Source: Pontibacter qinzhouensis
Lineage (GTDB): Bacteria > Bacteroidota > Bacteroidia > Cytophagales > Hymenobacteraceae
Assembly (NCBI RefSeq): GCF_008017455.1
Contig: NZ_VRTY01000009.1
Span: forward strand, 1 to 64,000
Reading direction: 5' to 3'
Length of the DNA: 64,000 nt
Program-made: the position numbers and the translations under genes
The notes under the pieces: model-generated
What the model saw: only the letters and a program-made list of their open reading frames with translations
Database searches by the model: none
Told to the model about the DNA's origin: nothing
In this document: in pieces, positions 1-64,000 of the stretch
Layout of the letters: each line of letters begins with the position of its first letter
Numbering within the stretch: position 1 is the stretch's first letter

Positions 1-4
1 GGTT

Positions 5-144
5 CTTATCAAGAAAGACTGAGGGACAGGGCCCGTCGACGTCTTAGCAACCTGGGTAATGCCGAGGTGCTAACTCCCTCCTGGTAACCATAGCCAGGGA
101 AGATAAGACTGTGCATCCTACCTCCGGGTGTCCTTCTTGATAAG
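5..144 (+). promoter_or_regulatory. SAM-I (S-box) riboswitch
   Basis: This is an S-adenosylmethionine-sensing leader ahead of metH. An 11-bp P1 helix closes it: CTTATCAAGAA at 5-15 pairs perfectly with TTCTTGATAAG at 134-144. Inside lie the hallmark S-box pieces: GACTGAGGGACAGGGCCC (17-34) and TTAGCAACCTG (44-54), followed by the further paired arms. The aptamer ends 44 nt before the metH start, so control probably acts on transcription continuation or translation of metH; I see no clear terminator in the short gap. The promoter lies upstream of the window. Confidence 0.93.
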
Positions 145-188
145 CAACAAAGGTTGTAGAATAGTTAGAGAAGAGAGACACCATTTTC

Positions 189-3100
189 ATGAAAAATCAT
201 CCTATTTATAAACTGCTGCAGGAGCGCGTGCTGGTGCTTGATGGCGCCATGGGTACCATGATTCAGCGATACGAGCTACAGGAGCAGGATTTCCGCGGCG
301 ACCGCTTTAAAGATCATCCCAGCGACCTGAAAGGCAATAACGACTTGCTCTCGCTTACCCGCCCCGATGTGATCAAGCAAATCCACCTCGATTACTTAGA
401 GGCAGGCGCAGACATTATCGAGACAAACACCTTTAGTGGCACCACCATTGCCATGGCCGATTACCACCTCGAGCACATCGTGTATGAACTTAACTACGAG
501 TCGGCCAGGATTGCACGGGAGGCAGCAGATGAAATTACCGCTAAAAACCCGGCCAAACCGCGTTTGGTGGCAGGAGCCATCGGCCCGACCAATCGCACCG
601 CGTCTCTCTCTCCGGATGTAAACAACCCCGGCTACCGCGCCATCACCTTCGATCAGTTGGTAGAAGCTTATTATGAACAGGTAAAAGGATTAGCAGATGG
701 TGGCTGCGATGTGCTGCTCATCGAAACCGTTTTTGATACCCTGAACTGTAAAGCGGCACTTTTTGCTGCCGAACAATTTGTAGTAGACGGCGGCAAAAAA
801 CTACCGATCATGGTGTCCGGCACTATTACCGATGCCAGCGGCCGAACCTTGTCGGGCCAGACGGTGGAAGCTTTCTGGAACTCTATATCGCATGCGCCTA
901 TCGTGAGCGTTGGCTTTAACTGTGCTTTGGGCGCACGCCAGCTTAAAACGCACATTCAGGAGCTGTCGCGTATTTCTGATATCTACATCAGTGCTTACCC
1001 GAATGCCGGTCTGCCAAACGCCTTTGGGGGCTACGACGAAACAGCCGACGAAATGGGCGCTATTGTAGAAGAGTACCTGCAGGAAGGACTGGTCAATATA
1101 CTCGGTGGTTGTTGTGGCACTACACCATCGCACATCAAGCGCATTGCCGAACTGGCGGCCAAACACACGCCCCGCAAACCTTCCGTTATTGATCCATTGC
1201 CACGCTACAGTGGTTTGGAGCCGCTTACGGTTACACCCGAAACGCTGTTTATAAACGTAGGCGAACGTACTAACGTAACAGGCTCCCGCAAATTTGCCCG
1301 TCTTATTGTAGAAGGCCAGTTTGAAGAGGCCCTGGCCGTTGCCCGTCAGCAGGTAGAAGGCGGAGCGCAGATCATAGACGTGAACATGGACGAAGGCATG
1401 CTCGACTCGGAGCAGGCCATGGCCAACTTCCTCAACCTGATCGCTTCAGAGCCAGACATTTCCAAACTGCCCATCATGATCGACTCTTCGAAGTGGAGTG
1501 TGATAGAGTCCGGGCTGAAATGTGTGCAGGGCAAATCCATTGTAAACTCTATCAGCTTAAAAGAAGGCGAAGACAGTTTCCGGAAGCTGGCCCGCAAGGT
1601 ACGCCAATACGGAGCAGCTGTAGTCGTGATGGCTTTCGATGAGCAGGGGCAGGCCGATACGCTGGCACGCCGTCAGGAAATCTGCAGCCGCTCTTACCGA
1701 ATTCTGGTAGACGAAGTAGGCTTCCCGCCACAAGACATTATTTTCGACCCCAACATACTAGCCATTGCCACTGGTATAGAAGAACATAACAACTATGCCG
1801 TAGAATACCTCGATTCGGTTCGCTGGATCAAAGAAAACCTGCCGCATGCCCTGGTAAGCGGTGGCGTGAGTAACCTTTCGTTCTCTTTCAGAGGAAACGA
1901 CCTCGTACGCGAAGCCATGCACACCGTGTTCCTGTACTACGCCGTGCAGGCCGGTATGGACATGGGTATCGTGAATGCCGGTATGATGGGCATTTACGAA
2001 GAAATACCACGAGAGCTGCGCGACCTGATTGAGGATGTGATTTTCAACCGTCACCCCGATGCTACTGAAAAGCTGGTAAATTATGCCGAAACCGTAAAAG
2101 GCAAAGGCAAAACAGCCACCGGAGCCGATAACGCTTGGCGCGATGCTCCTGTAGAAGAGCGCCTGAAGCATTCGCTGGTAAAAGGCATTGTAGAGTTTAT
2201 CGACGAAGACACAGAAGAAGCCCGCCAGAAAGCCACCAAAACACTCGACGTAATTGAAGGCCCGCTGATGGCCGGTATGTCGGTAGTAGGCGACTTGTTC
2301 GGAGCTGGCAAAATGTTCCTGCCACAGGTAGTGAAAAGTGCCCGCGTAATGAAAAAATCGGTAGCCTACCTATTGCCGTTTATGGAGAAGGAGAAGCTGG
2401 CATCCGACACTTCTAAGTCAACGGCGGGCACTATATTAATGGCAACCGTGAAAGGCGACGTACACGACATCGGCAAAAACATTGTAGGTGTAGTACTCGC
2501 TTGTAACAACTACGAAGTAATTGACATGGGCGTGATGGTGCCCCTCGACAAGATACTGGCAGAGGCAGAAGCACAGAAAGTAGATATCATTGGTCTGAGC
2601 GGCCTGATTACGCCATCGCTGGATGAGATGGTGTATGTGGCGCAGGAAATGGAACGCCGTGGCCTGAAAATTCCGCTGCTGATTGGTGGTGCTACTACGT
2701 CGCGCATTCATACAGCCGTAAAAATAGCGCCTAAGTACAGCGGCCCGGTAGTACACGTGCACGATGCTTCGCGCAGTGTAACCGTAGTGAGCAGCCTGCT
2801 CAGCAGCAGCCACGAGACCTACGAAGCCGAAATAACAGCAGAGTACCAGAAGCTCCGCGAAGACCACCACGGCCGCACCAAAGACCGCGCTTTCGCCACT
2901 ATAGCAGAAGCCCGAGCCAACAAGTTTAAAGTAGACTGGCAGGCATCACAACCTGTAAAGCCAAGTTTCCTGGGTAACAAGGTATTCACCAATTACCCAC
3001 TGGCGGAGATCGTGCCGTACATCGACTGGACTCCTTTTTTCCATACCTGGGAGCTGAAGCGCCAGTACCCAAAAATTCTGAACGACCCGGAACTGGGGGC

Positions 3101-3896
3101 AGAAGCCACCAAACTGTTTGCCGATGCGCAGGAAATGCTGCAGCAGATCGTAGATGAAGCTTTGCTCGAGGCGCGTGCCGTGGTAGGTTTCTACCCGGCC
3201 AATGTAGAGGCCGACGACACGATAGAGGTTTATGCGGATGATTCACGTGGAAACCTGCTCACCGAGTTCCACACGCTGCGCCAGCAAGGCAAGAAAGGCG
3301 ATAAAGTACCGAACATGGCCTTCTCTGATTTCGTGGCTCCGAAAGAAACAGGAGTGCCCGATTACATTGGAGGGTTTGCCGTGTCGGCAGGTTTTGGCAT
3401 AGAAAAGCTGGTAGAAAAATACGAAGCCGACCACGACGACTACCGCTCCATTATGGTAAAAGCCCTGGCCGACCGCCTGGCAGAAGCCTTTGCCGAACTC
3501 ATGCACGCCAAAGTACGGAAAGAACTGTGGGGTTACGCACCAGACGAAGCTTTAGGAAACGATGAGCTGATAAAAGAGAAATATCAGGGTGTTCGTCCGG
3601 CACCAGGCTACCCCGGCTGCCCCGACCATACCGAGAAAATTACGCTGTTTAACCTGCTGAAGGCAGAGGAGCAGACCGGCATTATCCTGACCGAGAACCT
3701 GGCTATGTACCCAGCCTCCTCGGTGAGCGGCCTGTACTTCTCGCACCCTGAGTCGCGCTATTTCGGCCTCGGCAAAATAGGGGAAGACCAGGTAGCCGAC
3801 ATTGCCCGCCGCAAAGGCATGCCGCAGGAAGAACTGGAGCGCTGGCTCTCACCAAACCTGAATTATGACCCGCAACAGGTACAGCAGCCAGCTTAA
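189..3896 (+). CDS. metH: Cobalamin-dependent methionine synthase MetH
   Basis: Transfers the methyl group of 5-methyl-tetrahydrofolate to homocysteine through a cobalamin cofactor in the cytosol. At 1235 residues it matches full-length four-module MetH. The homocysteine module carries the zinc ligands Cys245 and the Cys308-Cys309 pair (GGCCGTTP). The pterin-binding module follows from about residue 345 ([12 protein letters not shown]). The cobalamin module has DVHDIGKN, with His759 as the predicted cobalt ligand. The C-terminal reactivation module keeps the SAM-binding [12 protein letters not shown] stretch. The ATG at 189 starts the conserved N terminus. It lies directly behind a SAM riboswitch and is followed by metF, which makes its substrate. 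No truncation is seen. Confidence 0.97.
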
Positions 3897-3898
3897 AT

Positions 3899-4054
3899 AA
3901 GATATTAGATCCTAGATTATAGATGTTAGACTTTTGCAGGAGATGTTTCTCCTGTTTTAGTAAAGGAACTGAAACTATAGTAAAAGAAAGCTCAGAACCA
4001 TAATTCACACATCCAAAATCTAGTATCTAACATCTAGTATCTAACATCTAAAAA
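3899..4054. repeat. Intergenic TAGATGTTAGAC-type short repeats (Repeat D)
   Basis: The metH-metF gap holds AT-rich, imperfectly repeated words such as GATATTAGATCC, TAGATGTTAGAC and, near the right end, TCTAGTATCTAACATCTAG in tandem. The two ends are roughly reverse complements of each other. Similar words recur at 17826-17858, 47056-47096 and 53930-53960. No gene or clear terminator is seen here, so metF could be read from metH transcripts. Confidence 0.6.
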
Positions 4055-4071
4055 ACTATCCTTACCGCTAA

Positions 4072-5025
4072 ATGAAAGTAACGGAACATTTCAATAACGC
4101 TCAAAAAACCTTATTTACCTTCGAGATATTGCCTCCGCTGAAAGGTGAGAACATGCGCACCCTATTCGACCACATCGATCCGCTGATGGAGTTTAAGCCG
4201 CCTTTTATAGACGTAACTTATCACCGGGAGGAATATGTGTACAAGCAGCGGGAGAACGGCCTGCTCGAAAAAATTACGACACGCAAGCGCCCCGGCACAG
4301 TGGGCATTTGTGCGGCCATCCAGAACTATTACAAAGTAGACACGGTGCCACACCTGATCTGTGGCGGCTTCAGCAAAGAAGAAACCGAGAACGCGCTCAT
4401 CGATCTGCACTTTCTGGGCATCGACAATGTGCTGGTACTTCGAGGCGATTGTGTGAAGAACGAATCGCGGTTTACACCGGAGCCGGGAGGCCATGCCTAT
4501 GCTACTCAGCTAATAGAGCAGGTAGTGGATATGAACAACGGCCGCTACCTTGATGAGGAGCAGACCTTTAAAAACCACACCGATTTTTGCATAGGCGTTG
4601 CCGGTTACCCTGAAAAGCACTCTGAAGCTCCTAACCTGAAAGCCGACTTAAACTGGCTGAAAAGGAAGATAGAACTCGGAGCAGACTATATCGTAACGCA
4701 GATGTTTTTCGACACGCAGAAATACATCGACTTTGTAAAACTATGCCGCGAAGAAGGCATTAACGTGCCCATTATTCCAGGCCTTAAACCGCTTACCACT
4801 AAATCACAGCTTTCTGTACTACCAAGCTTCTTCCACCTCGACATTCCGTGTGAGCTGGCCGAAGCCGTGGAAGCCTGCAGAGACAACAAACAGGTAGCAG
4901 AAGTAGGCGTGGAGTGGGCCATTAAACAATCTAAAGAGCTGATGGAGTTTGGCGTGCCGTGCCTGCACTATTACTCGATGGGCCGCTCAGGTTCTGTTAG
5001 AAAAGTAGCAGAAGCGCTCTTTTAG
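4072..5025 (+). CDS. metF: 5,10-methylenetetrahydrofolate reductase MetF
   Basis: FAD-dependent cytosolic enzyme that reduces 5,10-methylene-THF to 5-methyl-THF, the methyl donor for both methionine synthases in this window. At 317 residues it is the usual size for the bacterial TIM-barrel form. Characteristic segments are FEILPPLKG near the N terminus, VTYHREE (residues 43-49), LVLRGD before the FAD site, and GVAGYPEKH followed by LGADYIVTQMFFD in the C-terminal half. It is co-directional with metH, 175 nt downstream, and ends at a hairpin terminator. The ATG at 4072 gives the full conserved N terminus. Confidence 0.96.
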   Translation: MKVTEHFNNAQKTLFTFEILPPLKGENMRTLFDHIDPLMEFKPPFIDVTYHREEYVYKQRENGLLEKITTRKRPGTVGICAAIQNYYKVDTVPHLICGGFSKEETENALIDLHFLGIDNVLVLRGDCVKNESRFTPEPGGHAYATQLIEQVVDMNNGRYLDEEQTFKNHTDFCIGVAGYPEKHSEAPNLKADLNWLKRKIELGADYIVTQMFFDTQKYIDFVKLCREEGINVPIIPGLKPLTTKSQLSVLPSFFHLDIPCELAEAVEACRDNKQVAEVGVEWAIKQSKELMEFGVPCLHYYSMGRSGSVRKVAEALF

Positions 5026-5049
5026 AAAAAGAAAACCTACTGGAATATG

Positions 5050-5079
5050 AAAGGCTGTGGCTATTGCTACAGCCTTTTT
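5050..5079 (+). terminator. Intrinsic terminator after metF
   Basis: AAAGGCTGTGG and CTACAGCCTTT form an 11-position stem with one mismatch and a short loop, followed by a T run, 25 nt after the metF stop codon. Confidence 0.8.
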
Positions 5080-5110
5080 AGTTGCACTATAAGTTTAAGG
5101 TTACTCGAAA

Positions 5111-5143
5111 GACCTCGCAGCGTCTTTCAGACCTGCGAGCGTC
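5111..5143. repeat. GC-rich hairpin repeat, left copy
   Basis: Contains the arms CTCGCAG and CTGCGAG around an inner GTCT / AGAC stem. A second copy in opposite orientation lies at 5380-5412; about 30 of 33 positions match after reverse complementing. The pair lies in the metF-hemW convergent spacer. Confidence 0.65.
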
Positions 5144-5224
5144 TGCTGGAATAGCATCGGCTATGGTTCTGTTTGCTACTGCTCTTTAGACACTAACTAC
5201 ATTCAACTAAAACACGTCGGGTAG

Positions 5225-5283
5225 ACCCTTGGCAAAATTTTGATAAAAAACCTTCCGGAGGCCTGTTTCATTCGAATAATTTA
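5225..5283 (-). repeat. Repeat A copy 1
   Basis: Read on the minus strand it starts AATTATTCGAATGAAAC, has the core GGCCTCCGGAAGG and ends GCCAAGGGT. It is the inverted partner of copy 2: 36 nt are identical after reverse complementing. The GGGT end faces the 3' end of metF. Confidence 0.85.
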
Positions 5284-5379
5284 GAAGCTAACACTAAAGC
5301 AAGTTGATTTGTCCGACAGAACTTCCTTGTTTGTGCTTGGATTTTCACTGGAGCTTCTTTTCATCTGCTTCGCCCACAA

Positions 5380-5412
5380 GATGCTCGCAGGTCTGGAAGA
5401 CGCTACGAGGTC
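5380..5412. repeat. GC-rich hairpin repeat, right copy
   Basis: Inverted partner of 5111-5143, with arms CTCGCAG and CTACGAG around GTCT / AGAC. The sequence between Repeat A copies 1 and 2 otherwise shows no credible gene. Confidence 0.6.
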
Positions 5413-5447
5413 ACGCTCATTATTCAACTTTCAAGCAATCAGCAACC

Positions 5448-5506
5448 AATTATTCGAATGAAACAGGCCTCCGGAAGGTTTTTGGGGCTTTAGGTGTCAA
5501 GGGTAA
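5448..5506 (+). repeat. Repeat A copy 2
   Basis: AATTATTCGAATGAAAC, then GGCCTCCGGAAGG, then GTCAAGGGT. The GGGT end lies about 35 nt from the hemW stop codon. It forms a long inverted pair with copy 1. Confidence 0.85.
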
Positions 5507-5539
5507 GGTTTTGCAACACCGCTTGTTAGCCAGCTTTAC

Positions 5540-6664
5540 CTACAGAAACAGGTCGAGTGTGATCTGGTCGGCGAGGAGTTTGCCTTTGTCGGTGAGGTAA
5601 AGTATGTTATTGTTAATTTGCGCCAGCCCTTTTTGCTGTAGTTCCTGCAGGTAACTGGCATGCGTAGTGGCCAGGTCGAAGCCAAGCTCCTGTTTCAGTT
5701 TAGCAAGGTCACAGCCCCAGTTGGTGCGGAGGCTGGTGAGCAGGTAATCGTTGGCCTGGTCGGCAGGGGAGAGGGTTTCCAGCTCGAACAACAGTTGCCC
5801 CTGCTGCAGGGCATCGATGTACTTTTTGTTGTGCGCCACATTGTGCTGCCGCGTAGGTCCGTTAAACGAGTGAGCACTTGGCCCGATGCCCAGGTAATGC
5901 ACGCCACGCCAGTAGTTGCTGTTGTGTTTCGATTCGTAACCGGGTTGGCAGAAATTGGAAATCTCGTACTGCACAAAGCCGTGCAGCTTCATAAGAGAGA
6001 GTAAGATTTCGAACTGCTGTGCTGTAAACTCATCTTCGGGTGCTATAAAGGTGCCTTTCTTGCTCCAGCGGCCAAACACAGTATCAGACTCAATGGTAAG
6101 GGCGTAACAGGAAACATGCTGCACCTGCAGCAAAAACAGTTTCTCCAGATCCTGCAGCCAAATGCTATGGTCCGGAGCCGGGATGCCATAAATCAGGTCT
6201 ACCGTAATATTATCGAATCCTGCTGCCTGGGCGTCTTTTACAGATTGCAGGCTTTCGGTGGCGATGTGAGCACGGTTCATCAGGCGCAGGTGCGGCTCAT
6301 GGAACGACTGCAGCCCAATGCTTAGGCGGTTAATGCCTGCCTGCCGTAGCTCCTGCAGCTTGGTGGGTGTCAGGTCATCGGGGTTGGCTTCTAAGGTTAT
6401 CTCGGCATCTTCAGCCACCTTAAATAACTGCCTAACCGTTTGCAGAATAGCCATGAGTTCCTGCTGGCTGAGCAGCGAAGGAGTGCCGCCGCCAAAGTAG
6501 ACAGTCTGCACCGACTGCCCCCGCAGATAGTCCTGCCGCAGTTGCAGCTCCTGCTGTATGGCCTGCACCATCTGCTCCTTCAGCCCCATAGAGGTACTGA
6601 AATGGAAGTCGCAGTAATAGCAGGCCTGCCTGCAGAATGGTATATGTATGTAAATGCCTGCCAA
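5540..6664 (-). CDS. hemW: HemW-type radical SAM haem chaperone (coproporphyrinogen oxidase-like)
   Basis: Radical SAM protein of the HemN/HemW family. The signature IHIPFCRQACYYCDFHF near the N terminus holds the CxxxCxxC iron-sulfur cysteines with the extra Cys typical of the family, followed by FGGGTPSLL. Members of this length (about 375 residues) are mostly HemW haem chaperones rather than true HemN oxidases; the longer N-terminal HemN extension is absent. I place the start at the TTG at 6664 (reading MAGIYIHIPF) because the family normally begins there. A further 16 codons upstream run into Repeat B sequence and look non-coding. It is convergent with metF. Confidence 0.9.
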   Translation of the reverse strand: MAGIYIHIPFCRQACYYCDFHFSTSMGLKEQMVQAIQQELQLRQDYLRGQSVQTVYFGGGTPSLLSQQELMAILQTVRQLFKVAEDAEITLEANPDDLTPTKLQELRQAGINRLSIGLQSFHEPHLRLMNRAHIATESLQSVKDAQAAGFDNITVDLIYGIPAPDHSIWLQDLEKLFLLQVQHVSCYALTIESDTVFGRWSKKGTFIAPEDEFTAQQFEILLSLMKLHGFVQYEISNFCQPGYESKHNSNYWRGVHYLGIGPSAHSFNGPTRQHNVAHNKKYIDALQQGQLLFELETLSPADQANDYLLTSLRTNWGCDLAKLKQELGFDLATTHASYLQELQQKGLAQINNNILYLTDKGKLLADQITLDLFL

Positions 6665-6904
6665 CGTATTTGATTTAATGCTGCTGTCGTTATAGCTTAG
6701 GAGCTTCGCCAAATTAGAAAATAAAAATTAAAAACTAGAAATGTCAGGAAACCTGCTTTTATGATAGCGATAGAAGCAATTTTCAGCTGTTTGTTATTTG
6801 TGACTTGCTGATTTGTTGTAACGGCTTTACTTATGTTATGTATCGGAACTATAACCGCTCATTTTTGCTTTTATCTCCAGTTATGCTCCGGGCAAAGTAA
6901 CCTA

Positions 6905-6934
6905 TTGCAATAGGCTTTGGTTCCGGTATATTTG
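6905..6934 (+). promoter_or_regulatory. Bacteroidota-type promoter
   Basis: TTG at 6905-6907, a 19-bp spacer and TATATTTG at 6927-6934 match the phylum's -33/-7 consensus exactly. The -33 part falls in the 14-bp palindrome CCTATTGCAATAGG (6901-6914), a possible operator. Transcription would begin near 6940 and run toward the outer-membrane gene. Confidence 0.6.
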
Positions 6935-6935
6935 C

Positions 6936-6984
6936 CGGTGCCTGTGCTGTAGCGCCAAAGCTCAGCGCTACAGCACAGGCACCG
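6936..6984 (+). other. Perfect 19-bp stem hairpin at the predicted transcript start
   Basis: CGGTGCCTGTGCTGTAGCG (6936-6954) pairs perfectly with 6966-6984 across an 11-nt loop, followed by TTTTG. It looks like a strong intrinsic terminator, but no gene ends here: hemW starts to the left and the outer-membrane gene to the right. It could attenuate the downstream gene, stabilise its leader or end a tiny RNA. Confidence 0.6.
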
Positions 6985-7158
6985 TTTTGTTATAGTAAAG
7001 CTGTCATAACAAATTAGCAGCTCCCAACTAAAAAACTGATAAAAATGCTTCTAAATAAGTCATTACAACACATTTCTCAACATTTTTAATTTTGAATTTC
7101 TAATTTTTAATTTGGCGAAGCTCCATAACAACCTGTAGTCCGAAATTATTCAGTGCAA

Positions 7159-8934
7159 ATGTACAAATTCCTCTTGTTGTTCCTGTGCTTTTCGCTTTGC
7201 CTGCAGTTGGTGCAGGCGCAGGTGCCTCAGCAGATACAGGTGCAAGCCAGGCAACGGACTCTGACGTTACACATCAGCACACCTCAACCGGAGCAGCGGG
7301 CCGTAATGCGGCAATATAATTTTAAATCACAGCTTGCCGATTCTGCAGAAGCAAGGAACGAGGTGCGGGCCCTGGTGCACCGCATGCAGCAAGATGCCTA
7401 TTTGCTGGCCTCAGCCGATAGTGTATTTCTTAGGCAAGATACGCTCCACGTGAAACTGCACATAGGCGATCGCTTTGAGTGGGCCGCCTTGCGCAATGGC
7501 AACCTGAGCGAAGGCATCTTGGTAGAGTCGGGTTTCCGCGAGAAGTTTTACCGCAACACACCTTTTAAACCCGCAGAATACGTAAAGCTGCAGCAGCGCA
7601 TTCTGGAATACGCAGAGCGCAACGGCTACCCCTTCGCCTCCGTCTGGCTCGACTCAGTGGCTATATCAGGTAACAAGATAGAAGGGGTGCTGATGGTAGA
7701 GAAAGCTTTTTTGGTTACCTACGACTCTCTCCACATACAAGGCAAAAGCAAAACGCAGCCTAAGTTCCTCACACGCTACCTGCAGCTCTACCCAGGCCAG
7801 CCTTATAACCAGGACCAGGTAAATGCTTCGCAGCGTATGCTCACATCGTTGCCTTACATTAAGGTAACGCGGCCGCCACAGGTACGCTTTTATAAAGATA
7901 AAGCCACCGTATATTATTTCCTGGACGACCGTCAGGCAAACCAGCTCGATGGCGTAGTCGGGTTTCTGCCGGACCCTAACCGACGCGACAATAAACTGCT
8001 TATAACCGGCGAGGCCAACCTGAACATCCGCAACATTAAGGGGAGCGGCAAGCAACTAGGTCTGCAGTGGCGGCGCGTAAACCGCGGATCTGTGGTGCTG
8101 AACGGGGAGTACCTGCACCCGAACCTCTTCGGGACACCTTTCGAGTTAGGTGGCCGCTTTGGCTTACTCAAGCAGGATTCGTCTTTTATTACTGTGCAGC
8201 CTCAGCTCCAGCTCTCGTACTACACCATTAAATATGGAAAGTTCAGTGTGTTTAGTGAGTGGCGCAGCGCCAACGTACTCTCTACGGCCAACCGGCAGAG
8301 CCTGCAGAACCTCGACCTGGCCGATGCCCGCACCAACACCTACGGCATTAACTACCTCTGGAATAACCTCGACGATTTTTATTTTCCGAAGCGTGGACGG
8401 CTGGTGGAGCTCCAGTTTTCGGCAGGTAACAAACGGCTGCTGCGTAACCCGCTGTTTGAGCAGAGCTTTTACGATACCCTGCAGCAGCGCACCACGCAGC
8501 TTAGTGTGGGGCTGCAACTGGAGAATTTTCTCAGAATCGGCAAAACAAGTGTGCTCCTGACCTGCCTGCGCGGCAGAGCCCTGCTAAACGACCAGCTTTT
8601 CCTCAACGACATGTACCGCCTTGGTGGCCTCGGCTCGCTCCGAGGCTTCGACGATTTTTTCTTTTATGCTTCTTCGTATGCTGTGGGTACGCTGGAGTAC
8701 CGCCTGTTCACGGCCGAAGACTCTTACGTACTCCTGTTCTACGACCAGGGCTACTACCGCAGCGACCTTGAGAAATCTTTTGAAAAGGATCTGCCTTTAG
8801 GAGTGGGAGGTGGTATTAGCTTTAGTACCGGTGCAGGCATATTCCAGTTGGTATATTCCTTAGGGAGATCGGACCAACAGCCATTAACGTTTAAACATTC
8901 AAAGATACACTTTGGCATTACCAACAAGTTTTAG
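7159..8934 (+). CDS. BamA/TamA-like outer-membrane beta-barrel protein
   Basis: A signal peptide (MYKFLLLFLCFSLC to VQAQ) is followed by about 250 residues with POTRA-like character (ILEYAERNGYPFASVWLDS) and a C-terminal Omp85-type 16-strand barrel. Barrel signs are alternating aromatic strands, the GGLGSLRGFD motif (the conserved RGF of loop 6) and a terminal aromatic residue (FGITNKF). At 591 residues it is closer to TamA or surface-antigen D15 proteins than to the larger BamA with five POTRA domains. It probably inserts or transports proteins or lipids at the outer membrane; the substrate cannot be told. The ATG at 7159 is preferred to the GTG two codons upstream. Confidence 0.85.
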   Translation: MYKFLLLFLCFSLCLQLVQAQVPQQIQVQARQRTLTLHISTPQPEQRAVMRQYNFKSQLADSAEARNEVRALVHRMQQDAYLLASADSVFLRQDTLHVKLHIGDRFEWAALRNGNLSEGILVESGFREKFYRNTPFKPAEYVKLQQRILEYAERNGYPFASVWLDSVAISGNKIEGVLMVEKAFLVTYDSLHIQGKSKTQPKFLTRYLQLYPGQPYNQDQVNASQRMLTSLPYIKVTRPPQVRFYKDKATVYYFLDDRQANQLDGVVGFLPDPNRRDNKLLITGEANLNIRNIKGSGKQLGLQWRRVNRGSVVLNGEYLHPNLFGTPFELGGRFGLLKQDSSFITVQPQLQLSYYTIKYGKFSVFSEWRSANVLSTANRQSLQNLDLADARTNTYGINYLWNNLDDFYFPKRGRLVELQFSAGNKRLLRNPLFEQSFYDTLQQRTTQLSVGLQLENFLRIGKTSVLLTCLRGRALLNDQLFLNDMYRLGGLGSLRGFDDFFFYASSYAVGTLEYRLFTAEDSYVLLFYDQGYYRSDLEKSFEKDLPLGVGGGISFSTGAGIFQLVYSLGRSDQQPLTFKHSKIHFGITNKF

Positions 8935-8972
8935 CAAAGTCTAACTTTTTTAGCTTTTTTTTACGCTGGCAC

Positions 8973-9003
8973 TTGCATAGTAAGAATTATCGCCCTACTT
9001 TTG
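8973..9003 (+). promoter_or_regulatory. Promoter of the initiator tRNA
   Basis: TTG at 8973-8975, a 20-bp spacer and TACTTTTG at 8996-9003 fit TTG-N19/20-TAnnTTTG. The box ends 14 nt before the tRNA. Confidence 0.7.
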
Positions 9004-9017
9004 TAACACAATAACAG

Positions 9018-9090
<73 letters not shown>

Positions 9091-9104
9091 CCTCAGATTA
9101 AAAT

Positions 9105-9139
9105 AAGGCCTTGTAAACTATTTGTTTACAAGGCCTTTC
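9105..9139 (+). terminator. Terminator after tRNA-fMet
   Basis: AAGGCCTTGTAAAC (9105-9118) pairs perfectly with 9124-9137 around a 5-nt loop, 14 nt after the tRNA. Confidence 0.85.
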
Positions 9140-9346
9140 TGATTTAAGGTACCCGGACAGGTGACTAATTCAGAAATTTCCTTCCCCTTCGCTACCAACG
9201 CGGCATCATTTTGTACCCTTACAAGCACTTGCTTATACCTCCTTCTATGAACTTAGATGCTCCCTTCTTTACAAAAAATAAGTAGTTATCAGATTCTGGC
9301 AGTAGTTTTGTAAAACGTATAGCAGTAGCACCTATTTTCATAGCCA

Positions 9347-11575
9347 ATGAGATTTATCTGCCTCTTTCTAGCTTCTTTACTTGCCCTGGTAACAGTTACA
9401 GCATCTGCTCAGCCTCTTTCAACAGGACCAAGAAAAGAGCAGGGGAAACCGGTGCGGTTAACACCAGTTCCCCTTAATGCCTCGCCCGCAGAAATTCAGA
9501 AGTTGCTTGACCGGCATCGTAATGTATATTTTAGGCCTGGCACTTATAACATTGGCACACTGCATATCAAAGATTGGCAACGTGGCCTGATATGGGGCGC
9601 AGGCCGCTTAACCACCACCTTAAAAGGAAATATTATCATCAGTGGCAGCCGTCAGGTTACCATCGGTAACTTCAGTATCATCAACAACAGCATAGGAGAA
9701 GGCAATGCCGTTATTGATGTTGTTGGCAACAAAGAGGGGAAAGTAACTCTCCTGAATGCCTTAGTAACGGGCAAAGATGGTATCGCCATACGGCTGAAAG
9801 CTCCCGGAAAAACCATAGTTCAAGGGTGCAATCCAAAATCAAGCGATATTGGTATCAGCATCGAACACCCGAAAGCCATTGCCCATGTTTTTGGTGGTAA
9901 CATTCAATACAACCGGGTTCATATTCAGCAAGTACAGGGGCACCTCGATGCAAGAGCATTTGGCATGCAGGTAAACAAAGGCGATGCTGATATTATTCTC
10001 CAGTCTCCGTCTCCGGTTGGTTATCATTTAATTGAAGGCATTAGATCGGAGGGCAATAACGGCGCAAAAACACAGGAGAAGCTGCTCCACGTTCCCCTAA
10101 CCAAAGCTGCTGTTAATGTAGTGTTGCGCGCAAATACTTTAGGGAGTATGCTACAGTACGCAGATTATAATGCCAACGGAACGCTCATATTGCTGGAGAA
10201 TGTCAATTATCCTGGTAAAGGAGATAACAGCTCTGTTGGTATAGTAACTGGAAGTAGGGGGGCGGCAAAAGTATTGAGTTACGGAAACAAATATGGCTTA
10301 AGCTACGATGAGGCTCCAGGCCCGTTTGTAATTAGCTCAACCACAACTGTTCAGTCTATGGGCGATTTATGGATGTTGCCCAACAAAACAGATTACAAGA
10401 AACCGTTTAATGAGCCTATCACCAAGTCTGCCATGCAGAAAGCCGGTAAGGCTGTGCCTTCTAAAGTATCTTTTTTAGTAACTGCAGACTCTGCCGCCGT
10501 ACAATTGCCGGTTTTTTCTCTTTATGAGGCAGCCACCTTGCCTCGTATTGCTAATCTGTCTGAGCTGATGCTAAACGTGAAGGATTTTGGAGCTATACCG
10601 AACGATGGAATAGACGACCGCGAAGCTATACAGAAAGCTCTGGATGCAGCGCTGATGGGCGGCAGGACTTCCGAACCTATTTATTTCCCGGCCGGAAAAT
10701 ATGATTTTAGCGAGCCTTTGTTTCTTGACCATTTAGCTGGTGGTGGTTTCTGGGGCGAAGGCGCAGATAAATCAGTCTTGGTTAGTACAACAGGAAAGGG
10801 TGTTGTTGTATCAGATGGTGCCGGCTATTCTACCTTTGTAGACATGGGCTTCGAAAATAAGCCTGGCGCAGAAACAAAGACGACTGATTTTGATTGGATT
10901 AATGCTCAGTCGGCAGATAAAACCCGAAAAAAGACGGGCGCTGCGCTGCAGGCAAATATGTTCTACCGCTGCCGGTTCGAGAATGGAAGAATCGGGATGG
11001 CTGTTGGCGCGCATAAAATGGGCGATGGCTTTATGATTGTAGATTGCGTTTTCCGGAACAACAAAACAGAGAAAGGAGAAGGAGCTGCTTACGCCTCCGA
11101 AAATTTCAATGTACTCACCAACCCTTTAGTACACTCCTTTTTCGACGATGTTGACTGCGCTGTTTCTAATCAAAAAGGAAGCTTTAACTTCTATGGCAAC
11201 AGATTAACCAACATACACACAGCGGCACTGAAATTTTATACCGTTGTGGGGAACAGTTTTGCCATAGTAAATAATGAGATGGATGCCTCTCCGGTTCCTT
11301 TTATTACCACCGGCCACAGCTCGGCAAAAGCGCACCTGCTCATAGAACGGGTTAGTATGAAGGCAGCGGCAACAAAGGCCAAAGCATCTAAGTACACACT
11401 TGGCGGGTCGGTCATGTTCCTGCATTCTTCTTTTCCTAACCGCACTATCTCGAACGGCGGCGGCATAGGCGACAATTCATTGATTTTATACAAAACTGCC
11501 GCTGCTGATGCCCAGGCAACAGGCAGAGCACATGGTTATTTAATGAAGATGCCCAGGAAAGGGAAGAAAGAGTAA
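9347..11575 (+). CDS. Secreted pectate-lyase-superfamily beta-helix protein
   Basis: 742 residues with a signal peptide (MRFICLFLASLLALVTVTAS, cut near AQP). The first half contains short beta-helix turns (NIIISGSRQVTIGNFSIINN). The second half starts, near residue 409, with the pectate lyase superfamily entry motif VKDFGAIPNDGIDDREAIQ followed by FPAGKYDF, typical of glycosidase or polysaccharide-lyase beta-helix folds. Two stacked helices in one chain suggest carbohydrate binding or cleavage outside the cytoplasm. No sorting domain is visible at the C terminus. It is monocistronic and the substrate cannot be assigned. Confidence 0.75.
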   Translation: MRFICLFLASLLALVTVTASAQPLSTGPRKEQGKPVRLTPVPLNASPAEIQKLLDRHRNVYFRPGTYNIGTLHIKDWQRGLIWGAGRLTTTLKGNIIISGSRQVTIGNFSIINNSIGEGNAVIDVVGNKEGKVTLLNALVTGKDGIAIRLKAPGKTIVQGCNPKSSDIGISIEHPKAIAHVFGGNIQYNRVHIQQVQGHLDARAFGMQVNKGDADIILQSPSPVGYHLIEGIRSEGNNGAKTQEKLLHVPLTKAAVNVVLRANTLGSMLQYADYNANGTLILLENVNYPGKGDNSSVGIVTGSRGAAKVLSYGNKYGLSYDEAPGPFVISSTTTVQSMGDLWMLPNKTDYKKPFNEPITKSAMQKAGKAVPSKVSFLVTADSAAVQLPVFSLYEAATLPRIANLSELMLNVKDFGAIPNDGIDDREAIQKALDAALMGGRTSEPIYFPAGKYDFSEPLFLDHLAGGGFWGEGADKSVLVSTTGKGVVVSDGAGYSTFVDMGFENKPGAETKTTDFDWINAQSADKTRKKTGAALQANMFYRCRFENGRIGMAVGAHKMGDGFMIVDCVFRNNKTEKGEGAAYASENFNVLTNPLVHSFFDDVDCAVSNQKGSFNFYGNRLTNIHTAALKFYTVVGNSFAIVNNEMDASPVPFITTGHSSAKAHLLIERVSMKAAATKAKASKYTLGGSVMFLHSSFPNRTISNGGGIGDNSLILYKTAAADAQATGRAHGYLMKMPRKGKKE

Positions 11576-11830
11576 CTTTACTAAAAAGGCGCACCACCTT
11601 CCCAAACTGAGTATTTTCACCAGCAAGCAGCCCTCACTTTGAGCATGAGCAGCAATTCTGCTCTCTTGCCCCCGATCGCCGAATGCCTGTTGGCAAGCAC
11701 ACACAGCAGGAGCGAACGGAGCAGATTTTTAGTCTGGAAAGCTAGAAACTTTGAGGTTTTGGTTAAGCAGCAGCGCCCTGTTCTGGTATAAACAGGGCCT
11801 GTTACCCAGATCAGCAGAAACAGCCACAAA
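11576..11830. other. Spacer without a supported gene
   Basis: This holds a weak hairpin (GCCCTGTT at 11775-11782 with AACAGGGC at 11791-11798), perhaps a terminator. A minus-strand reading frame of 87 codons crosses the next terminator and has no recognisable features. Confidence 0.4.
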
Positions 11831-11857
11831 AAAAGCTCTTCATCCGGAAGAGCTTTT
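11831..11857 (-). terminator. Bidirectional terminator near the GlcG-like gene
   Basis: AAAAGCTCTTC (11831-11841) pairs with GAAGAGCTTTT (11847-11857). It has A/T tails on both sides and lies 25 nt after the stop of the minus-strand gene ending at 11882. Confidence 0.85.
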
Positions 11858-11881
11858 AAAGAGAGGCTTAACAACCTCATT

Positions 11882-12289
11882 TTAAGAGATGGCCTGAACG
11901 CCTGCCTCAGCTACGGTATGGTCGTTCTCAACTGTACTACCCGATACGCCAATAGCACCAATAATTTCGCCGCCAGCATCTTTAATCGGAATGCCACCCG
12001 GAAAAGTAATTAAGCCGCCGTTTGAGTGCTCTATGTTATAAAGCGAACCACCCGGCTGCGATGCCTGCCCCAGGTCTCCGGTTGGCATATCAAAAAAGCG
12101 AGCTGTTCTGGCCTTCCGCATGGCAATGTCTACGGAGCCAAGCCAGGCGCCGTCCATGCGGGCGAAGGCTGTCAGGTTTGCACCTGCATCTACAATAGCG
12201 ATGTTCATTTTCAGGTTTAGCTCCTGCGCTTTGTCTCTGGCCGCTTTAATGGCTTTATCAGCTTGTTCAAGTGTAATTTCCATGTGCAC
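11882..12289 (-). CDS. GlcG/HbpS-family protein (possible haem binding)
   Basis: 135 residues spanning a single GlcG/HbpS domain. It shows the family pattern: [16 protein letters not shown] helix, [42 protein letters not shown] and a C-terminal VAEAGVQA helix. Some members of the family bind haem, others accompany glycolate or diol metabolism; nothing nearby decides between these. The protein is cytosolic here since there is no signal peptide. It may start at the first or the third codon (both ATG). It is a single-gene unit with its own terminator. Confidence 0.85.
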
Positions 12290-12621
12290 TTCAAGTTTTT
12301 GTGTTAGTTGTAGTTACATACTACCATTAGCCAGCAAAGGTTTGCGCACCCAGAGCAGGCAATGTGGCTGATAAAAGGGAAATACCTGCTCCGTTTACCG
12401 TACCTCAACAAAGTCATATAGCAGGCTACAGAAACCGCCCAAAAACTCCGTTTTAGTACGTAACGCCAGGCAAGACTAGCTCTTTAGCAAAGTCCAAAGT
12501 ATTTCAGATGCTAACCCTTGAAACAGTTCAATGTTTATGTAATCCCTGCATCATTTGACTTATATTCTCTAACATCACCATTACAGCCATTTAACCTTAC
12601 CATAACCAACAATCAGCAACC

Positions 12622-12679
12622 AATTATTCTAATGAAAACCGCCTTCCGAGAGGTTTGAGGGCAAAAGTCCTCAAGGGTA
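12622..12679 (+). repeat. Repeat A copy 3
   Basis: AATTATTCTAATGAAAAC, core GCCTTCCGAGAGG, end TCAAGGGTAA. The GGGT end is only about 7 nt beyond the stop of the response-regulator gene. The run CAACAATCAGCAACC (12606-12621) directly precedes it. Confidence 0.85.
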
Positions 12680-12685
12680 AGTATG

Positions 12686-13057
12686 TTAAAGCTGTTGTAG
12701 AATTTGTGATAATTTATCTTTGTTGATGGGTTTTACCAGGTACTCCTCCACATTGGCAAAGTTCGTTGCCCGCTGCCTGTCGAATTTGCTTGTAGAGGAT
12801 GTCAGGATGTACACTTTGTGTTGCAGGCCCTTCTCCTCCAGCTTCTCCAGGAACTCCCAACCATCCATTACCGGCATATTCAGGTCCAGAAAGATAACGT
12901 CTGGCGCAATGGCATCCAGGTTGGTAAGTGCTACAACCGGCTCCGTGAAATTGTAAACAGGATACTGTGGGTTTATATGACCAATAAGAGAGGCGGTAAT
13001 AAAGTTGGCTATCTCGGCGTCATCAACAAGCATTATTTTTTTCATTTCTGATGGCAT
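12686..13057 (-). CDS. Single-domain response regulator (CheY-like receiver)
   Basis: 123 residues make up one receiver domain with no output domain. The phospho-acceptor is Asp58 (IFLDLNMPVMDGW), with the acidic pair in MLVDDAE, the Thr/Ser of YILTSST and the Lys of YLVKPI. It starts 7 nt after the stop of the kinase-like gene, so the two are one operon. It probably relays phosphate to another protein or acts by binding. This receiver group with long alpha-loops and ILTSS is common beside short kinases in Bacteroidota. Confidence 0.93.
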   Translation of the reverse strand: MPSEMKKIMLVDDAEIANFITASLIGHINPQYPVYNFTEPVVALTNLDAIAPDVIFLDLNMPVMDGWEFLEKLEEKGLQHKVYILTSSTSKFDRQRATNFANVEEYLVKPINKDKLSQILQQL

Positions 13058-13064
13058 TAGTACG

Positions 13065-13862
13065 TCAGGCTTTTAGTTCGTCAAGTTCTGCGGTGGCTTT
13101 TTGTATAACCTCTTGCAAGGCAGTATCCAGGTCGTGAGCCGATGTCTGGAGCATGGGTAGCAGCTGCTGCTTCAGCTCCTCGGGTGTGGTGCAGTAACCG
13201 GCGAGCGTTACCAGGCCGAGTATGCGGCTGAGTGGTTCCCGCAAATGGTGCGCATTCATAATCGATACCTCCAGGAGCTTCTCGTTTTTGGCGGCAATCT
13301 CCTGTGTTCTTTCCTGTATTACCTCCTGCTGGTGCTGGTTAATATAGCTTATAAGCGCATGCTGCTTATCTAACTCCTGAAACAGGCACAGCTCCAGGAG
13401 CTTCGACTCCAGATTCTCGGCCATCAGTTTTACGAAGGTAACATCGCGGCCTGCAAAAGGCTTGCTCCTGCCAGACAGCAGCGAAATTACAATTCGGCAC
13501 TCTTCGCGGGCAAAAAGCCAACCCCAAAGTTCAGGTTTTTCGTCAGGCTCCAGGGCATAGCTAGCGGGCAGGTTTAAGGTGCTAAAATCGGTGAGGTACA
13601 CAGGAACACCTTTTTGCAGCAGCACCTGCTCATGCGGAAGATAGCTTTCCTGTTTCTGCACTTGCACGGCATTGGCACTCACTGTAATATGTATAAAAAA
13701 GTTGTTCCAGTTAAAGCTAATCCTGAACACATGAAAATTGAACAGGTATTTCAGGTTTACCCGAAGCGCCTCGGCAATACCATCGAAAGAGCGCTCCCGA
13801 AACAGCACTGTCGAAAACCGCGAAAAGGCCTCGTACCTGATCCTGTAAATCTGCCCTTCCAT
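13065..13862 (-). CDS. Histidine-kinase-like protein without a catalytic ATPase domain
   Basis: 265 residues. The N-terminal 150 look like a GAF-type sensor fold (no Cys or His cofactor motif recognised). A coiled coil (about 165-200, QEVIQERTQEIAAKNEKL) leads into a dimerisation/phosphotransfer helix pair with the H-box AHHLREPLSRILGL, phospho-acceptor probably His205. The protein then ends: the ATP-binding N, G1 and G2 boxes that should follow are absent, and a stop is followed at once by the receiver gene. It could be phosphorylated by another kinase or serve as a histidine phosphotransfer or phosphatase partner. The boundary shows no frameshift debris. Confidence 0.8.
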   Translation of the reverse strand: MEGQIYRIRYEAFSRFSTVLFRERSFDGIAEALRVNLKYLFNFHVFRISFNWNNFFIHITVSANAVQVQKQESYLPHEQVLLQKGVPVYLTDFSTLNLPASYALEPDEKPELWGWLFAREECRIVISLLSGRSKPFAGRDVTFVKLMAENLESKLLELCLFQELDKQHALISYINQHQQEVIQERTQEIAAKNEKLLEVSIMNAHHLREPLSRILGLVTLAGYCTTPEELKQQLLPMLQTSAHDLDTALQEVIQKATAELDELKA

Positions 13863-13869
13863 TACTTCT

Positions 13870-13899
13870 GGTGCTTCGCCAACTTAAAAATCAGAAATT
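13870..13899 (-). repeat. Repeat B, single copy
   Basis: GTGCTTCGCCAACTTAAAAA then TCAGAAATT, matching the terminal repeat of the 6700-7124 element. It adjoins Repeat A copy 4. Confidence 0.55.
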
Positions 13900-13900
13900 G

Positions 13901-13959
13901 CAATTATTTAAATGAAAACGGCCTTTCAACGGATTTTTAGCTAAATAACGCCAAGGGTT
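13901..13959 (+). repeat. Repeat A copy 4
   Basis: AATTATTTAAATGAAAAC, core GGCCTTTCAACGG, end GCCAAGGGT. The GGGT end faces the 3' end of the AhpD-like gene. Confidence 0.8.
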
Positions 13960-14007
13960 TACCTGTTGCAGGCAGCTTTTCAAATCTGAATTCAGACGCT
14001 ATTCTGC

Positions 14008-14589
14008 TTAAAACTCAGGCTCCAGCAGCTCGTTGTCCAGCTTAATGCCGGTTATGGTGGCAATCGTGTTTAGCATGTTTACCAGGTCGGCCTGCGCCAT
14101 AAGTTCCTGCACCTCCGCCTCAGAAAAACCCTCCTGGTAGAGCTCCTCAAAATCGTTTTCGGTAACGGTGGCGGTATGCAGCGCAGCCTTGGTAGCAACT
14201 CTAATGGCAGTTCTGTAGCTAGATGGCAGCACAGTTGAATCGATATGTTCTGTAACCTTAAAGCCCGCTTCCTCGCTGATCAGTTTGCTCATGCTGTCGG
14301 CAAAAATACCGTGTGCCTGGGCACAGTAGTCGCAACCGCGCTCTTTCGAAACATTATAAATGATTAACTGCTTCAGAATGCTGGGTACTTGCCCTTCTAA
14401 AAGGGTGGAGCGGAGTTTTGCCCAGTTGCCACGCAGCAAGGTGGCGTTACTTCCCTGGCATTTAAACCAGTTTAGCACAAACGGCAGCTGCAGGCTCTGC
14501 ATAGTTTCATTGTAAATTGCCTGTACTTCGGGGCTGGCATCGTCGTAATGCACCATGCTGAATCTGCTCGGCGGGGTATTATTTACCAT
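14008..14589 (-). CDS. AhpD/carboxymuconolactone decarboxylase-family protein
   Basis: 193 residues, all-helical family. The redox motif is complete: CDYCAQAH, with Cys86, Cys89 and His93, the layout of AhpD-like peroxidases. An upstream Glu (SKERGC) fits the proton-relay position. It would reduce peroxides or handle a thiol-disulfide partner in the cytosol. It stands alone: no ahpC, lipoamide gene or sigma factor is nearby. The ATG at 14589 begins the family's usual N-terminal extension. Confidence 0.88.
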   Translation of the reverse strand: MVNNTPPSRFSMVHYDDASPEVQAIYNETMQSLQLPFVLNWFKCQGSNATLLRGNWAKLRSTLLEGQVPSILKQLIIYNVSKERGCDYCAQAHGIFADSMSKLISEEAGFKVTEHIDSTVLPSSYRTAIRVATKAALHTATVTENDFEELYQEGFSEAEVQELMAQADLVNMLNTIATITGIKLDNELLEPEF

Positions 14590-14900
14590 AAAATGAGAAG
14601 GCGGTTTATTCGTAAATTATAATCTAAGGTCAAAGTTATAATTATTTCTTCTAAAATAATCCACTTCTAAAAGTTAAGAACTTTGTTTATTAAAAATTTG
14701 ATCTAATCCTGTGTTATGCCGCTTTACCTGGAGTTGCGTAGTAGCTTTACTTTAGTCTAAAGCATAGGCTATGCGAAATTACTCCCCAATCACATATCTT
14801 AATTACTTTATATTTTATCATTTTATCATCATGCGGTGCCACACCAACTGCTCAGGCTGAAAAAGAAAAAAGATTCTGCCGCACCTGCCACTTTGTTCAT

Positions 14901-14930
14901 TTTGTAACCTGATATTTTTTGTTACCTTCG
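14901..14930 (+). promoter_or_regulatory. Probable promoter of the metE leader
   Basis: TTTG at 14901-14904, an 18-bp spacer and TACCTTCG at 14923-14930 (one change from TAnnTTTG). It would start transcription about 30 nt ahead of the cobalamin aptamer. Confidence 0.45.
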
Positions 14931-14965
14931 CCACAGAAGTTCTTTACTTTATTCTTCCTGATATC

Positions 14966-15135
14966 GGGTGTAAGGGTAAAACCACACTTAATAAGGAACC
15001 GTGTGAAAATCACGGGCTGTCGCGCAACTGTAAGTAACACATCAGTTTGTTGCCATCTAATAGTCCATTGTCCCCAACCAAGACGCGGGGTGAGAAGGAC
15101 GGCAACAAGGTTACAAGCCAGGAGACTTACCTGAT
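14966..15135 (+). promoter_or_regulatory. Cobalamin riboswitch
   Basis: A B12-sensing leader ahead of metE. The conserved core ACGGGCTGTCGCGCAACTGT is complete (15012-15031), preceded by ATAAGGAACC. The B12 box is AGCCAGGAGACTTACC (15116-15131). P1 can form between GTAAG (14970-14974) and CTTAC (15126-15130). The expected logic is that B12 represses metE because MetH can then work. About 300 nt lie between the aptamer and metE. Confidence 0.95.
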
Positions 15136-15185
15136 ATTATGAGACAAATGCTTTCGCGGTCTGAAGCAGTAGTCTGGAAAAAGAA

Positions 15186-15401
15186 ATGAAGAGCACAGGA
15201 TACAACACCTGTAAACAGCCCCGGCGTGCCCAGGCAGCAGTTACCCCTATACCTGCTTTGCCTGTTCTGGCCTGCCGGCCCTGGTTTGCATTTGCTTTAA
15301 TAAGCATGGGTATTGTGGTTCGTGTGCCGCTGCATTTCTCTCCTTCTTCACTATTAACCAATCCCGAAAGCATACAGGATACTGTAAGAGCATTAATCTA
15401 A
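15186..15401 (+). CDS. Possible small leader protein between riboswitch and metE
   Basis: An open frame of 71 codons starts at ATG 15186 after an A/G-rich stretch and stops 30 nt before metE. The product would be basic at the N terminus with a hydrophobic middle (ACRPWFAFALISMGIVVRV). I recognise no family. A frame of similar length exists on the other strand, so chance is quite possible. The region may only be the riboswitch expression platform. Confidence 0.25.
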   Translation: MKSTGYNTCKQPRRAQAAVTPIPALPVLACRPWFAFALISMGIVVRVPLHFSPSSLLTNPESIQDTVRALI

Positions 15402-15431
15402 AAATTAATGTTTAACTAAACGTATTGTTGT

Positions 15432-17738
15432 ATGCTAACAAACAATCTTGGCTACCCGAGGGTGGGTGCCCAACGCGAACTAAAAAAGGCCTGTGAACAG
15501 TACTGGGCCGGCAAAGTATCGCAACATGAGCTGTTTCAGGTAAAAAGCCAGCTCCTGAAACAAAACTGGCTGACCCAGCAGGCGGCCGGCATCGACCTTA
15601 TTCCGTCGAACGATTTCAGCTTTTACGACCAGGTGCTCGACATGTCGCTTACGGTGGGGAACATACCGGCACGCTATAGTCCCGTGCTCACGCAGAACAA
15701 AGGCAACTCGGAGCTCGACCTGTATTTTGCCATGGCGCGCGGCTACCAGAAAGATGGCTTAGATGTAAAAGCCATGGAAATGACCAAGTGGTTCGATACC
15801 AACTACCACTACATTGTGCCGGAGTTCCTGCCAAACCAAACCTTCAGCCTGTTTTCTACCAAAGTCTTTGCCGATTTCGAGGAGTCGAAGCAGGTGCTGG
15901 GGCACGCATCTAAACCTGTTTTACTCGGACCAGTTTCGTACCTCTTGTTAGGGAAAGAGAAAGAAGCTGGTTTCCACCGTATTGAACTGCTCCAAAACCT
16001 ACTGCCTGTTTATATACAACTGCTTAACCAGCTCCGCGAACGGGGTGCGGTGTGGGTGCAGTTCGATGAGCCTTTCCTTGCTATGGATCTTACTGAAAAT
16101 GAGAAAAAGGCTTATGAATACGCTTACCGTGAAATAAAGCGGCAATGCGCCGGCATTAAAACACTGGTTGCCACTTACTTTGAGGGCCTGCACGACAATG
16201 CGGCCCTGGCGGCCACACTGCCGGTGTGCGCCCTGCACCTCGACCTGGTGCGCGCACCGCAGCAGCTCGACCAGGTGCTGCCCCTGCTATCTAAAAAGAA
16301 GTCGCTCTCGCTGGGCGTAGTAGATGGCCGCAACATCTGGAAAAACGACTACAACCAGTCGCTGGAGCTGCTCCAGCAGGCCATAGACCAGCTGGGGGAG
16401 GAGCGCGTGATGATCGCGCCTTCATGCTCGCTGCTGCATGTGCCTTTCGACCTGGACCTGGAGACGAAGCTAAGTCCGGAAATTAAAAACTGGCTGGCCT
16501 TTGCCAAACAGAAGCTGCAGGAGGTAGGGGACCTGCAACGCATTCTGCACGGCGATGAGGCCCTGTTACTGCAAAACCAGCAGGCAGCGGCGCTTCGCAA
16601 ACAATCGGCACTCATTCATAAACCAGCTGTAAAGGCACGCACGGCCGCTATTACCGAACAAGATGCCCAACGCCACAGCAGCTTTGCCTCGCGCCAGCAG
16701 AAACAGTATGAGGAATTTCAGCTGCCACTCTTCCCGACTACCACTATCGGCTCGTTTCCGCAAACTGCCGACATTCGGCAGCTCCGGGCCCGCCTGAAGA
16801 AAGGAGAACTTACGCAGGCCCAGTACGAGCAGGAGATAGAACGCGCCACTGAAGAAGTAATACGTTGGCAGGAGAGCCTGCACCTTGATGTACTGGTACA
16901 CGGCGAGTTTGAGCGCAACGACATGGTAGAGTATTTCGGAGAGCTGCTCGAAGGTTTCGCCTTTACGCAGAATGGCTGGGTACAGAGCTACGGTAGCCGC
17001 TGCGTTAAACCGCCCGTTATTTACGGCGACGTTAGCCGTCCCGAAGCCATGACGGTGCGCTGGAGCACCTATGCCCAATCTCTTACCTCCAAACTGGTAA
17101 AAGGAATGCTTACCGGGCCGGTAACTATTCTTCAATGGTCTTTTGTGCGCGACGACCAGCCTCGTTCCGAAACTACGCTGCAAATAGCCCTGGCCATCCG
17201 CGATGAGGTGGTGTCGCTGGAGGAGAGCGGCATCCGCATCATCCAGATAGATGAGCCTGCCATACGCGAAGGGCTGCCATTGCGCCGCGCCCATTGGCAA
17301 GCCTACCTCGATTGGGCTATAAAAGCGTTCCGGGTATCGGCCAGCGGCGTGAAAGACGAAACCCAGATACACACGCACATGTGCTACAGCGAGTTCAACG
17401 ACATCATAGCCTCCATTGCCGACATGGATGCTGATGTGATTACCATGGAAACTTCGCGTTCGCAGATGGAGCTGCTGGAGGCCTTTGCCGACTTCGCTTA
17501 CCCGAACGAGATCGGCCCAGGCGTTTACGACATCCATTCGCCACGTGTGCCTTCGGTAGAGGAGATGGTAAGCCTGCTCGAGAAAGCGGCCACCTTGTTA
17601 CCAGCCCGGAACCTGTGGGTAAACCCCGATTGCGGCCTTAAAACCCGCAAGTGGCCCGAAACAGAAGAATCGCTGAAAAACATGGTGCAAGCTGCCAGAA
17701 TAGTAAGAGAGAAAATAGGAGAACCTGCTGTGGCCTGA
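15432..17738 (+). CDS. metE: Cobalamin-independent methionine synthase MetE
   Basis: Transfers the methyl group of methyl-THF (polyglutamate form) straight to homocysteine with a zinc-activated thiol, without B12. At 768 residues both halves of the double barrel are present. The N-terminal half begins NLGYPRVGAQRELKKA. The catalytic half begins near TTIGSFPQT, contains HGEFERNDMVEYFGE and has the zinc ligands His649 and Cys651 (HTHMCYSEF) and Cys734 (VNPDCGLKTRKW). The gene lies behind a cobalamin riboswitch, complementary to the SAM-controlled metH 11 kb away. It ends at a hairpin. Confidence 0.97.
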   Translation: MLTNNLGYPRVGAQRELKKACEQYWAGKVSQHELFQVKSQLLKQNWLTQQAAGIDLIPSNDFSFYDQVLDMSLTVGNIPARYSPVLTQNKGNSELDLYFAMARGYQKDGLDVKAMEMTKWFDTNYHYIVPEFLPNQTFSLFSTKVFADFEESKQVLGHASKPVLLGPVSYLLLGKEKEAGFHRIELLQNLLPVYIQLLNQLRERGAVWVQFDEPFLAMDLTENEKKAYEYAYREIKRQCAGIKTLVATYFEGLHDNAALAATLPVCALHLDLVRAPQQLDQVLPLLSKKKSLSLGVVDGRNIWKNDYNQSLELLQQAIDQLGEERVMIAPSCSLLHVPFDLDLETKLSPEIKNWLAFAKQKLQEVGDLQRILHGDEALLLQNQQAAALRKQSALIHKPAVKARTAAITEQDAQRHSSFASRQQKQYEEFQLPLFPTTTIGSFPQTADIRQLRARLKKGELTQAQYEQEIERATEEVIRWQESLHLDVLVHGEFERNDMVEYFGELLEGFAFTQNGWVQSYGSRCVKPPVIYGDVSRPEAMTVRWSTYAQSLTSKLVKGMLTGPVTILQWSFVRDDQPRSETTLQIALAIRDEVVSLEESGIRIIQIDEPAIREGLPLRRAHWQAYLDWAIKAFRVSASGVKDETQIHTHMCYSEFNDIIASIADMDADVITMETSRSQMELLEAFADFAYPNEIGPGVYDIHSPRVPSVEEMVSLLEKAATLLPARNLWVNPDCGLKTRKWPETEESLKNMVQAARIVREKIGEPAVA

Positions 17739-17744
17739 CAGCTA

Positions 17745-17778
17745 GAGCGCCTGCATCTGTTTAAAGGTGCAGGCGCTC
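17745..17778 (+). terminator. Hairpin after metE
   Basis: GAGCGCCTGCA (17745-17755) pairs perfectly with 17768-17778 across 12 nt. The T run is weak, but the position 7 nt after the metE stop supports it. Confidence 0.7.
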
Positions 17779-17786
17779 ACTTTCTC

Positions 17787-17826
17787 AAATTATTCTAATG
17801 AAAAGAGCCTTCCAAAGGTTTTTTTA
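17787..17826 (+). repeat. Repeat A copy 5 (3' part lost)
   Basis: AATTATTCTAATGAAAAG, core GCCTTCCAAAGG, then a T run; the GGGT end is missing and Repeat D follows at once. Here the AATTATT end faces the metE 3' end, the opposite of most copies. Confidence 0.75.
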
Positions 17827-17977
17827 GATTTTAGACACTAGATATTAGATGCTAGACCTTTTATTAGTTAAGAGTTGAGGATCTATCAATCACAATTCCT
17901 TCATCTTCAAATTTCCAAATCTTCACATCTCCAAATCAATCATTAAGCCATCTAACAATCAACAACTAGCAATAAGC
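17826..17977 (+). repeat. Composite repeat block (D, C and CAACAATC modules)
   Basis: Ordered modules between Repeat A copies 5 and 6: TAGACACTAGATATTAGATG (Repeat D), TTATTAGTTAAGAGTT, then Repeat C (17901-17939, CATCTTCAAATTTCC followed by AAATCTTCACATCTCC), then CATTAAGCCATCTAACAATC. The same order recurs at 57690-57820, also flanked by two Repeat A copies. Confidence 0.7.
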
Positions 17978-18035
17978 AATTATTCTAATAAAAATACCCT
18001 TCCTGAGCCTTACATCCCAAATTTTACTCAAGCCC
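17978..18035 (+). repeat. Repeat A copy 6 (diverged)
   Basis: AATTATTCTAATAAAAA, core ACCCTTCCTGAGC, end CTCAAGCCCT. It finishes just before the start of the CWC gene. Confidence 0.6.
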
Positions 18036-18039
18036 TCCC

Positions 18040-18279
18040 ATGCCAAACCACGAACATAAAACCTGCCCCAGGTGCCAGCAGCCTTTCGAATGCAAAGTTG
18101 GCTCTATATTGCTTTGCCAGTGCAGTGTAGTGCGCCTCACAGAAGCAGAACGCGACTACTTACACACCCGCTACTCCGACTGCCTCTGCGCCAGCTGCAT
18201 GAAGGTGCTGCAAACAGAGTTTAATGTGCGGCAGTTCGAAAACCGGCTGAACAGACTGATGAACCAACTGCGGCAGTAG
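18040..18279 (+). CDS. Cysteine-rich CWC family protein
   Basis: 79 residues with eight cysteines at 9, 12, 18, 26, 28, 48, 50 and 53. They form two likely metal knuckles (TCPRCQQPFEC; CQC with CLCASC). This spacing is that of the Cysteine-rich CWC family, whose function is unknown; zinc binding is an inference. It has no signal peptide. It is co-directional with metE but separated by 300 bp of repeats, so not obviously an operon. Confidence 0.82.
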   Translation: MPNHEHKTCPRCQQPFECKVGSILLCQCSVVRLTEAERDYLHTRYSDCLCASCMKVLQTEFNVRQFENRLNRLMNQLRQ

Positions 18280-18334
18280 CAAAGTTTAGGTAACCTGCCA
18301 TAATTAATTAACCTGACCTCTTTTTTAGGTTCTG

Positions 18335-18392
18335 AATTATTTGAATGAAATTAGCCTCCGGAAGGTTTTGCATCCGAATTTTGCCAAGAGTC
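18335..18392 (+). repeat. Repeat A copy 7
   Basis: AATTATTTGAATGAAAT, core GCCTCCGGAAGG, end GCCAAGAGT. It lies in the convergent spacer before the ZIP gene. Confidence 0.8.
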
Positions 18393-18401
18393 GGTTAGAC
18401 T

Positions 18402-18676
18402 GATCATAATAACTCATTTGTGCGGTAACTGTTACTCCAACAACTACTTTGCGGCAGGTAGCAACGAAGGGAACATCTTTGCCAGGTGCACGGATTGAAA
18501 ATAGAAACTCACAGAATGCTGCTATCACAGCAGAAACAGCACGTATGCGAATTTATACCCAGAGCTGCCATTGCGAATGGATCTCGCCTACAAAATCCCA
18601 AAGGGATGACAAATGGAGGGATACCGTAAAATAAATTTTTATTCGATACTAATGTACAAATGAGTTATCATAATCA
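18402..18676. mobile_element. Possible 275-bp inverted-repeat (MITE-like) element
   Basis: TGATCATAATAACTCATTTG plus T at the left end and the reverse complement of TGATTATGATAACTCATTTG plus T at the right end agree at 19 of 21 positions; 13 consecutive positions are identical. No transposase or convincing open frame lies between. A target duplication is not clear. Confidence 0.45.
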
Positions 18677-18679
18677 CTT

Positions 18680-19444
18680 CTAGAAATGGACAAAGTCGCT
18701 TAAGATAGCCAGGCTCAATCCGAGCAGAGTCGCGATTAGCTTGTTGCGGTTAAAGTGGTGGTCAGGGCTGGTCTCGAACAGGATGGTGGTAGAAATATGC
18801 AGAAAGTTACCGGCTACTATACCTGTAAGGGCAGTGTAGACGAGGCTATCGTGGGTAAGGCCGTTGAGGAATATGTTGCTGAACAAAACCCCCATGGGGG
18901 CACCTATTGCAAAAATAAGCAGCCACAGAAAAGCTTTCTTAAAACTCTCCAGGCGCGAGAGCAGTACCGACATGAGAGCAAAGGCAGCCGGAATGTGGTG
19001 TATGGCTACACCAAATAATATAACATAGAAGTTGTTGCGCTCATGCACGTGCCCTACATGCTGCGCGCCTCCCTGGTCTACCAGAATACTTCCTTCTAAA
19101 AAAGAGTGCACAAACAGCGAGCCCAGCAGCAAAAACGGCAGCGCACCTATGCGGCCATGTTCATGCTTGTGCACGTGCATGTGCCCATGTTCTACCCCGT
19201 GCGAGAACAGCTCCAGCACCAGCTGCAGAAAAAAGCCAGCCAGCACCCAATACCCCACGGCATGCGGGTTTTCGTTGGCCAGCAACACATCTGGCAGCAG
19301 GTGTATAATGGTAATAGTAAACAGGTAGGCACCGCTAAAGGCAAGCGCCATTTTCAGCCATCGGCTGTTAGTAGGCGGAAATATCTTAACCAGGAAACTG
19401 GAAAACACCACCGTAAGGAAAAGAACCGGAATGGCTACAAACAT
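18680..19444 (-). CDS. ZIP-family divalent metal transporter
   Basis: 254 residues, about seven to eight membrane segments. It has the ZIP transport motifs HSFLEG in one central helix and HHIPAAFALM in the next. A His-rich cytosolic loop (EHGHMHVHKHEHG, residues near 85-97) fits zinc or another divalent ion. The predicted role is metal import through the inner membrane. It follows the methyltransferase gene with a 9-bp gap, so the two are probably co-transcribed. No metal-responsive operator is obvious. Confidence 0.9.
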   Translation of the reverse strand: MFVAIPVLFLTVVFSSFLVKIFPPTNSRWLKMALAFSGAYLFTITIIHLLPDVLLANENPHAVGYWVLAGFFLQLVLELFSHGVEHGHMHVHKHEHGRIGALPFLLLGSLFVHSFLEGSILVDQGGAQHVGHVHERNNFYVILFGVAIHHIPAAFALMSVLLSRLESFKKAFLWLLIFAIGAPMGVLFSNIFLNGLTHDSLVYTALTGIVAGNFLHISTTILFETSPDHHFNRNKLIATLLGLSLAILSDFVHF

Positions 19445-19453
19445 GAGTACTTT

Positions 19454-20188
19454 CTATTTCTTGAGCACATAAATCATCCGCTCGCTTTGCAGGCGGCAGT
19501 AAGGGTCGAGCTTATAATTACCGAACACATCGACCAGGCGCAGTTTCGCCATCCGGAAGTACTCCATAAAGTCTTCCTGGCGCAATGCCCGCACCCGCTC
19601 CACAAAAGTAAAGTTCTGGCCCTGGTCGGTAAATGCAATAGATTTTACGATAAACCCATTCTCTACACCACGGGTTATCTTAAACTGAATACCGTGCACT
19701 GTTTTCTGCTCGTGTGCCACCAGGTGCTCTATGGTTTTTTCTGTGTTCATAAAATCTATCACCAGCTTACCACCATGCTTCAGCGAATCGGCTGCGGCTA
19801 CCAGAGCCACCACGTTTTCAGTTTCGTTATCGAAGTAGCCGAAGCTGGTAAAAAGATTGAGCACAACATCGAAAGAAGCAGGTTTATATACCTGCCGCAT
19901 ATCATGCTTACTGAAATGGAGCTGCTCACTCTCAAATTGTTTAGCGTAGGCAATGCTCTGCCCCGATAGGTCTATACCTGTTACCCTGTAGCCTTTACGG
20001 CTCAGGTAAACCGAATGGCGACCCTTTCCGCAAGCCAGGTCCAGAATAGTATCGGTAGGTTTGGGGTGCAGGTACGCCAGCAGGTTATCTATAAAAGAAT
20101 GTGCATCCTGCTCATCGCGGTCACTGTAAAGTACATGATAATACGGTGAGTCAAACCAAGTGCTAAACCACTCCTCCGGTTGTGCCAT
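19454..20188 (-). CDS. Class I SAM-dependent methyltransferase
   Basis: 244 residues. The Rossmann core shows motif I LDLACGKGRHSVYLS, then VTGIDLSGQSIAYAKQ and DVVLNLFTSFGYF in the motif IV area. The N-terminal EWFSTWFDSPYYHVLY is typical of a widespread group of small-molecule methyltransferases of unknown substrate. It is first in the operon with the ZIP transporter; why these two are paired is unclear. The start ATG at 20188 follows a 25-nt leader from the promoter-like box at 20214-20221. Confidence 0.87.
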   Translation of the reverse strand: MAQPEEWFSTWFDSPYYHVLYSDRDEQDAHSFIDNLLAYLHPKPTDTILDLACGKGRHSVYLSRKGYRVTGIDLSGQSIAYAKQFESEQLHFSKHDMRQVYKPASFDVVLNLFTSFGYFDNETENVVALVAAADSLKHGGKLVIDFMNTEKTIEHLVAHEQKTVHGIQFKITRGVENGFIVKSIAFTDQGQNFTFVERVRALRQEDFMEYFRMAKLRLVDVFGNYKLDPYCRLQSERMIYVLKK

Positions 20189-20213
20189 AATTTTGCCAAA
20201 AGCAATTGTGTTG

Positions 20214-20221
20214 CAAATATA
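20214..20221 (-). promoter_or_regulatory. -7 promoter box (TATATTTG)
   Basis: A perfect TAnnTTTG match read on the minus strand, 25 nt ahead of the methyltransferase start. The best TTG upstream lies 23 bp away, a little far. Confidence 0.45.
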
Positions 20222-20283
20222 GAACTAATTTTAATCATCCTCCACAAAATGCCCATATGAGGGGTACAGGCTGCATACCCAAT

Positions 20284-20333
20284 GGGCAAAAAAAGCACTG
20301 CCGCTGCTGTGGCTCCACAGCAGCGGCAGTGCT
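20284..20333 (-). terminator. Strong terminator of the small lipoprotein gene
   Basis: AGCACTGCCGCTGCTGTGG (20294-20312) pairs with 20315-20333. On the minus strand a T7 run follows. It lies 22 nt beyond the stop of the lipoprotein gene. Confidence 0.93.
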
Positions 20334-20354
20334 AAAAAGGGGTGGTAAGAAAAA

Positions 20355-20645
20355 TTAGCGGCGTATTGCGCCTGCTTCTGTATTGGTTGTACCTGTTTCG
20401 TCTATGCTGTCGCCTGGCTGAATGGTGTTAGCCCCTTCGTCATGGTTCGGCATAACTTCCTGGTGCTGTGTCCCGTGTCCGTGCACTTCGTTTACCCCGC
20501 CCACATTGTGTGTGTTACGGGTGCCTGGAGGCACTGTGTCAACAGATACCTTGGTTTCTGGTCTTTGGTCTTTTGGAGTGTCACAACCCGTGATCATTAC
20601 AATACCGCATACAGCGGCAAATACTGCTACTACGTTCTTATTCAT
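20355..20645 (-). CDS. Small hydrophilic lipoprotein of unknown function
   Basis: 96 residues starting MNKNVVAVFAAVCG, with a lipoprotein signal ending VMITGC; the mature protein would be lipid-anchored from Cys. The rest is short, polar and disordered (Asn, Gly, His, Thr, Glu-rich; EVHGHGTQHQEVMPNHDEG). I chose the ATG at 20645 because it puts the signal peptide at the N terminus; an in-frame start 13 codons earlier would spoil it. The composition resembles the hydrophilic proteins at 51413-52059. No family recognised. Confidence 0.75.
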   Translation of the reverse strand: MNKNVVAVFAAVCGIVMITGCDTPKDQRPETKVSVDTVPPGTRNTHNVGGVNEVHGHGTQHQEVMPNHDEGANTIQPGDSIDETGTTNTEAGAIRR

Positions 20646-20732
20646 TTTTGCTCTTGTTATACGTCGATCTGTAAAAGCCACCATTTGGCGACTAAAAGTC
20701 TGTATGTACGAAATTATTTTTTAGTAAGGTAA

Positions 20733-21323
20733 TTACTGGTTCAACAGGTTTTTACGCCGCAGCATCGATTCCATCAGTTTAATGTCGTTCTGGCTGTTAA
20801 AAATGCGGAAAGGCAGGTGAAAAAACACCGGTACCTGAAACGTTCTGGCCAGCCAGCCTCTAAAGCCTTTTGGCATCAGTTCTGCTCCGGGTTCTTTCAG
20901 CCACAGCATGTAGGCATCGTCCTGCAGACTGGCTCTGTCGATCATGTCCCAGGTGAGGGCCATGCCTTCGCGGTCGTTGCGCTTCATGAGTACCTGGCGC
21001 TGGTCTATCTCATAATACAGTTTCTCGAACAGCACTTTGCTCTGCTCCATCTGGGTTACGCCCATAACCTGTGCCGAACGCAGCAGCACAAATAATATGG
21101 TTATAATAATAGCACCTGCCACCCACCACCACGAAAAGCTGTAAAGTGTCGGCAACAGGAACAGCACCAGCGGAATTAAGGCATACCACCAGTCTTTGCG
21201 CCAGATCATTTTCAGGGCCATGGTAGTGTACGTGTTTTTATCAAACTGATACTTTTTTGTTCGGATAGCCAGCGGGGATGCTCCCTGCGGTGCCCTGAAA
21301 CCTCTTTGATTTGGTTGTTGCAT
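20733..21323 (-). CDS. YcxB-like membrane protein
   Basis: 196 residues with two adjacent membrane helices (WWYALIPLVLFLLPTLYSF and WWWVAGAIIITILFVLL). The cytosolic C-terminal domain (ALTWDMIDRASLQDDAYMLW, ending HLPFRIFNS then LMESMLRRK) has the pattern of YcxB-like domains. Function unknown. The start at 21323 is preferred over one 14 codons upstream. It follows nadC on the same strand with a gap of about 110 bp. Confidence 0.65.
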   Translation of the reverse strand: MQQPNQRGFRAPQGASPLAIRTKKYQFDKNTYTTMALKMIWRKDWWYALIPLVLFLLPTLYSFSWWWVAGAIIITILFVLLRSAQVMGVTQMEQSKVLFEKLYYEIDQRQVLMKRNDREGMALTWDMIDRASLQDDAYMLWLKEPGAELMPKGFRGWLARTFQVPVFFHLPFRIFNSQNDIKLMESMLRRKNLLNQ

Positions 21324-21435
21324 AAAAATTGAACTATCGATACTGTTGGCTCTCTGGGGTTGCACTGCCTTTGGAGCTGCACAAAAGCCCGAGAGAACTT
21401 CTACTTTATAAAATCCCGGTGCAATTTACGCTAAA

Positions 21436-22293
21436 TTAAAATGCTTTCAGACTCAGATCTAAACTTTTAGTAGAGTGGGTGAGTGCGCCAACCGAAATAA
21501 AATCTACGCCGGTGCGTGCCACTTCTGCTATGGTCTCTTCTGTAATGCCTCCCGATGCTTCCGTTTCGTAGCGTCCGTTTATGAGCTGCACAGCTTCTGT
21601 CATCAGGGCCGGCGACATATTATCGAGCATAATCCGGTGTATGCCACCTGTTTCAAGTGCTTGTTTTACTTCTTCCAGGTTACGGGTTTCTATTTCGATC
21701 TTTAAATTTTTGCCGCTTTGCTGCAGGTACTGCTGTGTGGCTGTAATGGCTGCCCGTATACCGCCTGCATAATCTACGTGGTTGTCTTTGAGCATCACCA
21801 TATCGTAAAGGCCAAACCGGTGGTTCAGGCCACCGCCTATCAGCACGGCCCACTTTTCCATCATCCGGAAGTTCGGTGTTGTCTTGCGTGTGTCGAGCAG
21901 CCGGGCGCTGGTGCCGGCTATCAGTTGGTTAAGGTGGTGGGTGTAGGTGGCAATGCCGCTCATGCGCTGCATGCAGTTAAGCACCAGGCGCTCGGCCGTC
22001 AGAATAGATTGTGCTTTGCCTTTTACGGTAAAGGCAATTTCGCCATATGTAACAGATGCGCCATCGTGCAGGAGCACGTTCAGCTGCAGTTCAGGGTCTA
22101 CTTGCCTGAAAATATAACCAGCCAGTTCTACGCCAGCCAGTATGCCTTCGCCTTTTACCAGCAGGCGCGCCTGGTTCTGGGCAGTATCAGGTATAGAAGC
22201 CAGCGACGAGTGATCGCCATCGCCAACATCTTCGGCCAGTGCCCTGGAGATAAACTCCTGTATGTTGTTTTCTGTTAAGTAAGTTGCTTTCAC
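21436..22293 (-). CDS. nadC: Nicotinate-nucleotide pyrophosphorylase (quinolinate phosphoribosyltransferase)
   Basis: Converts quinolinate and PRPP to nicotinate mononucleotide in de novo NAD synthesis. 285 residues, full length. Seen motifs are RMSGIATYT, ARLLDTRKTTPNFR, GGGLNHRFGLYDMVMLKDNH and the C-terminal EASGGITEE then GVDFISVGALTHS. The start codon is GTG at 22293. A promoter -7 box, TATTTTTG at 22298-22305 on the minus strand, ends just 4 nt upstream, suggesting a leaderless message. Upstream is the DUF4783 gene, a pairing I associate with Bacteroidota, here separated by a terminator. nadA and nadB are not in the window. Confidence 0.96.
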   Translation of the reverse strand: MKATYLTENNIQEFISRALAEDVGDGDHSSLASIPDTAQNQARLLVKGEGILAGVELAGYIFRQVDPELQLNVLLHDGASVTYGEIAFTVKGKAQSILTAERLVLNCMQRMSGIATYTHHLNQLIAGTSARLLDTRKTTPNFRMMEKWAVLIGGGLNHRFGLYDMVMLKDNHVDYAGGIRAAITATQQYLQQSGKNLKIEIETRNLEEVKQALETGGIHRIMLDNMSPALMTEAVQLINGRYETEASGGITEETIAEVARTGVDFISVGALTHSTKSLDLSLKAF

Positions 22294-22297
22294 AGTG

Positions 22298-22305
22298 CAA
22301 AAATA
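22298..22305 (-). promoter_or_regulatory. -7 box TATTTTTG directly ahead of nadC
   Basis: Matches TAnnTTTG with 4 nt to the GTG start. It overlaps the tail of the upstream terminator, and no good TTG lies 19-20 bp upstream. Confidence 0.45.
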
Positions 22306-22306
22306 A

Positions 22307-22337
22307 AAAAAGCCCGGGATTATCGTCCGGGCTTTTT
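22307..22337 (-). terminator. Terminator of the DUF4783 gene
   Basis: AAAAAGCCCGG (22307-22317) pairs with CCGGGCTTTTT (22327-22337). The T run on the minus strand continues toward nadC. Confidence 0.9.
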
Positions 22338-22356
22338 AAAATATACTGATGTACGT

Positions 22357-22770
22357 TTAATCTTTGATAAAATTAATCGAGTAAATCTGTGCACGCCCGT
22401 CTTCTTCTTTAAAACGAACAAGCACCGTATTAGATGCCGCTTTAGAAGTATAAGCCAGAATAACGTAACGCTGGCCACCATCGGAGCTGCCTTTGTGGCC
22501 CACCGAGCACTCTACAGGCGGGTATTTGCTGAAAAAGTTTTTCATCACAAATTCAGCCTGGGTGTTGCTGTAACTGGTGGCGTTGCCGCCATCCATAGTA
22601 ATTTCTACTACACTGTTAAAGTTTCGGGCAAGATCTTTAGCCGAGCCAACTTTAAAGGCCGCGCTTATACGCCCAATAAAGTCACCCTGTGCAATAGTTT
22701 GTCCTAGAGGTAAAAACGCCACAGCCAACAATAAGGAAAAAACTACTGCAATATGTTTAATGTGTTTCAT
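22357..22770 (-). CDS. DUF4783-family secreted protein
   Basis: 137 residues with a signal peptide (MKHIKHIAVVFSLLLAVAFL to TIAQG). The mature part matches the DUF4783 pattern: FIGRISAAFKVGSAKDLARN, then a Ser/Thr-rich strand, AEFVMKNFFSKYPP and a closing strand ending IYSINFIKD. This NTF2-like fold is restricted mainly to Bacteroidota and has no assigned function. The protein would be periplasmic. It sits just upstream of nadC. Confidence 0.83.
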   Translation of the reverse strand: MKHIKHIAVVFSLLLAVAFLPLGQTIAQGDFIGRISAAFKVGSAKDLARNFNSVVEITMDGGNATSYSNTQAEFVMKNFFSKYPPVECSVGHKGSSDGGQRYVILAYTSKAASNTVLVRFKEEDGRAQIYSINFIKD

Positions 22771-23323
22771 AAATAATGTTTGAGATCTTGCTACTGAATG
22801 CAGCTAAAACTATGCCAAGTACTATGCGTATGTTTAGACTTTGTATATTACTCTGTAAATTACTTAAAAAAGCTTAGTGCCAGCCTCTTCAGCTCTCTCT
22901 ACCCAGCTTATACCCTTGGCGTAAAAAAGCTGAAAACTCTTCGGAAGGGCATTTTCGTTTGAATAATTTCCACCAGATTAAATGCCTGGCTTGTTAATTG
23001 GCGATACTTGAGAAACCTTTTAACACGCAACCTTAAAAAGGGTTTAAAGCTATTTTAAAGCTTTAGCTAACTGCATTACGACTTAGCGTAGGATATGTTA
23101 TAGGCCAGCCTGCTTCTAATATAATAGTATTACCGGAATATATAAAATCTGGCATTTAAACCGCACTAATAAAGATGATTTTTATCAGCAAAAGCTATTC
23201 TTAACAGCACGTAGTCAGATTGTTGTCTATCTTGCATAAGACTTCCAGAAAAAAGTTTTATACTTAACAATTCAATCATCAGTTCAGTGCCTGCACGCAA
23301 ACAGGCTATTGAAAGATTATACC
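22771..23323. other. AT-rich divergent spacer
   Basis: Between the DUF4783 gene and gpmI. Apart from Repeat A copy 8 it holds only short imperfect palindromes (AAAGCTATTTTAAAGCTTT near 23046). No credible gene. Confidence 0.4.
22912..22969 (-). repeat. Repeat A copy 8
   Basis: Read on the plus strand it begins ACCCTTGGC, has CTTCGGAAGGGC and ends TTTGAATAATT. It lies between two divergent genes, so neither end faces a 3' end. Confidence 0.8.
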
Positions 23324-23331
23324 TATATTTG
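23324..23331 (+). promoter_or_regulatory. -7 box TATATTTG directly ahead of gpmI
   Basis: Matches TAnnTTTG; only CACC separates it from the ATG at 23336. Transcription would then start at or next to the start codon. No TTG at the ideal distance is seen. Confidence 0.5.
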
Positions 23332-23335
23332 CACC

Positions 23336-24862
23336 ATGGATAAAAAGGTACTCTTAGTTATTTTAGATGGGTGGGGAATAGCCACAAACCCGGAAGTTTC
23401 GGCTATACAAAAAGCACATACACCCTTTGTTGACTCTATTCTCCAGAAATACCCGCGCACTACGCTCCAAGCTTCAGGCGAGGCAGTAGGTTTACCCGAT
23501 GGCCAGATGGGTAACTCTGAAGTCGGCCACATGAATATTGGTGCCGGCCGTGTGGTGTACCAGGACCTGGTTCGCATCAACAAATCTATTGCTGAGCATA
23601 AGCTGGCCTCTATGCCCGCCTTGTCTGATGCTTTTTTGTTTGCCAAAGAGCAGAAAAAAGATGTGCACCTGATCGGGCTTTTGTCTGATGGTGGCGTGCA
23701 CTCGCACATAGAGCACCTGAAGGCGCTCTGCTCTGTTGCCAACGACTATGAACTACGCCGTGTCTTTATTCATGCCTTTACTGATGGCCGCGACACAGAC
23801 CCGAAAGGTGGCGTAAAATATATTAACGAGCTGGAGCAGCACCTCGAAGGCACCACCGGCACCATCGCCTCTATTGTAGGCCGTTATTTTGCCATGGATC
23901 GCGACAACCGCTGGGAACGTGTGAAGCTGGCTTACGACCTTATGGTGCACGGCAAAGGCGCGCCTTCGCAAAACCTGATCAAGTCGATGCTGACTTCCTA
24001 CAACGAAGGCGTGACCGATGAGTTTATAAAACCGATTGTAAAGGTAAACGACCAGCAGCAACCAATTGCCACCATTAAAGAAGGTGATGTGGTGATCTGC
24101 TTTAACTACCGCACCGACCGTGGCCGCGAAATTACCCAGGCCCTGACCCAGCGCGATTTTCCGGAGCAGGAAATGCATAAGCTGAACCTGCGCTACATTA
24201 CCCTTACGAACTACGACGATTCTTTTGTAGGTGTAGAACCTATTTTTGATAAAGATAACCTCAACAAAACCTTAGGCGAGGTAATTGCTTCTGCAGGTAG
24301 AACACAGATCAGAATTGCCGAAACTGAAAAATACCCGCACGTTACGTTCTTCTTCTCAGGAGGCCGCGAAACGCAGTTCGATGGCGAAAGACGCCTGATG
24401 TGCCCATCGCCTAAAGTGGCGACCTATGACCTTCAGCCAGAAATGAGCGCTTTCGACATTCGGGATGCTATTATACCGGAGATCCAGAACAGAACAGCCG
24501 ATTTTATTTGCCTGAACTTCGCGAACCCCGACATGGTGGGCCACACGGGTGTGTTTGAGGCAGCCGTAAAAGCCTGCGAAACTGTAGACCAATGCGCAGA
24601 AGCCGTAATTACAACTGCCCTCGAAAATGGCTACGACACCCTGGTAATTGCTGACCACGGCAATGCCGACTGCATGATAAACCCGGATGGAACGCCCAAC
24701 ACGGCTCACACCACCAGCCTGGTACCGTGTGTGCTGGTTAGCAACAGCTACTCCGGCTCCCTTACCGAAGGCAAACTCGGCGATCTGGCCCCAACCATTC
24801 TGGAGCTGATGGGGCTACAGCAGCCAGCCGAAATGACCGGAACTTCTTTACTTGAGAAATAA
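23336..24862 (+). CDS. gpmI: 2,3-bisphosphoglycerate-independent phosphoglycerate mutase
   Basis: Interconverts 3- and 2-phosphoglycerate in glycolysis and gluconeogenesis, using two manganese ions. 508 residues, the normal length. It begins MDKKVLLVILDGWG (metal-binding Asp). The phosphoserine motif is GQMGNSEVGHMNIGAGR, HAFTDGRDTDP lies in the mutase part, and ADHGNAD plus NTAHTT near the end supply metal ligands. I start at 23336 because the family begins there; an in-frame start nine codons earlier would lie on the promoter box. Its stop overlaps the start of the next gene. Confidence 0.96.
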   Translation: MDKKVLLVILDGWGIATNPEVSAIQKAHTPFVDSILQKYPRTTLQASGEAVGLPDGQMGNSEVGHMNIGAGRVVYQDLVRINKSIAEHKLASMPALSDAFLFAKEQKKDVHLIGLLSDGGVHSHIEHLKALCSVANDYELRRVFIHAFTDGRDTDPKGGVKYINELEQHLEGTTGTIASIVGRYFAMDRDNRWERVKLAYDLMVHGKGAPSQNLIKSMLTSYNEGVTDEFIKPIVKVNDQQQPIATIKEGDVVICFNYRTDRGREITQALTQRDFPEQEMHKLNLRYITLTNYDDSFVGVEPIFDKDNLNKTLGEVIASAGRTQIRIAETEKYPHVTFFFSGGRETQFDGERRLMCPSPKVATYDLQPEMSAFDIRDAIIPEIQNRTADFICLNFANPDMVGHTGVFEAAVKACETVDQCAEAVITTALENGYDTLVIADHGNADCMINPDGTPNTAHTTSLVPCVLVSNSYSGSLTEGKLGDLAPTILELMGLQQPAEMTGTSLLEK

Positions 24863-25448
24863 AAACTACTTGGTTCCTTTTAAAACCATACTGATACTTG
24901 GCTCTTTTGTAGCCTTGGTAGCTTGTGAGAGACCTGCCGCGCCACCATCTGCCAGCGCGGCAGCCTCTTACGACTTAACCGCCTACCTGAACCGGCAAAC
25001 GGAGCGCCTGCAAAAGGAGCAGCCCATGGTGCTAAAATCGGTTACGACCCAGCACCAGCAAACCGAAACCATCGAGACAACCGACCTCGACTGGACAGAC
25101 GAACTGGCAATTTTCCAGGATGTGGACCTGAGCCGCCCTGCCCTCCGCGACTTCTATACTGAAACCACCACCACCTTGCCCAACGGTAACACCCAACTGC
25201 TCTACACCAAATCAGAGACATCAGCTGCGCCAGTACAATACCTGCAGCTCCAGCTAACGCCCGGGCGGCAGCTACAACGCCTGGAGGCCATGGTGCTCGA
25301 TAAAAACATTCTGTTCTACTCTAAGCGTAAAATTGTGCTAACGGCAAACCCAGCCGAAAACAGCAACATCTCTTCTTACCACATAGAAGGAACCCAGAAA
25401 CTAATCTTCAGCGATTCGCTGCATTACAACATCGTAGCAAATTTGTAA
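24852..25448 (+). CDS. Putative lipoprotein of unknown function
   Basis: 198 residues from a TTG at 24852 that overlaps the last codons of gpmI by 11 nt, implying translational coupling. The N terminus has a signal helix (FKTILILGSFVALVAC) with a lipobox ending LVAC; the mature protein would be membrane-anchored. The remainder alternates short polar strands and I recognise no family. A second TTG six codons later is an alternative start. No terminator is obvious. Confidence 0.75.
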   Translation: MRNKNYLVPFKTILILGSFVALVACERPAAPPSASAAASYDLTAYLNRQTERLQKEQPMVLKSVTTQHQQTETIETTDLDWTDELAIFQDVDLSRPALRDFYTETTTTLPNGNTQLLYTKSETSAAPVQYLQLQLTPGRQLQRLEAMVLDKNILFYSKRKIVLTANPAENSNISSYHIEGTQKLIFSDSLHYNIVANL

Positions 25449-25721
25449 AGCAACAGCGGCAGGCACTGTTTACACCTGCTCCTGCACATTTCTTAAAATA
25501 ATCTCACCTGTTTGCACTATATTGTTTCTTATAAAGTTTAATAAGAAACTTTGTTGCTGCTTGTGGTACTGAGCGTTACCTTTTTCACTTCTGATCAACT
25601 CCTGTTTAAGGCCAATTGAGTATAGTGTGAGGCGGTTATTTTACGTACAGGTACGGTTATTCCGATGCGCACGACCTTCAGCAGCAACAGAACAAGCCCT
25701 GATTTTATCTGTTAAAACAGC

Positions 25722-27224
25722 ATGCGTGCACTTCTTCTTGTCTTACTTTGTATTTGTAGCTGCAACCTGCAGGCCTGGGCACAAGACACTGCTACTCCGG
25801 CTCTACACACGCGCTCGTGCGCTACCACCGAGTACCAGGAAGCGCTACAGGCACAGGACCCAAGCCTGGTGCTGCGACAACAGCAGGCAATGGAGCGGGC
25901 GCAGGAGGGTTCGTTTAAGTTAAGCCAGAGCAAGGCAGCATGGCGTAACACCATTATTACCATACCGGTTGTTTTTCATGTTGTATATAACACCGAGGCA
26001 GAAAACATTCCGGACGAGCAGATCCTATCGCAGCTGGCTATCCTGAATGCTGACTTCAGGCGCCAGAACCCAGACACTGTAAATACACCTGCTTATTTCA
26101 GACCCTTCGCAGCTGACACCCAAATTGAGTTCTGCCTTGCCTCCATCGACCCGAACGGCGACCCGACTACCGGCATTACCCGCACCCAAACCGATAGAGC
26201 CTCTTTTGAGACTTCGCGCGACGATGTTAAATTCACAAGCAGGGGAGGCAAAGACATCTGGGACAGCAACCAGTACCTTAACATCTGGGTTTGCAGAATT
26301 ACCGGCAACACACTCGGCTACTCGTCTTTTCCGGGCTATAATGCGAACATCGATGGCGTGGTACTGCTTTATTCTTCTGTAGGAGCACCACCCTTTAACA
26401 GATCGTCCGGACCCTACAACCAGGGCCGCACTGCGACCCACGAAGTAGGGCACTGGCTGGGCCTGCGGCACATCTGGGGGAGCGCCTGCAACAACGCCGA
26501 TGGCATAGAAGACACACCCAACCAGCAACGCGATACCGGAGGCTGCCCAACAGGTATTGTAACCTCATGCAACAACGGCCCCTATGGCAACATGTGGCAG
26601 AACTACATGGACTACACCGACGATGGTTGTATGAACTTGTTCACGAACGGGCAGGCTGCGTTGATGCAGGCTACTTTAGCAACGGCTCGTCCTTCTATTT
26701 TGAGCTCTCTTGCCTGCACCGGCAGAATCCGCTCCGACTTTGAAATAACCAACCCCACCGACACCCTGGTACTAGTCGGAACAGCCGTTAACTTCACCGA
26801 TAAATCAGAAGGTTCGCGACCAACTGCCTGGCTTTGGGAGTTTGAAGGAGGCACTCCGGCAACATCTACAGAACAGAACCCAACTGTTACTTATAATACA
26901 CCCGGCAGCTACACCGTAAAGCTTACAGTAACAAATGGCATTGTGAGCGATACTGCAGAAAAGCTCCAGTATATAGAAGTTACGGTAAGCGACCTGGTGG
27001 TTTATCCGAACCCGGCTGCTGCGTATATCACCATTGAGCAACCGGCCCGCATAGAAGTACGCCACATTGAACTGGTTAACAGCATTGGCCAAACAGTGCT
27101 GCAGCAAACCGTAGCAGACAGAGTGGTTCAGCTACAGGTACAGCACCTGCCAGCGGGAGTTTACTACCTGCGCCTTCAAAGTTCCAACGGCATGGTTATT
27201 AAGAAAATAAGCGTAATCAGGTAA
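25722..27224 (+). CDS. Secreted M43-type zinc metalloprotease with PKD and type IX sorting domains
   Basis: 500 residues. A signal peptide (MRALLLVLLCICSCNLQAWA) precedes a pappalysin-like (M43) protease domain. The extended zinc motif is intact: HEVGHWLGLRH, His240, His244 and His250, catalytic Glu241, with the Met-turn in YMDYTDDGCMNLFT. A PKD domain follows (about 335-420; WLWEFEGGTPATSTEQNPTV). The last 75 residues are a type A sorting domain (VVYPNPAAAYITI, ending KKISVIR), so it should leave the cell by the type IX system. Four or more cysteines around the active site fit the family. It probably degrades extracellular protein. The gene stands alone. Confidence 0.92.
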   Translation: MRALLLVLLCICSCNLQAWAQDTATPALHTRSCATTEYQEALQAQDPSLVLRQQQAMERAQEGSFKLSQSKAAWRNTIITIPVVFHVVYNTEAENIPDEQILSQLAILNADFRRQNPDTVNTPAYFRPFAADTQIEFCLASIDPNGDPTTGITRTQTDRASFETSRDDVKFTSRGGKDIWDSNQYLNIWVCRITGNTLGYSSFPGYNANIDGVVLLYSSVGAPPFNRSSGPYNQGRTATHEVGHWLGLRHIWGSACNNADGIEDTPNQQRDTGGCPTGIVTSCNNGPYGNMWQNYMDYTDDGCMNLFTNGQAALMQATLATARPSILSSLACTGRIRSDFEITNPTDTLVLVGTAVNFTDKSEGSRPTAWLWEFEGGTPATSTEQNPTVTYNTPGSYTVKLTVTNGIVSDTAEKLQYIEVTVSDLVVYPNPAAAYITIEQPARIEVRHIELVNSIGQTVLQQTVADRVVQLQVQHLPAGVYYLRLQSSNGMVIKKISVIR

Positions 27225-27314
27225 GTTTAATGTGCTCGTCTTGAATTTTGAATGAATGATTGAATGTGAGAATAAGTTTATCGTGTTCAGCTCGGATAGC
27301 AACCAACAATCAAC

Positions 27315-27737
27315 CTAATTCCCCTGCAGCGTTACTACCAGCCAGCGTTTTGAGGCGTGGTCGCGGTGCTCGCAGAGGTAAATGCCTTGCCAGGTACCCA
27401 TGTTAAACTTGCCGTTGGTAATAGGCACCGTAACCGACGAGCCAAGTATGGCAGCTTTTAAGTGGGCAGGCATATCGTCGGAGCCTTCGAGGGTGTGCTT
27501 GTAGTAAGGCGCGTTTTCCGGCACCATCTTGTTGAAATGGCTTTCGAAGTCCTGCCGCACGGTGGGGTCAGCATCTTCGTTAATGGTGAGGCTGGCAGAG
27601 GTATGCTTGATGAACACATGCGCCAGGCCCATCTTAATATCTTCCAGCTCAGGCAACTGCGACTCCACTAAATCGGTTATAAGATGAAAGCCCCGCTTTA
27701 CGGCCGGCAACCTGATTTCCTTCTGATACCATTTCAT
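27315..27737 (-). CDS. YjbQ/UPF0047-family protein
   Basis: 140 residues of the YjbQ family. The conserved segments are GLAHVFIKHTSASLTINEDADP, HTLEGSDDMPAHLKAAILGSS, and GTWQGIYLCEHRD at the C terminus. Members have weak thiamine-phosphate synthase activity in some bacteria and are trimers with a buried metal site; the physiological role is unsettled. The family is normally about 130-140 residues, so it is complete. Single gene with Repeat A copy 9 upstream. Confidence 0.93.
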   Translation of the reverse strand: MKWYQKEIRLPAVKRGFHLITDLVESQLPELEDIKMGLAHVFIKHTSASLTINEDADPTVRQDFESHFNKMVPENAPYYKHTLEGSDDMPAHLKAAILGSSVTVPITNGKFNMGTWQGIYLCEHRDHASKRWLVVTLQGN

Positions 27738-27821
27738 GTTCTAATTTTGATTACTTGAATGAGTGAATGAATGAGTGAGTGACTGTTTAATACGGTGCTG
27801 CTCCTAAATAGCTGCGTTTGG

Positions 27822-27880
27822 GAATTATTCTAATGAAAACAGCCTTCCAAAAGCTTTTAAACGTTTTTTAGTCAAGAGCC
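27822..27880 (+). repeat. Repeat A copy 9
   Basis: AATTATTCTAATGAAAAC, core GCCTTCCAAAAGC, end GTCAAGAGCC. It is followed by TGATTAGTTAAGAGTTATG, a composite module that the MITE at 27902 interrupts. Confidence 0.8.
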
Positions 27881-27901
27881 TTTGATTAGTTAAGAGTTAT
27901 G

Positions 27902-28226
27902 ACTGATGTTACGCACTCATGCGACCAGCAAAGAAATATTATTCCCAGGGCAACTCCAAACAGTCGCTTTAGCCTCAACTAAGAGCACAAATTTCCAGTT
28001 CTTGGGTTGAGCGCCTTTGCAGGTTTCCGGTGCCGCAGGCAGCCTGAGCGACAGCGAAGGCAGGAAAGGTGCAGCAGCGCGATGCCCGAGAACGGGGCCC
28101 CGTGGCCTTGAGCGCTAAGACTTCTACAATGAAAAATGAAAGCCTAAGGGCACCGGATGAAACTGTTACCAAATGTATTAGAACCAATTTAAAGGAGACT
28201 TCCTGATAAATGTGCGTAACATCAGT
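27902..28226. mobile_element. MITE-like element with TATG target duplication
   Basis: 325 bp bounded by perfect 15-bp terminal inverted repeats: ACTGATGTTACGCAC at 27902-27916 and its reverse complement at 28212-28226. TATG precedes the left end and follows the right end, consistent with a target duplication. Removing the element joins GTTAAGAGT and AGTTAAAAGTTGG, which restores a composite spacer seen intact elsewhere. The interior is GC-rich, with the 10-bp palindrome CGGGGCCCCG, and holds only a doubtful 70-codon minus-strand frame. It is non-autonomous: no transposase. Confidence 0.7.
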
Positions 28227-28277
28227 TATGAGTTAAAAGTTGGAAAAAATACTTTCCTTCACCCATTTAATATTTCT

Positions 28278-28316
28278 TCATCTTCAAATTTCCAAATCCT
28301 CACATCTCCAAATCAA
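28278..28316 (+). repeat. Repeat C copy
   Basis: TCATCTTCAAATTTCC then AAATCCTCACATCTCC, nearly identical to 17901-17939 and 57751-57787. It ends 12 nt before the stop of the beta-helix lipoprotein gene. Confidence 0.8.
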
Positions 28317-28327
28317 AAATCAGCACC

Positions 28328-29707
28328 TTAATCAATTGTTCTCTCAAATGCCCCTATGTCGGGGGTGGTGGAGCTGCGGCTTTGGCCTTTTATGTCGCGG
28401 CGCACATCTAAAAGTGGCTTTGCGGCTCCGTTGGCAACAGAAAGGGTATCGAGGCTAAAATCCTGATTTGATATCGACTTGAATTTTGGTGCCTGGTTCA
28501 GAATATTGTTATCCTGGTTAAGCAGCTCTTTATAGAGGTCGGTTCGTAACACGTTGTTGGCAACTTCGGCTGCAATGGTACCGCCATCGCTTTCGAGCAG
28601 CAGCTCGTCTTTAAAGTTAAAACCATCGGAGTACACAATAGAGTTGATGAGGCGCAGGTTCACGGTCATGTTCCGGATATCGGTGCCCGGTATGTAATCG
28701 GCTACCACAAAGGCAGGTGATTCGCGCTGCATCGGGTTGTTGTAGTTCACGATAGTGGAGTAAATAACATCGTAGTTGCCACCTCCAAGGCCACTAAAGC
28801 CATACCGCCCGCAGTTATAGATGAGCGTATTCACCACCCTGATATCAGAAGTAAACCCGATAATGCCATCCTGAAACGCGTATTGTATAGCACAACCTTC
28901 TACCAGTGTGCCACCTTTGCCCGGGTTACCGATGCGTAAGCCCCAGGTTGTGTTCCTGATGTCGGCAAACCGGATGCGGTTGTTCTCGCTTTGTGTCAGA
29001 ATCTGTATGCCTTGCCACTGCCCCGGTGCCTGCTGGTAACTCTGCTCACGCCTGTAACCACTAAAAACCACGCGTTCTTCGGCTGTTCCCTCCACGAGCA
29101 GTGTTCCGTTTACGAGCAGCACCGCTCCTGGTGTGGCAAATATTTGACTGCCTTTTTCTATGGTGAGGGTGGTGCCGGCGCTAACCAGAATGGTGTCGAG
29201 CAGCACATGCGCTTTGTCTTTGCCCCACACGGTGTTACCGATGGCTGCTTTGCTATGGAAATAAGCATTTTGCCCATAGGCGACCAGCTTCACCTTTTGC
29301 AGGTTGCCATTGGTCCGGAACATAATGGAGTCGCTTACCAGAAAGGGTTGGTTGCTGGCATTCGGGTTGATATTTACCCGCACCAGCACATACAGGCTAT
29401 CGCGGCCACGCAACTCTAGGTTGTTGGCAATAGGGCTCTCGACTCCGTTAATGGTCAGTTTGTAAGGCGATGCGCCTGCACCACCTAAGGTAATGTCGCT
29501 GATGCGGACGGCCTTTTGGTTAGGATTGTAAACCTTAAGCCGCTTGGTAACACTGCCCCGCGCCACAAATACTGTATCGAAAAGCACGGTATCGGCCGAG
29601 AAATGAAGCACCGCCTCAGGGTCAGCTGTAATCACCTCATCGTTTGGCGTACACGAAAACACCGAGAGCAACAGCAGAAGGGGTAAAATAGCGAGGAGGT
29701 ACTTCAA
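28328..29707 (-). CDS. Lipoprotein with right-handed beta-helix (choice-of-anchor Q-like end)
   Basis: 459 residues from a TTG at 29707. The signal is LLAILPLLLLLSVFSC with a lipobox Cys, so the protein should be lipid-anchored. Residues from about 35 to 125 resemble an immunoglobulin-like anchoring domain (SADTVLFDTVFVARGSVTKR). The middle is a beta-helix of short repeats (GTLLVEGTAEERVVFSGY; GCAIQYAFQDGIIGF). The C terminus ends PDIGAFE, as in proteins called choice-of-anchor Q. It is probably a cell-surface structural or carbohydrate-binding protein; no catalytic motif is seen. Confidence 0.78.
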   Translation of the reverse strand: MKYLLAILPLLLLLSVFSCTPNDEVITADPEAVLHFSADTVLFDTVFVARGSVTKRLKVYNPNQKAVRISDITLGGAGASPYKLTINGVESPIANNLELRGRDSLYVLVRVNINPNASNQPFLVSDSIMFRTNGNLQKVKLVAYGQNAYFHSKAAIGNTVWGKDKAHVLLDTILVSAGTTLTIEKGSQIFATPGAVLLVNGTLLVEGTAEERVVFSGYRREQSYQQAPGQWQGIQILTQSENNRIRFADIRNTTWGLRIGNPGKGGTLVEGCAIQYAFQDGIIGFTSDIRVVNTLIYNCGRYGFSGLGGGNYDVIYSTIVNYNNPMQRESPAFVVADYIPGTDIRNMTVNLRLINSIVYSDGFNFKDELLLESDGGTIAAEVANNVLRTDLYKELLNQDNNILNQAPKFKSISNQDFSLDTLSVANGAAKPLLDVRRDIKGQSRSSTTPDIGAFERTID

Positions 29708-29844
29708 AATGATATCTGTTTTATATAGTGATGGCTAAATTGTTAAACTGTTGAATGGTTGATGCTCCTTAAAATAAGTTTTTAGAAATACTAAGTTTTC
29801 AACTTTAACTTCTGTATCGGCCAGAGGCCTCAGAATAAGAGTCA

Positions 29845-29860
29845 CGAGCGAGGACGCTCG
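29845..29860. repeat. Short GC hairpin (Repeat E-like)
   Basis: CGAGCG, loop AGGA, CGCTCG: a perfect 6-bp stem in an otherwise AT-rich spacer, flanked by GAGTCA and CGCCAGCAT. Confidence 0.5.
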
Positions 29861-29870
29861 CGCCAGCATA

Positions 29871-29904
29871 GTTTTTAATTTCTAATTTTTAATTTGGCGA
29901 AGCA
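29871..29904 (+). repeat. Repeat B, single copy
   Basis: TTTTTAATTTCTAATTTTTA then ATTTGGCGAAGC, the same as the right end of the 6700-7124 element. It directly precedes Repeat A copy 10. Confidence 0.65.
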
Positions 29905-29909
29905 TCAGC

Positions 29910-29967
29910 AATTATTCCAATCAAAATAGCCTTCCGAAGGCAAAAGCTTTGAGTTTGGTCAAGGGTT
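29910..29967 (+). repeat. Repeat A copy 10
   Basis: AATTATTCCAATCAAAATAG, core GCCTTCCGAAGG, end GTCAAGGGT. The GGGT end faces the prfA 3' end. Confidence 0.83.
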
Positions 29968-30095
29968 GCTGCGCCTATTGCTCCAACTGCCGAAGTTACC
30001 AAAATCGTATAAAACAGATCAGGAATATAATAAAGTCTCTCTCCCTTTACTATACTCCTGACCCCCGATTACTTAATTCATTTAAAATTAAGGTA

Positions 30096-31172
30096 TTACT
30101 CTGCTGCTGCGCCCTCTTTCAGTTTCTCGGCGTTTTCGGCAATTCTTAGTTGTTCTACAAAATCTTCTATGTTACCTTCCATTACGGCAGGCAGGTTGTA
30201 CACGGTGTAGCCAATGCGGTGGTCGGTTACGCGGCCCTGCGGGTAGTTGTAGGTCCTGATCTTGTCGGAACGGTCGCCGCCACCTACCATGCTTTTACGC
30301 TGCGCACCTTCGGCTTCGAGTTTCTTGGCCAGCTCTATTTCGTAGATTCGGGAGCGAAGCACTTTCAGGGCTTTGTCGTAGTTTTTGAGCTGCGACTTCT
30401 GGTCCTGGCACTGCGCCACAATACCGGTCGGGATGTGCGTAAGACGAACGGCAGAATAGGTCGTGTTTACCGACTGACCGCCCGGGCCTGATGACATGAA
30501 CAGGTCTTTGCGGATATCGTTCATGTCGAGGTCGATATCAAATTCCTCTACTTCGGGCAGTACGATAACCGATGCAACCGAGGTATGGATGCGGCCCTGG
30601 GTTTCGGTGGCTGGTACGCGCTGCACACGGTGCACCCCCGACTCAAACTTAAGCTTGCCATACACATCCTCGCCCGACATGCCGACAATAATCTCTTTGT
30701 AACCGCCCGATGTGCCTTCCATGGCATCCATCAGCTCCACGCGCCAGCCCATTTTTTCGGCAAAGCGGGTGTACATGCGGTACAGGTCGCCGGCAAAGAT
30801 AGAAGCCTCGTCGCCACCGGCACCGGCTCTTACCTCCATAATAATGTCTTTGCTGTCGTTCGGGTCTTTTGGTATCAGCAGCTCTTTCAGGAGCTCCTCC
30901 ATTTTTTCGCGTTGCGGCAGCAGCTCGTCCAGCTCCTCTTTCGCCATGTCGCGGAAATCCTCGTCCTTTTCGGTGGCGATTACCTGCTTGGCGTTATCTA
31001 TATTGCTGAGTATATTCAGGTACTTTTTGTATTCGGTAACTATCTTATCCAGATCTTTGTATTCTTTGTTCAACGACTTGAATTTCTTCATATCGCTGGC
31101 CACGTCGGGCTGGATAAGCAGTTGGCTTACTTCCTCAAACCGATGATTAATGGCTTCTAATTTATCTAACAT
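30096..31172 (-). CDS. prfA: Peptide chain release factor 1
   Basis: Recognises UAA and UAG on the ribosome and releases the finished peptide. 358 residues, full length. The catalytic GGQ is in [20 protein letters not shown], and [14 protein letters not shown] precedes it. [20 protein letters not shown] marks domain 2, and the C-terminal [19 protein letters not shown] is conserved. A TATCTTTG promoter box lies about 24 nt ahead of the ATG on the minus strand (31196-31203). Single gene. Confidence 0.97.
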
Positions 31173-31257
31173 GGCGCTGTTATGGTTTTAAAGTACAAAG
31201 ATACTAAATTGGCGTGTAGTTTCTTTTATACATTTTTATACAATCCAGACTAAAAAG

Positions 31258-31953
31258 ATGTTCCACCTACCTCGTATCTTATATTATATAACTCTTGCTG
31301 CTGCCTGTATAGTTTCGGGGTGCGAAGTAAAAGTTAAGCCTGTAGAGGGCGGAAAAGAAATAGCCAAGGAACTGGAGCGGCGCAAGATTAAGCGTGTAAC
31401 CGGTGCCCAGATTCAGGAAGCAGCCCTTAATGCAGGCGACTCCATAGTGGCTGCCGCCCAATACCAAATGGACCTGTACCTGCAACAGCACCTCGACAGC
31501 GGTGGCGTAGCAGCCGCCATGGCCTATTGCCGCCCTGAGCAGTTCGAGATTGTGCAGGCCATGGAGCAGAAATACGGTGGCACTGCCGGCCGCACCTCCT
31601 TAAAGTTACGCAACCCCGCCAACAAGGCAGAGGGAGCCGTAGCTGTGGCTTTACAGCAATACACAGAGGGGCAGCTGCAAGAGCCCGTGCTACAGGAACT
31701 AAACCGCGAGGAGCTGCTCTACACCGCTCCGATCTACATCCGGAGCGAGAGCTGCCTGCGCTGCCACGGCACCCCGGGCAAAGAGCTGTCTGATGCCGAT
31801 AACGAACTCCTGAAACAGCAATACCCCACCGACCAGGCTACCCGTTACGCAACAGGCGACTTGCGAGGCATGTGGCACATCAGGTTTAACAAGCAAACTC
31901 TTGTAACCGACATGACGACCCAACCCAAAAAGAAAATTAAAATGGGATTTTGA
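31258..31953 (+). CDS. Tll0287-like (DUF3365) haem-binding lipoprotein
   Basis: 231 residues with a lipoprotein signal (YYITLAAACIVSGC). The c-type haem motif CLRCH (Cys166, Cys169, His170) follows APIYIRSES, as in Tll0287-like / DUF3365 domains. Those are periplasmic PAS-like haem proteins, often fused to sensors but here free. YCRPEQFEIVQAMEQKYGGT in the middle fits the same domain. It could sense redox state or gases, or carry electrons; nothing nearby decides. It is divergent from prfA across an 85-bp gap. Confidence 0.85.
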   Translation: MFHLPRILYYITLAAACIVSGCEVKVKPVEGGKEIAKELERRKIKRVTGAQIQEAALNAGDSIVAAAQYQMDLYLQQHLDSGGVAAAMAYCRPEQFEIVQAMEQKYGGTAGRTSLKLRNPANKAEGAVAVALQQYTEGQLQEPVLQELNREELLYTAPIYIRSESCLRCHGTPGKELSDADNELLKQQYPTDQATRYATGDLRGMWHIRFNKQTLVTDMTTQPKKKIKMGF

Positions 31954-31954
31954 G

Positions 31955-32020
31955 ATGGTTGTTGATTGTTGATTGCTGTTTGTTGAATGGTTAAATGGTT
32001 GATTTGAGGAATTTTAAGGA
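31955..32020. repeat. TTGTTGATTG-type low-complexity block
   Basis: TGGTTGTTGATTGTTGATTG and GAATGGTTAAATGGTTGAT are reverse complements of the CAACAATCAACAACC / CCATTTAAC words in other spacers. Confidence 0.5.
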
Positions 32021-32072
32021 ATTCTGACGGAGTGACAGAAACAATGTGACTCTTACTAATTTAAGTAGTTTA

Positions 32073-32131
32073 ACCCTTGACCTGTAAAGCACCTAAAACC
32101 TGTTTGGAGGCTGTTTTCATTTGAATAATTT
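32073..32131 (-). repeat. Repeat A copy 11
   Basis: Plus-strand reading: ACCCTTGAC, GTTTGGAGGCTGTTTTC, TTTGAATAATT. The ACCC end faces the haem lipoprotein 3' end. Confidence 0.8.
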
Positions 32132-32262
32132 GATTGATGATTGTTGAATGGCTACATGGTTAAATGGTTGATTTTGAATGAACGACTGAGAGGATGAGTG
32201 AACCACTTTTAAAACTTTTAACTCCTAACTTTTAACTCTTAACTAATAAAAGATTTAGCATC
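32132..32262 (-). repeat. Composite repeat block, minus orientation
   Basis: After copy 11 come ATTGTTGAATGGCTAC, GGTTAAATGGTTGATTTTG, AACTTTTAACTCTTAAC, then TAATAAAAGATTTAGC and ATCTT. This is the 17826-17977 module order read backwards, without Repeat C. Confidence 0.55.
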
Positions 32263-32310
32263 TTAAACCGTTGGAGCTGCATTGGTTACACCTCAACATG
32301 TATTTTGTTG

Positions 32311-32318
32311 TATATTTG
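32311..32318 (+). promoter_or_regulatory. -7 promoter box TATATTTG before the thioredoxin gene
   Basis: Perfect TAnnTTTG, 79 nt before the ATG. No TTG at the ideal distance. Confidence 0.45.
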
Positions 32319-32397
32319 CAGTTGAAACATTTACTATGCAGGCAAGTATGCATAACCCATACTTACTTAATTTTTAACCTTCAAAACACGATATTCT

Positions 32398-32715
32398 ATG
32401 GCCGTTATAAAAGCAACTGATTCTGATTTTGCGAGTATCCTGAAGTCTAACCAACATGTGGTAGTAAAGTACTTTGCAGACTGGTGTGGCAACTGCCGCC
32501 TGTTCTCGCCTAAGTTCAAGCGCCTGTCAGAAGATGAGCACTTTGCCACAGTAACTTTTGTGGATGTAAACGCTGAAACAAGTCCGGAAGCCCGTAAAAT
32601 GGCAGGAGTAACCAACCTTCCTTTCTTTGCTGTGTTCAAAAACGGGAATCTCGTAGATACTGTAGCCGCCAGCAAAGAAGAAGCAGTACGCACCCTTATC
32701 CATAAACTTGTATAA
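32398..32715 (+). CDS. Thioredoxin-family protein with CGNC active site
   Basis: 105 residues, one thioredoxin fold. The active site is WCGNC (Cys30, Cys33) in YFADWCGNCRLFSPKF, with Asn where classical thioredoxin has Pro; the cis-Pro is in NLPFFAVF. The changed residue would alter redox potential, so a dedicated partner is likely. It is cytosolic. It is followed 9 nt downstream by a small conserved gene with which it forms an operon; I associate this pair with peroxiredoxin loci in Bacteroidota, but no peroxiredoxin is present here. Confidence 0.92.
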   Translation: MAVIKATDSDFASILKSNQHVVVKYFADWCGNCRLFSPKFKRLSEDEHFATVTFVDVNAETSPEARKMAGVTNLPFFAVFKNGNLVDTVAASKEEAVRTLIHKLV

Positions 32716-32724
32716 ACCCGACAA

Positions 32725-32967
32725 ATGAAAATACCGGTAATAAAAAAATTAGTAGAAACCCAGAGCATTGAAACTTTGCTGGCTGCCGAGGCCGCAATTT
32801 TAGAGGAGCAGGAGCTAGCCATTGAGGTAGAGGGCGAAGACGAAGGAGAACAGCTGACCCACATTCTGGCTGCCGTCTGGATTCTGAACCAAATGCACCA
32901 CCAGCACGTCGATTTTAAGACGGCACTGCGTGAGTACACACAAAAAGTACGAACTTCCATCAGCTAA
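32725..32967 (+). CDS. Small conserved protein (DUF6952-like)
   Basis: 80 residues, acidic and mostly helical (KIPVIKKLVETQSIETLLAA; EDEGEQLTHILAAVWIL). It looks like the small Bacteroidota family that follows thioredoxin genes (DUF6952), though I assign this from memory of the pattern. The 9-bp gap to the thioredoxin gene indicates co-translation and perhaps a partner role. It ends at a very strong terminator. Confidence 0.72.
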   Translation: MKIPVIKKLVETQSIETLLAAEAAILEEQELAIEVEGEDEGEQLTHILAAVWILNQMHHQHVDFKTALREYTQKVRTSIS

Positions 32968-32977
32968 AATCTAACGT

Positions 32978-33032
32978 AGCTAAAACAGGAGCGGCCCGGA
33001 AGTTAAACTTCCGGGCCGCTCCTGTTTTAGCT
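32978..33032. terminator. Bidirectional terminator with 27-bp perfect stem
   Basis: 32978-33004 is the exact reverse complement of 33006-33032, with a single unpaired base between. GC-rich centre, AAAACAGG / CCTGTTTT flanks. It separates the convergent DUF6952-like and TetR genes. Confidence 0.93.
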
Positions 33033-33036
33033 GTAC

Positions 33037-33648
33037 CTATAAATTGTGCTTTGCAAAAAATGCTTCCGCCAGTTTGCCTCCCGGTTCGGTGCAGATGCCC
33101 CGGAGGTAGTAAAGAAAAATGCTCCGATACACTTCGGAGAGGTTGTATTTCTCGGGCGGGAAAACCTGCGGGTTCAGCATCATATTAAGCTGCGCCAGAA
33201 TAATACGGGTTACTAGTTCTATGTTAATGTCCTTCCTGAAAAGGCCCTGCAAAATTCCTCTATTAATAATTTCTGAGATGAGGTGGTAACTGTTGGAGTT
33301 AAGATACTCCAGGCACATCAGCCATACCTCCTCGTAATGCTGCTGCAGGTCCAGCACATACTGCGGGTTAGTTTGCTGAATATTCTTGATGCCATCCTGC
33401 AACAGCAGCATTACTTCTTCTACAGGGTCTTGTGCGTTTGCCAGCAGCCTGGCCTGCTGCCGCTCCTGTTCCTTTATATCAAACCTCACCACCTTAAGCA
33501 CCATATCGGCTTTGCTTGAAAAAAGCTCCTGAAAGGTGGAGTGCCTGATGTCTAGTCTTTTTATGATATCTTCCTGTGTGTTCGCCTCTATTCCATCGCG
33601 CTTAAATATGCGAAGAATTTCCTCTAAGATAGTTTCTAAAAAAGTCAT
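33037..33648 (-). CDS. TetR/AcrR-family transcriptional regulator
   Basis: 203 residues. The N-terminal helix-turn-helix spans about residues 8-50 (EDIIKRLDIRHSTFQELFSS with the recognition helix). The helical ligand-binding domain follows without recognisable ligand motif. It ends 5 nt from the bidirectional terminator. The carotenoid genes start about 160 bp upstream on the same strand, making them possible targets, although the regulator is not obviously in their operon. I found no clear operator palindrome. Confidence 0.85.
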   Translation of the reverse strand: MTFLETILEEILRIFKRDGIEANTQEDIIKRLDIRHSTFQELFSSKADMVLKVVRFDIKEQERQQARLLANAQDPVEEVMLLLQDGIKNIQQTNPQYVLDLQQHYEEVWLMCLEYLNSNSYHLISEIINRGILQGLFRKDINIELVTRIILAQLNMMLNPQVFPPEKYNLSEVYRSIFLYYLRGICTEPGGKLAEAFFAKHNL

Positions 33649-33809
33649 AATTGCCCTTACTCTGTTACCTACTGATAGTTGCTGCTAAGCATATTACGGT
33701 AAGCTTAACTCAACCGGATGCTAATACTTGTTAGCTCCTTGAGATTCTGGAAATTTAAGAATAATTCGGCTGCGTACAATAACTATTTCTGGCAATTAAG
33801 ATTCTTACC

Positions 33810-34493
33810 TTAAAGTATGATATATAAGGCAATAAAGAACAGCAACTGTACCAGGTAAACATAAGGTGCTACCGGGTTTTTCTTATAAAAATTAAACTTC
33901 TGAAATAAAACCTGCAGCAGCAGCGACAACCCAAACCAGTCTCTGAAGTTAGAGAGCGGAATGACTTGCTCGTGCCAGCTCCAGAAATCGTAGGTTATGG
34001 CAACAGGCTCCAGGAAATAATCGAGCAGCACCAGCAGCATGGCTCCTGTTATGGCCTTCAGGAACCAGTGCAGGGGCAGTTTATGCACCATGGTACCGGT
34101 AGCGTACACCAGCATGAGCCAGTTTACACCAATTAGCAACGGCACCTCCCATAGCTTTGTGCCAAGAGTACTGCCATAGCTATAGTTCCCGAAAATGAAG
34201 CCAGTATGCACTCCCAGCACTTCGGCCAAAAAGCCCGCCGCGAACACCAGAAAAGCAAATACCAGGAACCTGCTCGTGTAGCCTTTATGAAAGCTAAACA
34301 GCAGCACGTTGGTTAGCAGCAGGTTGAGTGGCGTAAGCGACTGAAAGTATTCGGGCCTGCCACTAAGGCCAAGGCCCCAGAAACCCACCGCATGAAAAAT
34401 TACCAGCACGCCAACCGCCAGTGGCAGCCCATACTTTTTCAGGAACAGCCGGGGTGCTTTGTTTTTCGAAACCTGGAATGTTGTATCTGGCAT
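33810..34493 (-). CDS. CruF-like carotenoid 1,2-hydratase / carotenoid biosynthesis protein
   Basis: 227 residues, six to seven membrane helices, of the family that includes CruF. Key pattern: GVHTGFIFGNYSYGSTLGTKLW, then VPLLIGVNWLMLVYATG and LDYFLEPVAITYDFWSW. CruF adds water to the psi end of acyclic or monocyclic carotenoids. It starts 5 nt after the CrtD-like desaturase gene, so they form an operon. Together they would give hydroxylated, 3,4-desaturated ends as in flexixanthin or saproxanthin. Confidence 0.85.
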   Translation of the reverse strand: MPDTTFQVSKNKAPRLFLKKYGLPLAVGVLVIFHAVGFWGLGLSGRPEYFQSLTPLNLLLTNVLLFSFHKGYTSRFLVFAFLVFAAGFLAEVLGVHTGFIFGNYSYGSTLGTKLWEVPLLIGVNWLMLVYATGTMVHKLPLHWFLKAITGAMLLVLLDYFLEPVAITYDFWSWHEQVIPLSNFRDWFGLSLLLQVLFQKFNFYKKNPVAPYVYLVQLLFFIALYIIL

Positions 34494-34498
34494 CTGTT

Positions 34499-35977
34499 TT
34501 AAGCTTTTTCTGATTCAGGAACCAGCTCCCCTACAATTTTTGCGGAGAGCAGGCAAAGTGGTATACCGCCGCCCGGGTGTACACTGCCACCACAAAAATA
34601 CAGCCCCCTGATGCGCCCACTGAAATTTGGGTGACGCAGAAAAGCTGCCATGCGGTTGTTGGAACTGCTGCCATACAGGGCACCGGCAAAGGAAGAAGTC
34701 TGCTGCTCTATAAGGAGCGGGTCGAGCACCTGCTCGCAGGCTATGAGTGGCTCGAGCGGCACTTGCAGCATACTGCCAAGTTTGTTTAAAACAGCAGTGC
34801 GGGTGGCAGCAATTAGCTGTTGCCAGTTCTGCCCCTGGTTATGCGGCACATTAACCATTACAAACCAGTTCTCGCAACCTGCAGGAGCATCGGTCGGGTC
34901 TAGTTTAGAGGAAATGTTCACATAAACGGTAGGGTCTGGCGCAATGGTTTTGTGTTGAAATATATGCTCAAACTCTTCTTTGTAGTTCTGGCTGAAGAAG
35001 ATGTTGTGCAGGTGCAGCTCCGGGAATGCCCGTTGTATACCCCAGTAAAAGATTAATGCGGAACTGGACCGCGGCTGCTGCAATGTTTTTTCGGGTGCCG
35101 GCTGGTCGGGCAGCAGTTTGCGGTACGTGGGCACTACATCCATGTTACTGACCACTACAGCTGCCTGGTAAGCGCCGTTGTGGGTTTCTACGCCTGTAAC
35201 AGCACCGGCTGCTGTTGTTATGCGCGTTACCTGCTCGTTGTACCGGAACGTAACACCTAACTCCTCTGCCAGCTTTACCAGACTGGCGGCTATAGCGTAA
35301 ATGCCTCCTTTGGGGTAAAAAGCTCCTATGTTATGCTCCAGGTGAGGAATCAGGTTTAAAGTACCGGGTGCCTGGTAGGGGTCGGAGCCGTTGTAGGTGG
35401 CAAACCGATCGAGGAGCTGCACAAAGCGCGGGTCCTGAAACAGCTTCTGGTTAGCGGCGTGCATGTTGGTGGTTAGGCCGAGGTCGGAGAGGCAGCCAAT
35501 CGCCTTCAGCACATCGGGGCTCAGATAGGTACCAGCCTTGTGCAGCGACTTGTGCAGAAATGTATCGGCGGTGCCCTTGTAGAGTCGGGCGCTTTTTGCC
35601 AGTGCCTGCTGCACCGCTTTAGCCGGTACGCCCAGTTGCTGCTCTGCTTCTTCAGCAAACTGCGCCGGGTCGGCATAGGCTTTTAAGGCACTCCCATCTG
35701 GCCAGAAATAATGTGTTACCGGGTCGAGGCGTGTATACCTGAAGTAGGAGGCAGGCGTGCGACCAGCCAATGTAAACAGCTCATCGACGAGGTGGGGCAG
35801 TGTGAACAGCGAAGGCCCTGCATCGAAACGGTAGCCTTGCAGGTTAAACTGCTGCATTTTGCCGCCGAACGTAGTGTTTGCCTCCAGCACTGTTACCTGG
35901 TAGCCCTTTACGGCCAACCGAATGGCAGCGGCTATGCCTCCTATTCCTGAACCTACTACAATGGCTGTTTTCTTCAT
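34499..35977 (-). CDS. CrtD/CrtI-type carotenoid desaturase
   Basis: 492 residues. The N-terminal dinucleotide motif is AIVVGSGIGGIAAAIRLA with GGKMQQF, and the phytoene-desaturase C-terminal motif is YFCGGSVHPGGGIPLCL. The sequence around YRFDAGPSLFTLPHLVDELF fits 1-hydroxycarotenoid 3,4-desaturase (CrtD) better than phytoene desaturase, given the partner. I start at the ATG at 35977, directly before the FAD motif; a longer frame begins 10 codons earlier. It is followed by the CruF-like gene. Confidence 0.87.
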   Translation of the reverse strand: MKKTAIVVGSGIGGIAAAIRLAVKGYQVTVLEANTTFGGKMQQFNLQGYRFDAGPSLFTLPHLVDELFTLAGRTPASYFRYTRLDPVTHYFWPDGSALKAYADPAQFAEEAEQQLGVPAKAVQQALAKSARLYKGTADTFLHKSLHKAGTYLSPDVLKAIGCLSDLGLTTNMHAANQKLFQDPRFVQLLDRFATYNGSDPYQAPGTLNLIPHLEHNIGAFYPKGGIYAIAASLVKLAEELGVTFRYNEQVTRITTAAGAVTGVETHNGAYQAAVVVSNMDVVPTYRKLLPDQPAPEKTLQQPRSSSALIFYWGIQRAFPELHLHNIFFSQNYKEEFEHIFQHKTIAPDPTVYVNISSKLDPTDAPAGCENWFVMVNVPHNQGQNWQQLIAATRTAVLNKLGSMLQVPLEPLIACEQVLDPLLIEQQTSSFAGALYGSSSNNRMAAFLRHPNFSGRIRGLYFCGGSVHPGGGIPLCLLSAKIVGELVPESEKA

Positions 35978-36151
35978 GAAACCGAATGTACATGCTTTTT
36001 CCTCCACTCAAAACTGCTTTAAGCCGGAAAGGTTTTAGAAGTCAGCAATTTTTGGCTTCTGCAGGAAAATCTAAAATATGTTACCTTAAATTTTCCAGAA
36101 TCTGGCATCCACTAAAAAGTGTAGTGGCTATGCGAGCAGTTACACCGGTTT

Positions 36152-36208
36152 ACCCTTGGCGTAAAATTAGCTATTTCGCTTTGGAAGGCTGTTTTTATTT
36201 AAATAATT
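36152..36208 (-). repeat. Repeat A copy 12
   Basis: Plus-strand reading: ACCCTTGGCG, TTTGGAAGGCTG, TTTAAATAATT. It is in the less common orientation: the AATTATT end faces the SRPBCC gene 3' end. Confidence 0.8.
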
Positions 36209-36250
36209 GGCAGCTTGCTGGTTGTTTTGAGGAATGAAGTGCCTGCTGGC

Positions 36251-36685
36251 TTAGTTAAACATGCGTTTATACACCGGTTTCCGGCTGCCGAACTGCAGCA
36301 CCATCATGGGGTAAAGCAGGGCATCCAGGGCTTTAAACCTGGTGCGGTATTCGATAATATCGTGAATAATGGCACCATCTCCTTCTTTGGTTACCAGGTG
36401 TTTGTGCCGCCAGTAGCGCAAAGGTGTTGGCACCTCCAGCCCTTCGTCCACAAAATAGGCCGCTGTATCTGTTATGGCACGCTCAGTTATCAGGCTGGTC
36501 CATCTAAAAGTTCTGAACCCTGTCAGCAGTTCCACCTCCACCACATCGCCGGGGTAACTCCCATCGAAGCGCAGCAGCCGCAGCCGGGGGTAGGGTGGCG
36601 AAAGCTTTCGGAACAAGCTCTCGTCGAAGCCATTGAAAACAGAAAGGTAATCTTGCTTAACGGAGGTGCGGAGGTGCAAGTGCAT
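36251..36685 (-). CDS. SRPBCC-fold (ligand-binding) protein
   Basis: 144 residues starting MHLHLRTSVKQDYLSVFNGF. The layout (VFNGFDESLFRKLSPPYPRL, then RFDGSYPGDVVEVEL and HDIIEYRTR) is that of SRPBCC/START-like proteins that accompany Bacteroidota carotenoid clusters. It would bind a hydrophobic ligand; a link to pigment is inference from position. I start at the ATG at 36685, as the 16 codons further upstream look non-coding. Single gene between repeats. Confidence 0.7.
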   Translation of the reverse strand: MHLHLRTSVKQDYLSVFNGFDESLFRKLSPPYPRLRLLRFDGSYPGDVVEVELLTGFRTFRWTSLITERAITDTAAYFVDEGLEVPTPLRYWRHKHLVTKEGDGAIIHDIIEYRTRFKALDALLYPMMVLQFGSRKPVYKRMFN

Positions 36686-36829
36686 AGGTAGGTTTGGGTT
36701 AGAGCGTATGAGATTAACTGACTTGCATAACAACAGTAGTTGCAGAAAGGTTTGCTAACTGTTTCTGTACCAGGTTAAAAGCAGAAATTACCTGGCTAAA
36801 TGCCTGGTGCTTAGCCAGCGGGGAGTTTC

Positions 36830-36887
36830 AATTTTTCTAATGAAAATAGCCTTCAGAAGCTTTTACAGCTATTTTTTGCCAAGGGTA
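36830..36887 (+). repeat. Repeat A copy 13
   Basis: AATTTTTCTAATGAAAATAG, core CCTTCAGAAGC, end GCCAAGGGT. The GGGT end adjoins the helicase terminator. Confidence 0.8.
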
Positions 36888-36901
36888 AAGGGTGTTTACA
36901 C

Positions 36902-36940
36902 AAAAAAAAGCCTCTGCAGCTACCAGGCATGCAGAGGCTT
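36902..36940 (-). terminator. Terminator of the SNF2 helicase gene
   Basis: AAGCCTCTGCA (36908-36918) pairs with TGCAGAGGCTT (36930-36940). A run of T8 follows on the minus strand. 22 nt after the helicase stop. Confidence 0.9.
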
Positions 36941-36962
36941 CTACTTAAAAAGAACCTTGTTG

Positions 36963-39899
36963 TTAACTCAACAGGTTGTCGATGTCTTCTTTGGTGAGGC
37001 TCTTCATGACGGTTTCGTCGGTGCTGATCAGGTCGGTTACCAACTGAATTTTTCGCCCTTGCAGCGCCAGTATTTTTTCTTCTACGGTATCTTTCGAAAT
37101 AAACTTGTAGGCAAACACCTGATTTTTCTGCCCAATGCGGTGGGCTCTGTCTACAGCCTGTGCCTCTACAGCCGGGTTCCACCAGGGGTCCAGTATAAAC
37201 ACATAGTCTGCTGCTGTCAGGTTTAAGCCTACGCCACCTGCCTTCAGCGAAATCAGGAATACTTGTATGGCGGCATCTGTCTGGAAACGCTCTACCTGCT
37301 GCTGCCTGTTTTTGGTGTTACCATCCAAGTAGGCATAGGTTATCTCCCGCTCATCTAAGGCGTGCTTTATAATTTCGAGGTGCTTTACAAACTGACTGAA
37401 TATAAGGACCTTGTGGCCTTTGCACACCACACTCTTTGTCATCCGCAGCACCTCTTTCAGCTTACCAGATTCTCCTTCGTACCCTTCGTCGGTCATAAGC
37501 GGGTGGTTGGCGATCTGGCGCAGTTTGGTGAGGCCCTGCAAGAGCATAAACTGGGTGTTGCCTGGGCCATGTTCCTCCAGGTTCGTCAGTATTTTGTTGC
37601 GGTAATACGATTTTGTTTCTTCGTAGGCATGTTCCTGCTCCTCTGTCATTTTGCAGAAACTAATGTTCTCCACTTTCTCAGGGAGCTCTGTTGCCACCTG
37701 CGACTTGTGCCTGCGCAGTATAAAGGGTTTTATCAGGGCATGTAGTTTCCTTATCTTCTGCTCATCTTTCTCCTTCTCGATCGGTTTCAGGAACTCATTG
37801 CGGAAAAAGTGCTGGTTGCCAAGCAGACCCGGGTTAATAAACGACATCTGCGACCACAGGTCCATGGTACTGTTTTCTACTGGCGTACCTGTCAGGATCA
37901 GGCGGTAACGCGATTTTAACGAACGCACCGAACGCGAGGTATTGGAATCGGGGTTTTTTATAGCTTGCGACTCATCCAGGATGATATAATCGAAGTAGTA
38001 ATTCTTTAGGATACCTGCATCCAGCCGCACAATACCGTAGGAGGTTAGCACCACATCGTAGTTCTTAAACTGCTCCACGTCTTTGTCGCGGTAGGTGCCG
38101 GTGTAGGAGAGCACGCGCAGATTTGGCGTAAACTTCTGAGCTTCGTTCTGCCAGTTGTAAATGAGCGAGGTAGGCATAACCAGCAGTGTGGCTGAATCTG
38201 CCCCATGCTCTTTGCGGTGCTGCAGCATAGCCAACGCCTGTACCGTTTTACCAAGGCCCATGTCATCGGCCAGGCAACCTCCAAACTTGTAGTCTTTTAC
38301 AAAGTGCAGCCAGTTGTAACCGGCCTTCTGGTACGGGCGCAGTTCGCCTCTAAACCCGGCAGGCAAGGGCTTGTCTTCTATTACCTCAAACTCGCGGAGT
38401 TTTTCGAGCTTGCGGCTCATGGTAACAGTTGCTAGGCTGCCATTCTGCAGGTCGTTTACCAGGGCCATGTGGTGCTTCTTCAGCGTGAGCAGTTGGTCGC
38501 CTTCCGAAAAAGCGAACAGCTCAATATATTGCGTAAACCACTCTTCCGGAATAATGGCAATTTGCCCGTTTGGCAGCACAAACTCGTTGTTCTTAGTAAG
38601 AATATGCGATTTGAGTTTAATAAACGGTATCGAAAACTCCCCAAACTGCACTTTACCATAAATATCGAACCAGTCATTGTTTTCGGTGATACCTACGCTT
38701 ACAGATATTTCGCCAATAAAATAGTTTTTGGCGCTCTTCTCCGATTGGCGTACAATAAACCCAAGCTGTTCCAGCTCCTGCAGGTGGCTGTTGAGCCACG
38801 AAAAGGCCGAGCTTTTTTCTAAAACCGCTTTGCCATTCTTTACTTCCAGAGCTCGTTTCGATAGTTCCTTTATAAACTCCTTCTCATGGTTTACATCCCG
38901 GATCAGCCGATGGAACACATACGAGTCAGCAGTTTTTTCCATGCTCACACTTACGCGTTTCAGCTCCTGTGTCTCCACCATGTGGTCTCCGTACAGAAAC
39001 GACAGGTTAAACAGAATTTTATCAGCAGAAACCTGCCGGTCTTGTCTGGCCTCTGAGTTGTTGCCGTTTAGGGCGGGCAATGTAAGCGCATCTGCAGCCC
39101 GCAACTCAGAGAAGGTCAGGTACGGGTTAGGCTTGTATTTCTGCGACCTGATATCGAAGCCTTTGGCATACACATCAAACGACTCGACCAGTGGCACCAC
39201 AAATTTGCTGTAGTAGTTGTCTTCTACAGATCGGGGTATCACAATAAATTTTTTATTTAGGAATGGCTGCAGCTTTTTGCCGTCTATAGGCTTGTCGAAA
39301 CCATAAATTGTATCGTTTAGCAGCAGCCAGGCAGGCTCATAGCCAACCAAAGTAGCATGCCGGTACTGAAACTCGAGTTTCTGACCAGCATATTTTATAG
39401 TCGGGAAATAATGCGTATTGCTCTCGTTGCGCATAAAATGAAAAAGCACAGTGGCTTTTTCGGGCGCCATGGTAATGCGCTTCCAGGTAGGCTCTCCGTC
39501 TTTGCCCATAATAAACGTCGTTTTGCCCTTCAGCAGGTCCAGAATCTTGCTCATCCGGACCTGAATGTAATGATGAATTTCTTCCTGAAGCCCTTTGTCG
39601 CCTTTCTCCGGATCGTATACTTTCAGGAAAAAGTCAACTGGTGTTAATTTTTTGACGGAGAATTTTTTGAGAACTGCATCCTGTTGAATCTGATCGATGA
39701 GCGGAATCAGTTTAAAGTCTTTCTCATCGAGTCGAGATGCAAATTCTTTGGCATTTTTAGCCGAGATGTTTTGGTGCTGAAGTGTTAACTGCCCTTTGCC
39801 ATTTACCTGTATCACAAACGATTCGAACAGGTAACCAAGGTACTCGTGTTCGAAAAGAGAATAAACTATCTGAAAAGGTTGGGTTGTGTAAACGTTCAT
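36963..39899 (-). CDS. SNF2-family DEAD/DEAH helicase-like ATPase
   Basis: 978 residues. The first 500 or so are a variable region often called SNF2 N-terminal or bacterial SNF2 helicase-associated. The ATPase follows with Walker A DDMGLGKTVQALAML (Lys near 551), the DEAH-type box YIILDESQAIKN, LTGTPVENSTMDLWSQ (motif III region) and the C-terminal lobe with FSQFVKHLEII, FLISLKAGGVGLNLTAADYV and DRAHRIGQ. It probably remodels DNA-protein or transcription complexes, as RapA does; no nuclease or phage defence partner is adjacent. A TATTTTTG box lies 23 nt ahead of the start. Confidence 0.94.
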   Translation of the reverse strand: MNVYTTQPFQIVYSLFEHEYLGYLFESFVIQVNGKGQLTLQHQNISAKNAKEFASRLDEKDFKLIPLIDQIQQDAVLKKFSVKKLTPVDFFLKVYDPEKGDKGLQEEIHHYIQVRMSKILDLLKGKTTFIMGKDGEPTWKRITMAPEKATVLFHFMRNESNTHYFPTIKYAGQKLEFQYRHATLVGYEPAWLLLNDTIYGFDKPIDGKKLQPFLNKKFIVIPRSVEDNYYSKFVVPLVESFDVYAKGFDIRSQKYKPNPYLTFSELRAADALTLPALNGNNSEARQDRQVSADKILFNLSFLYGDHMVETQELKRVSVSMEKTADSYVFHRLIRDVNHEKEFIKELSKRALEVKNGKAVLEKSSAFSWLNSHLQELEQLGFIVRQSEKSAKNYFIGEISVSVGITENNDWFDIYGKVQFGEFSIPFIKLKSHILTKNNEFVLPNGQIAIIPEEWFTQYIELFAFSEGDQLLTLKKHHMALVNDLQNGSLATVTMSRKLEKLREFEVIEDKPLPAGFRGELRPYQKAGYNWLHFVKDYKFGGCLADDMGLGKTVQALAMLQHRKEHGADSATLLVMPTSLIYNWQNEAQKFTPNLRVLSYTGTYRDKDVEQFKNYDVVLTSYGIVRLDAGILKNYYFDYIILDESQAIKNPDSNTSRSVRSLKSRYRLILTGTPVENSTMDLWSQMSFINPGLLGNQHFFRNEFLKPIEKEKDEQKIRKLHALIKPFILRRHKSQVATELPEKVENISFCKMTEEQEHAYEETKSYYRNKILTNLEEHGPGNTQFMLLQGLTKLRQIANHPLMTDEGYEGESGKLKEVLRMTKSVVCKGHKVLIFSQFVKHLEIIKHALDEREITYAYLDGNTKNRQQQVERFQTDAAIQVFLISLKAGGVGLNLTAADYVFILDPWWNPAVEAQAVDRAHRIGQKNQVFAYKFISKDTVEEKILALQGRKIQLVTDLISTDETVMKSLTKEDIDNLLS

Positions 39900-40022
39900 G
39901 CCAAAAACTAAGTGATGGACATCAAAAATAACGCTAAATCAACTATTTTCCTAGAAAAATCTGCCTTTTCACTAACTATAGCTTGTTATTTATAAATATT
40001 TATAAAGTGCTAACCAACAAGC

Positions 40023-41246
40023 TTATATATTCTCAGTTACCGACATAGAGGCTGCTTTATAAGCTGGCCTGATGGAAACTAACAACGTGATAATTACGAT
40101 GGCCAGCCCGGTAAATACAAAATCACTTACCTGCATTTTAACTGGGTAAGAGTCAACAATAGAGGTGGCCATTCCCATCGAAACCAAGCCGAAGCTTTCC
40201 TGCAGGTTGCACACCAGCATACCCAACGAGAGCCCATACGTGGCACCAATAAAGGCAACCAAGGCCCCTTCGAACAGGAAAATATTACGGATAGTTGTTG
40301 CCGTAGCTCCCATAGAGGCCAGTATGGCGATATCTTTTTTCTTATCTATTACGAGCATCGACAGGGAGAAGAAGATGTTGAGGGAGGCTATAAGCAGAAT
40401 GAAGGCGAACGTAATAAACACGAACAGCTTCTCGACCTTTACGGCACGCAGCAAACTGGTGTGCTGCTCATCGCTGTTCTGCACCAGAAACGCCGAACCC
40501 AATGTGGCTTGCAAGGCTTTTTTTACGGTTTCTATCTTTTCTCCCTCCTCTACTTTAATTTCGAGGGAGGTACGCCGCCTGCCATACTCCAGCAGTTCTT
40601 CGGCAAAATTAAGCGGCACAAACACATAGGCATCGTCGTATTGCCGTTCTATGGCAAACACGCCGCCCGGCCTTATGGGCAAACTGTTAAACGAGCCTTC
40701 GGGGTTTAGCGGGTTAAACTTAGTGTTGCGCGGGTACAGAAACTGCAGCGACACAAACTGGTTAGATGGCCTGATGGAGAGCTGGTACTGCACGCCACGC
40801 CCCACCACAGCGAAAAACTCATCGTTGCGATAAAGTTCAAAGTTGCCCTCCACAATGGCAGAATCGATCTTATTCTGTTGAAAAAAGTTCTCGCTTACTC
40901 CTTTTACCTTCACCACCATCTGGCGGTCGTTGTAGCGCAGCAGGGCATTGTCTTCTATCACTTCCGATACCACAGCCACGCCTGGGGTGCGGCGAATGCG
41001 GTTCATAAACTCGGTATCGGTTTCAAACGATTTGCCCTCTACCACCGATATTTTCAGGTCCGGGTCGAAGCTGCTGTAGATGGCCCGGATAAGGTCTTCG
41101 AGGCCGTTGAATACGGAGAGTACAATAATCAGGGCCATGGTGCCTACGGCTACCCCGATCATGGCGATATTGGAGATGATACTGATGATGTTCCTCTTCT
41201 TTCTGGAGAAAAAATATCGTTTCGCTATCAGAAAAGGTACATTCAT
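40023..41246 (-). CDS. LolC/LolE-type ABC transporter permease (FtsX family)
   Basis: 407 residues with the classic layout: one N-terminal helix (IISNIAMIGVAVGTMALIIVL), a large periplasmic MacB-like domain (about 50-270), then three helices ending AYKAASMSVTENI. The opening FLIAKRYFFSRKKRNIISIIS is typical of lipoprotein-releasing system permeases. It would extract lipoproteins from the inner membrane with a LolD ATPase, which is not in the window. It is last in the rbfA-methyltransferase run with a 132-bp repeat-rich gap. Confidence 0.85.
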   Translation of the reverse strand: MNVPFLIAKRYFFSRKKRNIISIISNIAMIGVAVGTMALIIVLSVFNGLEDLIRAIYSSFDPDLKISVVEGKSFETDTEFMNRIRRTPGVAVVSEVIEDNALLRYNDRQMVVKVKGVSENFFQQNKIDSAIVEGNFELYRNDEFFAVVGRGVQYQLSIRPSNQFVSLQFLYPRNTKFNPLNPEGSFNSLPIRPGGVFAIERQYDDAYVFVPLNFAEELLEYGRRRTSLEIKVEEGEKIETVKKALQATLGSAFLVQNSDEQHTSLLRAVKVEKLFVFITFAFILLIASLNIFFSLSMLVIDKKKDIAILASMGATATTIRNIFLFEGALVAFIGATYGLSLGMLVCNLQESFGLVSMGMATSIVDSYPVKMQVSDFVFTGLAIVIITLLVSIRPAYKAASMSVTENI

Positions 41247-41249
41247 TGG

Positions 41250-41378
41250 CTGATTGTTAGTTGCTGGTTGCTAGTAGCTATTTGTTAAATTGTTAACCTG
41301 CTAAATGGTTGAGTTTAATAGTTATTATGTACTCTGTAGGGCGAATTAACAATTCAACAATCATCAACCAACAATCAA
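41250..41378. repeat. CAACAATC / TTGATTG low-complexity spacer
   Basis: Inverted halves: TTGTTAGTTGCTGGTTGCTA on the left and CAACAATCATCAACCAAC on the right, around TAAATTGTTAACC. The same words occur beside Repeat A copies elsewhere; no copy of A is here. Confidence 0.5.
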
Positions 41379-42188
41379 TTACTTCCAGGCTTTCACGATC
41401 AGGCCTGTGCCGGATGCGTGGTTACCGTTAACGTCCATCCAGTTCAGCAGCAGGCATACCGGGAAAGTAACCAGGTAGTAGAACGGCAAAAGCAGGAAGA
41501 AGATTTTAGATACGCCCAGCATCTGCAATGGGTACTTCATAGAGAGTCGCCACGACACCTGCCCTGGTTTACCATACGAGTACCGCGCCTCCACTCTACG
41601 GAAACCGGCACGCTGCAGTTTACCGTGTATCTCCTGTATGCCATAGCCATCGCGCACGTGCTCTTCAATAAAAGAGCTTTCGTCGCCACTATGCACATCG
41701 GAGCCGCCCTGGTCGGAAGGGGTAGAAATAATGAGCATGCCACCAGACCGGAGCGAGGCGTGAATGTTTTTGAACACCTGCACATCTTCCTCTATGTGCT
41801 CCATTACATCCACAGAAAGTACCAGGTCGAAGCTGTTGGGTTGCCGGAACTGTACCAGGTCTGCGATGCGGAACACTACATTCTGGCGGTCGATAGCTCT
41901 GAAAAAACGGTTGCTGTCTGATACCTGCTCTTCTTTTACATCTACGGCCAATACGCTCCACTTATTGCTCATGCTCGTCAGGAAGTAAGTGTACTGCCCG
42001 AAACCAGAACCGGCATCGAGTATGTACTGCTCTTTTTCTTTACGGGTTACAGCCCAGGCTTTGAGCTCTTTGTGCACGTGCCAGGCACGCAGCAGCAGCA
42101 GGTCGAGCAGGTGGTAAAATATGCGTCTAAGAAAAGGGGTCTGGTTGAACACGTCGCCCAGAATCCGCTTTATCGGATCATACTGCAT
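41379..42188 (-). CDS. Class I SAM-dependent methyltransferase
   Basis: 269 residues. Motif I is ILDAGSGFGQYTYFL, followed by VLAVDVKEEQ and the Methyltransf_11 acidic step LVLSVDVMEHIEED. The C-terminal 70 residues contain two hydrophobic stretches (FFLLLPFYYLVTFPVCLLL), so it may sit at the membrane and act on a lipid or quinone; the substrate is unknown. It starts 18 nt after the rbfA stop, so it belongs to that operon. Confidence 0.87.
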   Translation of the reverse strand: MQYDPIKRILGDVFNQTPFLRRIFYHLLDLLLLRAWHVHKELKAWAVTRKEKEQYILDAGSGFGQYTYFLTSMSNKWSVLAVDVKEEQVSDSNRFFRAIDRQNVVFRIADLVQFRQPNSFDLVLSVDVMEHIEEDVQVFKNIHASLRSGGMLIISTPSDQGGSDVHSGDESSFIEEHVRDGYGIQEIHGKLQRAGFRRVEARYSYGKPGQVSWRLSMKYPLQMLGVSKIFFLLLPFYYLVTFPVCLLLNWMDVNGNHASGTGLIVKAWK

Positions 42189-42206
42189 AAATGAGGCGTT
42201 GCAAGG

Positions 42207-42626
42207 CTAGCGGGTGGTGTTTTCGTCTTCTTCGTCTTCAGAAGCATCCTCGTTTTCGGCATCGTTCTCGTTGGCAGGAGGTATTTCCAGGCCGGAGAAT
42301 AACTTATCCATCTGGGCAGCATACTCGGCGCTGTCATCGAGGTAAAATGCCAGAGCCGGTATTACCCGCACCTGGTTCTTGATGCGCTGCGCCAGGTGGT
42401 GACGAAGGGTTTTGGTGTTTTCCTTTATCTCATGCAGCACCGCTTTGTTGTCGGTAGTCATCAGGAGACTCAGGTACACACGCGCCAGCCCCAGATCGGG
42501 AGATACACGCACCACACTAACTGATATATAGGCCCCTCCGAAAAGATGCGGCACTTCCCTCTGGAAGATGTCGGCCAGCTCTTTCTGAATGAGGCGTGAG
42601 AATTTCTGTTGTCTTTTACTTTCCAT
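42207..42626 (-). CDS. rbfA: 30S ribosome-binding factor A
   Basis: Late maturation factor for the 30S subunit. 139 residues starting MESKRQQKFSRLIQKELADI; the KH-like core VVRVSPDLGLARVYLSLL and the closing DDSAEYAAQMDKLF are characteristic. The acidic tail (ENDAENEDASEDEEDENTT) is common in this phylum. I start at 42626; four codons upstream are not conserved. It heads an operon with a methyltransferase and the Lol-type permease. Confidence 0.95.
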   Translation of the reverse strand: MESKRQQKFSRLIQKELADIFQREVPHLFGGAYISVSVVRVSPDLGLARVYLSLLMTTDNKAVLHEIKENTKTLRHHLAQRIKNQVRVIPALAFYLDDSAEYAAQMDKLFSGLEIPPANENDAENEDASEDEEDENTTR

Positions 42627-42728
42627 ACGAAGATGCAAATATCATATTAATTTCGCATTTTTACCCCAAAAGTAGCTTACTCATTTCGGAGAAGGTACGT
42701 TTATCTCGCTTTCTAACTCTAATAACTC

Positions 42729-44141
42729 TTGATTAGTTACTTCCGAAGCATATTGCCTTCCCGACTGATCCTGCTGGTTTTACTCTACCTGGCCATACGA
42801 GTTCCGCTTATTTTACTGGGAGTGCCTGCCACTGTACCCGAGCTTAAATTTATGCTGATAGGGGAGCGTATGGCCGATGGGTTTGCCATGTACCGCGAAA
42901 TTTATGACAGTACTGCTCCGCTTGCTGCTTTAGTGTACTGGCTCATAGACCTGGTGGCCGGCCGCTCTTACCTGACGTACCGGCTGGTGGCAGCAGCGCT
43001 GCTGCTGGCGCAGGCGCTCCTGCTCAATTCAACTTTTATCCGGAACAAGGTTTACGCAGAAAGCAATTACCTGCCCGCCCTGCTGTACCTTACCTTTGGC
43101 TGCCTTACCCTGGAGTTCGAGATGCTCACGCCGCTGCTCCTTGGTAATACATTTGTTATATTGTCGTTGCCATACTTTATAACTGTTGCGCGCGAGGGGC
43201 TCGATAACAGCCGCCTGTTTATTGGTGGGTTTATGCTGGGGCTGGCGGCGCTAAGCTTTCTGCCTTTGGGGCTTTTTCTGCTGCTGGGGCTTTTTGCTGT
43301 TATTCTGTTTGCCTCCGCCGCCTTCAGGAGTTCGCTTCTCATGCTTTGTGGCTTTGCCTTTCCGTATGCCATGCTTCTGTCTTACTACCTTTTTACGGGG
43401 GCGGTTGGCAGTTTTCTGGAGCTGCACCTGTTGCGGCCATGGCAGTTTGAAGTTTCGTTTCTGATACCACCCGCCGACCTGGCTAAGCTACTGGTCCTAC
43501 CGGGCCTCGTGCTGGCGCTGTCGTTGTTCAGTATGCTCTCGCTGGCGCAACGGCTGGTGTTCCAGGTTAAGTTTCAGCAGCTGATGGTGGTGTGGCTCAT
43601 TGTAAGTCTTCTGGTTATTATTTCAAGAGATCAGGTATCGGCTGCTTCGTTCCTGGTGCTGCTGCCACCGCTGGCTTACTTCAGCGAGTTTTTGTTTACC
43701 AGCCGCTTTAAACCCTGGATACTCTCGCTAATGTACCTTGTGCTGCTGGCAGGCGTGGTGGTGCTGCGTTACCGGCAGCCACTGGGTATTGGCTCCCTGG
43801 TCAAAATCGACGAGTCCAGAATTTTGTTGCCTGTTTCTCCTGCGCAGGCTATTAAAGGAGCTTCGGTGCTCGTGCTGGGCAACGACATTACCTACTACAC
43901 CCACAACACGCTGGCCACACCTTACCTCAACTGGCAACTCGCACAACGGCACTTTGGCAGGCTGAATGAATATGACGCTGTATTTGCCCTGTACCGGAAC
44001 TTCAAAAAAGAACCGCCAAGGTATATTATTGACAAAGTCGGCCTGTTGGAAGAACTTAAATATAAGCTTCCTACTATTTTCGATGCTTACGAACCTACAG
44101 ATGTTCCTGCGGTTTATAAGAGACAGGGAAAGGAGTTATAA
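42729..44141 (+). CDS. Polytopic membrane protein, DUF6427-like
   Basis: 470 residues with about 11-12 membrane helices and a 60-residue soluble C terminus (LAQRHFGRLNEYDAVFALYR). The beginning MISYFRSILPSRLILL fits the Bacteroidota DUF6427 family, which supports the TTG at 42729 as start. ELKFMLIGERMADGFAMYRE and YDSTAPLAALVYWL form an early loop like those of GT-C type glycosyltransferases, so a role in envelope sugar or lipid handling is conceivable but unproven. Single gene, divergent from rbfA. Confidence 0.65.
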   Translation: MISYFRSILPSRLILLVLLYLAIRVPLILLGVPATVPELKFMLIGERMADGFAMYREIYDSTAPLAALVYWLIDLVAGRSYLTYRLVAAALLLAQALLLNSTFIRNKVYAESNYLPALLYLTFGCLTLEFEMLTPLLLGNTFVILSLPYFITVAREGLDNSRLFIGGFMLGLAALSFLPLGLFLLLGLFAVILFASAAFRSSLLMLCGFAFPYAMLLSYYLFTGAVGSFLELHLLRPWQFEVSFLIPPADLAKLLVLPGLVLALSLFSMLSLAQRLVFQVKFQQLMVVWLIVSLLVIISRDQVSAASFLVLLPPLAYFSEFLFTSRFKPWILSLMYLVLLAGVVVLRYRQPLGIGSLVKIDESRILLPVSPAQAIKGASVLVLGNDITYYTHNTLATPYLNWQLAQRHFGRLNEYDAVFALYRNFKKEPPRYIIDKVGLLEELKYKLPTIFDAYEPTDVPAVYKRQGKEL

Positions 44142-44145
44142 GTAG

Positions 44146-44204
44146 AATTATTCTAATGAAAATGGCCTTCCAGAGGCTTTTCGCGCTTTTGGTAGCTGAG
44201 GGTC
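44146..44204 (+). repeat. Repeat A copy 14
   Basis: AATTATTCTAATGAAAATG, core GCCTTCCAGAGGC, end GCTGAGGGT. It begins 4 nt after the stop of the DUF6427-like gene and runs into a Repeat E hairpin. Confidence 0.85.
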
Positions 44205-44240
44205 ATGAGCACCCGGGAGGGGTGCAGCTACAGGGGGCAT
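44200..44240 (+). repeat. Repeat E hairpin, copy 1
   Basis: GGGTCATGA, stem GCACCC (44209-44214), loop GGGAG, stem GGGTGC (44220-44225), then AGCTACAGGGGGCATG. Compare 57873-57914: same flanks and loop type with a different but still perfect stem. Confidence 0.65.
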
Positions 44241-44242
44241 GA

Positions 44243-44280
44243 AAAAGAAAACGCGGACCTTAGAGGCCGCGTTTTCTTTT
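44243..44280 (-). terminator. Bidirectional terminator between DUF6427-like gene and rpiB
   Basis: AAAAGAAAACGCGG (44243-44256) pairs with CCGCGTTTTCTTTT (44267-44280). T-rich on both strands. Confidence 0.88.
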
Positions 44281-44311
44281 AAGCTTAATTTTTAGGCTGT
44301 TGTAGCTTATT

Positions 44312-44749
44312 TTAGCAATTGGTAATCTTGTTTACCCGTGTGGCGTGGCGGCCTCCTTCAAACTCAGTCGAAAGGAAAACGCGCATCATCTCTACTGCTT
44401 CCTCTTCCGATACGAACCGCGACGGGATGCAAAGCACATTGGCGTTGTTGTGGCCACGAGCCAGTTGCGCCAGCTCCGGCTTCCAGCAAAGCGCTGCCCG
44501 TACCTGTTGGTATTTGTTAGCTGTAATGGCCACTCCGTTGCCGCTGCCGCACACTAATATTCCGAAATCAAACTCCTGGTTGGCGACTGCTTTAGAAAGT
44601 GGATGCACAAAATCGGGGTAATCGGAAGACTCTCCGGAGTATGGCCCAAAGTCTTTTAGCTCATGCCCATCTTGCTCCAGCACTTTTATAAGCATGTTTT
44701 TGTAGACAAACCCGGCATGGTCGCCGCCTATTGCAATATTGTAAGCCAT
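44312..44749 (-). CDS. rpiB: Ribose 5-phosphate isomerase B
   Basis: Interconverts ribose 5-phosphate and ribulose 5-phosphate in the pentose phosphate pathway. 145 residues, normal length. GGDHAGFVYKN at the start, the active-site Cys in ILVCGSGNGVAITANK, and HNNANVLCIPSRF are all present. It follows tatC with a 4-bp gap, in the order glyA-tatC-rpiB. Ends at a strong terminator. Confidence 0.95.
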   Translation of the reverse strand: MAYNIAIGGDHAGFVYKNMLIKVLEQDGHELKDFGPYSGESSDYPDFVHPLSKAVANQEFDFGILVCGSGNGVAITANKYQQVRAALCWKPELAQLARGHNNANVLCIPSRFVSEEEAVEMMRVFLSTEFEGGRHATRVNKITNC

Positions 44750-44753
44750 AGTA

Positions 44754-45593
44754 TTAGATGGTATTGTTGTCGTTTAATCGCTTTAAATCTCTTTTACGGA
44801 TAGAGCCCGAAACACTGATACTGATTTCGTATAGTACGAGCAGGGGCATAGCTATCAATAATTGGCTGATGACATCCGGTGGTGTAATGATCGCTGCAAC
44901 TACTAAAATAATGACCATGGAGTGGCGCCGGTACAACTTCATGATCTCTGGCGTGAGCAAGCCTGCCTTGGTAAAGAAATAGACCACTACCGGCAGCTGG
45001 AACATGACCGCACACGACAAACAGAGTGTGGTGAGCGTAGAAATGTATGAAGACAGGTCGAACTCATTCAGGATAGAAGGATCGACCTGGTAGCCCGCCA
45101 GGAAATTGATCGAAATTGGCGACACCACATAATAGCCGAACAAAAGGCCTAAAATGAACAACAGCGACACAAAAAACACGGCCCCTCTGGAGTTTTTCTG
45201 CTCCTGCGGGTAAAGGCCCGGACTCACGAAGCGCCATATCTCCCAAAAAGCATACGGGAAAGCGCAGGCCAGCCCCAGCACCAGCGATACCATAATATGC
45301 ATGGAAAGCTGCCCGCTCATCTGCCGGCTCTGAATCGTGAAGCCGAGGTCTGTGATACAGAGTACTTCAGAACCAATTCTGTTTCCTAAATCGCACATCA
45401 GTTGGTAGCTGAAAAAATCGGGGCGGGAAGGAGCCAGGATGATATCGTGAAACACAAAGCCTTTTGCCAGAAAGGCGATGACCGCAAATACTAAAATGGA
45501 TGAAAACGACCTGATAATGTGCCATCTTAGCTCCTCCAGATGGTCCACAAAGGACATCTCCTGCGTCTCTTCTTCCATATAAGGTTGATTCAT
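44754..45593 (-). CDS. tatC: Twin-arginine translocase subunit TatC
   Basis: Core receptor subunit of the Tat pathway, which moves folded proteins across the inner membrane. 279 residues with six membrane helices. The signal-peptide-binding N terminus is MSFVDHLEELRWHIIRS, and the family segment ACAFPYAFWEIWRFVSPGLYPQEQ is present. An extra periplasmic stretch after helix 1 with four Cys or paired residues (FFSYQLMCDLGNRIGSEVLC) is somewhat longer than in E. coli. tatA is not in the window. It lies between glyA and rpiB, gaps 26 and 4 bp. Confidence 0.94.
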   Translation of the reverse strand: MNQPYMEEETQEMSFVDHLEELRWHIIRSFSSILVFAVIAFLAKGFVFHDIILAPSRPDFFSYQLMCDLGNRIGSEVLCITDLGFTIQSRQMSGQLSMHIMVSLVLGLACAFPYAFWEIWRFVSPGLYPQEQKNSRGAVFFVSLLFILGLLFGYYVVSPISINFLAGYQVDPSILNEFDLSSYISTLTTLCLSCAVMFQLPVVVYFFTKAGLLTPEIMKLYRRHSMVIILVVAAIITPPDVISQLLIAMPLLVLYEISISVSGSIRKRDLKRLNDNNTI

Positions 45594-45619
45594 TTAGTAA
45601 AGTCTTCGGCCTTTATTTA

Positions 45620-46894
45620 TTAGTGAGCGAAGAGCGGATATTTTTCCATCCAGGCATTTACGTCTTTGCGCACCGACTGGATTGTACTTTCGTTCTCATT
45701 ATTTATAAGCACCGTATCGATCAGGTCCACAATGCGCTCCATGTCGTTCTCTTTCAGGCCTCTGGTGGTAATAGCTGCCGTACCCACACGCATACCAGAA
45801 GTTACAAAAGGAGATTTATCGTCGAAAGGAACCATGTTTTTATTGATGGTGATGTCTGCTTTCACGAGCGAGTTTTCGGCAAGTTTACCGGTCAGGCCTT
45901 TAGAGCGCAGGTCGATCAGCATCATGTGGTTATCTGTGCCGCCAGAGATAATATCGTAACCGCGCGACAGGAACGCTTTAGCCATGGCCTGGGCATTTTG
46001 CTGCACCTGCTTCACGTAGTTCAGGTAATCATCGGAGAGGGCCTCGAAGAACGAAACGGCTTTGGCAGCTATTACGTGCTCCAGCGGTCCGCCTTGCGTG
46101 CCAGGGAATACGGCTCCATCCAGCAACGACGACATCATGCGGGTTTCGCCTTTCGGAGTTTTCAGGCCAAATGGGTTTTCAAAGTCTTTGCCCATCATGA
46201 TCATGCCGCCTCTTGGGCCGCGCAATGTTTTGTGGGTAGTGGTGGTTACGATATGGCAGTGCTCAAACGGATCGTTCAGCAAACCACGTGCAATCAGTCC
46301 GGATGGGTGAGAGATATCGGCCAGCAGGAGGGCGCCTACTTCGTCAGCGGCTTCGCGCAGTTTTTTGTAGTCCCACTCACGAGAGTAGGCGGAGGCACCG
46401 CAGATGATCAGCTTTGGCTGCTCGCGGCGAGCGATCTCTACTACTTTGCTGAAATCGATGAGGCCTGTTTCCTGTTCTACGCCATAAAATGTGGGCTTGT
46501 AGATTTTACCAGAGAAGTTTACAGGCGAACCGTGGGTCAGGTGACCGCCATGCGATAGGTCGAAGCCCAGAATTTTATCGCCGGGGTTTAACACGGCCAG
46601 CATAACGGCTGCATTTGCCTGTGCGCCGGAGTGCGGCTGCACGTTAACCCAGGCGGCTCCAAAAAGCTCTTTTGCACGATCTATGGCCAACTGCTCGGCC
46701 TGATCCACTATTTCACAGCCACCATAATAGCGTTTGCCCGGCAGGCCTTCGGCGTACTTGTTTGTCATTTCGCTGCCCATGGCCTGCATGACCTGCTCCG
46801 ATACAAAGTTCTCGGAGGCAATTAATTCGATGCCATGTGTCTGGCGTGCTTTTTCTTTGGCAATTAAATCAAAAATGGCTGTGTCCTTTTGCAT
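45620..46894 (-). CDS. glyA: Serine hydroxymethyltransferase
   Basis: PLP enzyme that converts serine and THF to glycine and 5,10-methylene-THF, feeding MetF. 424 residues. [10 protein letters not shown] at the start, [11 protein letters not shown] and the PLP-lysine segment [14 protein letters not shown] are intact, as is [11 protein letters not shown]. The ATG at 46894 is the true start: a complete promoter lies upstream between 46921 and 46951, which would be inside the longer frame. It heads the glyA-tatC-rpiB run. Confidence 0.97.
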
Positions 46895-46920
46895 TGCTAC
46901 TTTGGTTGATGTAATCGTTC

Positions 46921-46951
46921 CAAAATTAAGCTTTGCTCCTGAATAAACCAA
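46921..46951 (-). promoter_or_regulatory. Promoter of glyA
   Basis: On the minus strand: TTG (46951-46949), 20-bp spacer, TAATTTTG (46928-46921). Consensus match; leader of about 22 nt. Confidence 0.65.
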
Positions 46952-47055
46952 TGTTTGCAGATTTTAAGTCGCTAATCCTCAAAATTTCAGCCATGTATTT
47001 GCCTGCCAAGGTCCTGCCCAAGCTTTCAGCAACAACTATAGCGGTATTTTCCGGG

Positions 47056-47188
47056 GTTTTAGATGTTTTAGTAGATGCCAGATGCTAAATATTAGACCTT
47101 CATTAGCTTTGAGTTGAAAAACCACTCACTCATTCAAAATTTATTTTCTAATTCAGCCATTTAACAATCAGCAACCAACAATCAACTA
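47056..47188 (+). repeat. Composite repeat block
   Basis: TTTTAGTAGATGCCAGATGC with TAAATATTAGACC (Repeat D), TTAGCTTTGAGTTG, then TAATTCAGCCATTTAAC and AATCAGCAACCAACAATC, ending at Repeat A copy 15. Same order as at 17826-17977 but Repeat C is missing. Confidence 0.6.
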
Positions 47189-47245
47189 AATTATTCTAAT
47201 GAAAATGGCCTTCAGAAGGGATCAAGCGCTTTTTGGTTCAAGGGC
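47189..47245 (+). repeat. Repeat A copy 15
   Basis: AATTATTCTAATGAAAATG, core GCCTTCAGAAGG, end GTTCAAGGGC. The far end faces the adhesin-like gene's 3' end. Confidence 0.83.
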
Positions 47246-47274
47246 TTTGTTTCAGCTAGAATGGCTTTAAAACA

Positions 47275-47307
47275 AAAAACCCGGCACCTTTCGGTTGCCG
47301 GGTTTTT
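47275..47307 (-). terminator. Terminator of the adhesin-like gene
   Basis: AAAAACCCGGCA (47275-47286) pairs perfectly with 47296-47307; T run on the minus strand. 17 nt beyond the stop. Confidence 0.9.
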
Positions 47308-47324
47308 GCAGGAATGTAAGTATG

Positions 47325-49868
47325 TTACTGTTTCACCACTTTGGTGCTGATTACTTTGCCATTCAGTTCTACGGTAAGAACATAGGCCGCATTCTGAAGC
47401 TTATCGTAGTACGGTAGTGCAAACTCATTCTGACCTGCTGTTACCGCTACTTCTCTGAAATAAACCTGCTGGCCTGTCATGCTGGTTAAACGCATAATGG
47501 CTTTACCGCTGGCAGCTGCTTCTACTATTATTTTAGAATCAGGGATAAGTGGGTTAGGGGCTACTGTTACGGCATTGGTGAGAGCACCTTTTGCTTCTAC
47601 GGCTACTACGTTGCTGTAAGCGAAAGTTCCGTCTAAGTCTACTTGTTTCAGTCTGTAATAGAAAGTACCTGCGTTTCTTACCTGGTGCGTAAACTCGTAT
47701 CGGGTAGTAAGGCTGCTGGTTACTACTTTGCTGGCTACTTTACCTAAAGTCGCGAAACCTGCCTCCGGCGAAGTCGACATTTCTACCTCGAAGTGTGAGT
47801 TATCGGTTTCAGAAGCAGTTGCCCATTTGAGCAAGGTAACAGCACCCTGTTGCTCGGCTGTAAAGGATATCAGTTCTACGGGGAGGGGATTTAACACTGT
47901 GAATGTAGTTATACTAGCTGCAGTGCCGCCTAAAGTTGTAACGGTAATTGAACCTGAAGTCGCTTCAATAGGTACTTGGGCACTGATCTGCGTATCGCTA
48001 TTAACAATATAATTAGTCGAAACAGCACCATTAAATGCAACGCTTTGCACGTCAACAAAGTTTGTACCTGTAATGATAATTATATCTCCTAACAACCCTT
48101 CGTCAGGAGTGAATGAAGTAATCGTTGGAACCAGGTATAGCACCGTGAAGGGGTCGCTATCGGCAGTGCCGCCCACGGTTTGAACCGTTACCGGGCCGGT
48201 GGTGGCCCCCTCTGGCACCTGCGCCTGAATCTGCGTCTCGCTGTCCAGGATGTATACGGCCTCAACACCGTTGAACTGCACGCCCTGAACATCAACAAAG
48301 TTTGTGCCCGTGATGGTAACGATATCGCCTATGTAGCCCTCATTCGGATCCACTACGGTAATCGTCGGAGTTAGAACAGTAAAGGTACTACTTGCAGTTG
48401 AATTACCTCCTGTTACAGTAAGCAATATTGGACCTGTAGTAGCTCCAGAAGGGACTGTAACTTGAATTTCAGTATCACTAACTATAGTAAAAACGGAAGC
48501 TGTGGTCCCATTAAAATTAATACTATTTACATTTGTGAAGTTACTCCCAATTATAGTAATTACATCTCCTACATAACCTGAAACAGGATTAAATTGAGTA
48601 ATAATAGGGGCAGGATAAAAACCTGTTCCTGTTAATGAAACTGTATAAGGGTTCTCATTTGAGTCGTTATTACTTATAGAAAATAATGCAGATTTTGAGC
48701 CAGCAGACGTTGGGGTAAAAGTCACGCTGAATGTTGTTGACGCACCTGGTGCTACTGTAGAAGAAGTAGCAGTTTCATTAACAGTAAATTGTGAAGCATT
48801 TACACCTGTCAGCTGCACTTTCGGGCTACCTGTAAGATTTAAAGGTGCAGTACCTATATTCTCAATAGTGAAAACGAATGACTGACTGGTGTTTACATTT
48901 ACGTTATTAAAATTAAAAGGTCCGCCTGTGCTGATTGAACTTGTACCTTGTCGTAAATTTATTTCTGGCTCAATCCCAGAGCCAGAAATATTAATTGTAT
49001 AAGGGTTTTCATCTGCATCATTATTGCTAATAGATAATGTCGCAGTTTTTGACCCAAATGATGTTGGGGTAAACGTTACATTAAAAGTAGTGGATGCTCC
49101 TGGAGCTACTGTCGAAGAAGTAGTTGTTGTATTAACAGTAAATTGTGAAGCATTTGTACCAGATAGCGCTACAATAGGGCTGTCTGTAAGATTTAAGGTC
49201 TGACCGCCTAAGTTCTCAACAGTGAAAGTATATGTTTGGCTAGTATTAGCATTTACACTACCAAAGCTAAATGAGCCGTTCGTACTAATTGAAGCTTCTC
49301 CTTGCTTAATGTTAATTTCAGGCCCTTGAGTTATTCTAAGCGCATCATATAAAAGCCTTTCGTTACCTACTTTATTTGAATAAATAAATCTTATATATCT
49401 AGCACTACTATTTACACTACTCGTAAAACTCCTTTGAGTGGTTATAGCTGGGCCGACATTACTTGACGCGTCTATAGTACTAACTGTTGAATAGCTAACA
49501 CCATCCACTGACTCCCTTACCAAGAATGTACCTGTAAAATTTGCGAATGTACCAGCCGCACGAAGTATAAAGGATACTGTTTTAGATCCTTCAGGAACGC
49601 GTACAGTTATCCAATCACCTACACTATCAAAGTTTGCAGATCCGCCAGTTCCACTGCCCCCTAAATTTGTACTTTGATCTGTCGCTAAACCATTTTGACT
49701 AATTGCTGTAGGAAGATTAGTGTTTGGGAGTGATTGCCATGGTCCGTCATAGCTATAGTCTAAAGTCACCTGCCCATACCCCTGCACGACTACGCAGAGC
49801 AGCAGCACCAGCTGCAGGAACAGCGGGAGAAGAAGGTTTTTAAAAGAGAGAGTAAAGGTTTGTCTCAT
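47325..49868 (-). CDS. Large secreted modular protein with choice-of-anchor D and IPT/TIG repeats and type IX sorting domain
   Basis: 847 residues. A signal peptide (LLLPLFLQLVLLLCVVVQGYG) is followed by a carbohydrate-binding-like domain (about 35-180). Then come two near-identical choice-of-anchor D (ASH-like) domains of about 115 residues (INIKQGEASIS and INLRQGTSSIS), and three IPT/TIG domains of about 75-80 residues (ITQFNPVSGYVGDVITIIGS and relatives). PVELISFTAEQQGAVTLLKW precedes the C-terminal type A sorting domain (VTVAPNPLIPDSKI to KVVKQ). It is probably surface-exposed or released; no enzyme motif. Base composition changes sharply inside the gene, see findings. Confidence 0.87.
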   Translation of the reverse strand: MRQTFTLSFKNLLLPLFLQLVLLLCVVVQGYGQVTLDYSYDGPWQSLPNTNLPTAISQNGLATDQSTNLGGSGTGGSANFDSVGDWITVRVPEGSKTVSFILRAAGTFANFTGTFLVRESVDGVSYSTVSTIDASSNVGPAITTQRSFTSSVNSSARYIRFIYSNKVGNERLLYDALRITQGPEINIKQGEASISTNGSFSFGSVNANTSQTYTFTVENLGGQTLNLTDSPIVALSGTNASQFTVNTTTTSSTVAPGASTTFNVTFTPTSFGSKTATLSISNNDADENPYTINISGSGIEPEINLRQGTSSISTGGPFNFNNVNVNTSQSFVFTIENIGTAPLNLTGSPKVQLTGVNASQFTVNETATSSTVAPGASTTFSVTFTPTSAGSKSALFSISNNDSNENPYTVSLTGTGFYPAPIITQFNPVSGYVGDVITIIGSNFTNVNSINFNGTTASVFTIVSDTEIQVTVPSGATTGPILLTVTGGNSTASSTFTVLTPTITVVDPNEGYIGDIVTITGTNFVDVQGVQFNGVEAVYILDSETQIQAQVPEGATTGPVTVQTVGGTADSDPFTVLYLVPTITSFTPDEGLLGDIIIITGTNFVDVQSVAFNGAVSTNYIVNSDTQISAQVPIEATSGSITVTTLGGTAASITTFTVLNPLPVELISFTAEQQGAVTLLKWATASETDNSHFEVEMSTSPEAGFATLGKVASKVVTSSLTTRYEFTHQVRNAGTFYYRLKQVDLDGTFAYSNVVAVEAKGALTNAVTVAPNPLIPDSKIIVEAAASGKAIMRLTSMTGQQVYFREVAVTAGQNEFALPYYDKLQNAAYVLTVELNGKVISTKVVKQ

Positions 49869-50511
49869 AAAATAAAAGTTAAAAATCTAGTAGTTAGCTT
49901 TGGGGGTTACTCATACAAAACACCCTGATTTTTTATCTCTGCCTGGGTGCAGGCAAGAAACAAAAGCAGGGTTGCCGAAAAAATTACTACTTATTAAGCT
50001 ATTGTTTTCTAGGTAATGGAGCAGGGCAATATCTATGTAATACACTTACGTAGAATTAGTTACAGGCGGTCTATCGTATTCATCCTCATTTTCATCTATC
50101 TGTTAGAATTCGTAAAAATTAGTTTGAACAAAAGCTAATTGTATGCTGTTATCATTAGTTTTTAGCTACTTAACAGACCGGCACTAAAGGTAATGCATTT
50201 TTATATATTAAAAAAACATCTTAACCTATACTTTAATTATTCTAACATTATTTTACAAAATTAGATAAAATGATAGTTCTTTCTATAAATAAACAATAAA
50301 TTAATGTTAAAACTTTAATACCCAAGTTAACAAATCAGTAAATCGATCAGCAAAGTTATCAGAAGCAAATTCGGGAACTCACTTACTATCGGATACCTGA
50401 AAAGTAAAGCAAGCATATTTGCTAACTATCTGATTTATAAGTTGGAAAGAGACTAAATATTAACAAGGAAATTTTGTCGGGTTGGTCAAACCGGCCCAGT
50501 CTTGGCTTCTA
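49869..50511. other. Long AT-rich spacer without a gene
   Basis: About 640 bp, strongly AT-rich, upstream of the adhesin-like gene. I see no credible frame, hairpin or RNA; it may hold the gene's promoter and regulatory sites, but no TTG-N19-TAnnTTTG pair stood out on the minus strand near the start. Confidence 0.4.
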
Positions 50512-50568
50512 AATTATTCGAATGAAAACAGCCTCCAGAAGGTTTTACATCAGAACATTGCCAAGGGT
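50512..50568 (+). repeat. Repeat A copy 16
   Basis: AATTATTCGAATGAAAAC, core GCCTCCAGAAGG, end GCCAAGGGT. The GGGT end faces the phosphoesterase 3' end. Confidence 0.85.
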
Positions 50569-50608
50569 CCCCACCCGATATGTTTTAGCTGAATGTACTT
50601 AGGGCTTA

Positions 50609-51301
50609 TTATTTGCGGCCGTTAAAATAGGGGCGATCTACGTTGAATTGCACGTATAGCTTGTAGGTGTCCAGGTCTAGGGCTACCAGGTTTCCGAGGG
50701 CGGCATTTTTGTAGTAGACACAACCGGCATCGAGGTTCACCTGCAGCTCTTTGTGGGCTATTGTTTTTTTTATAGCATGCAAGGCGGTGGGGGTGTGGCC
50801 ATGCAGCAGGGGTTTATAGGCTAACTTATTCCAGTCTACTTTAAAGTTCCGGATATTCATCATGGCATCCGTGTCGCTAAGAATATCGACGTGCTTAAAA
50901 TCGAAGCCGGCATGCACTAAAAAGTAATCGGGCAGCTCCAGGTAAAAAGGCAAACCACCTAAAAAATTAAAATACCTGTCGGAGAGGTGAGTAATGTCCT
51001 TAAGTCCGAAATTGGCTAGTAGCAGTTCTTTCTCCTCTTGCGGTAGTTTTAAAGCTTTGTCTCCGGTTCGGGCAGCCTGTAGCAACATGTGGTCGTGGTT
51101 GCCGCGGAGGCATTTTACCTGGTAGTGCTGCTTCTGGAGGTGAATAATAAAATCGATGACGCCTTTACTATCTGGGCCTTTGTGTACCAGGTCGCCTAAT
51201 ATATAAAGCTCATCGTCTTTGCGAAGACGAAGCTGTTGGGTAACCATGGCTCTGAGGGTTCGGACACAGCCATGAATATCGGTGAGGGCATAACGGGCCA
51301 T
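50609..51301 (-). CDS. Metallophosphoesterase (PPP-type, atypical second motif)
   Basis: 230 residues. The fold motifs are DIHG (ALTDIHGCVRTL), GDLVHKGPDS, and GNHDHML, plus the late HGHTPT. In PPP phosphatases the second motif is GDxVDRG: here Asp and Arg are replaced by His and Lys, so phosphate binding is altered. Related bacterial proteins act as ApaH-like or protein phosphatases; the substrate cannot be assigned. It is last in a minus-strand row after two small hydrophilic proteins, but the terminator at 51360-51388 probably separates it. Confidence 0.85.
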   Translation of the reverse strand: MARYALTDIHGCVRTLRAMVTQQLRLRKDDELYILGDLVHKGPDSKGVIDFIIHLQKQHYQVKCLRGNHDHMLLQAARTGDKALKLPQEEKELLLANFGLKDITHLSDRYFNFLGGLPFYLELPDYFLVHAGFDFKHVDILSDTDAMMNIRNFKVDWNKLAYKPLLHGHTPTALHAIKKTIAHKELQVNLDAGCVYYKNAALGNLVALDLDTYKLYVQFNVDRPYFNGRK

Positions 51302-51359
51302 AGGGGTTGGTTAGCTCTTGCACTTGTGTATGGCAAGCTGTTGCTGCTGCTCGACATAA

Positions 51360-51388
51360 AAATAGCACCCGCCGGAGCAAGTGCTATT
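51360..51388 (-). terminator. Terminator of the 77-residue protein gene
   Basis: AATAGCAC (51361-51368) pairs with GTGCTATT (51381-51388). T5 follows on the minus strand. 25 nt beyond the stop. Confidence 0.75.
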
Positions 51389-51412
51389 CCTGTTGAAATA
51401 TACTAAAATTTT

Positions 51413-51646
51413 CTAATTATACTTTCCTTTATCAATATCTGGTTTATTCAGATTTCGGTTGGGGTTGTTTGTTTTCACATTCTGTCCTGGCTCATCAATA
51501 TCGTTGGTATATTTATCCTCCAGTTCATCGTGCTGAGAACTGGCTGCATCCGAATCAACAGGTTTTACCCCTGCTTTTGTTTGTCCTGTTCCGCCGGGCT
51601 TTCCTGCGTTCTCGCCGCCGGGCTGTGTATGCTTATAAGATGGCAT
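51413..51646 (-). CDS. Small hydrophilic disordered protein
   Basis: 77 residues, almost without hydrophobic amino acids; rich in Gly, Asn, Asp, Lys and Pro (PGGENAGKPGGTGQTKAG; NPNRNLNKPDIDKGKYN). It has no signal peptide and no recognised domain. Such proteins are often stress-induced in Bacteroidota, which is an inference. It is the third gene in a run after the SDR and the 104-residue protein, with a gap of about 100 bp. Codon use agrees with neighbours. Confidence 0.65.
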   Translation of the reverse strand: MPSYKHTQPGGENAGKPGGTGQTKAGVKPVDSDAASSQHDELEDKYTNDIDEPGQNVKTNNPNRNLNKPDIDKGKYN

Positions 51647-51744
51647 AACGTCCTCCTTCTTTTTTAGTTAAACAAAGGCCCTGTCACAATTTTCAGAATT
51701 CTGCAACAGCACCCATACAAAAATTAATACCTGGCACTCGTTCT

Positions 51745-52059
51745 TTAAGATCCTCTGCCTTCGTCTTCTGTCCGCATGTTATCTTTTGGCGGAATACCGT
51801 CATCAGAAAAATCATTAACGCCTATGGCAGATGGTCCGTTACCTGCGGTATCGGAGCCATAACCTTCTTTGCCATCGCGGTTGCCAAAGCCACCACGCTG
51901 ATGTTCGTTTTTAGGCGCATCGGCATTCGGTATAATATGCCCGGCTGCCATTTCCTGATCTGATGTATCGTCTTCTATGACACGTACCGGCCGGTCGTGT
52001 GGTGCTTTACCACCATGCTGCTGGCCCTGTTGTGCGTTCTGTTCTTTATCTTGTTCCAT
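51745..52059 (-). CDS. Small hydrophilic disordered protein
   Basis: 104 residues, rich in Gly, Asp, Gln and Asn (EQDKEQNAQQGQQHGGKAPH; NEHQRGGFGNRDGKEGYGSD). It is similar in character, not clearly in sequence, to the next gene downstream. No domain or signal peptide. Placed 86 bp after the SDR gene on the same strand, suggesting one general-stress unit. Confidence 0.65.
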   Translation of the reverse strand: MEQDKEQNAQQGQQHGGKAPHDRPVRVIEDDTSDQEMAAGHIIPNADAPKNEHQRGGFGNRDGKEGYGSDTAGNGPSAIGVNDFSDDGIPPKDNMRTEDEGRGS

Positions 52060-52145
52060 AGTAGTTAGGTTTTAGGACTGGCACCTACAATAGGTAACAG
52101 CCATACAGGGTTTTACTCCTTTTCGGGGCCTATGGTTTAATCTTT

Positions 52146-53015
52146 TTAAGAACCTATAAGCTCGCCACCGTTCACATGAATTACCTGCCCGGTTACATAA
52201 GAACCATCTTCGGAGGCCAGAAAAACGTAGGCTGGTGCTACCTCAGATGGCTGCCCCACACGCCCCATCGGCTGATCTTTGCCGAATTCCTTTACTTTTT
52301 CGGCATCAAAAGAAGCAGGTATAAGCGGAGTCCAGATCGGGCCTGGTGCTACGGCATTTACGCGTATGTTTTTTTCGGCCAGATTAGAGGAGAGGGAGCG
52401 GGTAAAAGAGGTAATGGCTCCTTTGGTAGAGGCGTAGTCCATGAGGTGGCTGCTGCCGCGGTAGGAGGTAATAGAAGTGGAGTTTACGATGGCTGCACCT
52501 TCTTTCATATGCTCCAAAGCAGCTTTGGTCATGTAGAACATCGAGAAGATGTTGGTCTGGAATGTGCGCCTCAGTTGCTCATCTGAAATATCGCGCAGGT
52601 CGGTCTGCTCGTGCTGCTCGGCGGCGTTGTTCACCAGCACATCCAGCTTTCCGAACTCTTTTACCACCTGCTCCACGGTTTTCTTGCAAAAGTCCTCTTC
52701 GCCTATGTCTCCTGCTATAATGGTGCATTTGCGGCCTTCTTTTTCTACCAGCTTTTTGGTGTCCTTGGCATCTTTGTCTTCGTTGAGGTACACGATGGCA
52801 ACATCGGCTCCTTCGCGGGCAAAGTGCACGGCTACGGCCCGGCCAATGCCACTGTCGCCGCCTGTTATGAGGGCTACTTTGTCTTTTAACTTATCGCTGC
52901 CTTTATACGTTTTCCGGATGTACTCCGGCTTTGGTGTCATTTTATGTTCTTTGCCAGGTTGCACATCCTGCTCCTGTGCCGGAACTGATTTTGGTTTTTT
53001 ATCCATTGCTTTCAT
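52146..53015 (-). CDS. Short-chain dehydrogenase/reductase, general-stress type
   Basis: 289 residues. An N-terminal polar extension of about 45 (KPKSVPAQEQDVQPGKEHKM) precedes the Rossmann core: ALITGGDSGIGRAVAVHFA (NAD(P) binding), VNNAAEQ (NNAG-type), the catalytic Ser in STSITSYRGS, and Tyr/Lys in YASTKGA. This matches the YhdF/YhxC/GsiB-neighbour type of glucose- and salt-stress SDRs. The substrate is unknown. It heads a minus-strand group with two hydrophilic proteins. Confidence 0.9.
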   Translation of the reverse strand: MKAMDKKPKSVPAQEQDVQPGKEHKMTPKPEYIRKTYKGSDKLKDKVALITGGDSGIGRAVAVHFAREGADVAIVYLNEDKDAKDTKKLVEKEGRKCTIIAGDIGEEDFCKKTVEQVVKEFGKLDVLVNNAAEQHEQTDLRDISDEQLRRTFQTNIFSMFYMTKAALEHMKEGAAIVNSTSITSYRGSSHLMDYASTKGAITSFTRSLSSNLAEKNIRVNAVAPGPIWTPLIPASFDAEKVKEFGKDQPMGRVGQPSEVAPAYVFLASEDGSYVTGQVIHVNGGELIGS

Positions 53016-53439
53016 AGTTTATAGGTAATGCTTGCCACTGTTGCAGCTCATATGAACTGCATCCTGGCTTTAAGGAATTCAACAGTATAGAACTTCGATA
53101 AAGAGGACATAAGTATCATGACACAAGACTTGTTGTCTTCAGTTTTCAAAAAGATCTAAAGCTGAACTCCGAAAAGTTTTGTCGCAGCCTTTAACTATAC
53201 GCCAGGCTTGTTTTCTAAGTTAGAAAGTTATTTTTAAGGTAGAAGGTTAGAAAGGTAGTGAAAGCTCTTCGCTCAAAAGCTTTCCATCTATACTTCCTAC
53301 AGCTAAACACAGTGTCAGTACGTTAGCAATATGGGTCTGACCCTTGGCAGCATTCTGATGAATTTGCTTCTGAAGGCCATTTTCATTTGAATAATTTTGG
53401 TTTTTTTACTTAGCAGCAACAGTTATAAATAATACAATT
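53016..53439. other. Divergent spacer between SDR and pterin dehydratase genes
   Basis: 424 bp holding Repeat A copy 17 and otherwise AT-rich unremarkable sequence. No further gene or convincing promoter seen. Confidence 0.4.
53340..53396 (-). repeat. Repeat A copy 17
   Basis: Plus-strand reading: ACCCTTGGC, CTTCTGAAGGCC, TTTGAATAATT. It lies upstream of the pterin dehydratase gene in a divergent spacer. Confidence 0.8.
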
Positions 53440-53691
53440 ATGTGGAAAGAAGAAGATAACAAGCTCAAGCGCAGCTTCCAGTTCAAGAATTTTAAAGAGG
53501 CCATGGCGTTTATAAATGCCGTAGCTGAGGCAGCCGAAGAAATGGACCATCACCCCTGGTGGAGCAACGTGTACAACAAAGTAGAGATAGAACTCACCAC
53601 CCACAGCGCCGGCAACACCGTAACTCATCGCGACCATAAACTCGCTAACCGAATTGATGCTATTTACGAACAGCTAACAACGGGAAAGTAA
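53440..53691 (+). CDS. 4a-hydroxytetrahydrobiopterin dehydratase (PCD/DCoH)
   Basis: 83 residues. It carries the active-site signature DHHPWW (His37, His38, Pro39, Trp40) with KVEIELTTHSAG and VTHRDHKLANRID, the complete family pattern. It dehydrates 4a-hydroxytetrahydropterin formed by aromatic amino acid hydroxylases; no hydroxylase gene is in the window, and free-standing copies may serve molybdopterin or folate recycling. It is a single gene with a Repeat A copy on each side. Confidence 0.92.
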   Translation: MWKEEDNKLKRSFQFKNFKEAMAFINAVAEAAEEMDHHPWWSNVYNKVEIELTTHSAGNTVTHRDHKLANRIDAIYEQLTTGK

Positions 53692-53700
53692 AAGCCGCCA

Positions 53701-53757
53701 ACCCTTGGTAGTTTTATTGCACAAAGCCTTCGGAAGGGCAAAATCATTAGAATAAAT
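53701..53757 (-). repeat. Repeat A copy 18
   Basis: Plus-strand reading: ACCCTTGGTA, CCTTCGGAAGGGC, ATTAGAATAA. It begins 10 nt after the pterin dehydratase stop. Confidence 0.85.
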
Positions 53758-53929
53758 TAGTAATGTGCTCATATACCAATTATTCAATTCACAGATTTAG
53801 GGATGAGAGGATTTGCTAAAAATTACTGACTCAATAAGGTTCCGAAAACATGAGACTGAAGATATTATGCTCCTTCTTGTATTCCCTAGATTCTTGGTGT
53901 AAGGGCTCTATAAAGATTCAGACAAAAAA

Positions 53930-53970
53930 GTCTAGTATCTGACATCTAGCTTCTAACATCTTTCAAAAAC
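53930..53970. repeat. Repeat D block before rsmI
   Basis: GTCTAGTATCTGACATCTAG and CTTCTAACATC, matching the right end of the metH-metF spacer. Confidence 0.55.
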
Positions 53971-53988
53971 TTTCTAACTTAACCCTTG

Positions 53989-53996
53989 TATCTTTG
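53989..53996 (+). promoter_or_regulatory. -7 box TATCTTTG directly ahead of rsmI
   Basis: Perfect TAnnTTTG with CCGC between it and the ATG at 54001, the same spacing as at gpmI and nadC. Suggests a leaderless message. Confidence 0.5.
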
Positions 53997-54000
53997 CCGC

Positions 54001-54720
54001 ATGCAGGAACCTGAAAAAACCAATCTGTATTTAGTGCCCACGCCTATCGGCAACCTCGAAGATATAACCTTGCGCGCTATTCGGGTGCTGAAGGAAGTAG
54101 ATGTGATTCTGGCTGAAGATACCCGCACCAGCGGCAAGCTGCTCCAGCACCTGGGTATAGACAAACGCATGCACAGCCACCACCTGCACAACGAGCACAA
54201 GGCCACGGCTCACCTGGTAGAGCGGCTGAAAGCTGGTGAGGTAATGGCGCTGGTATCGGATGCAGGCACGCCGGGCATTTCAGACCCGGGCTTTTTTCTG
54301 GTGCGCGAGTGCCTGAAGCACGACCTGAAGGTGGAGTGCCTGCCTGGCCCTACTGCCTTTGTGCCGGCACTGGTTAAATCCGGTTTCAGTACCGACAGGT
54401 TTACGTTTGAAGGATTTCTGCCCCTGAAAAAAGGCCGCCAGACCCGCCTTACCAGCCTGGCCACCGAAGAGCGCACCATGATCTTTTACGAGTCGCCGCA
54501 CCGCCTGCTCAAAACACTTACTCAGTTTCAGGAGTACTTTGGAGGCGGGCGCCTGGCATCTGTTTCACGTGAAATCTCGAAGATGTTTGAGGAGACCGTA
54601 AACGGTACGCTAGATGAGCTGGTGCAGCTATTCACAACCAAAGCTATAAAAGGAGAGTTTGTGCTCGTGGTGGCAGGAGCAGAGGGCAAGCAAAAAAACA
54701 GTAAAAACGACCATGACTAA
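54001..54720 (+). CDS. rsmI: 16S rRNA (cytidine(1402)-2'-O)-methyltransferase RsmI
   Basis: Methylates the ribose of C1402 in 16S rRNA using SAM. 239 residues from the ATG at 54001. LYLVPTPIGNLEDITLRA, ILAEDTRTSGKLL, ALVSDAGTPGISDPG and PGPTAFVPAL are the tetrapyrrole-methylase-fold RsmI motifs. A TTG five codons earlier lies inside the promoter box and is rejected as start. The last codons overlap the start of the DUF4105 gene by 8 nt, so the three genes rsmI, DUF4105 and IMPase form one operon. Confidence 0.95.
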   Translation: MQEPEKTNLYLVPTPIGNLEDITLRAIRVLKEVDVILAEDTRTSGKLLQHLGIDKRMHSHHLHNEHKATAHLVERLKAGEVMALVSDAGTPGISDPGFFLVRECLKHDLKVECLPGPTAFVPALVKSGFSTDRFTFEGFLPLKKGRQTRLTSLATEERTMIFYESPHRLLKTLTQFQEYFGGGRLASVSREISKMFEETVNGTLDELVQLFTTKAIKGEFVLVVAGAEGKQKNSKNDHD

Positions 54721-55921
54721 ACATATAAAGGCGCTCTTGTTGGTGCTGCTCCTCCTGTTGGTACAGCTGCAGGCGCAGGCACAGTTCGATGGCATACAAT
54801 TATCTCAGCAAGCCAAAATTAGCCTGATTACCTGCTCCAGCGGCGAGGAACTTTACTCCACCTTTGGCCACAGCGCCGTGCGGGTAAACGACCCCAGCAC
54901 CGGCATGGACATAATTTTCAACTACGGCACCTTCGATTTTAACGAGCCTAACTTTTACCTGAAGTTTGCGCAGGGCAAGCTCAACTACAAGCTATCGGCG
55001 GCCTATTTCCAGGATTTCGTGTACGCCTACACTGCCGATAACCGGGGCGTATACGAGCAGGTGCTCAACCTGAACCCGGAGCAACGGCAGCAGTACTGGG
55101 ACTTTCTGACCAACAACTACCTGCCCGAAAACCGCTTTTACCTCTACGATTTCTTTTTCGATAATTGCGCCACCCGCATCCGCGATGGCATAGAGGCCAC
55201 ATTTCCGGACCAGGTTCAGTTTAATATAGCGCACCTCGATAAAAACCTGTCGTTCCGGAACCTCACCGACCTCTACCTGGGGCCGCAGCCCTGGGGCGAT
55301 TTTGGCATAGACCTGGGCCTCGGCTCCCGCATAGACCGCACCGCCACACCTTACGAATACATGTTCCTGCCCGATTATCTGGCCGAAGGCTTAGCCAATG
55401 CCACCATTCAGCAAGACGGCAAAGCAGTGCCACTGGCCGGCAAAATGCAGCCTGTGTACCAGAACACACCAGTAGAGGAGCAGTTCAGTCTGTTTACCCC
55501 CATGGTTTTCTGGTGGCTGCTGTTTGCTACGGCTGTGGCACTTACAGTTATCAACTTCCGGAAAAAGAACTGGAGCAAAGCCTTCGACCTGGTGCTGTAC
55601 CTGCTCTACGGGCTGTTGGGGCTGGCGCTGCTGCTGCTTTGGGTCGCTACCGACCACCAGGGCACTGCCGATAACTACAACCTGCTCTGGGCTATTCCTA
55701 CGCACCTGATTATTTTCTTTTTCCTTTTACGCAACCGCTTCCCTAAATGGGTGGTGGCCTATCTAGCCATAACAGCTGCAATAGCAGCGGTGCTGGTAGT
55801 AGGCTGGGTGTGGTGGCCGCAGCAGTTCCATGCCTCGTTCCTGCCGCTGGTGCTTACCATCGGGCTGCGGTCTGCGTACATGGTATGGTTTTCTCAAACT
55901 AAACAAAAAGTAACAACATGA
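54713..55921 (+). CDS. DUF4105-family membrane protein
   Basis: 402 residues. A signal peptide (MTKHIKALLLVLLLLLVQLQ to QAQ) leads to a DUF4105 domain of about 230 residues (SGEELYSTFGHSAVRVND; FFFDNCATRIRDGIE with the conserved NC), followed by five membrane helices in the C-terminal third. The domain is predicted papain-like but has no proven activity. The ATG at 54713 was chosen because it gives a proper signal peptide; it overlaps the rsmI stop. Its own stop overlaps the next start (ATGA). Confidence 0.85.
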   Translation: MTKHIKALLLVLLLLLVQLQAQAQFDGIQLSQQAKISLITCSSGEELYSTFGHSAVRVNDPSTGMDIIFNYGTFDFNEPNFYLKFAQGKLNYKLSAAYFQDFVYAYTADNRGVYEQVLNLNPEQRQQYWDFLTNNYLPENRFYLYDFFFDNCATRIRDGIEATFPDQVQFNIAHLDKNLSFRNLTDLYLGPQPWGDFGIDLGLGSRIDRTATPYEYMFLPDYLAEGLANATIQQDGKAVPLAGKMQPVYQNTPVEEQFSLFTPMVFWWLLFATAVALTVINFRKKNWSKAFDLVLYLLYGLLGLALLLLWVATDHQGTADNYNLLWAIPTHLIIFFFLLRNRFPKWVVAYLAITAAIAAVLVVGWVWWPQQFHASFLPLVLTIGLRSAYMVWFSQTKQKVTT

Positions 55922-56709
55922 ACCTTCAGCAACTATCACAGGAATTAAACTTAATAGCTAAAAAAGCCGGTGCCTTTATAAAACAGGAAGCCGAGAACTT
56001 CGACCGCTCTACCATAGAAATGAAAGGCTTTGCCAACATGGTGAGCTACGTAGACAAACAGGCCGAAGAAATGCTGGTGGAAGACCTGCGGAAATTGTTG
56101 CCTGAAGCAGGTTTTATAACCGAAGAAGGAACAGACACTACCCGCCAGGATCGCTACAACTGGATAATAGACCCGCTCGATGGCACCACGAACTTTACCC
56201 ACGGCTTGCCGCTGTTCTCGGTGAGCGTTGGCCTGATGGAAAACAAGGAGATTGTGGCCGGTGTGGTGTATGGGGTTATGCACGACGAATGCTTCTGGGC
56301 CTACAAAGGCGGCGGCGCTTACCTCAACGACAAAAAAATACATGTGTCAGACATTACTACGCTGGAGCAGTCGCTGATCATTACTGGTTTCCCGTACTAC
56401 GAGGAGACAAAGGCGAAGCAGTACCTCGAAATTCTGCATGCTTTTATGGCCCGGTCACATGGTTTCAGAAGGTTAGGTTCTGCTGCCCTCGACCTGGCGT
56501 ATGTGGCAGCAGGCCGTGCCGAAACATTTTTTGAGTACAACCTGCAGCCTTACGATGTGGCAGCAGGCATTATACTGGTGCAGGAGGCAGGCGGCCAGGT
56601 ATCGATGTTCGGCGATGGCGACGATTTTATTTTCGGCAAGCAGATTATCGGCAGCAACGGGCACATTCACCAGCAGGTAAAAGATACCATTAACGAATTC
56701 TGGAAGTAA
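55918..56709 (+). CDS. Inositol monophosphatase-family phosphatase
   Basis: 263 residues with the metal-site motifs EEGTD, WIIDPLDGTTNFTHGLP, and the C-terminal YDVAAGIILVQEAGGQV. It is a member of the IMPase/SuhB group, Mg-dependent, and hydrolyses inositol phosphate or another sugar phosphate; FBPase- and CysQ-type substitutions are not evident. It is coupled to the DUF4105 gene through a 4-nt ATGA overlap, third gene of the rsmI operon. Confidence 0.93.
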   Translation: MNLQQLSQELNLIAKKAGAFIKQEAENFDRSTIEMKGFANMVSYVDKQAEEMLVEDLRKLLPEAGFITEEGTDTTRQDRYNWIIDPLDGTTNFTHGLPLFSVSVGLMENKEIVAGVVYGVMHDECFWAYKGGGAYLNDKKIHVSDITTLEQSLIITGFPYYEETKAKQYLEILHAFMARSHGFRRLGSAALDLAYVAAGRAETFFEYNLQPYDVAAGIILVQEAGGQVSMFGDGDDFIFGKQIIGSNGHIHQQVKDTINEFWK

Positions 56710-56719
56710 CACGGCCGTA

Positions 56720-56895
56720 AACTTTTTTGCTGCCTTATTAGTTATAATTGCTAGTTGTTGGTTGCTAATTGTTTAATGGCTGCATGGTTAAATTGTTTCG
56801 CTCAACAGGTGTGAGGTCTGGGATTCTTAAGAGATTAACAATTAAGCCATTTAACAATTCCATAAGTCAACAACCGGCAAAAAATTAGCAACAAT
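56720..56895. repeat. Low-complexity CAACAATC / TTGCTAG block
   Basis: Left half ATTGCTAGTTGTTGG, GGCTGCATGGTTAAATTG and right half TAAGCCATTTAACAATTCC, CAACAACCGG are inverted relatives, as in 41250-41378. No Repeat A copy here. Confidence 0.5.
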
Positions 56896-56901
56896 AAAAA
56901 A

Positions 56902-57081
56902 ATGCAGGAACTCATTATACTAGTATTGTTCTTAGTGGCTGCGGCCTATGTGGCGCGGCTGCTGTACCGTAGCTTCAGCACGAAAGGGGGCAGTTGCGCC
57001 AAAGGCTGCGGCAGCGCCTGCTCTACCATCGATTTCAAGAAAATACAGAAAGAGCTGGAACAAAAGCAGCTGGCGAAATAG
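56902..57081 (+). CDS. FeoB-associated Cys-rich membrane protein
   Basis: 59 residues, found by reading the spacer. One membrane helix (LIILVLFLVAAAYVARLLY) is followed by a Cys cluster (GGSCAKGCGSACSTIDF: Cys32, Cys36, Cys40) and a charged tail (KKIQKELEQKQLAK). This is the small family that usually sits behind the ferrous-iron transporter gene feoB and is thought to assist it. No feoA or feoB gene is present near it here, so it is detached from its normal partner. The start ATG follows an A-rich stretch. Confidence 0.85.
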   Translation: MQELIILVLFLVAAAYVARLLYRSFSTKGGSCAKGCGSACSTIDFKKIQKELEQKQLAK

Positions 57082-57207
57082 CAAAGCGCCCTGTTTGGTT
57101 AATGTATAGCGTCATCCTTATATTTTCTTGCTGAAAGCTGTATCCTTGAGTTTTTTTTGCGTATAGGTTTATACTTGACAACCGACATCAATTTAAACCA
57201 AAAAACT

Positions 57208-57546
57208 ATGCAAGATAAAGTTGAAGAAAGATCTCTGGTGAATGTGCTGAACCGCCTTAAAAAAGACGGCTGCACACTCGACTTTAAAGTGACAGAAGAA
57301 GGGCAACTGGCAACCATGGACGGCAAGAAAACCTTTACGCCAGACCAGGTTCGCATCATAGACTTCTACCGCTTCGAAGGCGAAAGTAACCCTGATGATA
57401 TGTCGATACTCTATGTAGTAGAAACTACGGAGGGTATTAAAGGCACCATTACCAACTCCTACGGCCCGTATGCTGATGAAAGAATAGAGAATGTTATGAA
57501 GCAGATAGAGGACATGGGCAAGAACCTGGATAAGAAAGACAAATAA
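57208..57546 (+). CDS. Small conserved protein of unknown function
   Basis: 112 residues, acidic, cytosolic. The pattern LNRLKKDGCTLDFKV, IIDFYRFEGESNPDDM and VETTEGIKGTITNSYGPYAD resembles a family of about 100 residues that is widespread in Bacteroidota and sometimes misnamed a phosphoribosylpyrophosphate synthetase, although it has no PRPP-synthase motif. I start at the ATG at 57208; a TTG-led extension of 17 codons looks like leader sequence. It is monocistronic with a strong terminator. Confidence 0.75.
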   Translation: MQDKVEERSLVNVLNRLKKDGCTLDFKVTEEGQLATMDGKKTFTPDQVRIIDFYRFEGESNPDDMSILYVVETTEGIKGTITNSYGPYADERIENVMKQIEDMGKNLDKKDK

Positions 57547-57585
57547 ACAACACAGGGCCGAAGCTGATTCGGCCCTGTGTTGTTT
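57545..57585 (+). terminator. Terminator after the 112-residue protein gene
   Basis: AAACAACACAGGGCCGA (57545-57561) pairs perfectly with 57569-57585 around a 7-nt loop. The stem overlaps the stop codon region. Confidence 0.92.
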
Positions 57586-57644
57586 CAGGAAGTTGGCATT
57601 CTCCCGATGCAAGCTAAACTACAAACCACATTTCCCTTCTTTCT

Positions 57645-57682
57645 AATTATTCTAATGAATTTGCTCTTCCGAAGACTTTTTA
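57645..57682 (+). repeat. Repeat A copy 19 (3' part lost)
   Basis: AATTATTCTAATGAATTTG, core CTCTTCCGAAGAC, T run, then Repeat D-like sequence. Mirrors copy 5. Confidence 0.75.
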
Positions 57683-57819
57683 GTTGTTAGAAGCCTCGAT
57701 CTTAGTTGATAGACTTTTTATCTATTAAAAATATATCATTCACAACTCCTCCATCTTCAAATTTCCAAATCTTCACATCTCCAAATTAACCATTCAGCCA
57801 TTTAACAACTCAGCAGTCA
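57683..57819 (+). repeat. Composite repeat block
   Basis: Same module order as 17826-17977: GTTAGAAGCCTCGATC (D-like), TTATCTATTAAAA, Repeat C (57751-57787: CATCTTCAAATTTCC and AAATCTTCACATCTCC), CATTCAGCCATTTAACAAC, then Repeat A copy 20. Confidence 0.7.
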
Positions 57820-57878
57820 AATTATTCTAATGGATTTGCCCTTCCGAAGGGTGTTTGTGCTTTTAGCAGTTTAGGGTC
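57820..57878 (+). repeat. Repeat A copy 20
   Basis: AATTATTCTAATGGATTTG, core CCCTTCCGAAGGG, end TTTAGGGTCA. Leads into Repeat E copy 2. Confidence 0.83.
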
Positions 57879-57914
57879 AAGATCAGCCGCGAGGGCTGAG
57901 GCTACGGGGTCATG
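57873..57914 (+). repeat. Repeat E hairpin, copy 2
   Basis: GGGTCAAGA, stem TCAGCC (57883-57888), loop GCGAG, stem GGCTGA (57894-57899), then GGCTACGGGGTCATG. The stem differs from copy 1 at paired positions on both sides. Confidence 0.65.
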
Positions 57915-57930
57915 TTTGTCTGATTCAGAA

Positions 57931-58959
57931 CTAAGCCCAGACTTTTGTTCCTTCGGTGCAGTTGCGGCACATCTCCACCTCTGACCTGGACCGTAGCAGC
58001 GATTGCCTGAATTGCCGGTAGCCTTTGCCTTGCCACACGCTGTTAAAATGCTGCTCCTTCAGGTCGCCCATGCGGTATTCGGCGTCTTTGTCGAAGCAGC
58101 AGGGCACTACCAGGCCATCCCAGGTAATAACGCAGGAGTGCCACATCTTCCAGCAATGGTTCAGCAGTTTATTTTTAACGGAGTAGGTGCCGTTGCCGTT
58201 GTTTTTGTACCTGGAGTAATAGTCTATGGTCGGGATGAGGGGCGACCCGTTCTGGTAATCGTAGATTTGGGCTGTTTTAAAAACCACCTCGTCTACACCC
58301 AGGTTTTTTGCCAACTCCTTTACCTCTTCTATCTGATGCTCGTTTGGCTGCACCACCAGAAACTGGAACATGATGTGCGGGGTTCTCGATTTCAGCTGCT
58401 TTTTCCATTTCACCACATTCCGGGTTCCTTGCAGCACCTTCTCCAGGTTGCCGCCAATGCGGTAGGCTGCATAGGTCTCCTGGGTAGTGCCGTCTATCGA
58501 GATTATCAGGCGATCGAGACCCGACTCTACCGTTTGGCGCGCATTCTCATCAGAGAGGTAATGTGCATTGGTGGAGGTGGCAGTGTAAATACCCTTGTCG
58601 GCGGCATACTTTACCAAATTCAGGAAGTTTTTGTGCAGGTAAGGCTCCCCCTGGAAATAAAAGATAAGATACAACAGGCGCTTGTGCAGCTGATCGATGG
58701 TGTGGGTAAACAGCACATCGTCGAGCATGCCGGTGGGGCGCGTAAAGGAGCGCAGGCCACTGGGGCACTCCGGGCAGCGCAGGTTGCAGGAGGTAGTAGG
58801 CTCGAAGGAGATGCTCAGTGGCTGCCCCCAGTGCCGTGCCTTGCCCGAAAAACGCGACCAGATGTAGCTGCCCACTACCTGTGCGGCGTTCAGAATCCGT
58901 AGAGGTGTAAGCTTTTTCAGGAAATTAAAGCCGTCTGTCAGGTGAGGCATCGTCTGCAA
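57931..58959 (-). CDS. Radical SAM protein with SPASM domain
   Basis: 342 residues. The radical SAM cluster is CNLRCPECPSG, at about residues 55-65, with the glycine-rich and strand motifs ISIDGTTQETYAAYR. The C-terminal SPASM domain (CWKMWHSCVITWDGLVVPCC, then CRNCTEG) should bind auxiliary iron-sulfur clusters. SPASM proteins modify peptides or other small substrates; no precursor peptide was found adjacent. Single gene, convergent with the small protein gene at 57208. Confidence 0.92.
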   Translation of the reverse strand: MQTMPHLTDGFNFLKKLTPLRILNAAQVVGSYIWSRFSGKARHWGQPLSISFEPTTSCNLRCPECPSGLRSFTRPTGMLDDVLFTHTIDQLHKRLLYLIFYFQGEPYLHKNFLNLVKYAADKGIYTATSTNAHYLSDENARQTVESGLDRLIISIDGTTQETYAAYRIGGNLEKVLQGTRNVVKWKKQLKSRTPHIMFQFLVVQPNEHQIEEVKELAKNLGVDEVVFKTAQIYDYQNGSPLIPTIDYYSRYKNNGNGTYSVKNKLLNHCWKMWHSCVITWDGLVVPCCFDKDAEYRMGDLKEQHFNSVWQGKGYRQFRQSLLRSRSEVEMCRNCTEGTKVWA

Positions 58960-59008
58960 TTTTTTACCGGCAAAACTGCCGTACTTGCAATATCGTATTT
59001 TTATTGCA

Positions 59009-59041
59009 AAAAAGGGGCAACTGCTGTAGCTGCCCCTTTTT
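59009..59041 (-). terminator. Terminator of the baeRF7 gene
   Basis: AAAAAGGGGCA (59009-59019) pairs with TGCCCCTTTTT (59031-59041). T-rich on both strands. 36 nt beyond the baeRF7 stop. Confidence 0.88.
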
Positions 59042-59077
59042 TAGATTTATGATTTGTTTAAATAATGCAGGAACTGC

Positions 59078-60268
59078 CTAGTATCTAAACAAGGCTTTAA
59101 CGCTGGAGCCATCGCTGATCTCCGACATGCCATTGTAGCTGCTCACGAACACTTTTCCGCCCTGAGCTATGGTTTTAACAGCTGCCAGATTTATCAGGTC
59201 AAAGTCGCCACGCTGGTACTCTTCATGTATTTCGGCTGTTGCGCTGGTTTCGTTGTATATACCCCAAACCGGCTCGCTTGGCGAAATGAACAAAGTATCT
59301 ACACGCCCATGTATGGCTTCAGCTGCCACCGTGGCTATGTCTTCGGAGGTTACGCCTGTGCCTGCTACTGCCTCGTAACGATCGAGCGACTCCGAATGGC
59401 TTTGCTGCATAAGCGGCTTCATAATGGCGAGCGCCTTGTCATGAATGGTGTTAATGCTTTCAATATCAGAGTTCTCGTTTAAATGAATATTCTGAGAAAC
59501 GATGTGCTTGTATTTGGTAATGTTGCGGTAAATGCCACAGTAGTGGTCTACACCTGCCAACACAAGTGGTTCGTGGGCGTTATGCAGTATCTGCCACAGG
59601 TTATTGTCGATGTCGTTCATGAATTCTCTTACACGCTCATGTTCCTCGTCGCCTTTGGTAGAACCTGGGCCGTGCACAATATTAGAACCGTTATTAGTGG
59701 TGGTGGAATGGGTAAAGTTCTGGTCGTGCCCCTTTACATCAAACTTAAGTGAGTCTGTTGTACTCATTGATTTTGGCATAAACGCGCTTACGTCTATCTG
59801 CCTGATCTTATCGATGGTGGCTTCGTAAAACGCTGTTTTCTCGCGGAACAGGCTAAGTATAAAAAAGCGCCCGTTCTGGCTCAGAATAGGCAATATGGGC
59901 GTAAAATGAAACTCATCGAGTACAAAGACCTCATCTGGCATACTAATAGGCAAGGTATAGTGAGCTGAGAAACCTTTTGTAATAAATACCGCCAGTCCCT
60001 CGCTTTGGTGCCTCCAGAAATTAGAGTCGTTTAGCAGCTCTTCGGCAGGCTGCAGGTATTGGGTAATTTCGGTTTCAGGTACATCATGTCTTCCTAAAAG
60101 CTCTTTTGCTTTTCGAATCTGATTTTTAAAAGCTAAGCTATCCACTCCGTTCAGGGTTTCTTTACCGGCACGGTGAGTAGGTAGATAAAAAGAAAGGCAC
60201 AGTGCGTTTTGTGTGTTAGCCTGTACATTTATCAGCTTCTCGATGTCGTTTTTATTTATTAATGCCAT
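59078..60268 (-). CDS. Bacterial archaeo-eukaryotic release-factor-family protein (baeRF7-type)
   Basis: 396 residues. The pattern SFYLPTHRAGKETLNGVDSL at the start, HEPLVLAGVDHYCGIYR in the middle and AAVKTIAQGGKVFVSSYNGM at the end is that of the bacterial relatives of eukaryotic release factor 1 domains (family 7). These proteins lack the usual GGQ loop and are thought to act on stalled or hibernating ribosomes, which is prediction only. No stop-codon recognition motif is seen. It is a single gene with its own terminator. Confidence 0.78.
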   Translation of the reverse strand: MALINKNDIEKLINVQANTQNALCLSFYLPTHRAGKETLNGVDSLAFKNQIRKAKELLGRHDVPETEITQYLQPAEELLNDSNFWRHQSEGLAVFITKGFSAHYTLPISMPDEVFVLDEFHFTPILPILSQNGRFFILSLFREKTAFYEATIDKIRQIDVSAFMPKSMSTTDSLKFDVKGHDQNFTHSTTTNNGSNIVHGPGSTKGDEEHERVREFMNDIDNNLWQILHNAHEPLVLAGVDHYCGIYRNITKYKHIVSQNIHLNENSDIESINTIHDKALAIMKPLMQQSHSESLDRYEAVAGTGVTSEDIATVAAEAIHGRVDTLFISPSEPVWGIYNETSATAEIHEEYQRGDFDLINLAAVKTIAQGGKVFVSSYNGMSEISDGSSVKALFRY

Positions 60269-60647
60269 ATGTGTATAGATTATTAAATTTGTTTAATCAC
60301 AGTCATTCTGTCTGATTGTGCCTCCGGCTTTTGCAGAGGTGGTAAGGTTTAAGTACGCATCAGTTTATTTAACGGTTATTATTCTAACTCAGATGAAATT
60401 ATGCCGAAAGAGTAATTTTACGGTTCCTAACACTCCTGATAAGGTAAAAAAAGCAGGGTTCCGCTCCTAAATTGCACCAATAGTTAAGAAGAAGCTCAAA
60501 AGCATCTGATAAGTTATAAGCCTGCATTTTTCAACTTTATCTTTATTAAGCAGGAGGTATTATGCTTGTAAAACCTGCTTAAAATCGCTCACTTAAGGAA
60601 CTACCGTTTGTTTCTTGTTTATATTAGTTGTTACAGGCTACTAAAAA
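60269..60647. other. AT-rich spacer upstream of baeRF7
   Basis: About 380 bp, without a credible frame. Short inverted words such as AAGCAGG ... CCTGCTT (about 60548-60580) are weak. Nothing else recognised. Confidence 0.4.
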
Positions 60648-60681
60648 ATAAAAGCCTCCGGGCTTGGCAGCAGGAGGCTTT
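60648..60681 (-). terminator. Probable terminator of the TlpA-like gene
   Basis: AAAGCCTCC (60651-60659) pairs with GGAGGCTTT (60673-60681); T-rich on the minus strand. It lies 130 nt beyond the stop, with Repeat A copy 21 between. Confidence 0.65.
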
Positions 60682-60714
60682 GCATAGTAAAGTGGAGTGG
60701 TTGGTATAGGAAAC

Positions 60715-60773
60715 ACCCTTGACGCTATAACTGCTAAAATTCTCTCCGAAGGCCTAAATCATTAGAATAATTT
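60715..60773 (-). repeat. Repeat A copy 21
   Basis: Plus-strand reading: ACCCTTGACG, TCTCCGAAGGCC, ATTAGAATAATT. Minority orientation relative to the TlpA-like gene end. Confidence 0.8.
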
Positions 60774-60812
60774 AGGTTGACAGCCATTATGGGGACTGCC
60801 GTATAGAGGTGC

Positions 60813-62234
60813 TTATTTAGCAGAGGCCTGGCCTTTGTGCAACAGCCGGAGCAGTTCTGTTTCTGCATCGCGGTTGGTGGGGCGCTTTGGTTTGGTGGTA
60901 AGCACATTACCTGCTTCGTCTACCAAAAAATAGGCAGGCAAGTCTTTAATGGCATACTCCGATAACAGGTCAGGGCTAAGGCCTTTGTAGAGCTGCACTC
61001 CGGGGAGTCGCCGGTTGGTAATCATGTTACGCCAGGCAGTTTCATCCTCGTCCATGCCTACGCTGATAAACACCAGGTTTTCGCTGTCGAGTTTGTTGTG
61101 GAGCTCCTGCAGGTACGGCATATCGTTTATGCACATGCCGCAGCTGGTGCTCCAGAAGCTCAGGTACACCAGCTTGCCTTTGAAATCGCTTAAAGCTACT
61201 TCTTCGCCAGTGGCTGTTTGCAGTTTAAAATCGGGAGCAGGGGTTCCGGCTGTTAGTTGCCTGTTCTGCTGCGAGAGTTCCTGTAAATACGCCAGTAGCT
61301 CCTGGTCCTGGTTCAGCGTCTGAAAATCGGTGAGCAGGTCTGCCGATTGCTTTGCGTACCCTTTCAGAAACGACTGTTTTAAAATTTGGCTTAAGGCCAG
61401 CGACTGCACCGGCCCCGTTAGCTTTTGCCTGGCAAGGTGGTAGCTGGTGCTGTAGAAGTCGGGGCTTGTTTCTGCTTTGCCTGCGGCTATGGCCAGGTGC
61501 CGGGTGTAGTTGCTTATAAAACCTGTAAAAGTGGGAGAGTGGATGTTAGCTTCTTCCTGCAGGTTCAGGGTTTGCAGGTAATCGTAATAAGCAGGCGATG
61601 GGGTTAACCTGTTTTCGCTACGCACTGTCTGCTCGCGCAAATCGAAATACATAATTCTATCGTTGGCATAACCGAAGTCAATTTCTGCCTGAGCCAGTTT
61701 ATGAAAGGAGAGAGAAAGCGGTGTTTTGGCTATAAATTTCTCCAGGAACTTCAGCTGCTCCTGTTTCCGCGACTCCAAAAAACTGAGGAACGCTTTTTCG
61801 CGCAGCTTTATGTTATCTGGCAGCACCTGGTACTGTTCCAGTTCCTCGAAAGCATAGGCATACTGGGCCAGGTAATTGTTTTCGCTCGCACCTGCACCCT
61901 CAAACTTAGCTGTTTTCAGGAGTTTATCGCCGTTGGCGGTCAGGTGCAGCTCAAAGCCTGGCTCTACGTATAAGGTCAGCACTTCCGTGCCGTGCACCAG
62001 CTCCGCCAGACCCGGCTTGCTCACCGGCACCTCCAGCCTGAACTGGCCGCCCTTCAAGGTAGCCACAATCTCGGTTTCGGTGGTAACCAGACCAGGGGCG
62101 CAGTTTACAGCCGTAATTTCTTCGGAGAGCGGTTTGCTGATTTTACCTGTAATAATAGCAGTAGATTGTGCCCATACGGGAGAACCTGCCAGAAAAAATA
62201 GCAGCAGGAACAGGTTGGCCAACGTTTGTTTCAT
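60813..62234 (-). CDS. TlpA/ResA-like thioredoxin-domain lipoprotein or periplasmic protein
   Basis: 473 residues. A signal peptide (LANLFLLLFFLAGSPVWA) precedes a DUF4369-like N-terminal half (about 25-310, GLVTTETEIVATLKGGQF). The TlpA-type thioredoxin domain starts near 335 (TPAPDFKLQTATGEEVALSD) with active site CGMC (Cys365, Cys368) in FWSTSCGMCINDMPYL and the cis-Pro in KDLPAYFLVD. It would reduce disulfides in the periplasm; the first active-site residue is Ser-Cys rather than Trp-Cys, which is frequent in this phylum. Single gene. Confidence 0.88.
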   Translation of the reverse strand: MKQTLANLFLLLFFLAGSPVWAQSTAIITGKISKPLSEEITAVNCAPGLVTTETEIVATLKGGQFRLEVPVSKPGLAELVHGTEVLTLYVEPGFELHLTANGDKLLKTAKFEGAGASENNYLAQYAYAFEELEQYQVLPDNIKLREKAFLSFLESRKQEQLKFLEKFIAKTPLSLSFHKLAQAEIDFGYANDRIMYFDLREQTVRSENRLTPSPAYYDYLQTLNLQEEANIHSPTFTGFISNYTRHLAIAAGKAETSPDFYSTSYHLARQKLTGPVQSLALSQILKQSFLKGYAKQSADLLTDFQTLNQDQELLAYLQELSQQNRQLTAGTPAPDFKLQTATGEEVALSDFKGKLVYLSFWSTSCGMCINDMPYLQELHNKLDSENLVFISVGMDEDETAWRNMITNRRLPGVQLYKGLSPDLLSEYAIKDLPAYFLVDEAGNVLTTKPKRPTNRDAETELLRLLHKGQASAK

Positions 62235-62270
62235 ATAGAAGATAAGATTCGGCTAAAGTATATAATTTGT

Positions 62271-62326
62271 GCCCTTGACCTTTTTTCCTTCGGAGGGCTT
62301 TGGAAGGGCGTTTTTATTTGAATAAT
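62271..62326 (-). repeat. Repeat A copy 22
   Basis: Plus-strand reading: GCCCTTGACC, TTCGGAGGGC then TTTGGAAGGGC (an extra, partial core), TTTGAATAAT. Minority orientation. Confidence 0.75.
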
Positions 62327-62846
62327 CTGATTGCTGACCTTTTGTTCCTAGTTGTTTACCGGCTGATTTCTCTAAAACTTGTAGAAATGCGTGAGAGGCT
62401 AAGGAAGTAAAGTATAGATCTCGATTTGTAGTAGGTTATATCCACGCAATCCAAATTTAGAGTTTAAACATGGTAAAAGAAGTTAACGAAGCTAATTCCC
62501 TTCTACCCTAAGCGTTTAGCACCACATAAAGATGTTGTGAATATCTGAAAACAACTCTGTTACAACTAATTTGGCAGGCAAATAATTCCACTGGTACAGT
62601 GGCCGCAACAGAACTGCGCCTCAAGCCTTTGCATAAGCCTTACCATCGGTTTTTGCTACTGATTTCTATAACAACCTCTTCAGCCCCTGAAGCAAGAAGG
62701 GAAAGTCTGTAGCCAGGAAACCAGCAAAATCAAGCTTTATCAGGTTAAAACAATTCCTGCTGGTTTATCCTTTTACAGACTTGCCCTTTTCTATTTCTTC
62801 TGTGAGATGTGCCTCTGCCTGATCTATAGCTTTCTGGTTTTAGCTC
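62327..62846. other. Spacer with a long imperfect hairpin downstream of radA
   Basis: The right part holds imperfect arms of about 30 nt: 62698-62727 (GAAAGTCTGTAGCC, AAACCAGCAAA) against 62757-62788 (CTGCTGGTTT, TACAGACTTGCCC). It could be a folded 3' end or an RNA. The left part (62340-62690) shows no gene. Confidence 0.45.
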
Positions 62847-64000
62847 TTACCCAAACAAGCCCTGAAAAACTTCTTCGAGGCGGCCTACTGCATGTATCTT
62901 AATCGAGAACTTGCTCAAGTCAACGCCTTTCTTGTTGTACTTCGAAATATAAATTTCGCGGAAGCCCAGCTTCTCGGCCTCTGTAATGCGGTTCTCGACA
63001 CGGTTAACAGCTCTTACCTCGCCACCCAAACCAACCTCAGCGGCAAAACAAGTAGTAGAGGGTATCGACATGTCTTCGAAGGAGGAGAGGATGGAGGCAC
63101 AAACAGCCAGATCGAGGGCAGGATCTTCTACCTTAAGGCCGCCGGCAATGTTCAGGAACACATCCTGGGCACCAAGCCGGTAGCCGCCGCGCTTCTCCAA
63201 CACTGCCAGCAGCATGTTCAGGCGTTTGCCATCGAAGCCGGTGCTCGCGCGTTGCGGCGTGCCGTAGGTGGCAACGCTCACCAGGCTCTGCACCTCTATC
63301 AGCAGGGGCCGGTTACCTTCTAAGGTAGCACCAATGGCAATACCGCTAAAGGCATCTTCGCGCTGCGAAATCAGGATCTCGGAGGGGTTACTGACCTCGC
63401 GCAGGCCCGAGCCCAGCATTTCGTAAATACCCAGCTCGGAGGTAGAGCCGAAGCGGTTTTTGGTAGTGCGCAGGATGCGGTAGGTCATGTGCCGGTCGCC
63501 TTCGAACTGCAGCACCGTGTCTACCATATGCTCCAGTATTTTGGGGCCAGCCAGGTTGCCCTCTTTGGTGATGTGGCCGATCAGGAACACAGGCGTACCA
63601 CTCTCTTTGGCAAACTTGAGCAGCTCCGCCGTACACTCCCGCACCTGGCTCACGCTACCTGCCCCGGCCTCTATAAACGATGAGTGAAGCGTCTGGATAG
63701 AGTCTACGACAAGTACCTGTGGCTGCAGCAGTTCTATCTGTTTAAATATGTTCTGTGTTCCGGTTTCAGTAAGAATATAACAATCCGACTGCTGGGCTTC
63801 CAGGCGTTCGGCACGCATTTTAATTTGCTGCTCACTTTCCTCCCCGCTCACATACAGCACCCGGTGCCCCTGCAGGCCCAATGCAATCTGCAGCATGAGC
63901 GTAGATTTACCGATGCCGGGTTCTCCCCCGATCAAAACCATAGAGCCAGGCACGATGCCACCACCCAGTACGCGGTTCAGCTCCTGGTCTTTTGTCTGGA
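62847..64000 (-). CDS. radA: DNA repair protein RadA (Sms), N terminus cut by the window edge
   Basis: Branch-migration ATPase related to RecA, used in recombinational repair. The visible 384 residues enter in frame at the window edge (KDQELNRVLGGGIVPGS) and continue with Walker A GGEPGIGKSTLM and VLYVSGEESEQQ. The RadA signature KNRFGSTSELGIYEM and the Lon-like C-terminal domain (GGLKVEDPALDLAVCASILSS) follow. The N-terminal zinc finger lies outside the window. A GTG at 63953 is internal, not the start. Confidence 0.95.
   Translation of the reverse strand, partial: QTKDQELNRVLGGGIVPGSMVLIGGEPGIGKSTLMLQIALGLQGHRVLYVSGEESEQQIKMRAERLEAQQSDCYILTETGTQNIFKQIELLQPQVLVVDSIQTLHSSFIEAGAGSVSQVRECTAELLKFAKESGTPVFLIGHITKEGNLAGPKILEHMVDTVLQFEGDRHMTYRILRTTKNRFGSTSELGIYEMLGSGLREVSNPSEILISQREDAFSGIAIGATLEGNRPLLIEVQSLVSVATYGTPQRASTGFDGKRLNMLLAVLEKRGGYRLGAQDVFLNIAGGLKVEDPALDLAVCASILSSFEDMSIPSTTCFAAEVGLGGEVRAVNRVENRITEAEKLGFREIYISKYNKKGVDLSKFSIKIHAVGRLEEVFQGLFG

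Follow-up and report, generated by a model that had tools for sequence, protein, structure and literature searches.

The window, that is, the whole 64-kb stretch of DNA that was analysed, carries a 325-bp element without genes of its own between a gene of the UPF0047 family and a large ORF, immediately downstream of a copy of a short, very abundant repeat (repeat X). The features are as follows.

27315..27737, minus strand: flanking gene, UPF0047 (PF01894), assigned with Pfam
27823..27890, plus strand: copy of repeat X (AATTATTCTAATGAAAACAGCCTTCC...GTCAAGAGCC), adjoining the insertion on its 5' side; its end is approximate
27898..27901, plus strand: left copy of the target duplication, TATG (possibly TTATG, 27897-27901, if the right end lost one T)
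27902..28226, plus strand: non-autonomous IS701-type element (MITE), family A, 325 bp, from the analyses of ends, similarity and duplications
27902..27916, plus strand: left terminal inverted repeat ACTGATGTTACGCAC, exact over 15 bp
27992..28163, plus strand: structured passenger module Y, covariance-model core (186.5 bits); similarity to Y outside the shell extends to about 28190
27998..28007, plus strand: 5' arm of the outer stem of Y, GTTCTTGGGT, pairing with 28084-28093
28084..28093, plus strand: 3' arm of the outer stem of Y, GCCCGAGAAC, pairing with 27998-28007
28093..28102, no strand: palindrome CGGGGCCCCG, overlapping the Y outer stem where it ends and the following hairpin where it begins
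28212..28226, minus strand: right terminal inverted repeat (ACTGATGTTACGCAC on the minus strand), exact over 15 bp
28227..28230, plus strand: right copy of the target duplication, TATG, read directly from the flank
28328..29707, minus strand: flanking ORF of 459 aa with a weak right-handed beta-helix match below the Pfam cut-off
Repeat X copies on the plus strand of the window: 5448, 12622, 13902, 17788, 17978, 18335, 27823, 29910, 36830, 44146, 47189, 50512
Repeat X copies on the minus strand of the window: 5260, 22947, 32108, 36187, 53374, 62307

Both copies of ACTGATGTTACGCAC are free of mismatches and TATG stands on both outer flanks, as the preliminary description had read them. The same description had called the element devoid of a transposase and GC-rich within an AT-rich spacer; the longest listed internal ORF has 70 aa and no Pfam match, and in 60-base windows the GC content reaches 0.68 inside, compared with 0.27-0.42 outside. 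The palindrome CGGGGCCCCG is likewise present and occurs once in the window, where 0.03 occurrences are expected. The insertion target is a spacer of 7-bp repeats (GTTAAGA/GTTATGA/GTTAAAA). This spacer had been said to survive intact elsewhere, and an array of 7-bp units resembling the flanks of the element was indeed found at 32213-32243 on the minus strand. The intact array of GTTAAGA/GTTAAAA/GTTAGGA units at 32213-32250 (minus strand) lies near a copy of repeat X.

Because the target sits in a 7-bp repeat with possible periodicity, the TATG repeat of this element is ambiguous by itself, and the claim of a target duplication is based on the duplications across the family (36 of 45 elements). 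The ends call for the same caution at this scale: the window holds three matches with at most three mismatches, a count that 22 of 100 shuffles reach and that is not significant, so any excess of ends was decided by the genome-wide count.

We also examined the syntenic place in a relative of the same genus (G026), where both flanking genes are kept along with the repeat X head. The gap between the aligned parts is 171 bp there and 431 bp at the window locus. A relative without the insertion had been proposed as a check, and the MITE is absent from G026, but the spacer beyond repeat X has a different sequence and is hardly alignable, so that the comparison shows absence and not a letter-exact empty site.

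Copies, target sites and repeat X

The genome is represented by a 6.2-Mb draft assembly of 220 contigs. Searching it for the 15-bp ends, as the preliminary description had recommended, gave 112 sites with at most two mismatches (57 forward and 55 reverse), against nine (7 + 2) in a reversed control. We fetched 62 stretches around the end sites listed (100 of 112) and around similarity matches; together with the window, these contained 46 inward-facing end pairs, one of which spans 2407 bp and was left out before duplications were counted. The other 45 enclose 91-388 bp. The stretch at 27902-28226 is a real element without genes, with dozens of copies in its own genome, the nearest at 91% identity. 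Contigs C63, C203, C206, C157 and probably C177 terminate inside MITE copies; contig ends inside repeats are usual in short-read assemblies.

In an all-against-all comparison, 31 of the 45 elements (145-383 bp, including some deletion forms) grouped with the window element as family A. The remainder fell into groups of five (183-195 bp), four (239-278 bp) and two (206-207 bp) plus three singletons, indicating that several unrelated interiors are found between the same ends. The group of about 194 bp carries a GTCCCCCTTTGAAGGGGG hairpin that was also seen beside Y in three other genomes (L031, L038, L040, L050, L067; L084, L172, L173; L182, L193, L197) and may be a second passenger with a dispersal of its own.

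Thirty-six of the 45 elements stand between perfect direct repeats of 4-7 bp, which are exactly 5 bp long in 26; in 2000 shuffles of the right flanks, 3.7 elements on average and never more than 10 had such a duplication. Nine elements have no clean duplication of 4-7 bp. Pooled over both orientations, the 26 exact 5-bp cases give the modal target consensus T-TANTA-A. The modal duplication of the family is thus 5 bp; that of the window element is 4 bp (TATG), or 5 bp (TTATG) if a T was lost from its right end.

Repeat X (AATTATTCTAATGAAAATGGCCTTCCGAAGG..TTTTT..GCCAAGGGT) is about 60 bp long. Counted by its head with at most two substitutions (reversed control, 0), it has 18 copies in the window and 114 in 456 kb of the same genome, which extrapolates to roughly 1500 per genome. 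Fifteen of the 45 elements lie within 40 bp of a repeat X head, nine of them at an identical offset in X; of 20000 positions picked at random without regard to genes, 693 were as near. Given this abundance of repeat X, we regard the shared offset alone as notable. Copies of repeat X in the same genome show the site used by these nine elements uninterrupted. By eye, six ACTGATG-ended elements of G026 (L160, L161, L162, L165, L166, L167) enclose a repeat X head, so that nesting of X and the shells goes in both directions.

Autonomous relatives with the same ends

We scanned 79 genomes, the present one included, for the exact 14-mer of the ends and found it in 10. In G026 (locus L080), two end sites, matching at 15/15 and 14/15 positions, bound a complete 1142-bp insertion sequence with a 5-bp duplication (TTTTA) and one 360-aa ORF. 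The protein scores 331.7 bits against NCBIfam NF049921 (IS701 family; cut-off 250) and also matches Pfam DDE_Tnp_1. BLAST found no match between the short elements and this insertion sequence, which share the ends only.

Relatives of the transposase at E ≤ 1e-40 occur in 16 of 204 genomes of the bacterial family, namely G026 and 15 genomes of one other genus (g34), whose proteins are 38-47% identical to that of L080. The g34 set comprised 19 loci, six of them too short. Among the 13 examined, four (L394, L396, L410, L411) have ACTGATGTTACGCA-type ends and 5-bp duplications (TGTTA, TAGTA, TTTTA, TACTA), one has a variant pair with a 4- or 6-bp duplication and eight have no end pair. In nine loci of the NF049921 family, including the L080 element (as L108), the duplication was 5 bp in five and 4 bp in one, with no end pair in three; the four 5-bp loci other than L080 showed related ends and the duplications TAATT, TATAT, AATAT and AGTCA. 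That transposases differing at about half of their positions share these ends suggests that the ends are the recognition sequence of the NF049921 subgroup.

An autonomous insertion sequence with the same ends, which the preliminary description had asked for, thus exists in relatives (L080 and four g34 copies), but none was found in the draft assembly of the genome itself. The statement that the transposase resides elsewhere in the genome was not borne out there: the L080-type transposase has no match in this assembly, and the three partial matches to the family model are all below the cut-off. One of the three, at L140:1361-1714 (contig C145), is what is left of another IS701-type element and adjoins other, ATAGGAGTTACGCA-like ends. 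Two candidate autonomous copies were set aside. Among end pairs spaced by up to 3.5 kb within the stretches fetched, the only long one (L018, 2407 bp) lacks a 4-7-bp duplication, and the 482-aa ORF between its ends is unrelated. The other candidate, a DDE_Tnp_1 ORF in L057, lies 1.1 kb from a lone end, with no second end (at most five mismatches) among the matches listed.

The autonomous relatives in the NF049921 subgroup of the IS701 family share with the MITE the 14-15-bp ends and the short AT-rich duplication and add the DDE_Tnp_1 transposase that the window element, unlike IS701 insertion sequences, does not have. Classical IS701, as defined in PMC2266710, duplicates 4 bp and has the end consensus ---YACT-Y--YR. 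By that definition, the 5-bp duplication that is modal here and recurs in L080 and four more copies differs, and the ends of the family do not fit the consensus. Because of both differences, we file the mobilising insertion sequence under the NF049921 subgroup and not under the classical core.

Fold and dispersal of module Y

Module Y is about 170-230 nt long. We collected 57 Y-like stretches (55 from the same genome and two from G026), 15 of which lacked a recognisable anchor pair; one of these (L060) was restored by hand. After exclusion of the deletion copies L020, L055:4204 and L069:3912, 40 copies (39 from the same genome and one from G026) were aligned, for which RNAalifold gave 21 pairs, 14 with two-sided compensatory changes. 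In 29 Y loci from relatives, whose alignment was fitted to the covariance model, 98.0% of cells were paired and 83 cells were two-sided, against 21.7 after shuffling (0 of 500 shuffles), while slid versions of the fold were paired in 37-49%. A MAFFT alignment made without the model from the 29 stretches and the window element also folded, at -32.6 compared with -0.4 ± 0.9 for 50 column shuffles. This covariation indicates that the Y fold is selected. We did not retain a possible CCGGTGCC/GGCACCGG pseudoknot: alignment A1 (mostly the same genome) shows hardly any variation in the pair, and by eye the 3' part looks different in other genomes.

In the MAFFT alignment, the plus-strand fold has 68 GU and 2 AC cells. 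A fold exists on the minus strand too, but a poorer one (-25.5; 45 GU and 14 AC). Alignment A1 has 65 GU against 8 AC, or 29 against 8 when one near-fixed column is removed. Judged by fold energy (-32.6 against -25.5) and by the GU and AC counts, the strand that reads as plus in the window is the likelier folding strand of Y. Rfam 15 returned no family up to E = 5 over window positions 27600-28500, and in seven other Y loci it gave four matches below the gathering score, none overlapping Y.

Y also occurs outside the shell. Ten copies in the same genome appear free of ends: eight have no end with at most four mismatches within 400 bp on either side, and in two such an end lies on one side only. 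By eye, three or four of the ten seem to be bounded by other, GAGTGCATAACATAT-like inverted ends. A 392-kb sample of the genome beside the window contained no Y, where about three were expected. The covariance model detected Y in 64 of 148 related genomes, the present one included (43 of 50 in the same genus and 21 in other genera of the family); at most 19 candidates were scored per genome, so that copy numbers across the 148 genomes are floors. No exact end 14-mer was present in 35 of the 42 Y-positive genomes scanned for ends. Among the matches listed (at least 112 stretches), records with the Y pattern were named Pontibacter or Rufibacter in 76 of 80 loci, and the other four may be chance or misbinned contigs.

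In the complete genome G031, an evenly spread 400-kb sample contained 13 Y copies, corresponding to about 140 per genome, and one ACTGATG-type end (at most two mismatches). Twelve of the 13 copies are clear of ORFs of at least 100 aa and one overlaps an ORF of 136 aa. By eye, these copies share longer flanks: 12 of 13 have a right end of the GTCGAAATGACA type, and 4 of 13 have its inverted left counterpart within the 160 bp shown. The long flanks of the G031 copies (L204-L223, e.g. L212:14649-14820) contain ACTATAG heptads and a GGACAGGTCGCGACCTGTCC-type hairpin, and part of the copies have TGTCATTTCGAC-type inverted ends. Taken together, the GC-rich interior of the window element is an independently dispersed structured module and not mere filler.

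What the fold is for admits more than one answer. The stems of Y may have been kept merely as mechanically useful palindromic DNA (a cruciform, a terminator, or an intermediate of replication or transposition), without giving rise to an RNA, which we consider a serious alternative with a somewhat less than even chance. The 13 G031 copies are in keeping with it, showing no orientation bias (the upstream gene is on the same strand in 8 and the opposite strand in 5; the downstream gene is on the same strand in 6, opposite in 6 and missing from the segment in 1), as is the folding of the minus strand. However, the excess of GU over AC cells in both alignments points to one strand as the one that folds, as would be expected more of RNA or single-stranded DNA than of cruciforms in double-stranded DNA. 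A role of Y as the omega-RNA that guides a TnpB or IscB nuclease borne on the element is improbable: omega-RNAs resemble Y in size, fold and association with mobile elements, but Y has no Rfam match and TnpB (PF07282) was found in none of six Y-bearing genomes, compared with 6 of 14 control genomes. IscB (PF14239) was found in none of the six and likewise in none of the 14 controls.

We infer that Y acts as RNA or single-stranded DNA. A further proposal, which we advance tentatively and regard as rather unlikely, is that Y is a new structured module, made as RNA or single-stranded DNA across the family, which persists by riding in unrelated transposon shells, either as a selfish folded molecule or as an RNA useful to the host. 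Among these shells, the ACTGATGTTACGCAC/IS701 shell is well supported, and the GAGTGCATAACATAT-like and TGTCATTTCGAC-type shells were seen by eye.

Mobilisation and significance

The family combines terminal inverted repeats, target-site duplications, many copies, no transposase gene and an autonomous relative with the same ends; it is a solid new MITE family of a known kind. We interpret the window element as an IS701-type non-autonomous derivative that was moved via its 15-bp ends and carries the dispersed folded module Y, with a probability of about 0.93. The earlier suggestion of a non-autonomous element moved by a transposase is upheld in that the copies are many, their duplications are of 5 bp and IS701-type autonomous elements with the same ends occur in relatives; mobilisation in trans and the chemistry of transposition are what we infer. 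An IS701-type DDE transposase of the NF049921 subgroup would recognise the 15-bp ends and insert the element at short AT-rich T-TANTA-A targets by a short staggered cut, usually leaving a 5-bp duplication. The enzyme would be supplied in trans by an autonomous copy that the search of the assembly did not find, and Y would be a cargo with a history of its own, its fold under selection and dispersed in its own right. Since the search of the draft assembly gave no matching transposase, the family is probably immobile in this genome now, or dependent on the re-entry of an autonomous copy.

Two other origins of the ends were weighed against this IS701-type derivation. In one, the ends would be those of a hairpin or REP/BIME-type repeat that a RAYT (Y1) transposase has spread, and not those of a DDE transposon. 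REP/BIME sequences are likewise high-copy intergenic palindromic DNA, the elements have strong internal hairpins, and Y1_Tnp matches number 5, 6 and 5 in the three genomes tested. However, Y1 enzymes are not known to make target duplications, which are present here, and autonomous DDE elements have identical ends. Unlike REP/BIME, Y is about 170-230 nt long and multi-stemmed, and none was found in the eight loci examined around Y1 genes (of 16 matches), so that this origin is very improbable. Equally improbable is an artefact in which TATG reflects the 7-bp periodicity of the spacer and the inverted ends a duplication within a composite repeat, or chance: the GTTAAGA/GTTATGA/GTTAAAA target and the intact array at 32213-32243 would suit it, but the 45 paired elements stand in varied flanks, 36 with duplications, and repeat X copies show the site of nine of them uninterrupted.

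The bacterial MITEs presented in PMC3733652 (RUP, NEMIS, Bcr1, ERIC, Nezha, EFAR) are likewise short and non-coding, with 15-30-bp ends, strong secondary structure and movement in trans. The present family differs from them, as portrayed there, in having several unrelated interiors per end set, the main one being a dispersed covarying module. BrickBuilt of Porphyromonas gingivalis is, in the account of PMC4596501, also an intergenic MITE of Bacteroidota with another kind of repeat inside. Its cargo is described there as a 23-nt tandem minisatellite, whereas the module here is folded, non-tandem and present in several genera. The open-licence literature searched, mostly at the level of listings, contained no publication tied to Y or to the MITE family.

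These results tie a MITE family to a transposase subgroup through ends shared across genera. In the MITE, an IS701-driven shell encloses a structured passenger that is dispersed independently, and its distinctive point is this modular make-up, in which one shell bounds unrelated interiors and the main, covarying interior also occurs in many related genomes without the shell. If Y is a functional RNA, it would be one without a match in Rfam 15 in the searches run. A conserved folded module that rides in transposon shells makes the view that MITE interiors are junk a testable one.
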